Assembly: GCA_009192285.1 (NCBI GenBank)
Contig: WBVU01000008.1
Location: forward strand, 1,746,370 to 1,810,369
Direction of reading: 5' to 3'
DNA length: 64,000 bases
Source: Morchella semilibera
Lineage: Eukaryota; Ascomycota; Pezizomycetes; Pezizales; Morchellaceae
Positions 1 through 64,000 of the stretch are shown here, piece by piece. How positions within the stretch are numbered: position 1 is the stretch's first letter; the number at the start of each line of letters is the position of its first letter. The notes beneath the pieces were generated by a model that ran no database searches, was not told where the DNA came from, and worked only from the letters and a program-made list of their open reading frames with translations. Both the position numbers and the translations under genes were made by a program.

Positions 1-481
1 TCGGCATTCCCCCCCCTCCCCCTGCCTTCTTCCTTTGCCTCCGTGGACGTGGTGATTGCTTCGCTTTCGGAGGGTGCTCGCTCGCGATATGTTCGCTACG
101 GGAGAAAACACTCATCCGCATCTCACAAATGTCGCAAGTCCACACCATGGTTGAAGGGTCCTGGCCAGGAATCTCCGGCCAGTCGTTAGGGATATTGATC
201 GCCGAGTCGTCTACTTGCCCCTCCAACAACCGCCCTTGTTCCTGGCGATGTTTTGTGGCTGCAAGCCTTTTCTTTCCTTGGCCCATCTCCATGGCTGCAA
301 TCCTGTCCCTTTCATCTTGCTCCTCTTTCGCGGTGGAGCCCCCGCCAGCAACCCAGACTTTCTCGAAGAGCTCCATGTGGTTTTGGGTATAGACGTCGCT
401 TTGGCGTTCCATTTCGTTACCGTAGATTTCGCGATAGAGGTCAACAGCGTGTTCAACGTAGGATGTGGTTGCGGAAGACAT
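1..481 (-). CDS. C2H2-like zinc-finger protein, 3'-truncated by the window edge
   Basis: From an ATG at 481-479 the minus strand stays open for 160 codons to the window edge, so this is the N-terminal part of a gene that continues to the left. Residues 1-60 begin MSSATTSYVEHAVDLYREIY and look helical. Residues 52-90 are charged and rich in Lys, Arg, Glu and Gln. Residues 114-136 contain WTCDIC followed by HIASEH, a C-x2-C-x11-H-x4-H finger (Cys116, Cys119, Hi131, His136). The tail is basic and Gly-rich. In fungi this short WxCxxC...SxxHxxxxH finger resembles matrin/U1-type C2H2 fingers that bind RNA or mediate protein contacts; function here is unknown. The uninterrupted frame, the finger and the CCACC context before the ATG make it a real gene. 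The end of the protein cannot be seen. Confidence 0.75.
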   Translation of the reverse strand, partial: MSSATTSYVEHAVDLYREIYGNEMERQSDVYTQNHMELFEKVWVAGGGSTAKEEQDERDRIAAMEMGQGKKRLAATKHRQEQGRLLEGQVDDSAINIPNDWPEIPGQDPSTMVWTCDICEMRMSVFSRSEHIASEHPPKAKQSPRPRRQRKKAGGGGGMP

Positions 482-3400
482 GGTGGATGGATGATGTGGG
501 GAGCTTAGGAGGTGGTGGTGGGGCTTAGGTGTGAATCTGAGAGCCCCCTTTGCGGATTTGGAGTTGTGAAAACTAGGGTTACTGGAAGTAGGGAAAGATT
601 GAGGGGGAGAGGGCTACATAAACCACGTTAAGGCCTTCATCAGAAGCCGAGTTACGTAGATAGTTGGACGCCTTAAACCAATAGTGCGGATCACAAGATG
701 TCGCCAAGATCTCGATTTGGTCATTAACAAAATAGTAGCCCGGACTAATTAGGCAACTATTAACCCCTATTTTGAAGTTGCTATTTATATCTATTTGTTT
801 GTTCTGCTTTCTTGTGTGGGTTAGGTTTGCAGAAACTGTTTTGTCGCGCCAAGACACAGGTATAATATCGCGATCAACTCGCTTATTGGTTTCCGACCTC
901 ATACTCGGTACTGTTTCCACTTTTGTTCCTATTTTTGGTGTTGTTTAACTCATCACTCAGGTACCAATCAAGTAACTATAAGGAAAGGACTCTGGAGAAA
1001 GCAACGACAGGAATGGGGAGGGTAATGCCTGATCTTGGCACCAATGGCTAAGGTTGCGCTTGACCCCAATATTACCAAAGTACATGTAGTACGTTCCACT
1101 ACCAAGATTCAATAATTATATAAGTAAGCCCCCTTATCAAACAAAAATCCCTTGACTCGAGGGCAGCCGGGAATTAATGTGTTTCACGTGGTGGGTTCAT
1201 ACACATACATGTAGTTACATGTACACACTCACCATTGCCTAGATGCATGTAGCGAATACTCTCTTTCCTGGGGAGGGGTGTTCGGGGGAGAGCTCCATGT
1301 ACTTACATGTACCTATGTATTCAGGGATGCCAGAAAGTGATGCAGCGACTCGATTTACCACTCACGATTTCAACCACGTGCGACCCAATTGTAGCCCTAT
1401 AGCTAATGAAGCAACAATATATCGTATACAGAGTAAACAGAGTATGAAGAGTTCATCAATCATATTTAAATAGAAGGGATCAGGGTGGTTGTGAATTTAC
1501 TAAGGCCTCACCCAATAGTGTAATCCCAAGCCATTGCATCACTTTTAGGGACCCCTGGGTACATGTATATAAGTACATGCATACATGTATGTAGTCTGTA
1601 GCTCGCATGGAGAATTACATGTAGTATGTAAACACGCGTATGTATGAGAATGTATTTGGCTATAAGTTAACATACATGTACCCTCAGGTGTTTTTCATCC
1701 TATAGAAGTCTCAATAGTTATTATATCTCGATTGTATCCAGCTGTCTAGCGCGGAGTAGCTAGCGAAGAATACCATTTCATTTATAATTAATCGGAGAGC
1801 CTTGCTTCATGAATTAAATCCACTGCTTTATCCCCCCCCGGGCCCCCCGTGTCGATCTTTGCTGACCACCCTTATTTTGATTGTCACGTCGCGTCGGTTA
1901 ACCTCCTTCTTCTGCGAGGGCTTAGCTACATATAGTAGCTGCGATCTCCCAACTGCATCACAAGGTAGTCTTACTACCCTCTCCTTTGTTAGCCATACGG
2001 TGGACGGTATCAACTCCACGGCCCTATTATACGAATCCCCTTAATTTCACGGATACAGCGTCGCTTGATACTGATAAAGATCGCAAAAGAAAGGAAGAAA
2101 GGAAGAAAGGGAGAAAACGGGGCTGATAGTATCCCGAACTTGGCAGCACCCCCTGCTTACCAGGAAATCAAATGGCCAATCATAGATGGGTATAGACATA
2201 AGTGGACCGAGGAGTGATCGCATCTCTATGCTCGCCGAACTACTTCTAAACCTAGAGGAGCTTACTAGCCATAGGACAGGTGTAAAAAAGAATGACTTTG
2301 TATGTTTTTGCTGCTATAACCCCCCCCCCCTCCACCTCTTATCCCCAACGGCTGACCTAACCGGCTTTTGGCAAGATCTCTTGCTTTCGCTAGAGGGCTT
2401 TTCCCACTCAATTAAGGGTGATAAAATTGCCCTGGTTGAGTGAGCGGAGGTCGCTGGTGAGCATAAGCCTGGTGGTGCGTAATTGGAATACCGCGTTCAA
2501 GGCTCCATTCAATCGAAAACATGCTTTCAATTATCCTACTAAGACCTATGCGGGCAGGTCATTAGTGATATAGGAGATTTATGTCCTTCGCCATGGTGGA
2601 TACATATATACTATGAATGGTTCTCCACAATTAGTACTCGGGACATTCACTTAAATGGCTGACAATTTACCCGAAACCTGAGTCTGAGACTAGCGATTAG
2701 CACCCCGCAGCTACTGCGATAGCCATAACTAATCTATAATAATCATGGTGACATGAGAAGTGTCTTGGTATTCATGAACTATCACTCGATGACATCATCT
2801 TTTTGTAGTATTTTTTTTGTTTTTGTTTACTTCATTAATTACATATCTTTTTGTAGTATTACTGTCAAGTAGTACCAGAGTATTCACTTTGAACCACTGA
2901 TACATAATAGTGTAGGATTGTGTGCTGTCTTTATATCGGTTAGCTGGGTCGAGCAGGCCAGCAAGAAAGAATCCAATCAGCACAGAGGACAACATATTCC
3001 GCTATTCTATCATGTAGTATAAAATACTAATCTATTCATCAATTAAACAAAACCCCGGGCCAGCTCGCGTAGCCCAAAAATGGTAACATTCTGGAGTATA
3101 TATGAGCTGCTGGTATAAACAAGATCGAGGCGTCTTTCCCACCACATATATATATGCGCAAGTCTGTAGCTCCGATCCTAGAAGAGCTGGCTTTTCTCCA
3201 ATATTTGAGTTCTTCTTGAATCTTCGCGATACGATGCCAGCACGCCTTACAATACAGGGTTCCCTGAGCGATCGGATTCTATTGGAGTTCGTCTATAAGG
3301 AATAGACTTGCCACCGACTAAAAACTGGTATTTTCGCACAAGATTCGATCACTATCTTTTCTTAGGCTTACATATAACCGCATGTAGATAGCCCGGTCTC

Positions 3401-5339
3401 AAAATCACCTCGGCACAACAGTACAGCCCAAGTAGTACAGATGGAGGCCCGGGCCGTCCATGTATCCTCCGGCCCGTTAGAAGGCCTGCTGCCTTCACGC
3501 AACCCAATTGCGTTATATTATATCATATATGGGCTAGCTAGACGAATGTGATTTTTATTACCTTACTTGATACCGGTATACTGGTATAGGTTATATATAA
3601 CTACATGTACTTGGATTTCTGATATAAAAAATTGCCGTTATCATACCACCCGACCCCCGTGATGTGATTACATAACATCAGAACACGTAATTACCACAGG
3701 ATTTGACACCAGAAGTTAGGGGCAGGGCTAATTTGAGCTTTGATGGAAATTTTGTGAACACAACCCAAGAAATAACACGCACGTTGAGCACCTGAATTTG
3801 TACGGGCTTATATACTTGTATGTTTAAGTCTTGTTTCACCTCAATAAAACGATAGGACTATTAATTAGTAACTACATATATACTTGTATGTACCTAATTC
3901 AAACTAGATGCTTGTGCTAGTTGATTTGTAAAGTTTGAAACCATCTACATAAAACGGTGGAGGGGGCGTTCTGGGGAGAAAATGTTAGATGTTGCGAAGA
4001 TAGGCTGTATGCAACTAACGAACTAAACAAAAAAAAAACCCCTTCTAAATATAGCTTTAACGCATCTTACCTCCTTATGGGCTACTTAGAGGTAAAAGAG
4101 ATCCGCTGGTGTACTGTATCTGATATGATATAGATTATGAATATCTATAGAATTTAACAGACTTCCTACCCCCTCAGATACACCGTGAATCATAGTATAC
4201 ATCAATACTGGATCCATGGACAGACTACATACCTCGACCGATCGGGTGGGAAACACAGAGTATGTCTGCCCATGATATCTCGGTGGACTTGACCTTTTGA
4301 CAAAATCTAATCAATCATTTGTAACGAAGACAAGCCTAGACTGAAAACATGTCGAGATTTATCAAAACTGGCCCAAATTTCATCATCAGCGGACAAAAGG
4401 ATACTGTAATACCCAGGTCCGGATCCGCTCCCGACAAATATTAAAGGAATGAGGAATCTGACATGACTAGGATCTACCCATAGTTGGACCCCGCGACTTG
4501 AGTTGTTCCTGAGTACTAGATTAAACTACAGAACGTAAACGGTGTTGTGGGACTACATTATCCGGTCCGTGGTGCCGGTATAGACTATACCCTACCAGGA
4601 TTCGGACATCCATTTCGGGTTGTGATGACAGGGAAAGGGGTTCTCCGTTGATTAAACTCATTAACGTATGATATGTAGTAGGTTTTAAGCATAATACCTT
4701 TTATTTGTCGCCGGTATCACTTTAGGAGAATTTCTAGGGGGGTAATTTCTAGAATCACAACATATGAGAGTCTCTCAGCGCCATCATATGATCATTATTT
4801 GTTTCGTATGTGTCAGTGTCTTTGTCCTTGGATGAACTCGTTGCGCCAGAACATACGCCTTTGAGAAAGTAAGTAAAAGGATTAAGTACCACCCATATCA
4901 CAGAATTTCCGTCACGAGATGAAAGATCCCAGCATAAGCATACCTGGAAGATCCACAGTCTCTTGGATAATCAATCCCGACCGGATTCTTTCCCGGCCCC
5001 CCGGACTGTGGGGAACGCTCAACTTTATGTCGGATTCCTACCCGCCGGCATTGGTATCCTATGGAGTTAGACATCCCGGAGAATTTATGATGCAGGAACT
5101 ACTTTTGAAAATAATGATCACCCTTCAGTTCATATTATAAACCTTAAACCTTGTTTGAACAGGCTCCCAAGATTTTTCCTCTGGGAAGGGCATACTTGAA
5201 GTGTGTGTGAATATATATAAACTGGTAAGAAAAGAGGGGATATCTTCAGTATAAATTGGTGTGATTTCCACTCCCTTTTTTCTTGATCCCTAGTCTTCAA
5301 TATACTGTTTGTACCAGACGCCTCTTACACTCCTTCATA
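482..5339. other. Long intergenic region, AT-rich, no supported gene
   Basis: About 4.9 kb without a convincing gene. It holds a cluster of TACATGTA-type palindromes at about 1083-1690, C/G runs near 1831-1846 and 2320-2331, and a purine-rich tract at 2090-2115. Short open frames here (for example 579-920 minus and 1802-2044 plus) lack recognisable domains and have no splice-joined partners. The last 130 bases form the promoter of the AA9 gene. Confidence 0.6.
5214..5220 (+). promoter_or_regulatory. Probable TATA box of the AA9 gene
   Basis: TATATAA lies 120 bases upstream of the AA9 start codon and is followed by a pyrimidine-rich stretch (about 5269-5292), a common fungal core-promoter arrangement. 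Position and context only; no transcript data. Confidence 0.45.
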
Positions 5340-6201
5340 ATGAAATTCTCCGCCCTCACTCTTGCTGTTCTCGTCACTGCTCTCAGTGATGTTGCCTCCG
5401 CTCATTGTATATCTCTCAACCTCTGCGAGCGATAAAACAGTCAATTTATGCTAACCATTGAATTTAGACCGCTTCGCTTGGTTGACTGCCGGAGGAGTTA
5501 AGGGTGCCGAATATGAGAACATCCGTCCGAACACCAATTACAACTCTCCAGTCACCGATACCACCTCAACAGATATCCGCTGCAATGTCGGAGCTACCGG
5601 GGCTGCAACCACCATCAAGACAGTCGCTGCCGGATCAACTGTATATCTACCACACCCCTCGGTTATCATAGTCGTTACTAATAGATTTTTTTTTAGGTTG
5701 CGTTCGATCTCGATGTAGCAGTTTACCACCAGGGTCCTATCCTTTGGTATCTCGGAAAGGTTCCTTCAGGCCAAACTGCCGCTACATGGGATGGTTCAGG
5801 TGCAAACTGGATTAAGATCAAGCAAGAAGGCCCCACCTTCAGTAGTGGCTCCGCTACATGGCCCCTGTATGGTAAGTTCCCATTTACCTTAACCCATGCT
5901 ATCCTTCACACCAGATGCTAACGCATGCGATTCAGGCACATACTCTGCCTCCATTCCCTCTTCCATCCCCAGCGGGGACTACCTCCTTCGTATCGAGCAG
6001 ATTGCGATCCACAACCCCGGAGGTGATCCTCAGTTTTACATCTCTTGCGCCCAGATCAAGGTTACTGGAGGTGGAAGTGCGAGCCCGAGCTACTTCTCGA
6101 TTCCGGGACATATCACCGCCACCGACCCCGGAATCACTGTTAACATCTATAACGCTTTCACGAGCTATACATTCCCAGGACCTGCTGTGTTCTCTGGTTA
6201 A
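5340..6201 (+). CDS. AA9 lytic polysaccharide monooxygenase (secreted)
   Basis: Copper enzyme that oxidatively cleaves cellulose or related beta-glucans outside the cell. Four exons: 5340-5406, 5468-5640, 5697-5871, 5915-6201, giving 233 aa with all junctions in phase. Residues 1-21 are a signal peptide ending ASA, so the mature chain starts with His22, the histidine-brace ligand. The second brace His is in AVYHQGP (His91); the axial Tyr is in QFYISCAQ (Tyr180), with Gln178 and His171 in their usual places. The ending [21 protein letters not shown] is the typical AA9 C-terminal motif. No CBM1 or linker, so a single-domain enzyme. The family normally shows G-H/Y-H-x-G-P at the second His, seen here as Y-H-Q-G-P. 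Substrate and C1/C4 preference cannot be read from sequence. The gene stands alone, with no neighbouring cellulase. Confidence 0.95.
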
Positions 6202-7115
6202 GTTAGCACAATTTCTATGATAGTAGGGTCTTGTTAAATAGTTTGTCACGCAGAAAGAAATGATAAAACGAATTTGTTGATCAATCATTGATTACCGCTA
6301 TAACTATATCCTAGATGTTTGAGAAAGAAGGATCAAAATGAATGGTGATAATGGTGAGATGTTTGAGTTTTTGTGTAGTTGAGTCTTGGTCAGCTTATAA
6401 TTCAAGCGCTAAGACATGTAATTCTATGGTACATGCATTTATCGATAAGTTGGCTGAAGCTAAAACATGTACTTACTTAATCAGTGGTTAAATATCTTGG
6501 CAAACCTTCACTTCTCTGGCAGTACTTTTTACATTTATTGGTATGTCTCGATCGATATTCCCATCCTCCTTAAAATTAAAGCTCCAGTCTTAAAAACTAC
6601 ACCTTTGGTACGGAAGTTCTACTGGTCTAACCCTCCATCTTAATCCCGGAGAAGCGTTCACCCACTGCGCGCGCGACAGAGCTTGCATTATTTGTATATA
6701 GCTGCAGTGGCTGATCTATATACCTCAAGGCTGCGTCCTTTAAATGATTTAACAACGTATGCAGCTATATAATGTCACTCGATATACTCTCTAGCTATAG
6801 ATTATGGGGCTATTGTTGGACCGAAGAAGTAACACATATGAGTATATTATATACGACTTTACGATCGAAGTTTGAGGCTGGAATCTACCCTGATGGCCCT
6901 TTGTATGTGTACGTAATCATAGATATCTGGCCTTCAGCCCCTCCCAGATCAGCTACATTTATATCAAATTGATCGCGGCTGAGCCGTATCAAGAAATATG
7001 GTGGTGGCAAGTGTTGGCACGAAGGGCCCAATGAGCTCAAGTTGAAAATATAGATATAGATTTTTAATTAACATATCGATCCGAAAACGATAGTGCTAAA
7101 CGTAGCGGAAGAACT
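6202..7115. other. Intergenic, nothing recognised
   Basis: Between the AA9 stop and the weak small gene. AT-rich with no domain-bearing frame. The short frame at 6772-6972 has no recognisable content. Confidence 0.5.
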
Positions 7116-7538
7116 TTATGCGAGACTTGAATCCTTCAAATCCGCCGCCTCCACCTCCACCTCCATCTCCAATCCCCATCCACAGCCAACAATCCATATC
7201 TCTAACTCGTTGACTATCATCTCCATCTCCTTTTCATTCTCCTCCATCCTCCTTACTAGTGCCTTTGCCTCGCGGTATTGTTCCGTCGTGAAAGTATGCC
7301 ACCTCACATGATCCCGCTGCGGTAGCATGAGCTCATCTCGACCCTTTGCCTCTTTCAACACAAGTCTCAGGTTGTTGCGACTCTTCACCCTATTAAAAGT
7401 GCACTTGCCGATTAAATGCACGCGGAGGCGCAGAAGGAGGTCCCCCTGTGTAACATATTTCTTGCGTAGGGTATGAAGGCAGTCAGTGTTGCTCTCAAAA
7501 AGCGATGTGAGCTCGTCGATGGTGTAGATGTATTCCAT
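7116..7538 (-). CDS. Small hypothetical protein, 140 aa
   Basis: Single open frame from an ATG at 7538, MEYIYTIDELTSLFESNTDC, to a stop at 7116. I do not recognise a family. The chain is charged and largely helical: residues 20-70 are rich in Arg and Lys, and residues 85-115 (EQYREAKALVRRMEENEKEM) look like a coiled coil. The end is acidic. No signal peptide or membrane segment. The amphipathic composition is more protein-like than the short frames around it, but there is no domain or intron evidence, so it may be a chance frame or the remnant of a larger gene. Confidence 0.4.
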   Translation of the reverse strand: MEYIYTIDELTSLFESNTDCLHTLRKKYVTQGDLLLRLRVHLIGKCTFNRVKSRNNLRLVLKEAKGRDELMLPQRDHVRWHTFTTEQYREAKALVRRMEENEKEMEMIVNELEIWIVGCGWGLEMEVEVEAADLKDSSLA

Positions 7539-8029
7539 CGGGTTGAATGGTGGATAAAGGGTGAGAGGTGCAGTAGAGATGAGATGCGTTGCGGTTCCTG
7601 TGATGGTTACCAGCCAGAACTTAGGTCTGATGTAATGTTTTGAGGGATCTAAAGGTGAGTTACAGTAGTTGCGTGATATAGTCGAGCTAGAGGATTATCG
7701 ATTTGCTTATGATATGATGGCCGGAAACACACTTAATCTTAGCTAGAGCTCGAGGCTTGTGAGAATGGCCCTCAGTATTAATGATCGAATCCTCTTTTAA
7801 AAAAGGTTATACAGTTATGGGATGTAGAACCATTAGTATTTAATTTGTCATCCAGGGCCCATTCTATAGAGAAGTAGTCCTCTAGAGATTCCGCCAGAGA
7901 TGGTTTCTGGAGGTTGCAACGGCCGCCAAGACTTATTGCAGCACAATAATTGCACATCATAGGGCTGCATGAACCGCAGTAAATATCGTTGCATGCGTTC
8001 GTACTCTTAACTATCGACACGCATCAATA

Positions 8030-8298
8030 GAGACTTTTAGCCACGGGTGTAAAAAGGCAACAAACAAAAAATTATTAATTCCCAAGACCATGCTGCATGC
8101 GTTTGCCCCCTGGCCCGCATAGGGACTCACAAGTACTCTGAGAAGGAAATCATAGGCATAAGGATTGAATATATCTCCATGCGTATGTTTAAGTCCTGTA
8201 CTTGAAAATATTATATCACACCTTACTTGCATCCAACTTGCATGTCTTGGAAGTCTTGGGAATAAATAATTTTTTGTTCGTTGATGGCTAAAAGACTC
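8030..8298. mobile_element. MITE-like DNA element with TA duplication, 269 bp
   Basis: The ends are inverted copies. The left end starts GAGACTTTTAGCCA and the right end is TGGCTAAAAGACTC. Similarity continues inward for about 55 bases, including a shared AACAAAAAATTATT block and CCCAAGAC. A TA dinucleotide flanks each side (8028-8029 and 8299-8300), as expected for Tc1/mariner/pogo-type transposition. No transposase inside, so it is non-autonomous. The arms still match well, suggesting a moderately recent insertion. Confidence 0.75.
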
Positions 8299-8445
8299 TA
8301 ATGTTACCGAAACAAACAAGAGAGTCAGGATTACTAAATAATTATTTGAGCTGTTGCATGCAACATGCAGATTCGAGGTTAGGGTGCAGCTCAGTCACTT
8401 TGCAAAATTGTATATAGCGGGAAACTCAGCCACTAATATATCTCG

Positions 8446-8588
8446 ATCCCATAAAACGTCGAGATAATGCTGACACCCCTTCCCAAAATTCCAACGAGTG
8501 GCTAGTGCTAATAAATTCTATGGTACTTGTTAGTGTGGCTTTCGGTCTCACATGAAGGGTGTCAGCAATTAACGGCGGTTTATGGGAT
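8446..8588. repeat. Inverted-repeat element, about 143 bp
   Basis: The left arm begins ATCCCATAAA and continues to TGCTGACACCCCTT; the right arm is its inverted copy, AAGGGTGTCAGCA... to TTTATGGGAT. Arms are about 35 bases with a few mismatches around a 70-base loop. I see no clear target duplication, so it may be an old MITE or another foldback sequence. Confidence 0.6.
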
Positions 8589-8864
8589 AGTGACAGAAAA
8601 ATAGGAACCAGGGATCATCATCGCCATGCACTCCATATATAACTCCACTTGGCTATCTCCGGCCAGGGATTATCTCCTTCACGATTGGTTGAAGGGCGTA
8701 GATCAGGTCCGCTTATAGTAACTCTGATCTCATATGCCTAGCCAATTTTTTCGAGTAATGGCGGTAATTAAATGAAGAGGTGGCTGAGCGGTGTTGAATT
8801 TATTTCATTTGAATAATTATAAAGCAACACTTAGGCTTGGTGGTCAAGCTGTATGTATGTAGTA

Positions 8865-8973
8865 CAGCGACAGGTAATAAGTGATGGGACGCCCTGAGGT
8901 ATAAACACCAAATTTTGGCGGCGTTTTACCAAAACAGGCATCACTGTGTTCCATCACTTACTACCTACCGCTG
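8865..8973. mobile_element. MITE-like element with TA duplication, 109 bp
   Basis: The left end reads CAGCGACAGGTAATAAGTGA and the right end, read inverted, CAGCGGTAGGTAGTAAGTGA. About 25 bases of terminal inverted repeat hold about four mismatches. TA flanks both sides (8863-8864 and 8974-8975). No coding capacity. Its ends differ from those of the element at 8030, so it belongs to a different family. Confidence 0.65.
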
Positions 8974-9287
8974 TACATGTATTTAATTAGATGGTCTGCC
9001 CCCACTGCATTCATTTGACCCCCATTTGTATACAACTTGTTATTAATAAAGCTTCCAATAAAGATGGTGACCCAAAATACTTTTCCAGGCAAGAGCAATT
9101 TTGTATTTATATTTTTTGAACCTTCTTGCTTAAAAAAAAAACACCCCAATACCACCCCCAGTGCACCCCCCCCCAAAAAAAATCAAGTGAAAATATATAC
9201 ATATTATACCCAATACATAAGAAAGAAGAGAAACTTGACATAGCCCATGATCAGTCATCAAACCATACCCCAGTGCACTATCACCAG

Positions 9288-11477
9288 TCATACTGTGTTT
9301 TCGGAGTCTGGTGCGTGCATGTAGCCCCCATTTAACCTCTCTCTCCTAATAACATTACCTTTTTTGATGCCTATTCTCTCCTTGTTCATACCCCTCTGGA
9401 CGAGCCACTCTTCAACCTCCACATCCGTTGCCTTCTTTGCAAATGCCATCATCTCCACCGTTTCCTCCCCTTTTAACTGCGACACCGCCTGCCAGGATTG
9501 TCCCAACGACGAATATCCCCGCATTTGGAAGAACAATACCACAGCATACATCATTAAAGACATATGAAACCCAATGAGTGCCAAAATAGCTGAAAATCCG
9601 TCCGCCCTGATGGGGACTTGGTGCTCCGCGACATTTCTCAACAGGGCGGGTTCAGTGATCGTAAGGTCCGCCCGGCGGCCCTCGTAGACTTGTAGGGCGC
9701 GGGTAGTCAAGAGTGCTTGAATGGCTAGAGCTGGATGTGTAGTTAATCTTAAGGTATTTTCGAAGATGCTGATGTAGCCTTCGTGGACTTTCACACCGAT
9801 ATAGCACCATACACACATCTTAGCCGTAGCGCCAAACGTTACCGAACTATTCAATGCCTCATCAACCAGGGAGCTTGGAATCAAGTTATCACCCTGATTC
9901 AAACGAGTTGTAGTATCCTTATCGTAACTGTTTAGTTGAAGGATTCCGCGCTTTTCGGGTGACAGGTCTTCTCCCGATCCATTCTCGGCACCGATAAACC
10001 TCCGAATCGCGGTTGAATTGTAAGTCAACATGTCTGCGCCCAAGACTAGCGACGGCTCAGTATGGTTCCAACCCACCCCTGCACTTGCTTCGATCTGGAA
10101 CACCTTTGAATTGGAACTGCTGAAGCAAAGACTTAAGCTCACATCGAATGTGTCCAGCTTAAGAGGGTGCCCTGCTGGCATCGGGGATGAGAGCCTTGTC
10201 CATTCCCCGTCAACACTATCGCCGTAGCCAGCCTGATTAACCATGGGGGTAATATTGTCCCAGAGGACCATGTCGGTTAAGCGTGTTATATTCATTACTA
10301 ACCAGGACCTATCAAAACCTAAATCAAGCGTTTCGTCTGAGGTTTCAAGCCCACTTTCCTGGGTACAGAGCGATGATTGCCACTCATAGAGCCCTGGAGG
10401 AGCATTGGGTAAGGAGAGAGGGGCCACGCAAACGAAATTGAGATATGGACTAGCAAGCCTATGGGGGCCTATATAGCCTGCAGCTGTAAGCTCCTCTGAG
10501 TGTTCGAAATAAGCGTCCATGCCGACCGTTACATTGATATAATCATACCCCTTTGTCAAGTCATGGATATAGGGAGGCATGCAGATAACTCTGCCATCGA
10601 CGAACGATGCTGGGCCCTTGTATAAGGCGAGTGTCTCTCGAGTTGGTTTATCGAGTGGTAAGAGTGCACGAATAACGTTGCCCGCCGCAAACAGAATACC
10701 TCTATTTTCCCGATTGCGAAAAAAAAGGTTATCCATGGCCGGTATCTCTGCGAAAATTGGAAAATTTGATGGTCTCTCCATCCAAGTGTTGCCATAAGAA
10801 CTAACATACCCCGTCCACCCTCGAGCTGGGTTACCAGCGTAAGATACATTAGTCCACCTTGATGGCGCCACAAGCGACATTTTACCAATATCCATGAGGA
10901 GGATGGTTGATGTGAATTGGCTGCATATTGTTGTTAATGACAGCAGCGCAGTCATAATCATTGCGATGTTCGACTTCCATCCTTTTCGAGCAAAAAAAAG
11001 TGGGAGTATCATATTGTGCGGGCCTGTGTTTGTGAATCTGTATATCGACACTGCTGCGGCATCCTGCAAGAGGATATCTCCACGCTGCAATGTTATCGAG
11101 GCTACAAACATGCAAAATACTGCCGCCTGCATAGTCATTGCACTTCGGATGATGATGGAAGTAAGAGTTATGGCCCGTAGGGTCCAATTTGAGAATACAA
11201 ATAATGACCAGGAATCCTGTTCGGAGACCCCTTTGGCCCCTGGCCTCCATAGATACCATAGAAAAGCGACCGCAAGGATAAGGGCGATGTTCCCGCAAAG
11301 AAGAATAGCAAGTTGCCAATAGCCGAGTTTGTTTACGTTCCTCTTCAGCCGGGTTGCTATGAACGGTTTTCTGTGTACTGGCATTGGGTGTTTGGATGTA
11401 CCGGCATTGTCTCTTGAGGGCGTTGGCGGAAGATCTAGATCGACTGTAGGTAGTGGTTTGTGGTTATGTCGAGCCAT
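9288..11477 (-). CDS. Multi-pass membrane protein of unknown function, 729 aa
   Basis: One uninterrupted frame from the ATG at 11477 (MARHNHKPLPTVDLDLPPTP). A cytosolic proline-rich tail of about 50 residues is followed by hydrophobic segments at about 53-79, 107-131 and 168-192. A long, presumably extracytosolic region with many N-x-S/T sites and paired Cys spans about 200-630, and a last membrane segment lies near 645-668 before a charged cytosolic C-terminus. The architecture (three N-terminal membrane helices, large outer domain, one C-terminal helix) matches an uncharacterised membrane-protein type common in Pezizomycotina, similar in plan to the DUF3176 group, though I cannot assign that domain. 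No introns. The 142-codon frame on the other strand (10894-11322) is a shadow. Confidence 0.85.
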   Translation of the reverse strand: MARHNHKPLPTVDLDLPPTPSRDNAGTSKHPMPVHRKPFIATRLKRNVNKLGYWQLAILLCGNIALILAVAFLWYLWRPGAKGVSEQDSWSLFVFSNWTLRAITLTSIIIRSAMTMQAAVFCMFVASITLQRGDILLQDAAAVSIYRFTNTGPHNMILPLFFARKGWKSNIAMIMTALLSLTTICSQFTSTILLMDIGKMSLVAPSRWTNVSYAGNPARGWTGYVSSYGNTWMERPSNFPIFAEIPAMDNLFFRNRENRGILFAAGNVIRALLPLDKPTRETLALYKGPASFVDGRVICMPPYIHDLTKGYDYINVTVGMDAYFEHSEELTAAGYIGPHRLASPYLNFVCVAPLSLPNAPPGLYEWQSSLCTQESGLETSDETLDLGFDRSWLVMNITRLTDMVLWDNITPMVNQAGYGDSVDGEWTRLSSPMPAGHPLKLDTFDVSLSLCFSSSNSKVFQIEASAGVGWNHTEPSLVLGADMLTYNSTAIRRFIGAENGSGEDLSPEKRGILQLNSYDKDTTTRLNQGDNLIPSSLVDEALNSSVTFGATAKMCVWCYIGVKVHEGYISIFENTLRLTTHPALAIQALLTTRALQVYEGRRADLTITEPALLRNVAEHQVPIRADGFSAILALIGFHMSLMMYAVVLFFQMRGYSSLGQSWQAVSQLKGEETVEMMAFAKKATDVEVEEWLVQRGMNKERIGIKKGNVIRRERLNGGYMHAPDSENTV

Positions 11478-12536
11478 AGTACGTTCCCCCTATCGATCAC
11501 GATTAATCCCGTTAGCTTTTTATTCTGATATAGCTATAATTTATTGCAAAGAGGAATGATATATACCTACTAATCGCTCTCCGATATAGAAATTAGGACA
11601 AAGGGCAGGCTTAATATATTTCGGGAGGAGAGTAGTCATCAGAAGTTCAAAAGCCTTGATCAATTGAGGGGTGAGTTGAATATTTATAAACCACCTAGTT
11701 GAACCCTGGCCGTTCGAATCCTGGTCCCTAGTCCCTACATGTAGTAGCTTACTTTTAGCTGCATGCTACATGTGGTACCTACATGTACTCTAGCTGTGGA
11801 ATGTAGGTACATGTACTTATACAGGTACATACATGTACCTAAGTCGGAAATAGCAGTTCTCCACCCAATGATCAACACAAGAAAAAAAGGGATCGACTTT
11901 CTCACTGCCAATAAGCATGTAGGGCTGAAAGAAGAGTTTCGACCGGGTACTTGTCGTGGGTATTTTCTACACATGCGGTACAAATAGTGAGTACGTTCTA
12001 TATACTCTGAGTTGGTTTTACTCTAGCTCTACATCATGTATTTACTTAAATATTTAGAGTGCTACGTGCAGAGTGCATACATGTAGGTTGTATGTATGTA
12101 GGTAATAAGGGGCATTGCACTTCACGATTTCACCCCTGCTACCCCAGTAATATAAGTGGTACGAATAATTCCTTACCCCACTCTACGCTTAGTCGAGCTA
12201 CGTGAGTACGGCGGTATATCACGGCGGCAAAAGTGCGATACGCCAAACCTGTAATTGACTCCTCTTTATCAATATTTTTTGGGGTACCTCAACCATCAGT
12301 CTCTTCTTTTGGTGGTCAACATAAGGATATGCCCTTGTGCAGTAGCAGTCAGTGCACCCCCATACTACTATCAATTTAATTAAACATAAAATTGACAAGG
12401 AGATCGCGTCACAGAACACAAGACCAACTGGGTTTGTCCACCGTACCAAGCTTACTTACTATATGTACTCTTGCCCCGCTTAAAATTGCAAAAACACACA
12501 AAAGCAAAAGAAAATTATCTCATAGGCTGATTTGAT
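11478..12536. other. Intergenic with TACATGTA cluster
   Basis: Between the promoter side of the 729-aa membrane gene and the 3' end of the PDI gene. A dense group of TACATGTA and related palindromes lies at 11735-11840, with further GTATGTATGT repeats near 12075-12105. No gene seen. Confidence 0.55.
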
Positions 12537-14117
12537 TTACAACTCATCATGCTCTTCTTCCTCTTTATCTTCAGCAACCAAACCTGCCGGCAGCTTTTCC
12601 TTCTTAACATCACCAAGCCTAACACCATCCAGCCACGCCAAGATCTCGACTTCATTTGTGACGTCGCCCTCGAATTTTCTGACCCAGTTCCTTCGCGCAT
12701 TCACGGCCACGATAGCGCCTGAAGAAGACTTATCTAGGTCCAACTTTTCCAAAAGACCCATGGCATGCTCTGAAGAAGACACGAGCTTGTAAAGGTTAAA
12801 AGCGCTGACGGTCCTATGCAAAAGGGTATTGTAAACACTGGTAAAGGTTTCAGACTCGGCCGGGGTGATAGCCAAAACGCAAGTCTTAGACTTGGGAGAG
12901 AGGCATGCCTCAGTCAGGGCAGTTTGGTCAGAAAGAATGGGAACTTCTACTTTAACTGCTCATGTGTCAACTTTAACATTTTGAGTCATAAAGGGTTAGG
13001 GTTATTCGTACGCTTTTCTGGCTCGGGAGCCTTATCCTCAATTGGAGCACCCTCGTCTTTGACCTCTACTACAATCGGCTGTTCTTCAGTTTTCTTGGCC
13101 CCTGCATTCTTTAGTTTAGGAGAAGCTTCAGGCTCCTCCTTCACAGGAGGTGCGATTTGGCTAAAAAACGCAAACAAATCGTCCTTCGCGATCTTCCCTG
13201 TATAGACAATACTCTCCTTGTCTCCGCCAGGAAGGACCACCACAGTCGGGAAATTGTCAATTCCGAAGGCCTCAACAGCCTCCGCCTCTTTATCCCGAAT
13301 TTGAGCAAACGAGATGGATCCCAAAAAGTCGATGGCAAGAGCTTTCCAGAGCGCGCTCGTAACGCCCTTGTTAGTGAACAGAATCGCCTTAATAGTCTCG
13401 TTATTGTTTGAGAGAAATTCATCGAGCTTAGCGGAGGTAACACGAGTAACATGATTTGGTATACGTTCAGCGACAGCGTCAGAAATAGCTTTTGCAGATC
13501 GAGGTCCCTGGTAGTCTATGATTGGTTAGCAACAGACTTTTATGACAACGGAGGGGTCTAATAAACAGACCTTCAACAGATGGCTTTCCCTTCTTCCCAG
13601 AGGGCTTAAAAATCTTCAGTGTCGGAAAGCCCTGAACTCCCTGCTGCGAACACAAATTTTTGTTTTTTTCCTCGTCGCAATTGACTGCAGCAACCTTGGC
13701 AAAGCCTTTCAGCGACTTTGCAACCTTCTCATAATCAGGCTTGAGATTTTTGCAGTGCCCACCTGTAGGTTAAGTTAGCGCTTATAAATGAGTGTTGAGT
13801 AGCGGGCTACTAACACCATGGAGCAAAAAACCTTGATCAGAGCGCAGTTCAGTCAGCCTCTATGTCTGAAGTGGTAGAAAACCATGGCACAGGGTGGAAA
13901 TTACTCTACAACCTGCATTCCGGTAGCTAGATATTAGTTTCTATCTGAACTTTGTGACTTCACGAAAACTCACAGCAGCATGGTCAGATTGCAGAATCTC
14001 CTTCTTGAATCCCTTTTCGTCAAGATTTAGAACCCCACTTGTCTTCGAGTAGAAGGCACTAGCACCGTGCGCCATTGCCAAAAAGGCAACGAGAGTAACA
14101 TCTCTGAGGAGAACCAT
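12537..14117 (-). CDS. ER protein disulfide isomerase, one thioredoxin active site, HDEL tail
   Basis: Thiol oxidoreductase of the ER lumen that forms and rearranges disulfides in secreted proteins. Six exons: 14117-13974, 13912-13905, 13831-13815, 13762-13571, 13515-13012, 12958-12537, giving 428 aa with every junction in phase. Residues 1-21 are a signal peptide. One thioredoxin domain follows with VVEFFAPWCGHCKNL, active site Cys57-Gly-His-Cys60, and the cis-Pro motif GVQGFPTLKI. A second, redox-inactive thioredoxin-like segment (FGIDNFPTVVVLPGG) and a Glu/Lys-rich linker precede the C-terminal domain. The chain ends HDEL, the ER retrieval signal. Layout is closest to Mpd1/P5-like fungal PDIs rather than classical Pdi1, which has two CGHC sites. 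Exons 2 and 3 are only 8 and 17 nt and encode VVE and FFAPWC; without them the catalytic motif is lost, so simple gene finders would break this gene. Confidence 0.92.
13815..13831 (-). other. Microexon (17 nt) of the PDI gene
   Basis: Encodes the last base of Glu51, then FFAPW and the first base of Cys57. The acceptor is CAAG with a CTGAC branch-like site about 25 bases upstream; the donor is GTTAGT and the next intron has GCTAAC before its CAG. The WCGHC catalytic motif is cut inside its first Cys codon. Confidence 0.85.
13905..13912 (-). other. Microexon (8 nt) of the PDI gene
   Basis: GTTGTAGA, flanked by ATGCAG on its 5' side and GTAATT on its 3' side in the minus-strand sense. It supplies Val49, Val50 and two bases of Glu51, exactly the residues expected before FFAPWC in PDI proteins, and it restores phase between exon 1 and the 17-nt exon. 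Confidence 0.85.
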
Positions 14118-16126
14118 GATTGTATGATCGACGAGTAAATTGGTAGATAGATTCTATCGGTCAAGTAGGTATAGATTTTGGGTGTTGGAGAAAGCTTAAG
14201 GAGCTAACTTTGAGGAAGTGGCCTTTTAGCATGAGGCCACCTAAAGAAAGTCTGGGGTACATGAATGATGACATAAGCATCGAATGTTTCAAATGGACAA
14301 GTAGCCTTAACACACCTCGTATGACAAACCGGCGCGGCACTACACTTAGATGACCTCGGTGCAGGCAAGAAGAGCCCGAATATTAATTATCTATCTGTAG
14401 ATACTTTAATTTGGTGTCTGTTAAATCCTCGGCCTTGAAGCATAATTATATAACGAGTCACAAAAATCTTTTGATCATATTTCGAATTCCACGAATCAGC
14501 CAAGGTCTCATTTTCAAAGGAGCTCCCTCACGACCCTCTTGGACAATTCTTACTCGATACCCGACCTTTTCTGCTCTCCTTATGCGCATGTAGTTACATG
14601 TAAGGATTGAATACATCATGTTCTCTAGCAAACGACGGCAAACCAGCCCCTACGTACTAAACCTGGGGTTGCATGCTAAAAAAAAACGGTGCACTAAAAG
14701 CTGTGTTTCTACAAATTTACTCTTTATTTTATACAATCGTATGAGAATAATCATAGTATTACGTTGTCCCTAATATGTGAGGTTGGGGAAGATAGCCTAA
14801 CCTTTCCTAATAGACAAACTGCATGTAGTTAAGAGATGGGCCGTAGAGTAAGGCTTATATAGACTCCATATATATATATATATATTTTCCCCTTGTTTAC
14901 TCCATACATGCATCCAGCCCGTAGGCTATGGCAACCCTCTGCCCCCCACTCTCCGAAGACAGAGGAAATCTTCCTCCCCAAAAAGAAATCATCTTCTCAG
15001 TCCTCCTCAACACTGGCCAGCCTAGTGCGCTCACTGTCTCGAGCCTCATATGCATATATCATTCACTTAGGCAAGCACTCCCCGGCCCGTGGCCAAAGAA
15101 AAGAAAAAAACATTCTATCTCAACTCAAATTCGGCCCAAACTTCTTCTCCGTCCTCATGCCCGTAAATTCTGTCTTCAATCCATCTTTTCTGATCCATGT
15201 ATGATACTAGACTCCGTATATATGAAGTATGTATATACAATATTCAACTGTTACGGCGTGCTCATCTTTTTTTGTCGCAATCCCACCACATGCAAATTGC
15301 GAGGATCATGATTTTAACTAAGATTGCCCATAATTAAATAAAAACCTTTCATCATAGCTTGTCACTCGCCCCGATCAAACAATTTGAAAATTTACAGCCA
15401 TCTCTTTATAAGAGCACATCTACCTCTCCTAACAGACTGCGCATGCGATGTGGCGCCCCTTCTCATATATATCTGTCTCTTGTAACACTACTTCATACTT
15501 TATATATAATACAAGTCTCTTTTTCTCTCTAAAGATAAGCCTTCTATCCAACGTACAGATATTACATCGAAAAGTTCTCTCCTTTTCGTTTATTTTTAAT
15601 CTTTCCCAGGAAGACCTCTACATTAAGCCGATCCCACGAAGAGCACTATCTATAATGTTCTAAGAGTATTTTGTGATCATGAAGGCATCTTTAATTTTAG
15701 TGGTGCTAGCAGGAAATTCGAAAGGAAAACTTTCAGGGTAAAGTGACCAAAGTCTTCTGGGAGCTTCGTAAGGCGTCAAGTAATGTGCTTTTATAATCTG
15801 AATTGAAGTAAACACATTGATTTAGCGATATTTTCTCTCGAGTATATATGTGTATATATGTCGGAATTTAAAAGCATCGATTGGGCCATGCGCCTAGGGA
15901 AATCATCAATTGATAACTTCAATTCTTCATTCATGTTAATATATAGTGATACCTTATGTAACGACGCGACTATATCTATGGTGATGGAGGATCTATATAG
16001 CGGCGTAAAATTTCCCTAGCATCTAGGAGTATAGAATAAAGAGATACATATATAAATAGGGGAAAATGTAAACGGGAGATAGAGAGAGAGAGAGGGAAGG
16101 AAGAAAAGAAACTTAATTACATGTAT
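14118..16126. other. Intergenic region
   Basis: Holds the PDI promoter, a short stretch at 14349-14374 similar to one end of the element at 47886-47988, an (AT)n microsatellite at about 14866-14886 and a (GA)n tract at about 16080-16096. Frames at 14893-15311 show no domain. No gene supported. Confidence 0.55.
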
Positions 16127-17185
16127 TCACTTTTTGTTGTTACCGGTGGTAATCGCAAAAATGAACTCGCGTACCTGAAAAAATGCGTAAAGAGCTGGAA
16201 AAAAAAGTAAACCAATTCCCGTAGCCCACATAGCAAAAGTTGAAAATGACTTTACTGATACATGATATCCCAAACCTCCAGGTGTTGACTCTGCAGCTAA
16301 AGAAGCCTGCATCGCCGTCAAAACCACAGAGACACTACCAAAGAAAAACAGGTATGGCGCCATAAACCGACTGAAGTATTGCAGATATTGCGTGTATGTA
16401 TCAAAATAGTTCCACCCATAACCGAAAACCTTGGTGTAAAAATTGAGTCTAGAAAGTCGTAGCTCACCGTATACGTACCTGTCGGTAACGTTCGAGCTGG
16501 GTAGGTTCCGGAAACATTGAATAAACTTACACCACCTCACCCACGTAATATACTCGTCCTTCGGCAGTAATCCTTTTTCCTTTGCTATTTCGAAATCGGA
16601 TTCGTGGACGATCAGCTTCGAGTAGGTACTCAGCAAGCCGTTCGCAGCCTTGTGAATCCCAGATGACCCTCCGGATCCAGATATATATCTATAGAAAAAG
16701 GCGTAATTGAGGAGATACCGGGGGACCGGTTTGATGAATATTTGGTCATAGTACCAAACGAGGTGGAGTGTAGGGTCCTCAGTGATAATTATCTGTCGGT
16801 TTCTAATTGCCTGACGATGCAAGGGGTTGATATTGTTCTTACTAGAAAGTAGCCAAAGGTGATGGCTCATGCTATCCAGTAGCTCCGTTGTGAGATCTTT
16901 CTTAAGGAATTCCATCACTTCAGCCGTCTGGTTCTTAAGCTGATACATCGGCTGCCCAGGGATGAATGGAGTATCTTTGTATAATTCCCGGGCTTCATTG
17001 TTCCGTACGCTCTTCTCATTCCATAATAGAGTATCCCCCTCCGGATGAACAGGTCCTCCCGAGCCTCCATTTGCGTCCGTCAGTTCTACATATTGTATTA
17101 AATCGTCAACTAACTCGTCTTCCGGTAAAAAGCAACAAGCACCTAGTTTCCAGTCCGGGTCTGTGTATGAAGGATGACTTGACAT
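16127..17185 (-). CDS. Uncharacterised membrane protein, 352 aa (Pezizomycotina family)
   Basis: Uninterrupted frame from the ATG at 17185 (MSSHPSYTDPDWKLGACCFL). The first 250 residues are soluble and mixed; the middle holds DEYITWVRWCKFIQCFRNL and RYVYGELRLSRLNFYTKVFG. Two hydrophobic segments lie near the end, about 270-292 (PYLFFFGSVSVVLTAMQASL) and 315-340. The pattern of an R-L-x-R-L-N block, then an aromatic Y-x-x-Y-x-x-F stretch, then a helix ending in VLTAMQxxL is one I know from many unnamed proteins of filamentous ascomycetes; function is unknown. No signal peptide or intron. It stands 0.5 kb from the transposon cluster and shows no sign of disruption. Confidence 0.85.
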   Translation of the reverse strand: MSSHPSYTDPDWKLGACCFLPEDELVDDLIQYVELTDANGGSGGPVHPEGDTLLWNEKSVRNNEARELYKDTPFIPGQPMYQLKNQTAEVMEFLKKDLTTELLDSMSHHLWLLSSKNNINPLHRQAIRNRQIIITEDPTLHLVWYYDQIFIKPVPRYLLNYAFFYRYISGSGGSSGIHKAANGLLSTYSKLIVHESDFEIAKEKGLLPKDEYITWVRWCKFIQCFRNLPSSNVTDRYVYGELRLSRLNFYTKVFGYGWNYFDTYTQYLQYFSRFMAPYLFFFGSVSVVLTAMQASLAAESTPGGLGYHVSVKSFSTFAMWATGIGLLFFPALYAFFQVREFIFAITTGNNKK

Positions 17186-17704
17186 GAAAAAGATAGAAAA
17201 TGGTGATTATTATATTATTTTAATAGACTTCGTCTTCGGGGTGTCGAAAGTTTGGACGAGCTCAGGCCTGGTCGAGGCGCCAGCTCATGCATACATTTAA
17301 TATCTGGGGCTTCGCAAAGAGGCGGAGTTCTTGGCGCACATGAATGTATCGAATATATCCCCCCCCCCCAATCACAGTGCCGCCATATATGCAACAAGTA
17401 CTCAGAACCCGACGACAATTGGTTGGGAATGTGTGAGGCTGGGGCCAATAAGACCTGCCAAGAGTTCCTATCTTGAATTGGGGGGAAAAATTTATCAGAA
17501 CCTTTCCAAGATCCTCATCAAAAAATCCGGAAAAGATTTATCTATCAGTACCTTCTCTATATGCTATTTGGGTACAAATTTGACTGTGTAGAGATAACTT
17601 TCATCAGGCAGCAGTAAAATTGAGGGCTAAGTTTTGGCCTCTTGAGTTTCTTGGGGTATTTGGGTACATGGTTCCGGGTGGGGCCAACTTGGCAATTAGT
17701 AATA
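17186..17704. other. Intergenic between the 352-aa gene and the nested transposons
   Basis: Promoter side of the 352-aa gene. A C9 run lies at about 17361-17369. Nothing else is recognised. The DNA element begins at the TA at 17703-17704. Confidence 0.5.
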
Positions 17705-17742
17705 TGGTGCGGTGCAGCTTAAAGGTGACAAAAGTTGCATCG

Positions 17743-17863
17743 CTTATAACTTTTCAACAAGACAAAATATCAAAAATCTAACACACAAAATTGTAGATAC
17801 AGGTATGATGAAGACATTTGTGTGTTAGATTTTTGATATCTTGTCTGTTGAAAAAGTTATAAG
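17743..17863. repeat. Long hairpin: 47-bp arms, 27-bp loop
   Basis: The left arm (17743-17789) and right arm (17817-17863) are near-perfect inverted copies, sharing ATATCAAAAATCTAACACAC and CTTATAACTTTT-type ends; about three positions differ. It lies inside the DNA element interrupted by the LINE. Transcribed, it would give a stable foldback RNA. It may be an internal part of the element or a separate older insertion. Confidence 0.75.
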
Positions 17864-18056
17864 AGATGCCATTTACCTATTTTTGTATGTAAAAAGCGCC
17901 AAGACCTGGTGGAGTGGAACAGTATTATACCCATTTATACCCCCTACATCACACACTTGCAGCCAAGATGTAGTTTTCAGCCATAACATGGCTGGAATCC
18001 AAGGCTCTTATTGGTCAACAAGCAGCCGGAGTGGCTATGATTGTTCCAGCTGAGAT

Positions 18057-18072
18057 ACCGGCATGTCACCTT
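18057..18072 (+). repeat. LINE target-site duplication, left copy
   Basis: ACCGGCATGTCACCTT directly before the 5' end of the LINE. It is identical to the copy after the poly-A tail and lies inside the host DNA element, close to its right terminal repeat. Confidence 0.9.
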
Positions 18073-18198
18073 CAGCTCCTTTCCCGCTATTCTACCAATT
18101 TTTGAAATTAACCACCATAATCTGTGAAGCAACCGCGTTACACAAGCACAAAAGTCTTTAGAACTTAGGCTTCAAGCATCACCAACCCCCTCGCAACC

Positions 18199-19701
18199 AT
18201 GCCCCCACCCTCTCAAGCAATGCAGAAAGCCTTCGACTCCATGCAAGTGGGCCTAATCGATGGCGAAATTACTGATAACACATTCACTAACCCCATCGGC
18301 GACCTCGCCATGAAAATCTTCGACGACACCAATACCTCTGACGACGTCAGGCTTCTCCTCACGCTTATCCTAGGCATAGTCAAACAGACCACCATCCTAA
18401 CCGGAGAAGTGGCCAGCCAAACACAATCCATCGATATCCTATCCGAGGACATCCACAAGCTCAAGGAACAGCGGGCAACCCCTGAAATCAATAACCGTTT
18501 CGACAGGGTCGAAACCCTTCTTCAGGAAGTTAACACCCAAAAAACACCCAACCCCCAACAGCCACAGCCACCACAAACCCAGGCAAAACAACATAAGCAA
18601 CAACAACAACCACCTCAACCACCACAACAACGCCAAACCAGACCCCCCCCCGCAGTTACCGAGAAAAAGTCCTATCTTCAAGCAGCCCAAGAGAATCTTA
18701 ACACTTGGGAAACAGCATCACCGAAGAAAAAACGTCAAAGCAAGAAGACCACCCCCGCTACAGAGCAAGCAAAGGCCCTTCCTGCCGCCCAACGCCGCTT
18801 CTTCACAACCAGGACCTCTCCACAACCAGTACCAGAAAGCGACCGTGTTGCCGCCGAACTCTCAGTAGCCCTCGCACAAATGCTAGCCAGGAATAAACAA
18901 GTTCACCCAGTCACAGCCCTCTCCGTCAACATCAACGCCAAAGGTTCCGTGTCGATTCTCCCACACCACACAGTCTCATCCGCCACCTACGCCCTCTGGT
19001 ACGAAGCAATGACCGCGATTGTCAACCAGAAAATTGGCAGCACTGAGAACCCATGCACATGCTTCCGTCCTGCCCCTACCAACGTCGACATTGCCATCCA
19101 CGGCGTCCCTCTATACAACCTCAAAAATAAAGAGACACTTAACGACAACTTCCCGGAAATCATTCGCCTAGCAACAGGAATCACACCCTTTGCCTGTCGA
19201 TTCCTTAACAAAGATGATGATCTCCGCAATCTTAAAGCCACCTCCTCAATAATTATCACAGTCACATCAGAGGAATCTACTGTTATCGGCTCCTCAATTA
19301 GACTCTTCTCCAGACCCAGAAAATGCCAAATCATGTGGTCCGCCACCCCCTCCACCCAATGCCGCAACTGCTACGCCTTCGGACACGCCACCCAAGGGTG
19401 CAAACAAGCAAAACCAACCTGCCCCGTCTGCGCCAAAGAACATACCAGAGCACAACACTCATGCCCAATCCCAAGCTGCAAAGGAAGATGGTTTGAAGCC
19501 CTGGGATGCTGTGATGTTACAAAAGCAAAATGCACCAACTGCAATGGAGGACACCAAGCAACCTCCCGCAACTGCCCAGCCCTCCTTGCCATTATCGAAG
19601 CCAATCAAAAGAAAACGGAAAAGACCACCCCAACTACACCCATGGAAGCAGCTATGACAGATGCCCCCCAGGATCAATCAAATCCCATTACACAATTCTA
19701 A
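18199..19701 (+). CDS. LINE ORF1: nucleic-acid-binding protein, 500 aa
   Basis: Gag-like protein expected to bind the element RNA and form the ribonucleoprotein with ORF2. Residues 50-112 are helical with a heptad-like pattern (VASQTQSIDILSEDIHKLKE), 113-150 are a Gln/Pro-rich linker, and 155-215 are basic. The C-terminal part has three knuckles: Cys388-x2-Cys391-x4-His396-x4-Cys401, Cys408-x2-Cys411-x3-His415-x6-Cys422 and Cys445-x2-Cys448-x3-His452-x6-Cys459, plus an extra Cys pair (437-438). This set of zinc knuckles is typical of ORF1 in Tad/I/jockey-like LINEs. The stop TAA is followed after one codon by the ORF2 ATG in the same frame. Confidence 0.92.
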   Translation: MPPPSQAMQKAFDSMQVGLIDGEITDNTFTNPIGDLAMKIFDDTNTSDDVRLLLTLILGIVKQTTILTGEVASQTQSIDILSEDIHKLKEQRATPEINNRFDRVETLLQEVNTQKTPNPQQPQPPQTQAKQHKQQQQPPQPPQQRQTRPPPAVTEKKSYLQAAQENLNTWETASPKKKRQSKKTTPATEQAKALPAAQRRFFTTRTSPQPVPESDRVAAELSVALAQMLARNKQVHPVTALSVNINAKGSVSILPHHTVSSATYALWYEAMTAIVNQKIGSTENPCTCFRPAPTNVDIAIHGVPLYNLKNKETLNDNFPEIIRLATGITPFACRFLNKDDDLRNLKATSSIIITVTSEESTVIGSSIRLFSRPRKCQIMWSATPSTQCRNCYAFGHATQGCKQAKPTCPVCAKEHTRAQHSCPIPSCKGRWFEALGCCDVTKAKCTNCNGGHQATSRNCPALLAIIEANQKKTEKTTPTTPMEAAMTDAPQDQSNPITQF

Positions 19702-19704
19702 AGA

Positions 19705-22700
19705 ATGAGTACTACAACCAAAACACACTCCTTTCTACGCATAATACAGCACAACTGCGCCAGCAGTAATAACGTTCTTATCTCACTCTTTTCGCTTAAA
19801 ATGGTGCAAGATGCCCATATTATAGCAATTCAAGAACCTCCTCTTAAAAATGGAATTCCGCTTACAGTCCCTACTTTTACGCTTATTTCCCCAACCCCCA
19901 CCCAAAAAGAAGATAAAATATCTACATGCATTTATTTAAACAATGCTCTACTTGAAAAAAATTCTTTCCTTGCTATTCCTTCACACAGAGGCGATACTAT
20001 AAATGTTAACCTCGAATGCAAAACAAGCAATAATACTTTTACTTCACTCAGTATTTATTGCATCTATAATCGTCAATTAAAACCCAACGCTCGTTCACAC
20101 AATCCTCAGGATCTGTTTATTCGTACCAGTACCCCCACTATAATACTAGGGGACTTTAATATTCATCATCCAAACGCAGACCCACTTCGCTCCTTTAACC
20201 AAAGAGAATTAAATCTATCCAATCCATATTTCAACACGGCAACCCGTCGCGGTTATACACTTATCAATAACCCCGGCACCTATACCAGATTGTCCCCAGA
20301 TCAAAAGAAAAGGCACGGAGTTATAGATCTGGCATTTGCCAACACACAAGCAGCCAAATTTATTAGAAAATGGCTCCCTATTTCACAAGCAACAGGGTCA
20401 GATCATAAAGCCCTGGCCCTCTCCCTACAAATACCCGCAGCAGATTTCGAACCCTTCCAAGTTCACAACTGGAAACTCACAGATTGGAACCTGCTGAACC
20501 CAAAGCTTCAAAACTTCACAATCACCCCCTGCCCAATGCCTAATGCAATTGACGACTGGTTTGATAAAAACTTCAACACACTCGTCGATACAATTAAACA
20601 CGCTACTCCTCTCAAAACCATATCCAAATGGTCCAAGGCATGGTGGAACCCAAACATCAGCCAACTCAGAAAAATCTACCACTCAGTACATAGAGCCTAC
20701 CGCAAAGGCAACGCCCCACCATTCGAAATGAAAGCTGCCAGAAATGCCTATTTTAATGCTATTAAAAAGGCAAAATCAGATCACTGGAACAACTATATAT
20801 CGAATGCCCAAACAAAAGACGTCTGGAGGATCAAGAAAATGGCCTCCAGATCGGAAGATAAAATTCCAACACTCCCAAACTCACCAACTCCCATGCTTCT
20901 TAACCAGAACTTGGTGAATGCGTTTTTCCCCCCCAAACCAGACCTAATTAACCCCCTTCCCATATTAGACCCCAACGCCCCAGCTATTACACCACAAGAA
21001 ATACGTAATGCGCTAGGCCCTACATCAAATCTCTCTGCCCCAGGCCCAGATACTATTCCATACCCAGTATGGAAAAATATCCATAATATAAATCCTCTTA
21101 TCATTACAACACTTCTGAACCAACTCCTTACACATGGTTATCACCCACTGGCCCTGAAAAAAGCCAATGGAGTGATACTTGCAAAACCCAACAAACCCGA
21201 CTACACCCTACCCTCATCCTACAGAGTGATAGTCCTACTACAAACCTTCTCCAAGATTCTGGAAAAGATTGTAACCACAAGACTGGCCAATATTGCAAAA
21301 GCGATCGGCATTCTCCACCCACATCAATGCGGATCAGTAGCAGGTCTCTCTACAGCAGACGCTGCTACCTGCCTAATAAACGAAACCCGAGCCATGCAGA
21401 CAGCAAAACTCAAAGTCACAACACTCTTCCTAGATGTTAAAGGAGGCTTTGACCACGTCCTCAAAACCTCGCTCAAAGACATTATGGAAAAAGCACATGT
21501 TCCAAAATATATCGTTAACTGGGTTCTATCCTTTATGTCGGACAGATATATCACACTCCTCTACAAAGGGTCTCCAAAGGTGGCCCGCCCTATACAAGTC
21601 GGCGTCCCACAAGGATCACCAATTTCTCCACTTCTTTTCCTTATATATATTAGCTTTCTACACAACTACGACCCACACCCAGGCATATCGCTCTCCTATG
21701 TCGATGATCTAGCGATAACAGTAGGGTCACAATCCTACCAACAAAATATCACGATTCTGACCCAACACTACAACAAGCTAATTCAATTAGCACATCCCCA
21801 CAATATTTTCTTCTCAGTCGCAAAAACTGATTTAATCCACTGGAGAACCCCCAGGGACCGCTCCCAAATATGCTATTTACCAATCAGTCTAGAGGGTCAT
21901 ATAATCCAACCCTCAAGCCAGGTAAAATGGATAGGCTTCTGGCTGTCCTCTTCACTCAACCCCAACGAACACTATAAACGAAGACTTGCCGCAGCAAGGG
22001 CCGCCTTCGGTATAATCCAACGCTTTTCCTCTGCAGGGAAAGGCCTGTCATCACAAAATTGCAGAAAAATCGCCCTTATGGCGATAAGACCTATGCTTAC
22101 GTACGGAGGCGCAGTCCTCACCCCAACATCAGCAATTAAAGAAATGAATACATTTTGGAATTCAGTTCTCAGATGGACTACAGGGTGCTTTAGATCCACG
22201 AATCAACGCGCACTATGGGCAGAAGCCGGCTCACCCCCACTAGACCTCTACCTACACTTTCTGAAATGCAAATATGCTATCAGAATTCTACAAGCCCCCC
22301 CCATGGCCAACCCGGTCACGGGCAGGACCTCGCAATCCTTCCCCACTATATCACCTGACAGATTCTATACCCATACACTTCTTTTAAAAGCACTACCCAA
22401 CCCCCCTAAGAAATGGAACTCCAATGCAATCAAAGGAGTTAACCACCTCCCCATCGAACACCTTTGTTCAATTATCAGACCGCTTATCGAAGAGGGCGTC
22501 CCCCCCATTAAGATGGCCGCCAGAGCAAAGTCTCAACTCATAGCCAATTGGAACTACCACTACCCACCACCAGTTTACTACCCATATCCCCTAACAACTA
22601 CGCCGCCCTTTTTTACCAATCTGCACAAATTCGTTGCATCTCGCATACACCAAATGAGAGCAGGCAAGAGTTACCTACGCGGACAAAAATCATGGATCAA

Positions 22701-23016
22701 TATTCACCTCCCCTCTCTATGTACCAGATGCAATTTGGAAGATGAGACACCCTCACACATTATTCTGAGATGTTCAAAAATTGAAAACCTCAGGCCATTG
22801 GAAATTGCCTCCGCCACCTCTCTCTCAGAGATTTGGTCAAACCCACACCTCTCCACAATTCTCAGCGGCTTTATTGTGGCCGCGAGAATTAACTACCCAA
22901 TCCCACACGAGATCTCACCCCCACACTCAGGGACATCAATTTCTACCCTGACCACAATGTCCACAACCGAATCACAAATACTGGGGCTCCCATTCAACCC
23001 AATATACGCGTCTTAA
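19705..23016 (+). CDS. LINE ORF2: endonuclease and reverse transcriptase, 1103 aa
   Basis: The enzyme that nicks target DNA and copies the element RNA onto it. The APE-like endonuclease covers about 1-240, with Asn17 in QHNC, Glu44 in IQEPP, Asp150 and Asn152 in LGDFNIHHP, and Asp233-His234 in GSDHKAL. The reverse transcriptase covers about 430-720: APGPDTIPYPVW, SSYRVIVLLQTFSKILEKIV, FLDVKGGFDHV (575-585), GVPQGSPISPLLF (633-645) and YVDD (665-668), so all catalytic Asp are present. A C-terminal knuckle starts at Cys1006 (CTRCNLEDETPSHIILRC). No RNase H motif is visible between them, unlike some Tad/I members. Translation probably depends on termination at ORF1 and restart, since only AGA separates the stop from this ATG. 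Confidence 0.95.
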   Translation: MSTTTKTHSFLRIIQHNCASSNNVLISLFSLKMVQDAHIIAIQEPPLKNGIPLTVPTFTLISPTPTQKEDKISTCIYLNNALLEKNSFLAIPSHRGDTINVNLECKTSNNTFTSLSIYCIYNRQLKPNARSHNPQDLFIRTSTPTIILGDFNIHHPNADPLRSFNQRELNLSNPYFNTATRRGYTLINNPGTYTRLSPDQKKRHGVIDLAFANTQAAKFIRKWLPISQATGSDHKALALSLQIPAADFEPFQVHNWKLTDWNLLNPKLQNFTITPCPMPNAIDDWFDKNFNTLVDTIKHATPLKTISKWSKAWWNPNISQLRKIYHSVHRAYRKGNAPPFEMKAARNAYFNAIKKAKSDHWNNYISNAQTKDVWRIKKMASRSEDKIPTLPNSPTPMLLNQNLVNAFFPPKPDLINPLPILDPNAPAITPQEIRNALGPTSNLSAPGPDTIPYPVWKNIHNINPLIITTLLNQLLTHGYHPLALKKANGVILAKPNKPDYTLPSSYRVIVLLQTFSKILEKIVTTRLANIAKAIGILHPHQCGSVAGLSTADAATCLINETRAMQTAKLKVTTLFLDVKGGFDHVLKTSLKDIMEKAHVPKYIVNWVLSFMSDRYITLLYKGSPKVARPIQVGVPQGSPISPLLFLIYISFLHNYDPHPGISLSYVDDLAITVGSQSYQQNITILTQHYNKLIQLAHPHNIFFSVAKTDLIHWRTPRDRSQICYLPISLEGHIIQPSSQVKWIGFWLSSSLNPNEHYKRRLAAARAAFGIIQRFSSAGKGLSSQNCRKIALMAIRPMLTYGGAVLTPTSAIKEMNTFWNSVLRWTTGCFRSTNQRALWAEAGSPPLDLYLHFLKCKYAIRILQAPPMANPVTGRTSQSFPTISPDRFYTHTLLLKALPNPPKKWNSNAIKGVNHLPIEHLCSIIRPLIEEGVPPIKMAARAKSQLIANWNYHYPPPVYYPYPLTTTPPFFTNLHKFVASRIHQMRAGKSYLRGQKSWINIHLPSLCTRCNLEDETPSHIILRCSKIENLRPLEIASATSLSEIWSNPHLSTILSGFIVAARINYPIPHEISPPHSGTSISTLTTMSTTESQILGLPFNPIYAS

Positions 23017-23220
23017 AAAGTCCTACTGAAGGCCCCGGCCTAAAGCCATGTTATATTTCTTATGTTTATTTTGCTATGTAGGAGTTGGTTTTGATTTATT
23101 TTTTTTAAGGGGATAGTTGAATTGCGGAGGCACAGAGGTTTTTTATGCCATAGTTTTAACTTTATGCAATGTTTTGTACCTTAAACAAATACAGTTGATT
23201 TAAAAAAAAAAAAAAAAAAA

Positions 23221-23236
23221 ACCGGCATGTCACCTT
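23221..23236 (+). repeat. LINE target-site duplication, right copy
   Basis: ACCGGCATGTCACCTT immediately after the A-tail, identical to the copy at 18057-18072. The next bases complete the right terminal repeat of the host DNA element. The first A could equally belong to the tail. Confidence 0.9.
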
Positions 23237-23255
23237 TAAGACGCGCCGCACCATA

Positions 23256-24272
23256 GCTATATAACCCGGTGCCAAGAAAGTAGGTGATACTCTATGAAAC
23301 AAATTTTAGAGTCCGGACAGATCGTCAGAATTTAAGTACATGCATGTAGTTAAGATCAAGGGTTTTACGGTCTAATTAATTAAGACTGAAAGATGTACTG
23401 ATGCTCGATGTGAGTATATATGCTCGGGTTTAGGTGATCCATTATATTATAAATTTTAGCGTATTCACTGGGGCCGACACCTCCGGGTCTGATAGGGACA
23501 CTAGAGGCCGGCTGCCTTTCCTCCATGGCCATGGCCACTAAAATCCCATATATAACTAGACCATTCTCCCTGGGCTCTTCCCGTCAATATAATTTTGATA
23601 GGTCTAAGTGTAGTAATTATCTGCCTCGGGCAGCCCGAGCATCCTGAGGCAAGACATCCTTTACGTCACGAGCAATTGCAACCAAATTAAAGACATGCAC
23701 CCATACGAGTTGTCAGAGGCACCTCGAGGAATTAACTTATCTCTACTCGCCTCATACAAAGGGCCTCGTGGACCGCACCATGGGCAGGGGCCCCGCGTAC
23801 ATGGGACCGTCCGTTTCGGAGCTGATTCTAATATTTCCTCCACTCTTGCCCGCTTACAACATATTTGCCAACACGTTTGTCCTTGCTAGACCCTGCAGAT
23901 CTGTTAAATTGTAGCTTCTCATTTTAATATTTGGTAGTGAGTGGTAAACAGGGGTATCTTTACTCTAGAAGCAGCTCCTCCTAATTATTGTATCTCTCTC
24001 TAGTCTATTATCAGCTTATCTTGATTGGTACTGTGTTGACTTTTCTGACTAAGGATTTCTGAGATTTTCTGGATGTAAGTTTTTGTGTTTGGATTTGGTC
24101 CTAATATCTATTGTGTCTTATATAATTACTTCCACCCGAAGAAGGTTTTGGGTTTTCAAAAAGGATCAGTGTCGAGCACAAACAGGTCTTAGCATGAGCT
24201 CCACAACAATAACTTGTAACTCAAATTTCCAAATTATATATACAACCCATTCGATAAACAAAATCTTTCAAC
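23256..24272. other. Intergenic, nothing recognised
   Basis: Between the nested transposons and the 3' end of the beta-galactosidase gene. No domain-bearing frame. A few TACATGTA-like words lie near 23335-23348. Confidence 0.5.
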
Positions 24273-27200
24273 CTAATATGCCCCCTTTCTCTCCTTCCAC
24301 CTCGGCTGTTCACTCGCTTCAACCTCTCCGAACCCACTTTGGATAAGTGCAGTTGCCACAAGTTCCAGACTATCAATTTTCGCACCCCCCTTGTCCATGG
24401 CCCAGAGTGATACCCCAAGGGTATTCTTCCCTTGATGGTTGAAGATACCCTCTGGAACGGAGAACTCGAGTTGAGGACCGACATTATTGGCATATTTACC
24501 GAATTGGTATCCATTAACGTAGATTTGAGCTCTGAAATTGGGTGTTGAGGTTGAGTTGGAAAACTTGATTGAAAGTGGAATATCGTAGCCTTTAGGCAAG
24601 TTGAGGTCAAATTCGGTGCTAAGATAGGTGTAAGTACTTGTATGACTTTGCAATGGATATTAGAAACTCACCTAAAGAATCCAACCCCGGCCTTATCGAT
24701 ACCCTCAAGTGGAGTCTTCTTGGCCCATTTATCGGTATTGAATCCTGGGTAATGCCATCCTTGGCGTTCTGCATAAAGACCACCCTCGTTCAATGGTCCT
24801 CTGGTTCGATCGAAGTACTATAGTCTATTAGCTTGCACAATTACGCGACCAAATCAAATTATTAATCGATACTCACAGTCTCGCCCCCTAAGTTTCCTGT
24901 CAACTTCCAAGAGACAGTAGTTTCTGGACTACCTTTGAAGTCATAGTATAAGATTCCTCTTGGGGTCTTAAACTCATCCGATCCAGCATTCCAGTCTCCG
25001 GCCAACCCTTGATGATCTTGCAAGATGGTGATTATATTCTTGCTCCCTTCCTTCAGTGTGGGGAAAGTGAAGGTCTTATTTCCAAAGGTTCCAGAGTCAT
25101 ATCCATACCATGACCCAAGAAGATCGGAGTTCAACCAAACACTGAATCCGAATGCATTACCACCTATAAATTGAACAGATCAGTATCTTCTCCGGCACAC
25201 GGAACTCATGTGTGGTTTTACCGATGAGAGAAGCATTAAAGCTATTTTCTTTACCAGTGGCAGTAAAGTGTCCTCTCCAGAGGATGTTGCCTGTGTGGTA
25301 ACCATACTCGCTTGCATACAGATTTTCAGGCGTAGTCAATGCTCTAGGGTTTGTAGTATTCTTCTTGTCCGCATTTGTCCATTTGCTGTCATCGTATTTG
25401 CCGCTGATCTCTGGTAAGCTATCCGCATATTTCTACAAAACTACTGTATTAGCGTATGAACACGGAATTAAACATTTAGAACTTTTACCCATGTAAGTTT
25501 GCTCAAGGTTGGCAATGTAACTTTGGGCTCTTTGTAAACTAATTTACCCAATAACGTCCCATATGAACTCTTTTCGACCTTTAAATCTTCACCGTTGAAC
25601 TTGACCTTCTTCACATCTGACCCGGCAACGACCTCAATGGTCTCGGTAGCATTGATGTCTCCCCTGATCTGCAAGGTGCCATCATCAATGTCCACTGAGC
25701 GGATCAAGTAGGTACCCTTGATAATAACCGCATCATCCGTACTGAATGACGGGCCAGGGACACCCTTGTCTGATGGAAGATCTGGAACCCACATCCTGTA
25801 GGCCACATTACGATCAACAATGTATACTAGTAAATCGTCTCCGATCTCCGCAACAGTTTGACCAGTAGTCACATAGTTCAAGATGAGTACTCCGTCCTGG
25901 GCCCGGGCCTCATTGAGGGATTTTTTATCGGCAACCTTGATTGTGGGTGCTGCTCCGGTGTATGTAATAGCTGTTTCATGAGTTTCTCCTGATGAGCCAT
26001 ATAAAACGAGAACATGCTTGGAGCCAATTTTTTTCCTACGATATGAGTGGTTAGTAACATTCTTTGAAGTGTTGTAAGTTTAAAACCAGCAAGAGACCCA
26101 CCAGGTAAAGATCTCGCCGGACGAGTAAATGATAGTCTTATCACCAAATGCGTAATCTGTGACATGGATCTTAGAATCACGCCCATCAAGAGTAAGGCTC
26201 CCGCCCAATTGCGGGATCGAGAGGTCACCAAGACTAGTTGGTACAGTGAGCTTGTAAGTTGACTTCTCAAGCGAGTTATATGCCGCATGACGCACAACCC
26301 AGAAAACGGTCTTGTTCCCAACGACGTCTTTGGTTTCGGTAACAGCGAGCGTAGGGTTATCAGTGAAAGACCCGTTGATGGTGCTTGGAATTAAATTCTG
26401 GGGAGCGGTGGTGAGGTAGGCTGGTGACACTTTGAGGAAGTTGGCCTGAAGTTTCAATTCACTGTATTTCTCACGGTTGATGCGACGGTTCTCAGCGACT
26501 GCACTTGCGTAATCGTAACTTGTGTATACTCCAGGGTATGCAATTCCTCCCCAGTTTGTTCCTCCAAAAGTCTAAAAAAACAGATTAGTTAGATGGTATT
26601 CTATATCAAGAGGATTGTGTTAGGACACACCATGTAGATGTTGAAAATGGTAGTTGAAAAAGACATTATGTTCTTGTAGAATACCCTTTCAAACTCGTGG
26701 TTCAAAAGAATCGCACAAGCCTCGTACCCAGGCCCTCCCCATGGATCGAATGCACCACCCTGGAATTCCAAGATTGAGTTGGGTGAAATTGCAGAAACAT
26801 TCATGTGAGTCTCGTAGAAATCCGTTGGAATTTTGTTGTCAATCCATGTGTACGGGTTTGCGCAATCGAACCCTTCATAAAGTCAGTTTATTTCTACAAG
26901 CTCAAGATTAAGGACAAATGGCTCACCCAGGGGGTATGAATCATAGCCATATATATCAACCTGGCCTTCTCCAGAGCCAGGAATATAGTTTGCAAACCCA
27001 CCCCAGACATCGTTGGAGATCATTGGTACTACAATCCCAGAATCTCTGAACCAGTCCTGAAGGACCTGCATATAAGTCGACTGGGGCCATGGAATCCATG
27101 GAGATCCGACCGAGAACTCATTTTCTGGCTGCAACAATATCACAGGCCCACCGTTCGTAATTTGTTCTGGTGCGATAATCTCGCTAATCACACGCACATA

Positions 27201-27856
27201 ATCTTCCATTGCTGCCAGGTACGTTGCATTCTCAGACCGCCAACCACCTTCCACTCGAGTGCCCCACCCGGGAAAACCGCCGCCAGAGGTCTCGGCATTG
27301 ATATACGGCCCTGGTCGGGCTATGAGGTATATACCAGCTTTGCGAGCAGCTTCGAAGAATGGGGTATATGAGCGGATGCCATCGAAGTTGAAATCACCTT
27401 TTTTGTATTCAACAAGACCCCAGTGTACATAAAACGATACGGCGTTGAATCCCAGGGCTTTGATCTTTTCGAAAACGTCGAGCCAGAGTGAAGCAACAGG
27501 TAATCTTCAATATCTATCAATACGGGATCTTGCAAGACATGGTGACTCCTCTTACCTCCAGGGATGAACCTCGCCGGAGAATATCATGATTCGTTCGCCG
27601 TTCAAGAAAAGTGAATGCTCGTCCCATGTTACCTTTTCCCAATAACTGTTTATCAGCGAACAGTTCGATTAATTATAAAGCATTAATCACCCACCATGGT
27701 TTGTAGGTTATTGTCATCTCTCGGAATGATGTAATCACTCGGCTTTCTCCCAAAAAGACTCTTTGACTGGCCAGTCGGAGAGGCAATCACCATCGTGGCC
27801 AAAGTCAGAGCCAAAAGGCATCCCGCCTTGCATAAGCTCGACATTGAGAGTTTCAT
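24273..27856 (-). CDS. lacA: Secreted beta-galactosidase, GH35, 1021 aa
   Basis: Retaining glycosidase that removes terminal beta-galactose from galactosides, probably outside the cell. Ten exons: 27856-27695, 27632-27556, 27504-26927, 26872-26631, 26571-26102, 26035-25489, 25432-25222, 25163-24877, 24817-24672, 24618-24273; all junctions are in phase. Residues 1-26 are a signal peptide. The catalytic barrel starts [20 protein letters not shown]. The acid/base is Glu209 in QPENEFS and the nucleophile Glu308 in [14 protein letters not shown], close to the positions in characterised Aspergillus and Penicillium enzymes. Domains II/III (DUF-type beta domains) and two jelly rolls ([40 protein letters not shown]) follow, the full fungal LacA layout. 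The total length of about 1000 aa is normal. The first intron uses the acceptor AAAAG rather than an earlier CAG, which alone keeps VTWDEHS in frame. Confidence 0.95.
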
Positions 27857-30765
27857 TTTCACCAATAAAGACAGCACCGGAAGCACCGTACTCGTGAGAA
27901 TGCTGAAACTCAACAAGACGGAATCAACAAGGGGCTTTATACTAGAGCTTCGAGAGTAATTTCAACGGTCTAAACATTTACTCGGACAATGGCGAACCCG
28001 AAAACCAATATAATAAACCCCGCATCATCCTCCAAACTCTTCGCTATCCCCCACAGAATTCCCCCGAGGTGATCAAATCTAAGTCCTTGAGAGTACCAAG
28101 CCCGGGAAAATATGTCATTTACCAGGCTTCGGAGGCCCAGCGTAGCACGTTACACTGTTTAGCCGAATGATAGATCCTGGTTTGGTAAAAGGGATCTACG
28201 GGAAATCTGGTGTTAAATGGATATTATTCCACAGGCTATATCCAAATACAGCAACTCCCAGGTTTTATAGTATCAGGTTGTACGATAACCGTTGTCAACG
28301 CTCCCACTTATACCGGGGATTGCTAGCAGTGTACGGACCCCATAGGGGCAAATAAACTCAATCCCAGCTTTTTCCTTTATTTCAAAAGGGCCGGCCACCG
28401 ACCCGAATTACTTGGTTCCTGACAATGGAGCCACAGAGGTTAGCTAACATAACTCCTCTAACAGCTGCTTCTCCCAAGGCCAAGGTATCATGGTACAAAT
28501 CCAGATGCCGTGGCCAGGCATCATAAGGCCCCCCCCCCCAAACTCTCAATAACGATATTTGTTCACCTCTTTTCCGGGCCCTTCAACTCATACTCTATGA
28601 TCGATCAAGTCGAGCCAAGCACGGGAGTGCACTGACGTTCCAAGGAATTGCTTAGGCTATGATTGTAGTGGCTATTTTCTCGGGACCTCCAACGTGCATG
28701 CCGTCCCTCTAGGTATCTGCCAACCGAAGTTATCTGGGAAGGAGGGTCAGGATTGCGGGGAAGCGGTGCTGATTTCCCCACATGCTAGCCTGGAGAAACG
28801 GCTGATGATGATGCTGGCAGGCGCTCAATATGGCGGAGCTAGAGTTGGAAACAGTAGGTACAGGTTGTACTATGTAGTCTCGTACCTCCCTTATTACGGA
28901 CAGCTTGCTTTTCCCGCAGCTGCAGCCCGTGAAAGAACTAGAAACGAGCCTAAAGTTACATATTGCCTACAGCGCCTGGACATAGACCACTATCACGAAG
29001 GTATAACAAATAAGATTTTATTATGCATATCAATTACAGAAATATCATGATCTTGTATTTTTTTTAACAACCTACATAGGCATCGATGGTGAGCAAAACT
29101 ATGCCGAGGCCGCAATCCGTACTGAGCCCGTAGGGCACAAATCGGAATTTCGAATGCTACTCACAATATCTGATAAACAAAGGTACATTTTAAGATATAG
29201 GCTCTCTTAGTACATACTTATATCTTTCACTTCTGATACATGTAGTGATTTTCATGCCAATGATTGAGGACTTGGTTATAAGCTGCCGCGCCAGTTCCTG
29301 GCCAATTTTGGTGCCCTTGGCACGGGCAGAGACAGTGTAAGTAAGGCTGTTAGGCAAGAACAAGCTTACATGTATTCACTTGCCGATCTAGCCTCCCGCC
29401 AGCTGTTAGCCCGTGCTTGTGCCTCTGTACTGAACAACTAGTCTAGCTGTCCAAAGCAATGATCCGCAAAAATTCTTTAATTGGATTGTTATGCACCGTG
29501 GTCAAATTCTACCTGGGCGCCAAGCTCTTCAGTTGTATATATACCCCCCGCTCCCTCACCCTCTTCCATCCCCAGCTCTCTTTGCCATTGTAAGTCTACC
29601 CCTAAACTTTTCCATACATGCGTCGTGGATATTGCTTGCTAACCCCCTCATAGTGGCTTAGATCAAGTGTAGTATCTGTTCTTTTCAGTTTAATCTCTGA
29701 AACGGTTCTATGGAACCTATTATTGTTGATTATACTTATTTTTGTTTGCCTGGGGACCACAGCTCTGTGCTTGCACATCTATGGTCCCACTGTGTCACTG
29801 GTATTACACTGCCTCCAGTTGATGCGAATCTCTTTTTTCATTGTCTCTTGGCTGCTAGCGAGGAGACGAGGAAATAATATTCTTGTCTAGGCCAGGTATA
29901 TTGCCAGCTTATGCACATGCTGATCAGCTCAAGCGATCAAAAAGTCAATGCTAGTTGTCAATTTCCTTCAAGATTATGTAGCTAGTAGATTTCTTCCATA
30001 CATGTAGTTTATCTAGTCAACCTCACATTTAATCGTAATAACATCTTAATAAATAAGTTAACAGATATTGATTCCCATTTTGTTCAGATGTTAAACTAAT
30101 TGTCTTATCCAGTCCCCCCATCAACCAGCTCTTTAACCCTATCTAGTAGTTGAATACTAGATTTTTCCGAGTCCATCAGCCCCATCTTGATAACACCCTC
30201 TACTCTCTCACAAGAACCTGCCCTCAACAGGAGTAACGAGACATTTCTTATGAGTTACAAGTCGAATCCGGATGTTTTAGTCATGGGACGCTCACCGTGT
30301 ATGGCAAGGACGGGTTGAGTACTTTACTAGCTCCCTACCTTTCTTACGCTCCGAAAGAGATCCCAGAGCTCTTGACGGGGTCGGGGGGGTAGGTTAGGTG
30401 GCATGCTTGATTAAACGTATTTGAGATATCCACGAGTTTCTGAAACTGAGAAGGTTTCTGCTATCCCATACATGTATTATGCGGGGTTGCTAAATATAAA
30501 ATTGTATGCATCTACTCTAGTACCGAGCTCACAGCCACATATATACAACTGCCTATATTATATTTTCAACAGTACATGATAGATATAGTATAAAACCCCC
30601 AGGGCCTCTCTCATTTTCATCAATTGATTAAAGTAGGACAGGAAGAAAAAATGTTAAAGAAAAGAGAGAGAAAAAAAGGTCCAGTGCTGAAAGAAAATAT
30701 TAATATATATACTGGAAATTGGCGCGTGACGCCCTTTGCCTGGCTCCGCTCCCCGTCATACCAAG
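27857..30765. other. Long intergenic region
   Basis: Holds the beta-galactosidase promoter and a C11 run at about 28530-28540. The 118-codon frame at 28694-29050 shows no domain and has unremarkable composition. A pyrimidine-rich, promoter-like stretch lies at about 29535-29590 with no open frame behind it. No gene is supported. Confidence 0.55.
27936..27941 (-). promoter_or_regulatory. Probable TATA box of the beta-galactosidase gene
   Basis: TATAAA on the minus strand, 80 bases upstream of the chosen start codon. This supports the ATG at 27856 over any start further upstream. Confidence 0.5.
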
Positions 30766-32268
30766 TTACTCCTGAACCAGCAAATCCGTCGATGAATTAG
30801 TTGAATCCTGGTACACAATCCTATACTGATTGACCGCCGGGCTCATTGCACTTATTGCCCCGTTATCCAATGTTGTGTCTGAAACTAGAGTTGTCGGGCC
30901 GATCCAAGTCGTATTCTTCCATGCCCACGTCGCTATCGAACTTGGTGAATCGACGGGGTGGTAGAATACGCGCATTTGCCAGTCGGACGTGTCGCCCCAA
31001 GAAACAGCTGCTATGCTGCCTACCGTGGCAGCTATTTTCCTATCAACCCCAAAACCGGCTAAGTGGAAATGTCAGTACATGTCGCATATCATTTCAGTAT
31101 CAATTGAGGGGCCTTACTTTCTCCCCATCCTGTTACATCAGGCCACCCATACGATATCTCACGAATAATTTTGGTAGTAGAATTCGACTGGTAGTACACT
31201 CTGATATTATCATCTGGGTAATACAGCGCTGCCAGGCCCGTTCCCGTGAGGCCGACAGGCAGAGACTGTGAGATTGCCCAAGCCCCGTTTTTCCAGGTAT
31301 ACTCTTGGATCACTCCACCAGAGACCTGAAAATACAGTCGGATCTCAAGGGAACTACCGTACTTTATCGCAGCCAGCCTACTACTATCGACCGCACGTAT
31401 ACCCTGTGATGACAGAGATCCAGCAGACCATTTAGTGCTTTCGTATTGATGTTCCATAATCTCATTATCGGAATTAAGATAGTAGAGTCGGATCTATATA
31501 TTCTCTCACGCGGAGGATCAGCAAAACGGTGGTTTTAAAATTTAACAACGCCTCTAAAACCACATACCGAAGCACCATCATCCCAACTGACAGTCGCCAA
31601 CGGCGTCCCGTTTTTCGCTCCAGTAAGCTCTGGTATGATGCTAGGCCCACCTGTAATTCTCTCTCCGGTTTGAATTTTATAGAATAAACTTCCGTTAACT
31701 GTTTGGTAGAAATATTGCATTGAGTCCCCGGACTTCACTGCCGCAAAGTCGGACCCATCGGATATTGTGTCACCCAACACCGTTGCTGAAGGTGAGTCTG
31801 CTGATGACGTGCTTGTTGCTGTTGGTGATGAGGAGGAGGAGGAGGAGGATCTATTCATGTCAGTATCGATATCTAGACGTCATTAAGGGTGGATGTGCCT
31901 GCCTACCCTGACCCTAATGATGAATCCGCTGACGACGTGGATGATCCGCTCGAGTTATTCTTCGTCACAACCACCGCAACCACCACCACAACAACTATAA
32001 CCACCAATGCCAATATCCCGAAGAGTATCCAAAACACTTTTTTCCGCATCCCGCAAATTGTCCCCGCCTTCCTACCCCCCTCAGTTACTCCCTCCGCTAC
32101 TTCTCCATATGCTGGTGCTGGGTACTCCAAATGCTGTTGAGGTACCACCTCCGGTGCATTTTCGCCGGCGACGTAGTGAATCTTCTGATTGACACTTGAT
32201 GATCGACCAAGACCGGACTTTCTCGTGTCAACCTCCATCCCCTCTTCAGCTGGGGTGTATGCCGACAT
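30766..32268 (-). CDS. Membrane-anchored fucose-lectin-like beta-propeller, 437 aa
   Basis: Likely carbohydrate-binding surface protein. Four exons: 32268-31907, 31850-31568, 31493-31118, 31058-30766, all in phase. Residues 1-75 are a soluble, probably cytosolic tail (MSAYTPAEEGMEVDTRKSGL). Residues 76-101 are one long Val-rich membrane helix (FWILFGILALVVIVVVVVVA). A Ser/Gly/Thr spacer follows, then about 300 residues of repeated blades: DFAAVKSGDSMQYFYQTVNG, IRLYYLNSDNEIMEHQYE, EIRLYFQVSGGVIQEYTW, NIRVYYQSNSTTKIIREISY, QMRVFYHPVDSPSSIATWAW and QYRIVYQDSTNSSTDLLVQE. The I/M-R-x-Y-Y/F pattern with a following I-x-E and W is that of the Aleuria aurantia fucose lectin family. Arg, Glu and Trp sugar-contact positions are kept in several blades. 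Topology should be type II, with the lectin outside. The tail after the sixth blade stops at once. Confidence 0.88.
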
Positions 32269-35200
32269 CGATGTTATCGTGGGGTAGGTGAACCGTAAGA
32301 AAAATACCTAGAGGAGGGACGTACGGGTCTATTGTTGCTTTATGGATTGGCGAGTGGTACGGCCGCAGTTGGTTTGATAAATATAAGGCGGTGGCCAGCG
32401 TGCATTAATATAATATATGGCGACTTTTCACCGGGGTTAACTAGCTGACTAGGTAGCGGCCGGCATCAAAAGACTAGAGAGAAGGGGAATATTGGGAGAA
32501 ACGTGGTACGAGCGAGGGACTATGGAGCCGGCGCCCCTATCATGCCATGTCCTTTATCCTTGCTGGCCTATTGCACGTTGCCCTCAAGGCACACCGTTGC
32601 TCCTGCTATGTATGGAAACTATTTATGATGTAGTGGGTAGCGATCAGCATATTTGTTTGAGGATCAATACGAAGTATGTGGGTGGTGAAGCCTGGAGCCC
32701 CCGTATACCGGATGAATTTCCTATCCAATGACAGCTACATAGCTACTCCCAACAGAAAACCCTTCATCGCAATTGGAGATACATTTTATTCTAATTTCAA
32801 TGATTATACCCCAACTCCCATCTCAGATTTTATAAGTTTCTTTTTTTTGTACCTGGTAATTTATTAGCAGGGGCGCTTATCAAGTTTCATGAGAACATGA
32901 GATTCTGATACATACTTGACTTATTAATCCAACATTTTTACTACGCTAGAGTAGTAGTAGTCTTGCTTCAGGTAAATGCAGCCCCATGGACAGCAGAACG
33001 TACCATCCCCAGCCACAATATAGAGCTACATGTAAATAGTTGGTACCTATCTGCAATATGCAGCCCACTGTTTATCTTCACAAGCATTTCCCCATAGGAC
33101 ACTTAACGCCTTTCAAGATGTTGGATATATACTTGTATTGCCTGCTTTTTTCGGACAAGTCAACAGGGATATTTTGGTTTGTAACCTAAAATAAACCTTC
33201 GCTTCGAATGGGCTATGCTCTGAGTGTGAGGCCTTTCCCTACATGCATAAGTCACCAATTAGAGTGCGTAGCTGTCTATTCTAACTGCCCCTGACAAATC
33301 TGTCAGGCAACTAATATATTACACTATTAGCTCTAAATAACAAAGCATGAATCTATACCTAGAACCCTGCATTTAAGGGGTTAAAAGGCAGTTGAGGCTC
33401 TGCCTTTCCATAACGAACTATATCGAGGGATTTCTGACATTGGAAAGCTTTGATTTCTGCAGCTAATAGCAGGGTAGCAGAATCGGAGTGCTTTTTCGGG
33501 GGCTTGCAGGGTACTTAGCTGCCGACGTAGCCGTTGGCGCCTTGTTGAGCTTAACTTTGGGGAAATGAGATGTGATCACAATTAACTGTTTTCGGTTGCT
33601 ACGTGGGGGTGATGATCTGGTGTTACATCGCGCAAGTTTTCATCATACTTAAGTACTTCCAATTTCTAAATTATAAAGCGTGTTAAATAATAAAGTTTTC
33701 CAAGAAACAGGATGTAACAGCACGTACATGTACGTGGGGTCTACAGCTACATATTTGTAAGTATGTAAGATAAAATATGAACATCAATTTTCAGCCAGCC
33801 GATACATGTAGGTACATGTACATGTAGGCTTCAATTAAGCCCCCAGTCACTACACTGGCTAGATGTAGTTACATGTACTCTTTGATAATACGTCAGAAGC
33901 TAGCATGTGCATGCTAACCTTCAAAATATAATACCTGTAACTTAGAGAAAGGGCAACTACTGCACAAATCGCACAAAACACTGGAGCCTGCTTTTAATTC
34001 TCCCAACCCTGCCCTGCCACATGAATCCACGGCTCAATATGTACTAGCTGTCGAGGAGTTAATTAATTCGGTGACACAATTAATCTAACGAATGTATATT
34101 CTAACCATTCCCGTATGACAGAGCAACTCGATTACATTACCGAGTTTGCGAAAAGGAGTCATATGAGTCTTATCTCGCATAAATACATATAGTCCATATA
34201 CATGTGTATCCGATACATCCATATCCACGGTCAAAAACCTGCAATCTACCTGTATGCATATATATGTATATATCTACTCTAGCAGTGTGCTTCTACCCCA
34301 TAGTCCTAACTCTCCATATATTAGGCTGAATGAGGCTGGGCAAAATAATGATTTCCATTGTTATCACTATAGCCGTTAGACCGAGTTCTGACTACGTGAT
34401 AGTAGACGAACATTACAAGCCAAGAAAAGAATGGAAAAAACTAATGAGCACGATCAAAGAAAATAATAAGAAAACCCGATCATGTTATATACTTGTAGTA
34501 TACCACAAATATATGATTGGGCTGATGATCTAAAGACGGCGCTTACTTTTATATAGTAACCCCGAGATATAGAGATATAGGAAGTAAACCCTAAGTCGAT
34601 CCTAGCCCGGCAGCAGATTCACGGTTCGCAGATGATGTTACCGGAGTTATTTTTTCCATTTGATCAATTAATGTTCGGACTATAACTACTCTAATTTCCA
34701 CATGTCTTTAGTATACTCCGCGACGCTTAATAGAATGAACGCTTTCTAGAACCACCATTACCGTTTCATAAGCCGAGTGATATCCCGTGAACCAATTCCA
34801 ATCGCACCCCCGCCGACCGCGAATGATACAAGTATATATGGTACATAATATATGATTAAGGGGATTATAGTAGTGATTTTTGAGGTGATTTTTTCGTCAT
34901 GTATACTGGTAGGAAGCTATAAGCAGGCGTACAGAACTATCGAGCAATAATGGCTCTCTATTAGCACTACATGTAGATAATCCCCCTATTTTCAATATAT
35001 AATATTTCACCGCCCACATATACATGCATCCATGGATCAATAAATCCGCTCAGTTGTAGATACAGACATGTAATACATGGGTGGTCGCACAGCGCTATTA
35101 TACTGTACATACAACGTACTCGTACATACGGTTACATGTAACACTAGTAGCATTTGTGATTGAAATTACAGGGGTATTATTTCCTGCTTACCCAAAAAGT

Positions 35201-38200
35201 TTGTACCAGTCCCTTTTTTTGTCCGGTTGCTACGCCCGGTTGCTATGCCAAAAACTCCGGATTCTCCACCACCAAAAAATGTTCGGCGGGGTTATTTACT
35301 GCTCTAGACCCTACTGTGGAACGCAACATTCCATCCCAATTCCAAAGCTTATCTGTCACAACCGCAACCACAATCACAACCACAGTATGGGCTGGGAACG
35401 AGACTAGTAGCATGCCTTAAGACTAAATGTAGTATACGTTTCAAATTTCGTCGGGTGCTCTTGATTTCACACAACAAATCATGTACCCCGGGGGCCCTTA
35501 AAGTGATGCAACGAGCTCAATATTCTGGTGTCGCGACCACCATCAAAGCTATGCTCAGTCAATTTTTTCCATTAGTATTTCCATTTACTAATATTATATA
35601 GCTCCGCCTAATGCAATTCAACATATATAAATTACTTCCCAACTTTTGGGCATGGTGGCCAGTAGCTGCGAAATTAGTGGTTTTTGTCGCCATTACATCA
35701 CTTTGAGGACCCGGGGTACATACACCTCTGTACGTTTACTCCATAGATGTAACGTATTGACCATCATAGCCTTTCAAAAATCTATCAAAATACTAAACCT
35801 TGACCTCATGTATTTCCTACATCTTTTTTTCATCCATGATCCCCAGTTAGTCAGCCAAAATTCCCTAGCTAATGCGTTTGGTCGCCATCGTTTCCGTATC
35901 TCCTCTATTCTATGGTCTACAGCTAGTCGGCCTATTTTAGGACAGATATCCTGCGCGCTAAGCAGAGTCAGCTTCACTGGAATATTGTTTTGATAGCCAA
36001 ATCCTATCTAGAATGCAAATTATTTACCTAAGAATAACAATCCCACCTATAGAGATATATAGTATCTTACTGAGCAAGCAAAGAATGATATAGCGGCCAA
36101 CAAGAAAGTTCCAGTTCTTCATTGTCAATCCTATAGACAGCTATAGTTATATTTATTAGTGTCTTTAAACTACTTCTATCCAGATTTAGGAGCCTAGACA
36201 GCCCTTACCACCTCAACCCTTTTTTTATGGGTCCGGGTACCCGCTACCACCTTAACCTTTATCAACTGGCTTTGAACGACATCCCCAAGACTGTGCGGCC
36301 TATTTATCGAATTATCGATCGAAGAAAACATCGCCGTTAATAGTACAACTGTACCCGGGGATACTCCATCTCCTTTATACATGCTCAATCATTTCCCGCC
36401 AGTTGTAAAGTAAGCACTTAATTTCAGTCTTTATGCTGTGCTATACTATATATATAAAAACTTCCCCTTGGGCATGAGTAAAAATAAGGTCTGTAAAGAA
36501 TCGGGGGAAGACTATACATAATCCGCCTGAAGGCCGCCCACTTTCCATATCTGTTGTTACATGTATCTACGCGCCCCCGTAGTCAGCCAACGTAAAAGTA
36601 CATGTATGTTGCATAAGAACTTTTTTCTTCATAGAGTATCACTCGATTCTTATCATTCTTTGTCTTTTGTAATTATTCGACTCTTGTTTTTTGAGGAAGT
36701 AGTAGACAGTACATTTGATTACTCGACTGCTCACATGGCTTTTGGCACGCCTCTGGTTCCCATTCTATCAAGTATAGCATGTCTTCTAGCTTGACTACAT
36801 GTACATGTATGTACATGTATGACATGTGTGCTGGACAAGGCTCCTAGATTATATAAGTACATGTACATAAGATGTACGTATTGGGTATGTAGTTAGCTTT
36901 TAAACATACATGTATACATATGTACGTAATAAATATATTATATAACTGTGCATTTCGTATTCCTCGAAAGTTAAAAACAAACATTGTCAATAGGCTGCCC
37001 CGCCATTTCCCTTATTATTTAACCGCCATAAAACTACATGTATCAACTCTTCCTCAGTTACCTCATATATATCACCTTACTGGACAGTAGCTTATCAAAT
37101 TATATATGATAATTCTAAGCCTGGCTATAACTATATCCCTTTCCTGGAAAGATCCACCCCAGTGCCTCCAGTCCATCCGCGCTCAACTCCTGGATCAACC
37201 CCTTGACCACTGAAATAACGCTTCCTGTCAGTGAGTGGCCATGTTCCAGATCGCCACAGCAAACGACAAGAAGATTTTTGGTATCATGATCGGTGATATG
37301 TTGAGGGGTTGCATGTCGTATAGTCAATGTTATATTAATCAAGAGGTCGATATTGCCACGAATCTGGGGGAATTAGTAATTCTAGATATTTCTAGTGTGC
37401 TAGGAATTAGTATATGTCTATCCCTAGGCTATCAGCAAATTTTGACCCTAGAAAAAGGCAATAGTGCTTCCTTAGCAGATCCTGTTATAATCAATTGCTC
37501 CCCTTATCAGGTGATTGATTTCTCATACGAACTATGACCGGACCCTAGGTCTATTGAAAGGGTACGTCAGCTCGATAGCTTAAGAGTAAGAGAGCAGTGG
37601 TATGTCTCGACTAGTTTAATAATTGTCAAGACCTTCCACGTAGATACCCTCTTCCCTTTTATCCTGCTGATCAGAACGTGGTAATGAATCAATAATATTC
37701 ATCAACAACACCCAATCATTTCACAACACAAGTCGCCATAGCCTTAGGGCTGCATACGAGTATGATGTAAACAAAAAAAAAATTCACAACACAGTGCAGA
37801 TCTCGGAATCCGAGTGATAGTCTATGAGGTATGACTCAGTCTTAATGAATGACGCGAGGTGGGAAACTGGATTGGTGCATATTAGGATCACCGGGGCCAC
37901 ATAAACCTAATGAATTCTCCACTCAAAGTTCGCAATATTTATTATAGGGCCTACAAACTATGAGCGAACAGAAGGAAACGCCATGTCCAATTTTCACCCA
38001 CATAGCAGCGTGTTCGTATCTTATCTGCACTTGATTACCCCGAGCGCACGCAACCCACTCGCAAGAGAAAAGAATTACAAGACTGGACTGTGCCCATAAA
38101 ATTTGAACACATCAACGAGATATGATGGAATTATCTAACGCATGTACTTTATGAATGAGGGGAACCAAATAATCAAAACAAAAAAAAAAAAAGCACCTCC

Positions 38201-38255
38201 AGCCTTCACTAATTTTACCCTTAATTACCGCCAGTGATGATCCGTCGATACACAC
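32269..38255. other. Long intergenic region with TACATGTA clusters
   Basis: About 6 kb with no gene I can support. TACATGTA-type palindromes are dense at 33720-33880, 34970-35140 and 36555-36930. Two short minus-strand frames (35774-35977 and 37115-37342) read more like protein than their surroundings, but no family is recognised; they may be gene or transposon remains. Confidence 0.55.
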
Positions 38256-39080
38256 CTACAAGAAGAAAGCGGCCAACGCCATCACCCCCGCTGCTACAGC
38301 GTTGACACCCACGATCGCAGCTCCACCAGTAAACATTGGTGATGACGGTGTTGCGTATGGCGTGGTCACGTTCATGGTGCGTGTATAAGACGGGGTCATA
38401 GTCATGCTGGTGTGATAAGTGCAGTTATAACATGGAGTGTGAGCCGGGATGTGTGTCATTGTCGAGTAAGACGGAGTCGGGCTCACGTAGCTTGGCGATA
38501 CGGTTGGGTAAACGGTTGGGTAAACAGTAGGGCAGTAAGTCAGTGTCAAAGTGGTTGGTTGTGGTCCACAGTGCTTGCAAACCGTCACAGTAGTTGTGAA
38601 ATCCTTTGGGATATAGGTTGTTGGGCGGTACGTCGGGCAAGCTGTTGCGCAGTACTCTGTGACAGTGTATGTAGTATGGCACATTCCAGTCTTACAGACA
38701 GCATCATAGACGGTGGTGTAGCATGCACTGTAGGGCAATTGTGTGTAACTGTATGGACGAGTGTGGTTTACAGACACGGTATACGGGACGCTGGTAGTGT
38801 ATGCAACACTAGTAGTGTACGGAATACTGGTGGGGTAGTAAGTTGGTACTGGGGTTGGATAGTAGGCAGTTTTAGTAGCCTCAATGATGACAGTTTTACC
38901 ATCCAGAGTAACGGTTTTGGCAGGTGCAGTAACTGTACGGGGGGGTGCATACGGGAGCCCGTAACCATAGTCGTAGTCATCTTCGCTATAAGGGTAACCC
39001 ACTTCGGGGTCCGCAGCAGTAGCAGTGACGGTGATAGCGGCAGTTAGCACCGTGAGGAGGGTAATGATTGAGGTGCGCAT
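38256..39080 (-). CDS. GPI-type Tyr/Thr/Pro-rich cell-wall protein, 274 aa
   Basis: Single exon from the ATG at 39080. Residues 1-22 are a signal peptide (MRTSIITLLTVLTAAITVTA). A short acidic Asp/Tyr stretch follows (DDYDYGYGLPY), then long repeats rich in Thr, Tyr, Pro and Ser (YYPTSIPYTTSVAYTTSVPY; YCPTVYPTVYPTVSPSYVSP). Eleven or so Cys are spread through the middle, in pairs such as CYTTVYDAVCKTGMC and CKHCGPQ. The C-terminus (MFTGGAAIVGVNAVAAGVMA then LAAFFL) is a classic hydrophobic GPI-attachment tail after a small-residue omega site. The composition points to a heavily O-glycosylated wall or surface protein; no enzymatic domain. It resembles unnamed ascomycete wall proteins with TVT...TVC motifs. 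The 211-codon frame on the other strand is caused by its repetitive codons. Confidence 0.85.
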   Translation of the reverse strand: MRTSIITLLTVLTAAITVTATAADPEVGYPYSEDDYDYGYGLPYAPPRTVTAPAKTVTLDGKTVIIEATKTAYYPTPVPTYYPTSIPYTTSVAYTTSVPYTVSVNHTRPYSYTQLPYSACYTTVYDAVCKTGMCHTTYTVTEYCATACPTYRPTTYIPKDFTTTVTVCKHCGPQPTTLTLTYCPTVYPTVYPTVSPSYVSPTPSYSTMTHIPAHTPCYNCTYHTSMTMTPSYTRTMNVTTPYATPSSPMFTGGAAIVGVNAVAAGVMALAAFFL

Positions 39081-42000
39081 TTTGAATAGAATAGAGGATA
39101 CGCTCAGGAGAAATCAGCGAGTGTAGTTATTGCAGAGCAAAGGTAATGAGTGTCTATGAAGAAAAACTAAAAGGGAATGCAATTGACACTGCCTGTGCGA
39201 TAGGGATGAATGGAAATCAAAACAGAGGACCTGAGGAAGAGCACGACATTTATGGAGTTCTGAAAACCATGGTGTGTTTTGTTTTCATTCGGTATGTTTT
39301 CCCAGAGTAGTAAGGGAAGCCTGTGACAAATCTATACAAAGAATGTGAATTCTCCCATGAAACTTGGTGATCATCGTCCGTCATGCAAGGAGCAATCCTC
39401 GCAAACTCGTGCCTTGCAGAATATTAAGGGACTCCGGCTCCTAGGGCCGCACAAGATCACACTAAATGAATTGCTCAAAAGGCATTTCAAATATGCCCAT
39501 GGGGCTTCCACAAGTCTTATAAGGAAAGGCTTTGCATGCACTGTAAATATTGAAAGACTATATATATTAGTATGTACATGATACATGTACCACCCGCGTA
39601 CGCGTTAATTAGCAGAGGATACATACAAGTTCTTGCCTCGATTCAAAATTCCGATATATTGCATATATGTAGTGACAGGAGTGGAATGTTTTAAATGTAA
39701 TTGGTACCGAGTTCTCCTTCGATAAATGGCTGGGTGTCTCCATCTAATTAATACTTTGGCATTCTGTGTGAACACCTAATCCCGAGTGCAAGTAAGTCAT
39801 TAGCCTAGGGTTAGGGTTGTAACCAAATACGCAACCGGTTTAGTGCCAAACCCCTACTAAGTTACATCATCCAGCATCGATCATGAATACTCACTCACAT
39901 TCTTTTCGGAACTAGCATCTAGAACCGGCCGTATATACGTCTTCTTATAACCGGAATCCCATACATCGCGGTGAATGTCGACGGTTCAGCTTCGTGAGTT
40001 GTCAACGCACGTACGTACGTACTCTACATATGTTTAGTGACACGCATTATAAACATAGACCGGCCATGCGCCAGCTAGTTCAATTGATCAATTGATCGAT
40101 ATGATCTTGTCGAAGCCGTATAGCCAAATCTTTCGATATAGGGAATCCCATGATACGGTAAATTTATTAGAAGTAACAGTATCTAGGTTTAAAGCACTGA
40201 GGTTTGCGATATCCACACCGTGCCATTGGGTCCCCATTTTTTCCGCGCCAGCTTGATTAAAGACAAGAGACTGGAGAAGAGTTTTTCGAGTTTACTGATT
40301 AGTTATCGTGACATCCAGTAACTCAAACCTCATAATACTTGTCACAGTGCAAAATATGACTCCAGCCAGAAAATCCTTTTTCGTGGCCGGTCATGGGTTT
40401 AGTTACTAGATTTGCTTTTTGTCGACAAGTGCTTATCTTAATCTTATACCCGTCAACTCAACAACTTGAGTTCTTGTGATACATATGTACAGAGATACCG
40501 TAGGTAATGTAACCTGTCACATTCGCTACAGAAGCCCCTAGGCCCTCCATCAGTCACATCCGTTGATCGTGCCATTACATGAGGTTCCGTTATATACAAG
40601 CGTACGGGGGTGAAGTTGGAACGCCCAAGACGCTCAGCCATAGCAGTTATGGTGTAAAGTCACGCTAACTGATACCTTGGCCGTTCTAACTTCGTGTCCT
40701 CCAACTCCTTGATACTACGTTATCCCCCTCGCTCTGGGATTATTCCCATCTCCGGAGATAACGCAGATACTAGATTCTAGGGTTTTATCACCGGTACATA
40801 CATACTTAACCAGTGAAACTCCATGCTGGCGAAATCGGCTCACATCCGATACTCGCTGAACGAATGGACTTGCTTCGTTGATTCGCTAAAAATTGGAGCA
40901 CCCGCAACGCCACTACCTATCCCGCAGGAGCGCTTCCGTATACATCTATCCTTTTCCTTGCCAGTGGTCATTTGTGAGGAGTGCTTGAAGATACACTGAT
41001 CTCATCACAATAGAAACCTTAGGCTAACTACCACTTTTGGTCAAAATTACTAGTTGCAGCAAAATTGATGCTTGGCCTAAAATCTCTAATGCCTGAAGTG
41101 CATGCAGTACCAAGAGTGTAAAATACTCTACCCAAAACGTTTGAGGTGCAGCTTATGAACCAATCTGATGAAATAAGCTTACATTTGTTCGCTAGGATGT
41201 CGAATCAACGAACTTTCCGTGCCAAGCCCAGCACCTTCTTCTGAGCCAGTGACAACATGTATGCATATATGGACCGGAATATACTTCTCCCACCTCATCG
41301 AACGGCGGCGCGGTCATAGCTCACAGCCAGCCATATTTTCTCTATTCAAGCCACACTCGGAGTGTTTTGCCCGGGCTCCGAACCCCCTCAAAACTTCGTT
41401 GCCGTGTTATCCGGTAGGAAGGATCGAGAAGGATGATAGCCTGGCCATCGTGCTCTCATGCATCCTTAATCGAAGGAGGGGTTGGGTCATATCTGTCTGA
41501 ATTAGTGAAGTCCACGAGGCTGCAGGAGCTTGAGTATTCTCGCCTTGTAGACCCCCATGTCTTGAGCTATCTCAAGGCTGAGGTTTCAATACGAGGTCTC
41601 GAGCGGGAATGCTTTGTAGACACCTGGTTGATCTATTTTGAAGACACTTGCAATATATTGAGTCAACGTTGGGTAAATTGGACCCATGGATCGATATTAT
41701 ATTCTTTAAAAAGCGGTTTTTTCTCCTCCAGTAAACTTCTCTATCACCCAGTGGGTAAAGCCAGCAAACAAAAGACTGTTTTTCATCGCACATTTGAGTC
41801 ATAATAATTCAAAAATTAATCACTCAGTTGAGTCGATATCAAAAGGCTACGTTTGTATAGCTGTACTAGTAAGGGTTCAATGCCTATTTGACACAGAAGG
41901 TGCGTATAATTCGTCACGATTGATTGATTAATTACCATCTATGACTGCTAGTCAGGGGAAAGTCTAATTAACAGAAATTCTGATACAAATTTTAACGAAT

Positions 42001-42354
42001 AGGAACAATTCAAAACAAAACGAATTAATTATATACTCATCTTCCACTCTCGGCCGATAGCCAACGGCCAAATCCTTGCAAAAAAAAAAGCTTACTTAGC
42101 AAGCAACAAAGATCCTTGCACTCTAGCCGAGGCCGATCTGAGCCCTGTCTCGTCTTAGATCAAGAGACTTTATATCATCATAGCCAAGATAAATACATCG
42201 GGGGCTGCACCAACGACAAAAAAAAAAAAAGAACTGCCCTCAACATTATCTGGAGATACGTCCTGGTACTCTTCTGTTGCCTGTTCGTTCCATTCTCATC
42301 TCTAGAGTCGACACCAGGTACAACTGTGTCGTTCTTTCGCAGTACTTAGCTTAG
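39081..42354. other. Intergenic region upstream of the ABC transporter gene
   Basis: No gene supported. It contains a telomere-like CCTAGGGTTAGGGTT word at about 39807-39821, a GTACGTACGTAC palindrome near 40010-40021, and an A-rich stretch at about 42080-42090. The frames at 41219-41804 show no domain. The first exon and true start of the ABC transporter may lie in the last 450 bases. Confidence 0.5.
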
Positions 42355-45300
42355 GTTCTTCGGTACCAACATATCCCGAGCTCCGAATCCGGAACATCAC
42401 CATTCAAAGTCGGCAAACTGGCGCCGTTACCTACTTCGCACGCGGAAGCTGCAGCTCCACCAGCTGACAATACTCTTGCTTCCACCGGTAACAATTGTAA
42501 CACTCTATCACCGGAAAACAAAGAGACTCAGGTCACGGGAAACACCAGATCCCCCGATAGCTCTTCTTTAAATTCTTCCAACGAATGGTCCAAGAATGCG
42601 TATGAGAAGGAGTTAGCTGGCCCCCCATCTGCACCGGCAGTCGACATAGAGGGTGCTGGCGCGGCGAAGAAGGAGAGCGCGTGGAGAAAGAAAAGGCAGC
42701 TGAATCCGCTACGATGGCAAGAAATTCCACCGGTGCCAGAGAAGCAGAGTGTGAGCGCGGAAGAGGCTGCCGGTTTCTTCAGTAAGCTTACATTAAGCTG
42801 GATAGGGCCGCTGATGACGGTTTGTCTCCTATTTTAAATTGAAATTTCGCTTATTGGTTACTGACATTGATATTCAGGTTGGATACTTACGACCTCTTGA
42901 GCCTACCGACATCCCACATGTTGCGTCAGATAGATCATCAGCTATAATTTCTGAAAAACTTACGGCTTCGTTTAACAGAAGGCGGGAGAGGGGTGATAAA
43001 TATCCTCTCCTCTGGTCCCTCAACGAAGTCTTCAAGAAGGAGTTTTGGTTCGCTGGGATCTGTAGGATTACTGCAGATGTTATTTTAGTTCTTGCACCTT
43101 TTGTCCTAAAGTAAGTTAAACTGAGATTTAAAAGTAAATGTAAAGACTCTAACTTATGGATAGATATCTCATTCGATTCGCCGTTGAAGCCTATGTTGCT
43201 AAGCAAACAGGATCTCCAGGCCCCCATATCGGGCGTGGTGTCGGTCTCGCTTTCGGTATTGCGCTCATGCAATGTGTTGCCTCTCTCTCCGTCAACCAGT
43301 TCATGTACCACAGTATGATGGTAGGTGGCCAATCTCGTGCAGGATTAATCGCGATGATCTATTCAAAGTCCCTCAGAATTTCTGGCCGAGCTCGTGCTGG
43401 CGGCATTGATCCGAGCAAACCAGTAGTACCCCCAACTGCAAAGGAGCTCAAAGCAATGAAGGAGAAAAAAGGCCGTGATGATGAGATTGGTTGGTCCAAT
43501 GGGAAGGTTATGAATTTGATGAGTACAGATACATACAGAATCGATCAATGTGCTGCTTGGTTTCACATAATGTGGACCTCCCCTATCCAGATAATTATCA
43601 CGCTTATCTTACTTATCATCAATTTATCATATTCAGCACTTGCCGGATTTGCCCTCCTTTGCTGTGGTGTTCCCATCCTCTCCATGGTGGTCAAGACTCT
43701 GGCCAAACGACGCCGCAAAATGACAAAGATTACTGATAAACGGGTAGCCCTAACCCAGGAAATTCTGACGGGTGTCCGTTTTGTCAAGTATTTTGGCTGG
43801 GAGAAATCGTTTTTGTCACGTCTAGAAGAACTTCGTCGCCGTGAGATCAACGCAACCCAGTTTTTGCTCGGCATTAGAAGTGCTGTTACAGCTGTAGGGT
43901 TATCGCTGCCTGTTTTTGCCAGTATGTTGGCGTTTATCACCTACTCACTCACCGACAATTCGCTTGATCCTGCTTCTATCTTCTCTTCATTGGCACTTTT
44001 CAATCAACTAAGAATGCCCTTGAATCTACTACCCATGATCGTTGCCCAGGCCATCGATGCGTGGGTTTCATTACAGCGACTTCAGGAATACCTTATCTCC
44101 GAAGAAATTAAAGATGAGGCGGAGGTCGACAATAGTACTATCCACGCAATTGAGATCTCTGGCGGCGAGTTCACATGGGAAAAATCTATGAATGATGCCG
44201 AGAAGTTTCAGGGGGAGAGAACAAAAGCTCAACGGAAACAAGACCGGAAACAACGAAAACAAGATAGAAAGGACGAAGCGGCAAGGGACAAGGAACGTGA
44301 AGCACAACAGGAAACCGGGTCGCTATCTACGGATGGTACCCTAGAACCGTTTAGGCTTAAAAATATTGACCTTCAGGTTGGGCGTAATGAACTCATAGCC
44401 GTTGTCGGAGGTGTCGGGAGCGGGAAGACATCATTGCTTGCTGCCCTCGCCGGAGATATGCGGAAGACCAGTGGGGTCATTAGACGTGGAGCAACAGTTG
44501 CATATTGCCCACAATATGCCTGGATTCAAAACGCTTCTGTCAAAGATAATATTCTCTTCGGCCGTGATTTCGACGAGTCCTGGTACGAACAGGTTGTTGA
44601 GGCATGCGCTTTGCAGCAGGATCTTGATATGCTGCCCAATGGCGATGCTACCGAAATCGGAGAACGTGGTATTACGGTGTCCGGTGGACAGAAACAGCGC
44701 TTGAATATTGCAAGAGCTATCTATTTTAATGCTGATATCGTGCTGCTCGATGATCCGTTGTCGGCGGTAGATGCGCATGTCGGGAAACATCTTTTCGATA
44801 AGGCAATCTGTGGACTCCTGAACAACAAATGTAGGATCTTGGCGACACATCAGCTACATGTCATCAACAAGGTTAACAGGATTATCTGGATGGAGGAAGG
44901 CGAGATTCAAGCTGTTGGCACATACGATAAGCTTATGGAGACAAATCCGGCATTTGCTGAGATGATGGGCGAGATCGCGACAGAGAATGAGGAGGAGAAG
45001 AAAGCTGAGAAGGGAGATGGAGAGGAAGAGATTGAGGAAGTCGACGAGAAGGAAAAGAAGACCCTCCAGCAACCGAAAGCCTTAATGCAGGCTGAGGAGC
45101 GCAATGTCAGCAATGTTTCTTGGAAGGTCTACGAGGCGTATATCAAAGCTTCCGGAAGTATTCTTGTTGCACCACTCGTTGTCTTTATCCTTTGTCTTTC
45201 CCAAGCAACAAACATCATGACTACAATGTGGCTTGGATATTGGACGAGTGATAAATATGGACTATCGAGAGGAACCTACGTGAGTGAACGAACCCTAACC

Positions 45301-47283
45301 CTAACCAATTATAGTAAAAGTGCTGACAAGGGTAATGATCAGATTGGTGTATTCGCGGGATTGGGAGTCGCACAGAGTCTATTTGTGTTTCTGTTCTCCC
45401 TTTCTTTAACACTTGCCGGTACGAAAAGTAGCAGGGTACTTATGCAGCGTGCAATGACGCAAACACTGAGAGCCCCAGTGTCGTTTTTTGATACGACTCC
45501 TATCGGTCGAATCGTAAACCGGTTTTCGAAGGATGTCGATGTTATGGATAATAACCTTACAGACGCTATTCGAATGTATTTTTTTACCCTTGCTAGTACG
45601 TTGCCCCCGAAGAAATGTGCCGTGTTCGACTACTAATTCTTCTATTAGTAATTACGTCCGTCTTCGTTCTCATCATTGTCTACTTCCATTACTTCGTAAT
45701 CGCTCTTGTTCCTCTCGCCATGCTCTTCTTATTCGCTGCTTCCTACTACCGTGCCTCTGCGCGTGAAGTAAAGCGTCATGAATCTGTGCTCCGCTCCATC
45801 GTTTACGCCAAATTTGGTGAAGCCCTCTCTGGAACCGCCAGTATTCGTGCATATGGCCTCCAAGAGCGCTTCAAGCAGGAGATCGACAAAGCTATAGACG
45901 GCATGAACTCTGCATACTTCATCACCTTTGCAAATCAGCGCTGGCTATCCCTTCGTCTTGATGTAGTTGGTAACCTACTTGTCTTTACAACAAGTATCCT
46001 CGTTGTAACCTCTCGGTTTGACGTCAACCCCAGTATCTCTGGAGTGGTCCTATCATACATCCTGCAGATTGTCATGATGTTCCAATGGATGATTCGCCAA
46101 CTTGCAGAGGTCGAAAACGCTATGAACGCTACTGAGCGCATCCATCACTATGGCAACCACCTTCCGTCAGAAGCCGAGCTGCACAAGGGTGCCATCCGCC
46201 CTGCATGGCCTGAGAGTGGAGAGATTGTCATGAGAGATGTGAAAATGAGGTATAGAGATGGGCTGCCACTGGTCCTCAAAGGTTTAAACATGCATGTCAA
46301 AGGAGGTGAGAGAATCGGTATCGTTGGCCGAACTGGTGCGGGGAAGAGTTCAATCATGAGTGCATTATTCCGCCTGGTAGAGCTTACTGAGGGAAGCATC
46401 ACGATTGACGGTATTGATATCTCTAAAATTGGTCTTCATGACCTCCGCAGTAAGCTAGCGATTATCCCGCAGGACCCCACGCTTTTCCGCGGCACGATTA
46501 GGAGCAATTTAGACCCATTCAACGAGCGCACAGATGAAGAGCTCTGGAGTGCACTCCGCCAGTCCAATCTCGTTGAAGAATTAGCCGACGGTACAAGCGG
46601 TGGTAGAATCACATTAGACGGGATTGTGGAGGAGGAGGGGATGAATTTCTCTTTGGGCCAGAGGCAGCTCATGGCGTTGGCAAGGGCACTGGTAAGAGGT
46701 AGCAGGATCATCGTGTGCGACGAGGCCACAAGTAGTGTGGATATTGAGACAGATAGAAAGATTCAAAAAGCGATTGTGGAGGGATTTGAGGGGAGGACGT
46801 TGTTGTGCATCGCGCATAGGCTGAGGTATGTCAATTTCTCTCTTCTTATCCCCTTTTGCAAAATACTATATTTTTACTTGCTCCCGGACTTTCTCTGTGG
46901 TGCAGTCTCGTGGGGGCTTGTTTTTGTTTCACTCGCTTTTATATACCCATTCAGTACAAGTGTACCCCTACTTTATTTGTGCCACGGTACTGGGTACTGC
47001 TACAGGCTGTTTCACCTCAACCATGTATTGCGTCGAATGTCTCGGAAAAGCACATCCTAGGACCCCATACCAATAAACCTTGGGAATCCTGTAGCTAACG
47101 GTAATCTTTTTTTTCTCCTACAGGACCATCATCAAATACGATCGAGTTTGTGTACTGGATGACGGGCATATTGCTGAAATGGATACCCCATTCGCATTAT
47201 TTGAGAAAGAGGGAGGCATATTTAGGGCCATGTGCGAAAGGAGTAAAATTAGGAGGGAGGATTTCTTTGGAAGTGATGAATAA
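42355..47283 (+). CDS. YOR1: ABC transporter, ABCC subfamily, Yor1-like (start exon unresolved)
   Basis: Full-size multidrug/organic-anion exporter of the plasma membrane or vacuole. Visible exons: (open from 42355)-42819, 42878-43110, 43164-45279, 45343-45595, 45649-46825, 47124-47283, about 1467 codons. Order: charged N-terminal tail with LNPLRWQEIPPVP and AAGFFSKLTLSWIGPLM, membrane domain 1, NBD1 (Walker A GGVGSGKTS; VSGGQKQR; LLDDPLSAVD), an acidic linker, membrane domain 2, NBD2 (GRTGAGKSS; FSLGQRQLM; VCDEATSSVD). It lacks the extra N-terminal membrane domain of Ycf1, so it fits Yor1. The fourth intron (45280-45342) is 63 nt, free of stops and in frame, so it can be mistaken for coding; related proteins continue directly from GTY to IGVFAGLG. 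The first exon segment has no in-frame ATG; the nearest upstream ATG is at 41941. The last intron is unusually long (298 nt). Confidence 0.9.
45280..45342 (+). other. In-frame, stop-free intron of the ABC transporter gene
   Basis: GTGAGT donor, GCTGAC branch-like site and GATCAG acceptor; 63 nt, a multiple of three with no stop. It contains CCCTAACCCTAACC. Removing it joins GTY to IGVFAG as in Yor1 homologues. Keeping it would insert 21 residues (SERTLTLTNYSKSADKGND and flanks) in a loop of membrane domain 2. Confidence 0.75.
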
Positions 47284-49602
47284 ATAGGGATGATTCATAC
47301 GAGGCACACGTATAACAATGGGGTTATAATAGATCGAGATTGAATAGTAATGAATCTAGGTGAAACAAAATCGGATATGCAAGAGTGGTAGAGCCGGAGA
47401 ATGGAGGTTCGATCGGTGCTTACTGTAATTTAAAGTCCTGGAGCATGATAGTATGTAGCTACTTAGAATGTATATCTATCCCAATACCAAAGGGGAATTC
47501 CACTACCTATATTACTAGTGGTTATCTTGTTTTTAATAGTACGAAGAGTGTACCCTTATAACAAGCATTTACTAGTACTTCTTAGACTACATGTACCCTT
47601 TCAACCCAGGCATATCTTAGTACGAGCCACCTCCACGTGATCCGCGCCTAACTGTATCGCCTATGATTGGTTCACCGGTCTCGCCCGGTTAAACACATGC
47701 AAAGTTGACATTAATATTATTCTCGTAAACCCACCCCCAATTTTCCAGTTGCTCTCGGGCTCTCGGCCGAATAAAAGGTGGATATCTGTAACTATGGACA
47801 CATGTGCCCAAGAAGCTGGTAAAGTGACAGAGCACATATGTCGAACATTACTTGCAATTGCCAAAACAGAGAAGAAGAAGGGATACTCGGGTCAGGCAAG
47901 AAGAGCCCGAACATCGTTTTAATGGTAGTAACCAATTTGACCCCTGCTAGCGCGTTTTTATGTTCAGGTTCTTCTTGCCTGACCCGAGTACATACATGTA
48001 CGTACATTATACACTGTTAACATACATGACCTGACCCGTAGAACGGGATACGGGAACGGGAACGGGACAGCTCACGATCTTACCGGTGGATGCGTGGTTA
48101 TGGCACGAACGGGATAGGAGGTGTGTGGAGTACGTATAGGTAAATATTTTTTTTTTGGCCAAATCTTCTTTCCCCTCCTATCACTCGTGGGGGTTGGGAG
48201 AGTTGTGATGGATAGACATGCTCTACTGGGCTTATCATATTTGAAGATACCACATATATGCCTCCCACATATCGAGAATGTCCGTTGTAGGCCGAAGGAA
48301 TAGAGTAGCTGCTCTGGATGCCATTCATCCTCACGGCTACATGTATGTATGCAGGTGTAAGTAGTAGTCGTAAGTGTTTTATTTGATGGGAGGTTGCAAC
48401 GGTGGAGCCTCTTTTTCGGGGGATTAAATTGAGGGTCTCGAGTTCCCATTCGGGGGTTGTAAAGTGATGATCGGTAAGTGCCGATGTGGCCGATCTCTTC
48501 ACTTTAATTTTTTTTCCCCCTCTATGTCTCCTTGCCCTGCATTCAAAAACACCCCAATCCATCCATCCACCGAGTAAGTAGGGGGGGGGGGGTTCCAGAT
48601 GCCGGGGCTTAGAGTCTAGCTGTTGGGATACGATGGAGAGGAGGTTTGGGGTCTGGGATTATTTGGAGGGGGGGGAATTGATGTGAAAAGATCAGTGGCT
48701 GTCCCGTGCCATTGATTGCTTTTTTTTTCCCCTTCTTTCTTTTTGCTCTCTCTGAGGATATGATGTGCTGAAAACAGCGATAATCGTTTTTTCTTCCTTT
48801 CCTTTCGCATTTTTTTCTCTCCTTCTGATTGATGCCTGTGATGCCTGTCGCACCATTTTTAACAATTACGAATATTTGAGACATCTTGGCCTAGATCCTG
48901 TTCAAGTTGCAATGTATCGGGAAAGAATGTATCCTTTAGTTTTAAGTAGGTATTTCTTGTCTCCCACTCTTCTTATTATTCATCACCTTTAGTTAGTCTA
49001 GCTATACTATACGTTACCCCCCGTTCGTTCACTAAGAGAGAGAACTTCACTCACACACTTTTCGCACACTTCGCTTTTCCCTGCTATTCGCCTACTACCA
49101 CCACCTGGCCATTTGCTATCCTCCCATCTCCATCGGGAGTTTTTTTTTTTTTTTTTTCCTTTCTTTTCCTTTTCAGGGTATAGCTGTACAGTCTGTACTC
49201 TGTTGGCTGGAAAGTTTGCTGGCTGACTATGCTTTGCCGGACACGGTCTCCACTGATCGCTTTGGCCTGCTTGAGTCTGATCTGATCCCTATCAAGTTGC
49301 TTGGTTGTTGTTCCTCTTCCTTTCTGCTCCTCCTCCTCCTCTTCCACTACTTTATCCACTCGTCATCCGTCCCCCCCCCCCCCTCTCTTAGATCCAACTA
49401 TCCACCCCTCTCTCGTTCATCGTTGTTTTTGACATTGATATTTTCTCTTGATTGCGCTCTTCCATCTTGACTCGCTGGTAAACTTCAAGTTGATCAAACA
49501 TCAGACTTCTTTCCGTGGCCCACTCATCTCGACACGCACAGTACCCTTCAACTCGGTCTACCCTCAATACCACTACCATTGCCAACTCAAACATCTCCCA
49601 TA
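47284..49602. other. Intergenic region with a small DNA element
   Basis: Holds the foldback element at 47886-47988, a short GGAACG tandem repeat at about 48041-48066, a G10 run at about 48581-48591, a T-tract of about 18 bases at 49140-49157 and a C11 run near 49373. The last 500 bases are pyrimidine-rich, as is usual for fungal promoters, and lead into the CobW gene. No gene is supported. Confidence 0.55.
47886..47988. mobile_element. Foldback MITE-like element with TA duplication, 103 bp
   Basis: The ends are CTCGGGTCAGGCAAGAAGA and the inverse TCTTCTTGCCTGACCCGAG. Similarity continues for about 30 bases each side (to GAACAT), leaving a loop of about 45 bases. TA flanks both sides (47884-47885 and 47989-47990). 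A similar word, CTCGGTGCAGGCAAGAAGAG, occurs alone at about 14349-14368, so the family has at least one more trace in this window. Confidence 0.75.
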
Positions 49603-51036
49603 ATGACTAGCGCTACCCCTCCTATTCCCATTACCATTATCACTGGATTCTTGGGTTCCGGCAAAACAACCCTGTTGCTCTCCCTACTTCCCCAGCTACC
49701 CGGGTCATATAACCTCTGTCTGCTCAAAAACGAGTTTGGTGATGTTGAGATTGATTCTCGGCTTGCCTCTCAAGCATCAATCTCCGGAGTCACGGAATTG
49801 CTCAATGGCTGGTAAGAAATGCCCCCCCTCCCCCCCCCCCCTCCTTCCCTTACCACCTCCCGAGCCCCACCCCCCCCCCCAATTGATATCATTGACAGCG
49901 GAATTGACACCGAGCGACTCTAGTATCTGCTGTAACCTTGTCGGGCAGCTCGGCGAAGCCCTGACTGCTCTTCGCGATGACTTTAAGCCTCACCGGATAG
50001 TCATTGAAACCTCCGGGAGTGCTTTCCCGGCTACCCTTGCGATGGTTCGCTATCCCCCGGCCCTTGGAAGATCTGGGTAATCCCTGCTAACATCCTCCAG
50101 GAAGTCAATCGTATCGCCTCCGAAACTAACGGCGCGTTCGTTCTTGATGGCGTAGTTGTCGTCATCGATGTCGAGAACTGGGCAGGCTATTGTGACACAT
50201 CCTATACGGCAAAGCTCCAAGCGCGGTACACGGACCTAATTGTTCTCAACAAATGGGAGAACGTCAATTCGCGAAGGGAAGATGAGGTTATGGATCGGAT
50301 CCGTGATGTCAATGAGGAGACTCCAGTTGTCAAGAGCGATAAGGGACGTGTTTCGAAAGACGTCATCTTTGGAGTCGACAGCAGCCTGGCAAAGGAGCTT
50401 TTGTTGCACCCGAAAAGCAATGACCATGACCATGACCATGACCATGACCATGACCATAACGACAGGCATTCGAAGGAGGTTGAGGTTCTGTCGATCACGT
50501 TGCCCTACCAGATCTATGGCGCAGGGAAATACCTTGACGTTGCACAGTTGGAAAAGTTCCTCAAGTCGGCGCCTAAGGATGAAGTTTACAGAATCAAAGG
50601 CACATTTAGATCTCACGAACCCCCTCCATTCGAGACCCCCCTTTCACCATCGCCGAGGTACATCTTGAACTGGGCGTTTGGAAGGTGGACATACACTGCG
50701 CTCAAGAGGTCCACGGTTTCGACAACCATCGAGGCACCACAGCTCACGCGACCATCCTCCTCATCTGCCTCTAACTCCTCGACAGCGCCACCAAGCCCAA
50801 CAATACCGGATGGGAACCGCCGCATTGAAGTGGTGGTCCAGACATCTATTAACACCACAGTTGAATCCAGGGAGGATGGCGAGGATGTGCGGTGGGACGG
50901 AGAACCAACCGGAAGATTTATCGTCGTTGCTGGTAGGGGAGAGAGTGAGAAATGGAAGAAGAGACTCCAGAAGGAAAACTGGATCACATACAACAATGGG
51001 GCTGAGGGACCTGTTGATATTGTGACTGTCTTGTAA
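49603..51036 (+). CDS. ZNG1: CobW/G3E GTPase, ZNG1-type zinc chaperone, 421 aa
   Basis: GTP-dependent metallochaperone; the eukaryotic branch delivers zinc to methionine aminopeptidase. Three exons: 49603-49811, 49924-50044, 50101-51036, in phase. Walker A is GFLGSGKT (15-22). The metal-binding motif Cys70-Ile-Cys72-Cys73 (family CxCC) is formed across the first junction. IVIETSGSAFPATLAM and VVVVIDVENWAGY follow, and NKWE is the guanine-specificity motif. A run of Asp-His pairs at about 248-260 forms a metal-binding loop. The C-terminal CobW_C domain follows, with FRSHEPPPFE and YILNWAFGRWTYTAL, interrupted by a Ser/Pro-rich low-complexity insert. The ATG at 49603 is chosen because MTSATPPIPITIITGFLGSG gives the family-typical short N-terminus. 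The first intron contains two C-runs of 10-12. Confidence 0.93.
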
Positions 51037-51790
51037 GAAATGAGAGGGTTTGAAGAAGGAGTTGGGCGTTTTTTTTTTATTCCTCACTTCTTTATTTTTT
51101 TTATTATTTATTTTTCATTGGACTTTTGGTTTTTTTTGAGGGGGAAGAGGGGAAGGGAAATTTCGGATACGCCCGTTTCGGATTTCAGCATGACCAACTC
51201 CTCATGGAGCCATATACACAGTGGATGGTTTCGGTAATGGCCGACATCTAATTCCTATCACTCATGTTCAGGCGCATTTTTATCTTTTTTTATTTTTATT
51301 TTCTCGTCGCTCTTCGCGCCTACTCTACAGAGGGGGGGGAGACTAGGGAATGCAATGCAAGGGACAGATACATAGGTTGTGGATGATTACATACGATACA
51401 TGGTAGTTACTGGCTGTGCTTTCAATTTAGTTAGGATGATAGTTTAGGAAATACCCAATTAGCAATAACGATAAATATTTACTTATTACCTACACGTGAG
51501 TGGAGGAGAACGGAGGGGCGAGTGGCATTTAGTTGGAATTCGATCAATCTTTTGCATATTATCCTGCCATTACTGTTGGGCGCCGTGGCGGCTGCCCCCA
51601 TCATGCAGCCTGCGGCCCGCAAAGAGAAATGAAATGCAATCAATTTGTTTGAGTACTCTTCGCGTGTCGGCCGATGTCTGATATGTACGTACATAAATGG
51701 AGAGGAACATCATCCAACCACAGCAGCAGCAACAGCAGGGCGGAGGCATTGGCAGCGGAGCCCAGAAGGGTTTCGTGGTGAATAGTGAAG

Positions 51791-51860
51791 AGGGAGGGTA
51801 GTTTTGGGGGTAGGGGGTAGGGGGGGGTAGGGGGGTATCCCGGGTAGGGGGTGTGTAGGG
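51791..51860 (+). repeat. G-run array, likely G-quadruplex-forming
   Basis: At least seven runs of three or more G separated by one to five bases, mostly TA (AGGGGGTAGGGGGTAGGGGG pattern, then GGGGTAGGGGGG and further runs). This fits the four-tract quadruplex rule several times over. It lies 0.8 kb downstream of the CobW gene, in intergenic DNA. Confidence 0.75.
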
Positions 51861-54800
51861 TATGTATGTACCTAGTATAATTAACACCGCTGCCTGCATT
51901 CATTTTAATGCTGGCCATGAGTTCTCACTCGATTGTGGGGGTGGGGCTAGCTCGCCTCTGTTGTACCGGGTGCATACATACATACATGTATACAGCTGCA
52001 CTGTCATGCCTGTATATAGCTATAGTAGAGGTTGTATTAGTATGCAGGTTATGTATGTCAGTATGTCTGTCTGTCGCGTTGCCGGGCTGCTGCCAGTCTG
52101 GCTGCCTGCCAGGGACCTGCCTGCCTACATACCCAAGTACCTACATACTTAGCTGCCTGAACCCTGATCCCCGCCCAATAGGCCTACCTACACTACTCTC
52201 TGCATTCCTGGCAAGAGCCGGACCGGAGGGAGGGTAATTAGTGATGGATGATGGGTGGCAACAACATAATTCAAGCATGCAGCAGTGCAAGTGACAGCCC
52301 AAGTACAGCGACGACAGGCCATTAACGGGGGTTGCAAGCGATATCGATCCGACCGTTAGTAGTTACCTACTTTACTCTCTCTCCCTAGTCCTTCGGTCTT
52401 TCTCTCTGCCTGGATATATCTGTGTTTGGTTGTTCGCCGGCGCCGGTGGCAGTACCCGTTATATATCGATATATCTATAGGTATAACCTTTCGATCCAGT
52501 ACCAAGGTCAGGCGGTGGAGGCGAGGGGCCGGTAGTGGTAGTAACGTTTTAACAGGCGCATCATGTATGTGCGAATAAAAAGTAGAATTTAGGGGAAAAG
52601 AGGAAGGTAAGCTGGTGAGCCATGAGCTGGGGGGGCGGCATAGATGGTCACTCGCTCGCATATGTCGGACTACATGTTAGTTGGGTCCGACGCCCGCAGG
52701 CATGTCACGTAGAAAAGTGAGTGAGACAAGACCGCACTTCTCGCCGCCCCCCTCCCCGACCGACCGCCACACGTGAACTTTTTTTTTCCCCCACTGACGA
52801 GAAGTGCACTTGCTGTGTTCCGCGTACACACATACAAGAACAAGAATGCTGGCCAGTCAACACAGCTGGAGTATCCTGAAACTCTTGTCACGCTTCCGCC
52901 TCCCATGGCCGTTGCTCAAACCAGGATTTACCATGAAAATCGAAAAATCGACCTCGATATCATCATCTTCGGGGAGGTTCGGCCAGTTCTGAGGTGGGAA
53001 GAGGGGGGGGGGCGTTAGTTTACCGATGGGGGAGAGGGTGGGGGGGGGCGCTCTGGTTTACCGGTGGGAGGGAGGCGTGTCGTACATACATACATGGTGC
53101 ATACATATAGTTGCATTGGTCTGTGCTTTCTCGAAATCCATCAATCCCCCTTCCTCCCCCCCCCTTCAGCTCCGGATGGTAGTACGGTGGTACCGATATA
53201 CATACGCATACACGGGGATCGACAGAACGGGGAAACCATTCTCCGGTACTTGAGGTAAGTAGAGACATACCCGATGAAAGCTTTACGTATGTACATACAT
53301 GTACCTACATACATACCTCGGCTGCATAGACAATCACTCGATATCTCTCTCTCATGAAATGTTTGTGTGTGTTTGTAATTAATAGCGACGCCTTCGGATC
53401 TCACATGGATATCATCTATGCATCTTGATAAGCGATGGATATCGTGCCACTGACGAACTTGGGGAGGGGTTGCCTAGGGAGACAGTTTCTTTTTTTGCTT
53501 GGCATAATATTGCGTGTGTATATCAGAATTCGATATATGTTCTGGTGTGTATATTATGATGTAGTATCGATCAGGACTACAGATTGACTTGGGTACGGGT
53601 GGGGGAGGGGGTATATAGGGGAGGGAAAGAAGAAGAAGGAGTCAACCCTTGATCTAGCTCCGATCCCTTCACATACCTGATCTTAGACACAAATATAGGT
53701 GAACATATTCTAAAGCTCTAGTACTATCCATGGCCAACTGACCCAAGAAGCATGTAGAGGTAGAGAGAGGTTCACTAACGTCGCCCCCACTCTCCCCACA
53801 TTCCGACTCCCCCCGCATCACACCATATAAACCAGCTACCAGCGGGGCGGGGAGGAATCAATACCAGCCCGCTCAGACCAAATTAACTAGTAGAGCGGAA
53901 TATAATTTTACCGGCGTAGAGCACTTGACTACATACTTACGGGTAAATATTTTCTCGTCGTTGTATCCGACCCGGGTATCGTTCCGTTTGGCAACGGCAA
54001 CCGCCCCCCCCCTCCCCAAACGCCCAGGGTTAGGGTTGGTGGCGGCGCCAATCCACGATGAAGCTAGTGATAGGTTATGATTTGAAAAAACTAAAAATGC
54101 TGGTTCCAAAATATCCTAGCTGCCCATCAATATTCAATGTAAAATTGGCGTAGAATTGCTTGTTGCGGGTGTCGTTTGGCTGGTGGCAAATAGCATTTCT
54201 TCTTTTTTTCAAAAGTTGATCGATGCCCGGCCCCCCCTCCCCCAAAAGTCATGGCCACCATATTGACGCTGTCAACAGTAAACGCCTTGCATGGCAACTT
54301 ACGTCTAAAGGAGTTAGCATAAAGCTTTTGAAGCCGGGGATGAGAATGACCCTGGCGTTCGCCTTCACTCAACTTAAAATACCTAAAATCAGGGCTGTGC
54401 GGTCGCGCGTGGCTAAACTATTATGAGATTAGTGTGGACTTTATGGAGCTACGAAACCCTCGTAATTGCGCGATTGATACATATCATTCGACTTCATGAG
54501 GAGCTATCAAGCTAGTAGTATTGACAAATCGAAAGGGACGAATAACAAATAATATCTACAAATCCTTGGGATTTAAAAAAAAACGGACACCAGCTATCCG
54601 CAGAATCAACCGCGGAGAAGGTCTAGAAGGATCGCCAAGAACTTGAGACAATGGTTCAAGTGAGGTTAAGTAAAATGCCCTGGGGAGGAGTTTATGATGG
54701 GGCGGGTTCTGGCCTCGGGTCGCATTCACCCCTGTCTATAAAGCAGTGCCTTGTTCGAATGCTTACATTCTGGAACAGTTTGCAGATATTGAATTTTGAG

Positions 54801-57800
54801 AGGTGCCCCCAGGCTCAACCACGGGGCTTGATTCACCCGGTTAAATATAACTATATTTTGACTGAGGTGATATGAAACCTAATATAAGTGGTTGTATCTG
54901 TCCTGGAGGAAGCCTTCTGTCTTACGAGCTTGTGATGTACTGCTTTCCCTGCCTCCCGCATTTTACAGGTAGCAGAGTATATCTTAGCGTCGGCACCAAG
55001 ACCTAAAGTACAGTTTCTACTTAAGAATTAGTCTAGGTAGTTGGGTATGTCATAGTTATTAATCTTTTAGGTTCATTTGAACTGCGTGCACTATCGTCCA
55101 ATCCGGTTGGTGGGGGAGTGAGGTGTGATAGATTAGGGGGCGCTGGGCCAATGCTTTTGTTTTTTTAGGCATGGTCCCCATTTCTGGGAACCTTGGTTTC
55201 GGGCCTGCCGTTTGTTAGACTATGTAGTTCGGTTCGAAATTCTGGGGAGAGTTGGTTATGGGGATTGGGACGGGAAGAGTGTTGTTGTGGTGTGAGTTTT
55301 TTTTATTGACTGCATAAATTACATGTAGCGGATCGTAAACTCAGTCCCATCCATCACGTTGACATAGGCCTAGATCTGTAATATTGTCAAAGCGTTGGGT
55401 TACTACATGTATCTAGTCCTAGTGTCATAAGACTTGAGTTACGTATTACAGCTGGGGAGATCTTCGGTACCTACGTATATGCTCTTTTCAACCAGTTGAA
55501 GTGGCCTGCGCTGAAAACTGACGCATAGGATTCATGGGCAGGTCTAGATCGGTGTAATCCTTCAGCGTCAGATCCTAGGTCTCTCATTGGGCAGGTACTA
55601 AATTGAGCGGTGCCCTGATAACTGGATACTGATCAACACTGTGGCCAACTCGATGATATCTTCGAACCATTGGCTCGGGCTTAGACTCGGCAAAGCCCAA
55701 GATACTGAGAGAAACTTAGCTCACAATATACGGCCCGATCCGTGCTCGAATCCGGGAATGAAACATCGCCAGAACTTCCAGATATAATCGAAATTTCATA
55801 GGTCTAGGCAAAGCAAATATGTTGATATCTAGGTCGGCTACGTTGACCCGTTATCGATATTCATGTAGTCATACCTATCAACGACTTACTATGTCATCAG
55901 GTATTAATCAGAAAATTTATAAATCATGGGATCAGGCACCCACCTCATGGCTGTGAAGTGAAAGTGATATTCAGACACCTGCACTCAGATAACGTGTTTG
56001 CGCGTGTTCTTTCTTTAGAGGCCAACTATACCAATCATGTAGTCCCTACGGGAGCGTAGCGTGTCTTGAAATTTTGAACGTGAAGATCAATAACAATAAA
56101 AGGGGGGGGGGGGGGCGGTAAAGGCGCAAATACCTGTCACCGTAGTAGACCCGATGATAGGACGTCTCACCACCAAAGAGCCCAGTTTAGTTTAGGCTAA
56201 ATTAATATCGCTTAAGCATACATGTACCTTCAACATAGAGTAGGGTCTTCTCTATCAATGACATTATGTACCTACCGGCCATGGGAACGGTTTTTGGAGG
56301 AACTGTTTCCGATGATCGATCGAGTGCAAGTGCTTATTAGATTAGTTAGGGAAACCGAGAATATGTCTGTGCCTGTTCGCTAAAACATGCTCATCTCGTG
56401 GTTTGTTGCCAAGATATGTTCCATTGGGTGACATGAGCTAGCTTAAAGATGTGCCGGGTGTGATGTGTTGGGACTGCCGGCAAGTAGATGGGTTGGCCAT
56501 GGACTAGGTATGAGGACCCGTGCTTAATACATTTGACATGTCCATTTTGAAACTTGCCACCAATACAGATACTTGGAGATTTAGGTAGACGGGTGAGTTC
56601 TCCTCGGACTTCACGGTTTGTACTATTCAGCGCATCTACCCCCCGAAGTCAAGGAGAAAAGAGGAAAATACATCATAGCAAATACATACATGAGTCTGAG
56701 AACACTCATTTTCTTTTGACTACTCATACCTATGTGATGCTTAATCCGATACCTTCGGGATTCTGTTCTTGGGAGTCTACCATCTTGCCGACGAGGCACG
56801 AGTGAGAGTCTATGAAGGAAGCTGGCCACCCGTTAATTTTGCCAGCGACCTAACACCACTTCCCATATTAAAGTTGTTGGAAAGCTGGCGCCGATGATTA
56901 ATCAATATATGGACCAATTAGAACCATAGGAGTAACACCACCGACACCCCCCCCCCCCCGGTAAAACTGTATCCTGCATTCATATTAATCCACAAGGAAT
57001 TGTACTGAAAAGCTAGAGAACGCAAGCATACTGATTAAAAGATATTCTGATCACTCATAAGAATGTTGGGCTTGCCTGATCTTGAGACTCTTCCTACGAG
57101 TGGCTTCGGTTCGATATGTGACTTCATTGATGTCATCTCTAGTCTCAAAGGCGGGAATCTCTAGTGGTGATTTCCCTTAGCCCGTATCACTTTATCCATA
57201 TGATATGATGAGTTTTTGCACCATTTGAACGATGGTGTCTTTACTGACCCCTGTTATTATTTGTCTTAGTCGACTGTTGCGAGACTAGAATTCAATTTTT
57301 GGATAATGGATATCTGGATGAACAAGAGATTACTTTGTTAAGCAAAAAAAGTGGGGCGGTGGGGGTGAAAAGTTGTAGCTTGATGGACTGCTCGAGAGTG
57401 AGGTTGGATCAGACAGATTCATCACGTTACATGCAGTGGCTACATGTAGCTGACGTGGTAACACAAATCGACAGGTTTCTTCATTGGCTAGCGTCTCACC
57501 AGAGCGGACTGAATGGATAAAGTTACCCCGAATGCCAAAAACACCGTCGATGGAGAGATACATACACATAAAGCCCCAGCGAAAACTTACTAGTTTAAAC
57601 CAAAAACCACTTAATTCAAATTTAAATTTAACTACAACCGGACGTCAACTACCCGACCTCAATGCTGTATTTTCAACATGATCATATGCATACGAGCTTC
57701 TGGCATAGTCATAAATCCAGTCTAGTTAGTAAGTTTCACAATTAGAGCTGTCAATCTGGTGAAGACTTTTGAGGCTAAGTTGGTTACTCTGAGGAGAGGG

Positions 57801-58552
57801 TAGTTTTTGATCTGCAGGTCAAAAGATTCTTCCTCACTACCGAAAACTTCATTAAGGTAGATATCGATATGACGGCTTTAGGCTACATGGATGTACTGAT
57901 AATAACGCAGTTGTTACTACAATTTATGTCGAACCTATACATCTCACCAAACCAAAGGCCCCACATAGGCGACCTTCACTCTCTAACTGCACTTTCTCAG
58001 TCCGAACCAGAGGCACCAAGGCATCCCATAATACATACATTATCTATATACAACTGCTTCCTGAATAGACCGCCACGTAACTGAATACTGTACCGAGTAC
58101 CTAAATCTGTGCCTTACAAGGGCACATTCACCGCGGGGTGGCTCTCTTAGCTAAAATCCATAGCTGTGCTCTACGTCAGTTCTTAGCCGCCGATTTTATA
58201 GCTCCATAAGCTGAACTGATATCTAGACAGGATATTACCACTATATTATCTTCCAATAGAGTGGGCACAATGACATGATAGGGTACACAACTCGCCTTCC
58301 TCGCCAGAAGTCCGCCCTAGATACTTAATCATGAGTCATCACTCGGCTCATGCCCAAAGCCCAGTGTACAACGATTTCCATGTTATGTACATATAGAACT
58401 CCTCCGATGGTCTAAATTTTTCTTGGAACCTCATGATCATCAAGTCAGTTCTCGCCATCTTCAATATTTCAAGATATCGCCTATGTGGGGAAGTCGAAAG
58501 ATACTTCAATCATGATGGTCCGGTAATGCTATCTTGAAATAAAGCTAACCTT

Positions 58553-58558
58553 TATAAA
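58553..58558 (+). promoter_or_regulatory. Probable TATA box of the 100-aa gene
   Basis: TATAAA 155 bases before the ATG at 58708, followed by CCCCTCTCCTCACCCCC, a pyrimidine-rich core-promoter stretch. Position-based only. Confidence 0.4.
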
Positions 58559-58707
58559 CCCCTCTCCTCACCCCCTACAGACTACATCACCACCGCAGTC
58601 GCATCGTTGCAACCGCATCATATTGTCCAACCGCATTACCATAACGACGATACTTTCAAGCATTACATCACCATCTCACCAGCACCACTCCCACTCAAAA
58701 TATCAAG

Positions 58708-59010
58708 ATGTCGCCCCTCGAAATCCTCCGGAAAGAGCTCTCAACCCTAAAACGTAAAGTTCGCACTTGCAAAGAGCAGCGTGCAAAGATCCGCCGCTTA
58801 GTCTATAGCAAGCACCTCAGTCCCGAGGCTGCCACGCTCTTCAAGAAGGGGACCATTGCTTGCCAAGGCCCCGATGAATGGGCGGCGCTCAAGGCGAATG
58901 AGAAGACTTACACAGACTGGGCGGACGAGTATGAGTGTGCAATTGTGATAGTGCAAGAGATGATTAACGAGCTAGAGGGAGCCCCGCCGGAGTTTGAGTT
59001 TGAAGAGTAA
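58708..59010 (+). CDS. Small helical protein of unknown function, 100 aa
   Basis: Single exon with good start context (AATATCAAG before ATG), a C-rich leader and a TATA-like box. The protein starts MSPLEILRKELSTLKRKVRT and is basic and helical in its first 35 residues, with a possible short coiled coil. A middle part follows (LFKKGTIACQGPDEWAALKA), then an acidic helical C-terminus ending PPEFEFEE. No signal peptide or membrane segment. I do not recognise a family. Codon use (many C/G third positions) resembles the good genes here and differs from chance frames. A hairpin follows 40 bases after the stop. Confidence 0.7.
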   Translation: MSPLEILRKELSTLKRKVRTCKEQRAKIRRLVYSKHLSPEAATLFKKGTIACQGPDEWAALKANEKTYTDWADEYECAIVIVQEMINELEGAPPEFEFEE

Positions 59011-60601
59011 AAGAATGGAGATGAGTATGTACTTTGTTACTTAGCCCTTGGGCGTGCTATTTCATGAACCGAGATGATAAGCCGGAAAATAGCACGCACG
59101 GGGGAAGGGATAGCTAGACTTAGAAATTTAGTAGAAGACTAAGATCAATAAAAAGGGCCGACTCCTTTCGTTTCCCGTGAAGCCGACGTATGACACATGC
59201 AACCGCCGCTTGACGTGTCCTAGTGCCATGCAAGCCAATCTTAAGATGTGGGTTTTTTTCTTCTTCTTTGAATCTTGCGGCAAAGCCCTTATATACCATG
59301 ACTTTGAGGGAAAGGGCCCAGCACCCAGTCACCACCAGTCTGATCAACCTTTCAAAGAGCGGGGGTATAAATGACCGGGATTCTCACAGTAACCGCCACA
59401 GCCAGGACTACGATATACTACTTCAATAAATGACATGTCAATACGAGATTATGGTGAGCCCTACCGTCCGTTACCGTTAATTTGATTTTTCTACATTTTA
59501 GAGCAAGGCATTCGCCTCCGCATGCTCGATATTAAAAACTCAGAGGTTACGTATATATATTTCAGCCTTGTGGACACGTGGAGTTTGGCAGTAGTATAAG
59601 CCCAGTTAGGTTCACAGAAATCAATAATAGTACCCCCCAAACACTTCCATTTATACTTTCATACAAAATCGCCGGAATATACATATACTAATCACAACAC
59701 GTAGCTTGGAAGCTTTGTACCAGCTCACACGCTGTTTAGTACTGATATTATATCAGTGGTATATTCCCACGAGAAACCAGGCCACGTGAACTATATTGAC
59801 AAAGTTCCGCCAGTCCTTCTAAATAATAGGTCTCAGATCTGACCCACCAACGACAAACAGCGGCCACCAGGTACTATCTGCTGATATATCCGACAAAATT
59901 CAGATTCAGAGCCCGTCAAGGGCAAGCTCACTTTACAGAAAGCCTTGCAGTCCGAACACGTACGCAAAAAAACTCTATACGTACCCACTTTTACAATAGG
60001 AACTACCCAGCACACCCCATAAGCCAAGGCAGTTCTATTTTTGCTGCGGCCTATCCCCGATCCACCACAGTCACCAAAATATCACTCGCATGATCCGGCC
60101 AGCCCCAAAAGCCACCCCGATCCTGCCTCTATGCAAGATCCCACTCTATGAATTGTCCGTTGGGTTCCCGGGTAACATCTTGTTTTCGTTTCTTACTCGA
60201 TTTCTATTTATAGTAACTATCAATGATTGGACTCGCTAAATGCTTACTATTTTTATTACCCAACGGGGCGAACTAGGCAGCTAGTGGGGCGAACAAAGGA
60301 ATTTTTTTATTTTACCCTGACTATAAGGTTTATACGTGTTCCATTTCGTGGGCTTGGCTGGTCTTGATGGAGATGAGCAGGGCAAGGCTATTTTTGGTTT
60401 AGTGATATCATAGGGAAGCTAGTACAGTAGGTTGCGAGGTATTAATGAAGCGTTTTTCGCAGTGTCCTCCTGGGTTCGGTCTGAGGTATAAGGTGGTGTT
60501 GATATAACATATATCAACCCAAGCTACTACACCCACGGATTGTTTGCCAGTATACCAAATTACCGAACAGCTGCAGAATAAAATAGCAGTACAAGTACGC
60601 C
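59011..60601. other. Intergenic
   Basis: Apart from the inverted repeat just after the upstream gene, nothing is recognised. Short frames at 59120-59429 and 59833-60027 have no domain. Confidence 0.5.
59051..59099 (+). repeat. Short inverted repeat after the 100-aa gene
   Basis: GGCGTGCTATTTC and GAAAATAGCACGCAC pair as a 12-13 bp stem around a 21-base loop. It starts 41 bases after the stop codon of the small gene, so it probably lies in the 3' UTR. It could be a 3'-end structure or the remains of a foldback element. Confidence 0.55.
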
Positions 60602-61162
60602 ATGTCGAACCCAGATTACCAACCCCCAGTTCTCAACCTTGAGCTTGTAGAAAGCAGGATTGACCTCCCGCCGCCGCGGCAGCAGGCTGCCCATATTACA
60701 CCCCCACCTCTCTACACACTGCATTCAAACCAATACCAAGACTTCCAAAATATCCCACTCGCCGATGCCGCCACCACCGAGGCCGGCGCACCTTGCACAA
60801 GGCACAAAGAAACAGTACTTATCGCCTGCCTACTGCTGATGGCATCTATATCATTTGGCGGGGCGGTAGTGATGTGTGTAATGCTTTCGCTATCTCACTA
60901 CGCAGCGTTGAGGGGGCCAGTTCCGGTGTTGATTTTTGCGATGGCTGCTTTTTTGGTGGTTGCGGGAGGGCTGGTAGCAAAGGTCGTGTGTTTGTGTATG
61001 AGGAGGAGGAGGAGGAGTAGGAATGCCAGCGGCGCGGGGATTGAGGTTGAGGTGGCGGAGAAAGCTGTAGCACCACCAGGGTATATGGCGGGTTTGGAGG
61101 GGAGGGACCCCTTTGCAGGGTTGGAAACGGGCACAACGCAAAAAATAGGAACCGCGAAGTAG
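60602..61162 (+). CDS. Small two-helix membrane protein of unknown function, 186 aa
   Basis: Single exon. The N-terminal 65 residues are Pro-rich and polar ([20 protein letters not shown]). Two membrane helices follow at about 71-95 (VLIACLLLMASISFGGAVVM) and 105-130 (PVPVLIFAMAAFLVVAGGLV). A basic stop-transfer cluster comes next, CLCMRRRRRSRN, then a polar C-terminal tail with PPGY and KKIGTAK-like ends. The layout suggests both termini face the cytosol. No known family. Codon use shifts to G-rich in the second half, which also produces long shadow frames on the other strand. The coherent membrane topology supports a real gene. Confidence 0.7.
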   Translation: MSNPDYQPPVLNLELVESRIDLPPPRQQAAHITPPPLYTLHSNQYQDFQNIPLADAATTEAGAPCTRHKETVLIACLLLMASISFGGAVVMCVMLSLSHYAALRGPVPVLIFAMAAFLVVAGGLVAKVVCLCMRRRRRSRNASGAGIEVEVAEKAVAPPGYMAGLEGRDPFAGLETGTTQKIGTAK

Positions 61163-62966
61163 ACACGCATACGGCTGTGCAGTATTGCGGTGCTCATGTC
61201 GGCAGCACTTAATTTACACTCACTTGAGGTGGATTTCATTTGTACAGGATTGGGGTTTTGAGATATTGGGCACGCGGGAATGATTTTTTTTTTTACTATA
61301 TATGGGCTTCTAACTTTCCTACCCTAAAGGATTGGGGAGAGGTATACATATACTTATCTTAAGTACTCTCTTTCACTATCTGTCTATTTTACTTTCTTGA
61401 GGAACTATCGTTTATCAATGTCAATATGAATACTACATATCACTTACTCACTCAACTACATATATCGGTTCAAATCTAGTCTCTGTTACTCGCAGTTGAA
61501 CATCGCTGGTTAACTCTTAAGTTTGCACACGGGCCTCCTAAATACACTATAATACGGGTCAACTTGAATATGTAGTGAATCCAACTACATGTAGTGAACT
61601 AGTATGTAACAATATCGGTAATAATTTAAGTGTATGATATATACTTATATGTAACTTTAGATGAATTTCCAACAGAAAATGATTCTTTATGTTCAGCTAC
61701 AGGTTAATATATCTGAAGCAGCAAGACATGACCGGTTTCGCAGCTAAATAAACCCACTCTCGAGAAACCTTAAGTACCAAGTAGGATTATTTGCCATGCA
61801 ATCATAAGCGGTCACTCGGTAAAGCTAGAAGTTAGATAGTATTATTGCTTGAGGACCCTCCTATCGGTCAGGTCGGTGTGTTCGGTCATAGAACGAAGAA
61901 AATGGGGCATCCCGTCAGCTCTGCAATTCCCAAGCTTCGTATCGCCTAGCTAGTATTGCGATGGGAGATCACGCAAGAACCCTGGGTACCGAACTCTTCA
62001 TTTATTTTTTATCTTTGGACTTATATTTTTGGTATAGGTGTATCGGTTCTATCCGATGATAAATGTACCAACAAAGCGGGTACATCAGTACATCACCTAC
62101 CACAACACCATGACACTACGGTATTGCTACGGTACCAGTCGAGTCTCTCTTTATAAATTTATGGGTACGTCGGGGCCAAAGATTACTACCCTTATAAAGG
62201 TACTTACCCTTATATATACTAAGGTGGATTTGTATTAACAAATCCCAGAAGGATTGTAAACACATACATATACACTTACAGGGCTATTATTCTTATAGCC
62301 GGGAGATTCGACTGTAATGGCTAAAATTAAAACCCCGATCCAATCCAGAGGTTTGTCACGATACCATTCTGCTACAGTACCTATTATATCTTCTTTTTTG
62401 TATTACAAGGATATTGGTCATGCCTAAGATGTGTCATTTGTTACCTTATGATCGCCACCTATATTAGAGTGCTAATGATAGCTTGGTCATCTAAAATAAC
62501 GGAAGTAAGGCTCTACAGATTAAGCTGACCACCAATATAATAAGATAGGGAGTAATGCCAGACCTTGATCGCTAAATGCACATACGTACGTACCTAGAAT
62601 ATCAGAATTTATAACTCGACACAACTGCTTTAGCTAAATATGTTTATCTGGAGTGTTTCAAGGTTCAATTAATGCTGGCAGGGTAGAATGCGTCCTTCTT
62701 AAAAAATAAATCCACGCTAGTTCCATTTTATCAAGAGCTCTATCTTGTAAGAACTAGTGTTTTAGGTATAGGGTATTTTCATAGCTTGAATACCATTATT
62801 TGGGGATAAAAGCAGCCAAAAAAAACCTAATCTCTGGATATCAACACATTGGCCTTGAATTTACACTTCAATCAAGCGGTTGAACAGCTCATACAATTAA
62901 GTTACTAACTCGATCCCATAGATTCCTTTTTAAAAAAAGAAGAGGATCAAAGGAGCGCTAACAAAA
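61163..62966. other. Intergenic
   Basis: AT-rich, with several TACATGTA-like words near 61585-61595. No gene seen. The last part leads into the 222-aa gene without a clear TATA box. Confidence 0.5.
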
Positions 62967-63635
62967 ATGTCGAGTTCAAGCTTTTACAGAGACCCTGCTG
63001 CAGCCCCCGAAGTTACCGAGGCTACAAGAGATAAAGCAATTGCCCATATCAAAGAAACTGACTCTACTAGCCGCGTCCCTGTCAGCCGTCGATTCCCCTC
63101 TTTTGGAACCTACATGGCAGCCCCCCACCTACTTCGGGCCGAAGCGGACCATCTCCTAGCAGCTGCTCGCCTACAGTGGTTCCAAGGTCTTACCAAAGAG
63201 CAAGAAGACGATATTTGGTCAAAAGACCAGGTCCAAATTTCCTACTACGCCGTGTTCAAACGGTTTTTCGCAATGGAGCGGACCGGCAACGGGATTGTCG
63301 ACGGGCGTCAATTCATTGAGCTCCCGCCGGTGTATGACCAGACAATTTTCAAGGCGATGGCTTACATCGCGGAGGCGGAGAAGGATAGTGCGTTTCCGCG
63401 TAGTCGTCGGTTCACCCCCGTGCCGGGGGAGGGGGCTATGGCTTATGAGCGAGAGGCGAAGGAGCTGTTGGAGACTGCGAGAGCGCAGTGGAATGAAGGA
63501 TTTGACTGGGGGGTGGAGATGAGGTGCTGGAAGAACTTGGAGTTGTTCCAGGGGAGATATTTGGAGTTATTCGAGAGCGCTTTTTTGTTAGTGAGGAGGA
63601 ATGATGCATTCATGAATGAGGAGTTAGGAGTTTAG
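62967..63635 (+). CDS. Twofold repeat protein of unknown function, 222 aa
   Basis: Single exon starting MSSSSFYRDPAAAPEVTEAT. The protein consists of two related halves, about residues 22-101 and 128-206. Each has a helix with KA-I/M-A-x-I, then SRRF, then a turn of about ten residues, then a helix of the type EA-(D/K)-x-LL-x-x-AR-x-QW, then an acidic W-containing helix, and finally a Y-x-x-x-F-x-x-x-F end. For example LRAEADHLLAAARLQWFQGL matches YEREAKELLETARAQWNEGF. A linker with GIVDGRQFIELPPVYDQT joins them. No signal peptide or membrane segment, so likely cytosolic. I know no named family. The conserved repeat pattern makes chance coding very unlikely. Confidence 0.85.
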   Translation: MSSSSFYRDPAAAPEVTEATRDKAIAHIKETDSTSRVPVSRRFPSFGTYMAAPHLLRAEADHLLAAARLQWFQGLTKEQEDDIWSKDQVQISYYAVFKRFFAMERTGNGIVDGRQFIELPPVYDQTIFKAMAYIAEAEKDSAFPRSRRFTPVPGEGAMAYEREAKELLETARAQWNEGFDWGVEMRCWKNLELFQGRYLELFESAFLLVRRNDAFMNEELGV

Positions 63636-64000
63636 ACGGTCCTAGATCTTGGGGATCTAGGTGCCGATGGCAGCACAGTGGCTCGTGTGCTTTATGATTT
63701 TGGTCATTTTTTTGCAGGTATGGGTCGCAGCTGGATGCGTTTCTTGCCATATTTGGTTTCTGCATGATGTCCACTTTGTTTTGTTTTCGTTTGTGCTTTT
63801 AGTCAGATTGACACATGTTTTACATTTTGCGCCATAGAAATTTCATCTTTCACTGCCAGTAGCCCACAGCAATTCTAGCCGTAAAATTCCCCCTCCCCAA
63901 AAGATACTCTATGGTAATTAGAGAAAAACCTCACGAGGCCCGACATCTTACTATATCGAAGCCGAATGAACCCGAAACAGACGGTAGACCCCGGAAACAA
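63636..64000. other. 3' flank of the 222-aa gene to the window edge
   Basis: No open frame of note. It is T-rich after the stop, as expected for a 3' UTR, and nothing else is recognised. Confidence 0.5.

Follow-up and report, generated by a model that had tools for sequence, protein, structure and literature searches.

Two predicted microexons of 8 and 17 nt at the active site of a P5/PDIA6-like protein disulfide isomerase gene in Morchella semilibera

The window, that is the whole 64,000-nt stretch of Morchella semilibera DNA that was analysed, carries on its minus strand a six-exon gene for a P5/PDIA6-like protein disulfide isomerase (PDI), which spliced together gives a single open frame of 427 aa (Table 1). 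The product matches PF00085 in a single stretch (111.3 bits), the PDIA6-like C-terminal family PF24541 (PDIA6_C; 97.9 bits, cut-off 27) and the NCBIfam model TIGR01126 (pdi_dom; 121.2 bits versus a cut-off of 107.2). Its thioredoxin domain carries CGHC, one such site; the N-terminus is hydrophobic, as judged by eye, and the C-terminus, read directly from the translated frame, is HDEL. Human PDIA6 has a second active thioredoxin domain. Such a domain is absent here, since PF00085 is matched only once and no second CxxC was seen by eye in the middle region. We read the product as a single-active-site, ER-retained P5/PDIA6-like isomerase, and the PF00085 and PF24541 matches bear out the PDI identity proposed in the first-pass annotation. 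Searches for relatives gave none among 26 pattern matches in a viral contig collection and none among 303 in a prokaryote genome collection, and a DNA search of the gene's own genome returned only the gene itself. The odd exon structure is the one thing that speaks for a pseudogene, or for noise in a gene no longer correctly spliced. Such decay is extremely improbable in view of the open frame maintained through six exons, both domain matches, the HDEL terminus and that search of the own genome, which brought up no other copy.

Elsewhere in the window lie a gene with DUF6601 (PF20246, 261.2 bits), a non-LTR retroelement and an ABC transporter. In the retroelement, an ORF with CCHC knuckles, recognized by eye, precedes one for an endonuclease-reverse transcriptase (PF14529 and PF00078). 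The transporter is spread over two overlapping long ORFs, with ABC_membrane and ABC_tran in the first and the second assigned by eye.

Table 1. Features of the PDI gene and of its surroundings (positions within the window)
Feature	Position	Strand	Description
PDI gene	14117-12537	-	P5/PDIA6-like, six exons
Exon 1	13974..14117	-	Proposed ATG (picked by eye) to ..SDHAA; ends in phase 0; hydrophobic N-terminus
Intron 1	13913..13973	-	61 nt, GTGAGT..ATGCAG; CTAAT ~22 nt from 3' end
Microexon 1 (exon 2)	13905..13912	-	8 nt, GTTGTAGA; codes V, V and two bases of E
Intron 2	13832..13904	-	73 nt, GTAATT..ATCAAG; CTGAC ~22 nt from 3' end
Microexon 2 (exon 3)	13815..13831	-	17 nt, GTTTTTTGCTCCATGGT; last base of E, FFAPW, first base of C
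Intron 3	13763..13814	-	52 nt, GTTAGT..CTACAG; CTAAC ~13 nt from 3' end
Exon 4	13571..13762	-	Remainder of CGHC up to SVE
Intron 4	13516..13570	-	55 nt
Exon 5	13012..13515	-	End of thioredoxin domain, middle region without CxxC, linker
Intron 5	12956..13011	-	56 nt
Exon 6	12537..12955	-	PDIA6-like C-terminal domain, HDEL and stop at end
DUF6601 gene	16127-17206	-	
Non-LTR retroelement	18169-23016	+	
ABC transporter	43153-47060	+	

The term microexon is used here for an internal exon of some 3-30 nt that has a splice site at each end. Two exons of the PDI gene have this size and these borders, with flanking AG and GT dinucleotides and CTRAY motifs. Both had been proposed before, at 13912-13905 (8 nt) and 13831-13815 (17 nt) of the minus strand, and both were recovered there, with AG before and GT after each, as claimed. 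Three introns thus fall within 25 coding nucleotides of the active-site strand. The further claim that the active site is assembled from three exons holds for the longer motif VVEFFAPWCGHC, which does span three, but not for WCGHC, which spans two, with W and one base of C in the 17-nt exon and the remainder in exon 4. The reading frame accounts for the smaller exon. The FFAPW frame of the 17-nt exon needs a phase-2 end upstream, which rules out a direct joint with exon 1 at 13974. A suitable end is provided by the 8-nt exon GTTGTAGA, which together with the next base spells VVE.

The splice sites can be compared with those of other genes of the same genome, in which 75 loci (L001-L075) were aligned with a home-made spliced aligner. 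Forty conserved genes were kept (score of at least 240, identity of at least 40%, identical proteins counted once); the PDI gene (L006) and a TigA-like PDI (L003) fell below the survey score limit and lie outside the 40. These genes contain 135 introns (minimum 42, median 72, IQR 61-97 nt), a sample into which introns 1 to 3 of the PDI gene (52-73 nt) fit. A splice-site matrix was made from 77 introns of at most 200 nt whose neighbouring aligned exons each span 36 nt or more; it is slightly circular, because the introns on which it was trained come from an aligner that favours consensus sites. Relative to these 77, donor and acceptor stand at percentiles 82 and 23 for intron 1 and at 65 and 74 for intron 3. 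Intron 2 is the weakest of the three (percentiles 25 and 8), and its weak ends make partial retention, or skipping of the 8-nt exon, possible. A branch-site-like CTRAY is found in all three introns and in 56 of the 77 used for training. The seven rival donors that were checked all lie at or below the 16th percentile, but two rival acceptors, at percentiles 23 and 56, are not weak. As a side observation, exons 2, 3 and 4 (13912, 13831 and 13762, minus strand) all start with GT right after the acceptor AG. Each of these acceptors therefore adjoins a potential donor; the one at exon 2, GTTGTA, has a lower score than any of the 77 donors used for training.

Competing structures were enumerated between positions 14010 and 13700, with up to three introns of at least 40 nt, GT or GC donors and AG acceptors, and scored with a profile of 11 thioredoxin domains from which this PDI gene was left out. 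Among 46,650 splice paths, 2,835 are stop-free through the start of exon 5, and the two-microexon structure has the top score of these open paths (104.6 bits). Ranks 2 and 3 (101.3 and 100.6 bits) retain the same two microexons and use GC donors at 13976 and 13979. A further four paths, all GT-AG, lie between 96.0 and 99.7 bits, and three of them have a different second exon. With GT donors only, the best two-intron path reaches 93.8 bits and the best one-intron path 69.3 bits. The first-pass annotation had called the two-microexon structure the only arrangement that yields the motif. It is the best arrangement, but 'only' is too strong, since other open paths exist at lower scores.

Two of these paths correspond to explicit alternatives. 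If only the 17-nt exon were real, exon 1 would extend to a donor at 13950 (GTTCAG) and join that exon directly, yielding SDHAAVSFREVTKFFAPWCGHC. Such a gene has one microexon fewer and keeps the frame open over the whole protein (432 residues). However, it scores 93.8 instead of 104.6 bits with the profile and 83.6 instead of 97.1 bits with PF00085 over the N-terminal region, adds five residues to a core strand, relies on a donor at the 3rd percentile of the 77 introns and needs a 119-nt intron, all of which makes it very improbable. The second alternative replaces the 8-nt exon by a different one, for example by a 1-nt exon at 13905 reached from a donor at 13969 (GTTTTC), yielding SDHAAVKFFAPWC. 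This path is the best GT-AG competitor whose second exon differs (99.7 bits). Its acceptor TTGTAG (23rd percentile) is at least as strong as the one used by intron 1, and a Fusarium gene gives a reported precedent for an exon of 1 nt (PMC12940212). Yet the path lies about 5 bits lower than the 8-nt structure, its donor is at the 4th percentile and it makes the strand one residue shorter, so that a second exon of this kind is hardly to be expected. A stwintron was considered and rejected, since each of the three introns has its own donor, CTRAY and acceptor, and omission of the 8 nt breaks the frame.

How often such a structure arises by chance was estimated by replacement of the DNA. When the whole interval was swapped for real 211-base stretches of the window, the best score in 1,500 trials was 90.1 bits. 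Over the same 140 residues, the scores are 105.1 bits for the real structure and 93.3 bits for the best one-microexon rival, and none of the 1,500 unrelated stretches reached even that rival. When the swap was confined to the DNA that separates exon 1 from the 17-nt exon, 104.6 bits or more were obtained in 20 of 3,000 dinucleotide shuffles and in 15 of 3,000 genomic 142-mers; in an initial run, two of 400 shuffles equalled the protein score alone. Protein and splice-site scores were both matched in none of the 3,000 shuffles and in one of the 3,000 genomic 142-mers, and their sum in one and three, respectively. For the 8-nt exon, chance thus amounts to about 1 in 150 to 200 on the protein score alone and to about 1 in 1,000 or less with the splice sites included. 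Collectively, the profile and splice-site controls make it practically certain that the 17-nt exon is real, and leave the 8-nt exon as a well-supported prediction.

When single PDI or thioredoxin queries were aligned pairwise with the spliced aligner, exon 1 and the 8-nt exon of the PDI gene were both missed. This was so for two PDB segments run with a high intron penalty and again in the survey with a lower one, where the locus was given exons of 22 and 158 nt. Profile-based enumeration recovered exon 1 and the 8-nt exon where these alignments failed. Since the pairwise method missed the 8-nt exon, the survey, made by the same method, probably undercounts microexons.

Even so, 11 of the 97 internal exons in the 40 genes are of at most 20 nt according to the aligner. 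Each was masked and its gene realigned, a cost of at least 20 alignment points being counted as support. Seven of the 11 are supported in this way: a 13-nt exon in a Rab11-like gene, a 20-nt exon with the P-loop GESAVGK in a Rab5-like gene, exons of 10 and 20 nt in an eight-exon Ras-like gene, the 6-nt exon ATATGG (IW of IWDTAG) in a second Rab5-like gene and a 14-nt exon in each of two cyclophilins. Four are doubtful after masking. A 5-nt CDC42 exon (L029) was discarded as an artefact of the 350-nt intron limit, the DNA reading AVTVM across a GTAAGT donor and a long intron, and exons of 18 and 5 nt in L015 and of 10 nt in L068 gained less than 6 points and were not counted. Two side observations concern the small GTPase genes. 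The 6-nt exon of the Rab5-like gene (L034/L035; G000:C9 1513661 and C10 1513547) is flanked by introns of 68 and 65 nt and lies in IWDTAGQ. The Ras-like gene (L023; G000:C19 4892551, minus strand) has at least eight exons, and five of its six internal ones measure 10 to 29 nt.

The TigA-like PDI mentioned above (L003, also in L009) is the second gene here with a microexon at a PDI active site. At the first active site of this gene, a 13-nt exon CCATGGTGTGGCC (G000:C23 1629572-1629584, minus strand) encodes PWCG and contributes one base to the H codon. The introns on either side measure 60 and 62 nt, and with the query used the alignment loses 8.4 points when the exon is masked. Judged by these alignments, it is not unusual in this genome for a tiny exon to fall within a conserved motif. 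The second TigA-like domain, one domain of L002, the canonical PDI and three thioredoxin-like genes also have an intron near the active-site motif. At four sites, namely L004, L010 and the second domain of both the canonical PDI and L002, no intron lies within 25 nt. Counted by hand, and leaving aside an L010 intron 29 nt away, the 12 thioredoxin-domain sites have 11 introns no more than 25 nt from the Trp codon of the active site or the codon equivalent to it, where 4.1 would be expected (Poisson P 0.003); the sampled genes have about 6.7 introns per kb. Without this PDI gene, the count is eight in 11 sites against 3.7 expected (P 0.04). Three sites share one intron position and two share another; they are therefore not independent, and no hotspot is claimed.

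Fungal microexons are already known, and the PDI case adds a new example. In the literature searched, of which coverage was partial, neither fungal PDI microexons nor two adjacent microexons at a PDI active site were found. In Fusarium, CYP621A has a 1-nt exon with read support, common to 20 orthologues (PMC12940212). Like the PDI exons, and found by similar reasoning, it is required for the frame and a conserved motif, but it is far shorter. In Trichoderma virens, Xlr2 has a 20-nt microexon whose expression depends on glucose (PMC11121469). It is frame-shifting, as those of the PDI gene are, and holds key cysteines of a functional domain, where the PDI exons form part of an active site. The Fusarium exon is backed by reads and 20 orthologues and the Xlr2 exon is glucose-dependent, whereas the PDI microexons are predicted from sequence. 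Closest in size is the 8-nt microexon gg/cac/gag of CYP5141A1 from Phanerochaete chrysosporium, in the I-helix motif AGHETT (PMC12940212). It has the same length, is fungal, lies within a conserved motif and is not a multiple of three; it belongs, however, to a P450 of another fungus, and the PDI gene has a second microexon adjoining. In the P450ome of P. chrysosporium, the shortest exon is 6 bp (PMC1184071). There, as in this genome, many tiny exons occur among short introns, but in one gene family, whereas here they occur in Ras-type, cyclophilin and PDI genes. The suggestion that 8 nt is close to the fungal lower limit was therefore not confirmed, given the published 1-nt exon of Fusarium and 6- and 8-nt exons of Phanerochaete, and the 6-nt exon in the same genome. 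In the Ascomycota, rtnA of Aspergillus niger and Neurospora shows exon skipping beside a stwintron (PMC6616335). It resembles the PDI gene in having small exons (15, 24 and 33 nt) amid short introns, but involves nested introns, whereas PDI introns 1-3 are separate and dropping the 8 nt breaks the frame. In plants, work on QSOX places an intron near the thioredoxin CxxC (PMC3616962). Further background is available on wheat PDI genes (PMC3017771), Cryptococcus (PMC3990503) and exon and intron definition (PMC2614967). The PDI gene is a candidate case of an exon of <10 nt within an enzyme active-site motif. In annotation, a gene finder blind to tiny exons would leave both this PDI and its TigA-like paralogue without a catalytic site.

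Skipping either microexon shifts the frame, as had been claimed: a stop follows after 62 residues if the 8-nt exon is skipped, after 59 if the 17-nt exon is skipped and after 65 if both are, and none of the three products keeps a Pfam match at E 0.001. If intron 1, 2 or 3 is retained instead, the stop comes after 58, 51 or 57 residues. The first-pass annotation went further and suggested a possible switch on ER oxidative folding, in which regulated inclusion of the 8- or 17-nt exon would set the amount of active PDI, skipping reducing it through an early stop. The early stops after skipping, the weak splice sites of intron 2 and the reported glucose-driven 20-nt microexon of Xlr2 (PMC11121469) are compatible with this idea. 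But retention of any of introns 1-3 has the same outcome; since an early stop follows all six mis-splicings, it gives no evidence for a switch. Furthermore, unrelated genes of the same genome have microexons, and no special function is needed to explain them. Read from the proposed start, the skipped forms would offer no useful alternative protein of the kind expected for an Xlr2-type switch, since translation ends at 59-65 residues and the products lack any Pfam match at E 0.001. Control by decay of skipped PDI forms is possible, but a microexon switch is unsupported and very improbable.

A simpler reading is that this is a P5/PDIA6-like PDI with ordinary, constitutive microexons between short introns, spliced via intron definition, to which we give a probability of about 0.8. 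The exon content, frame and splice motifs of the structure can be read off the DNA. In a host genome of dense short introns, three ordinary U2-type introns (61, 73 and 52 nt) would leave exons of 8 and 17 nt between them. Each of introns 1-3 would be recognized across itself, so that no complex would have to bridge the tiny exons and the three introns could come out one at a time. Both microexons would be included constitutively, and mis-spliced forms with an early stop would most likely be degraded. Ascomycete introns are reported to be nearly all small, with donor and acceptor pairing over the intron that they enclose (PMC6616335); a short exon is then no obstacle in principle, which makes constitutive inclusion the simpler reading for a genome whose gene content and intron style point to a fungus, probably a filamentous ascomycete. 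One could go beyond constitutive microexons and propose that the two ER disulfide isomerases, one with 8- and 17-nt exons and the TigA-like one with its 13-nt exon, have jointly tuned inclusion of these frame-shifting active-site microexons that sets the oxidizing capacity of the ER via decay of skipped forms, but this is very doubtful. If inclusion were regulated, splicing would exert control on ER folding.

A minor observation concerns the assembly. The contig pairs C9/C10 and C12/C13 (G000) have matches at nearly identical coordinates on both members and are possibly duplicated or haplotype contigs; the two copies of the Rab5-like locus, L034 and L035, are identical over 3,147 bases.
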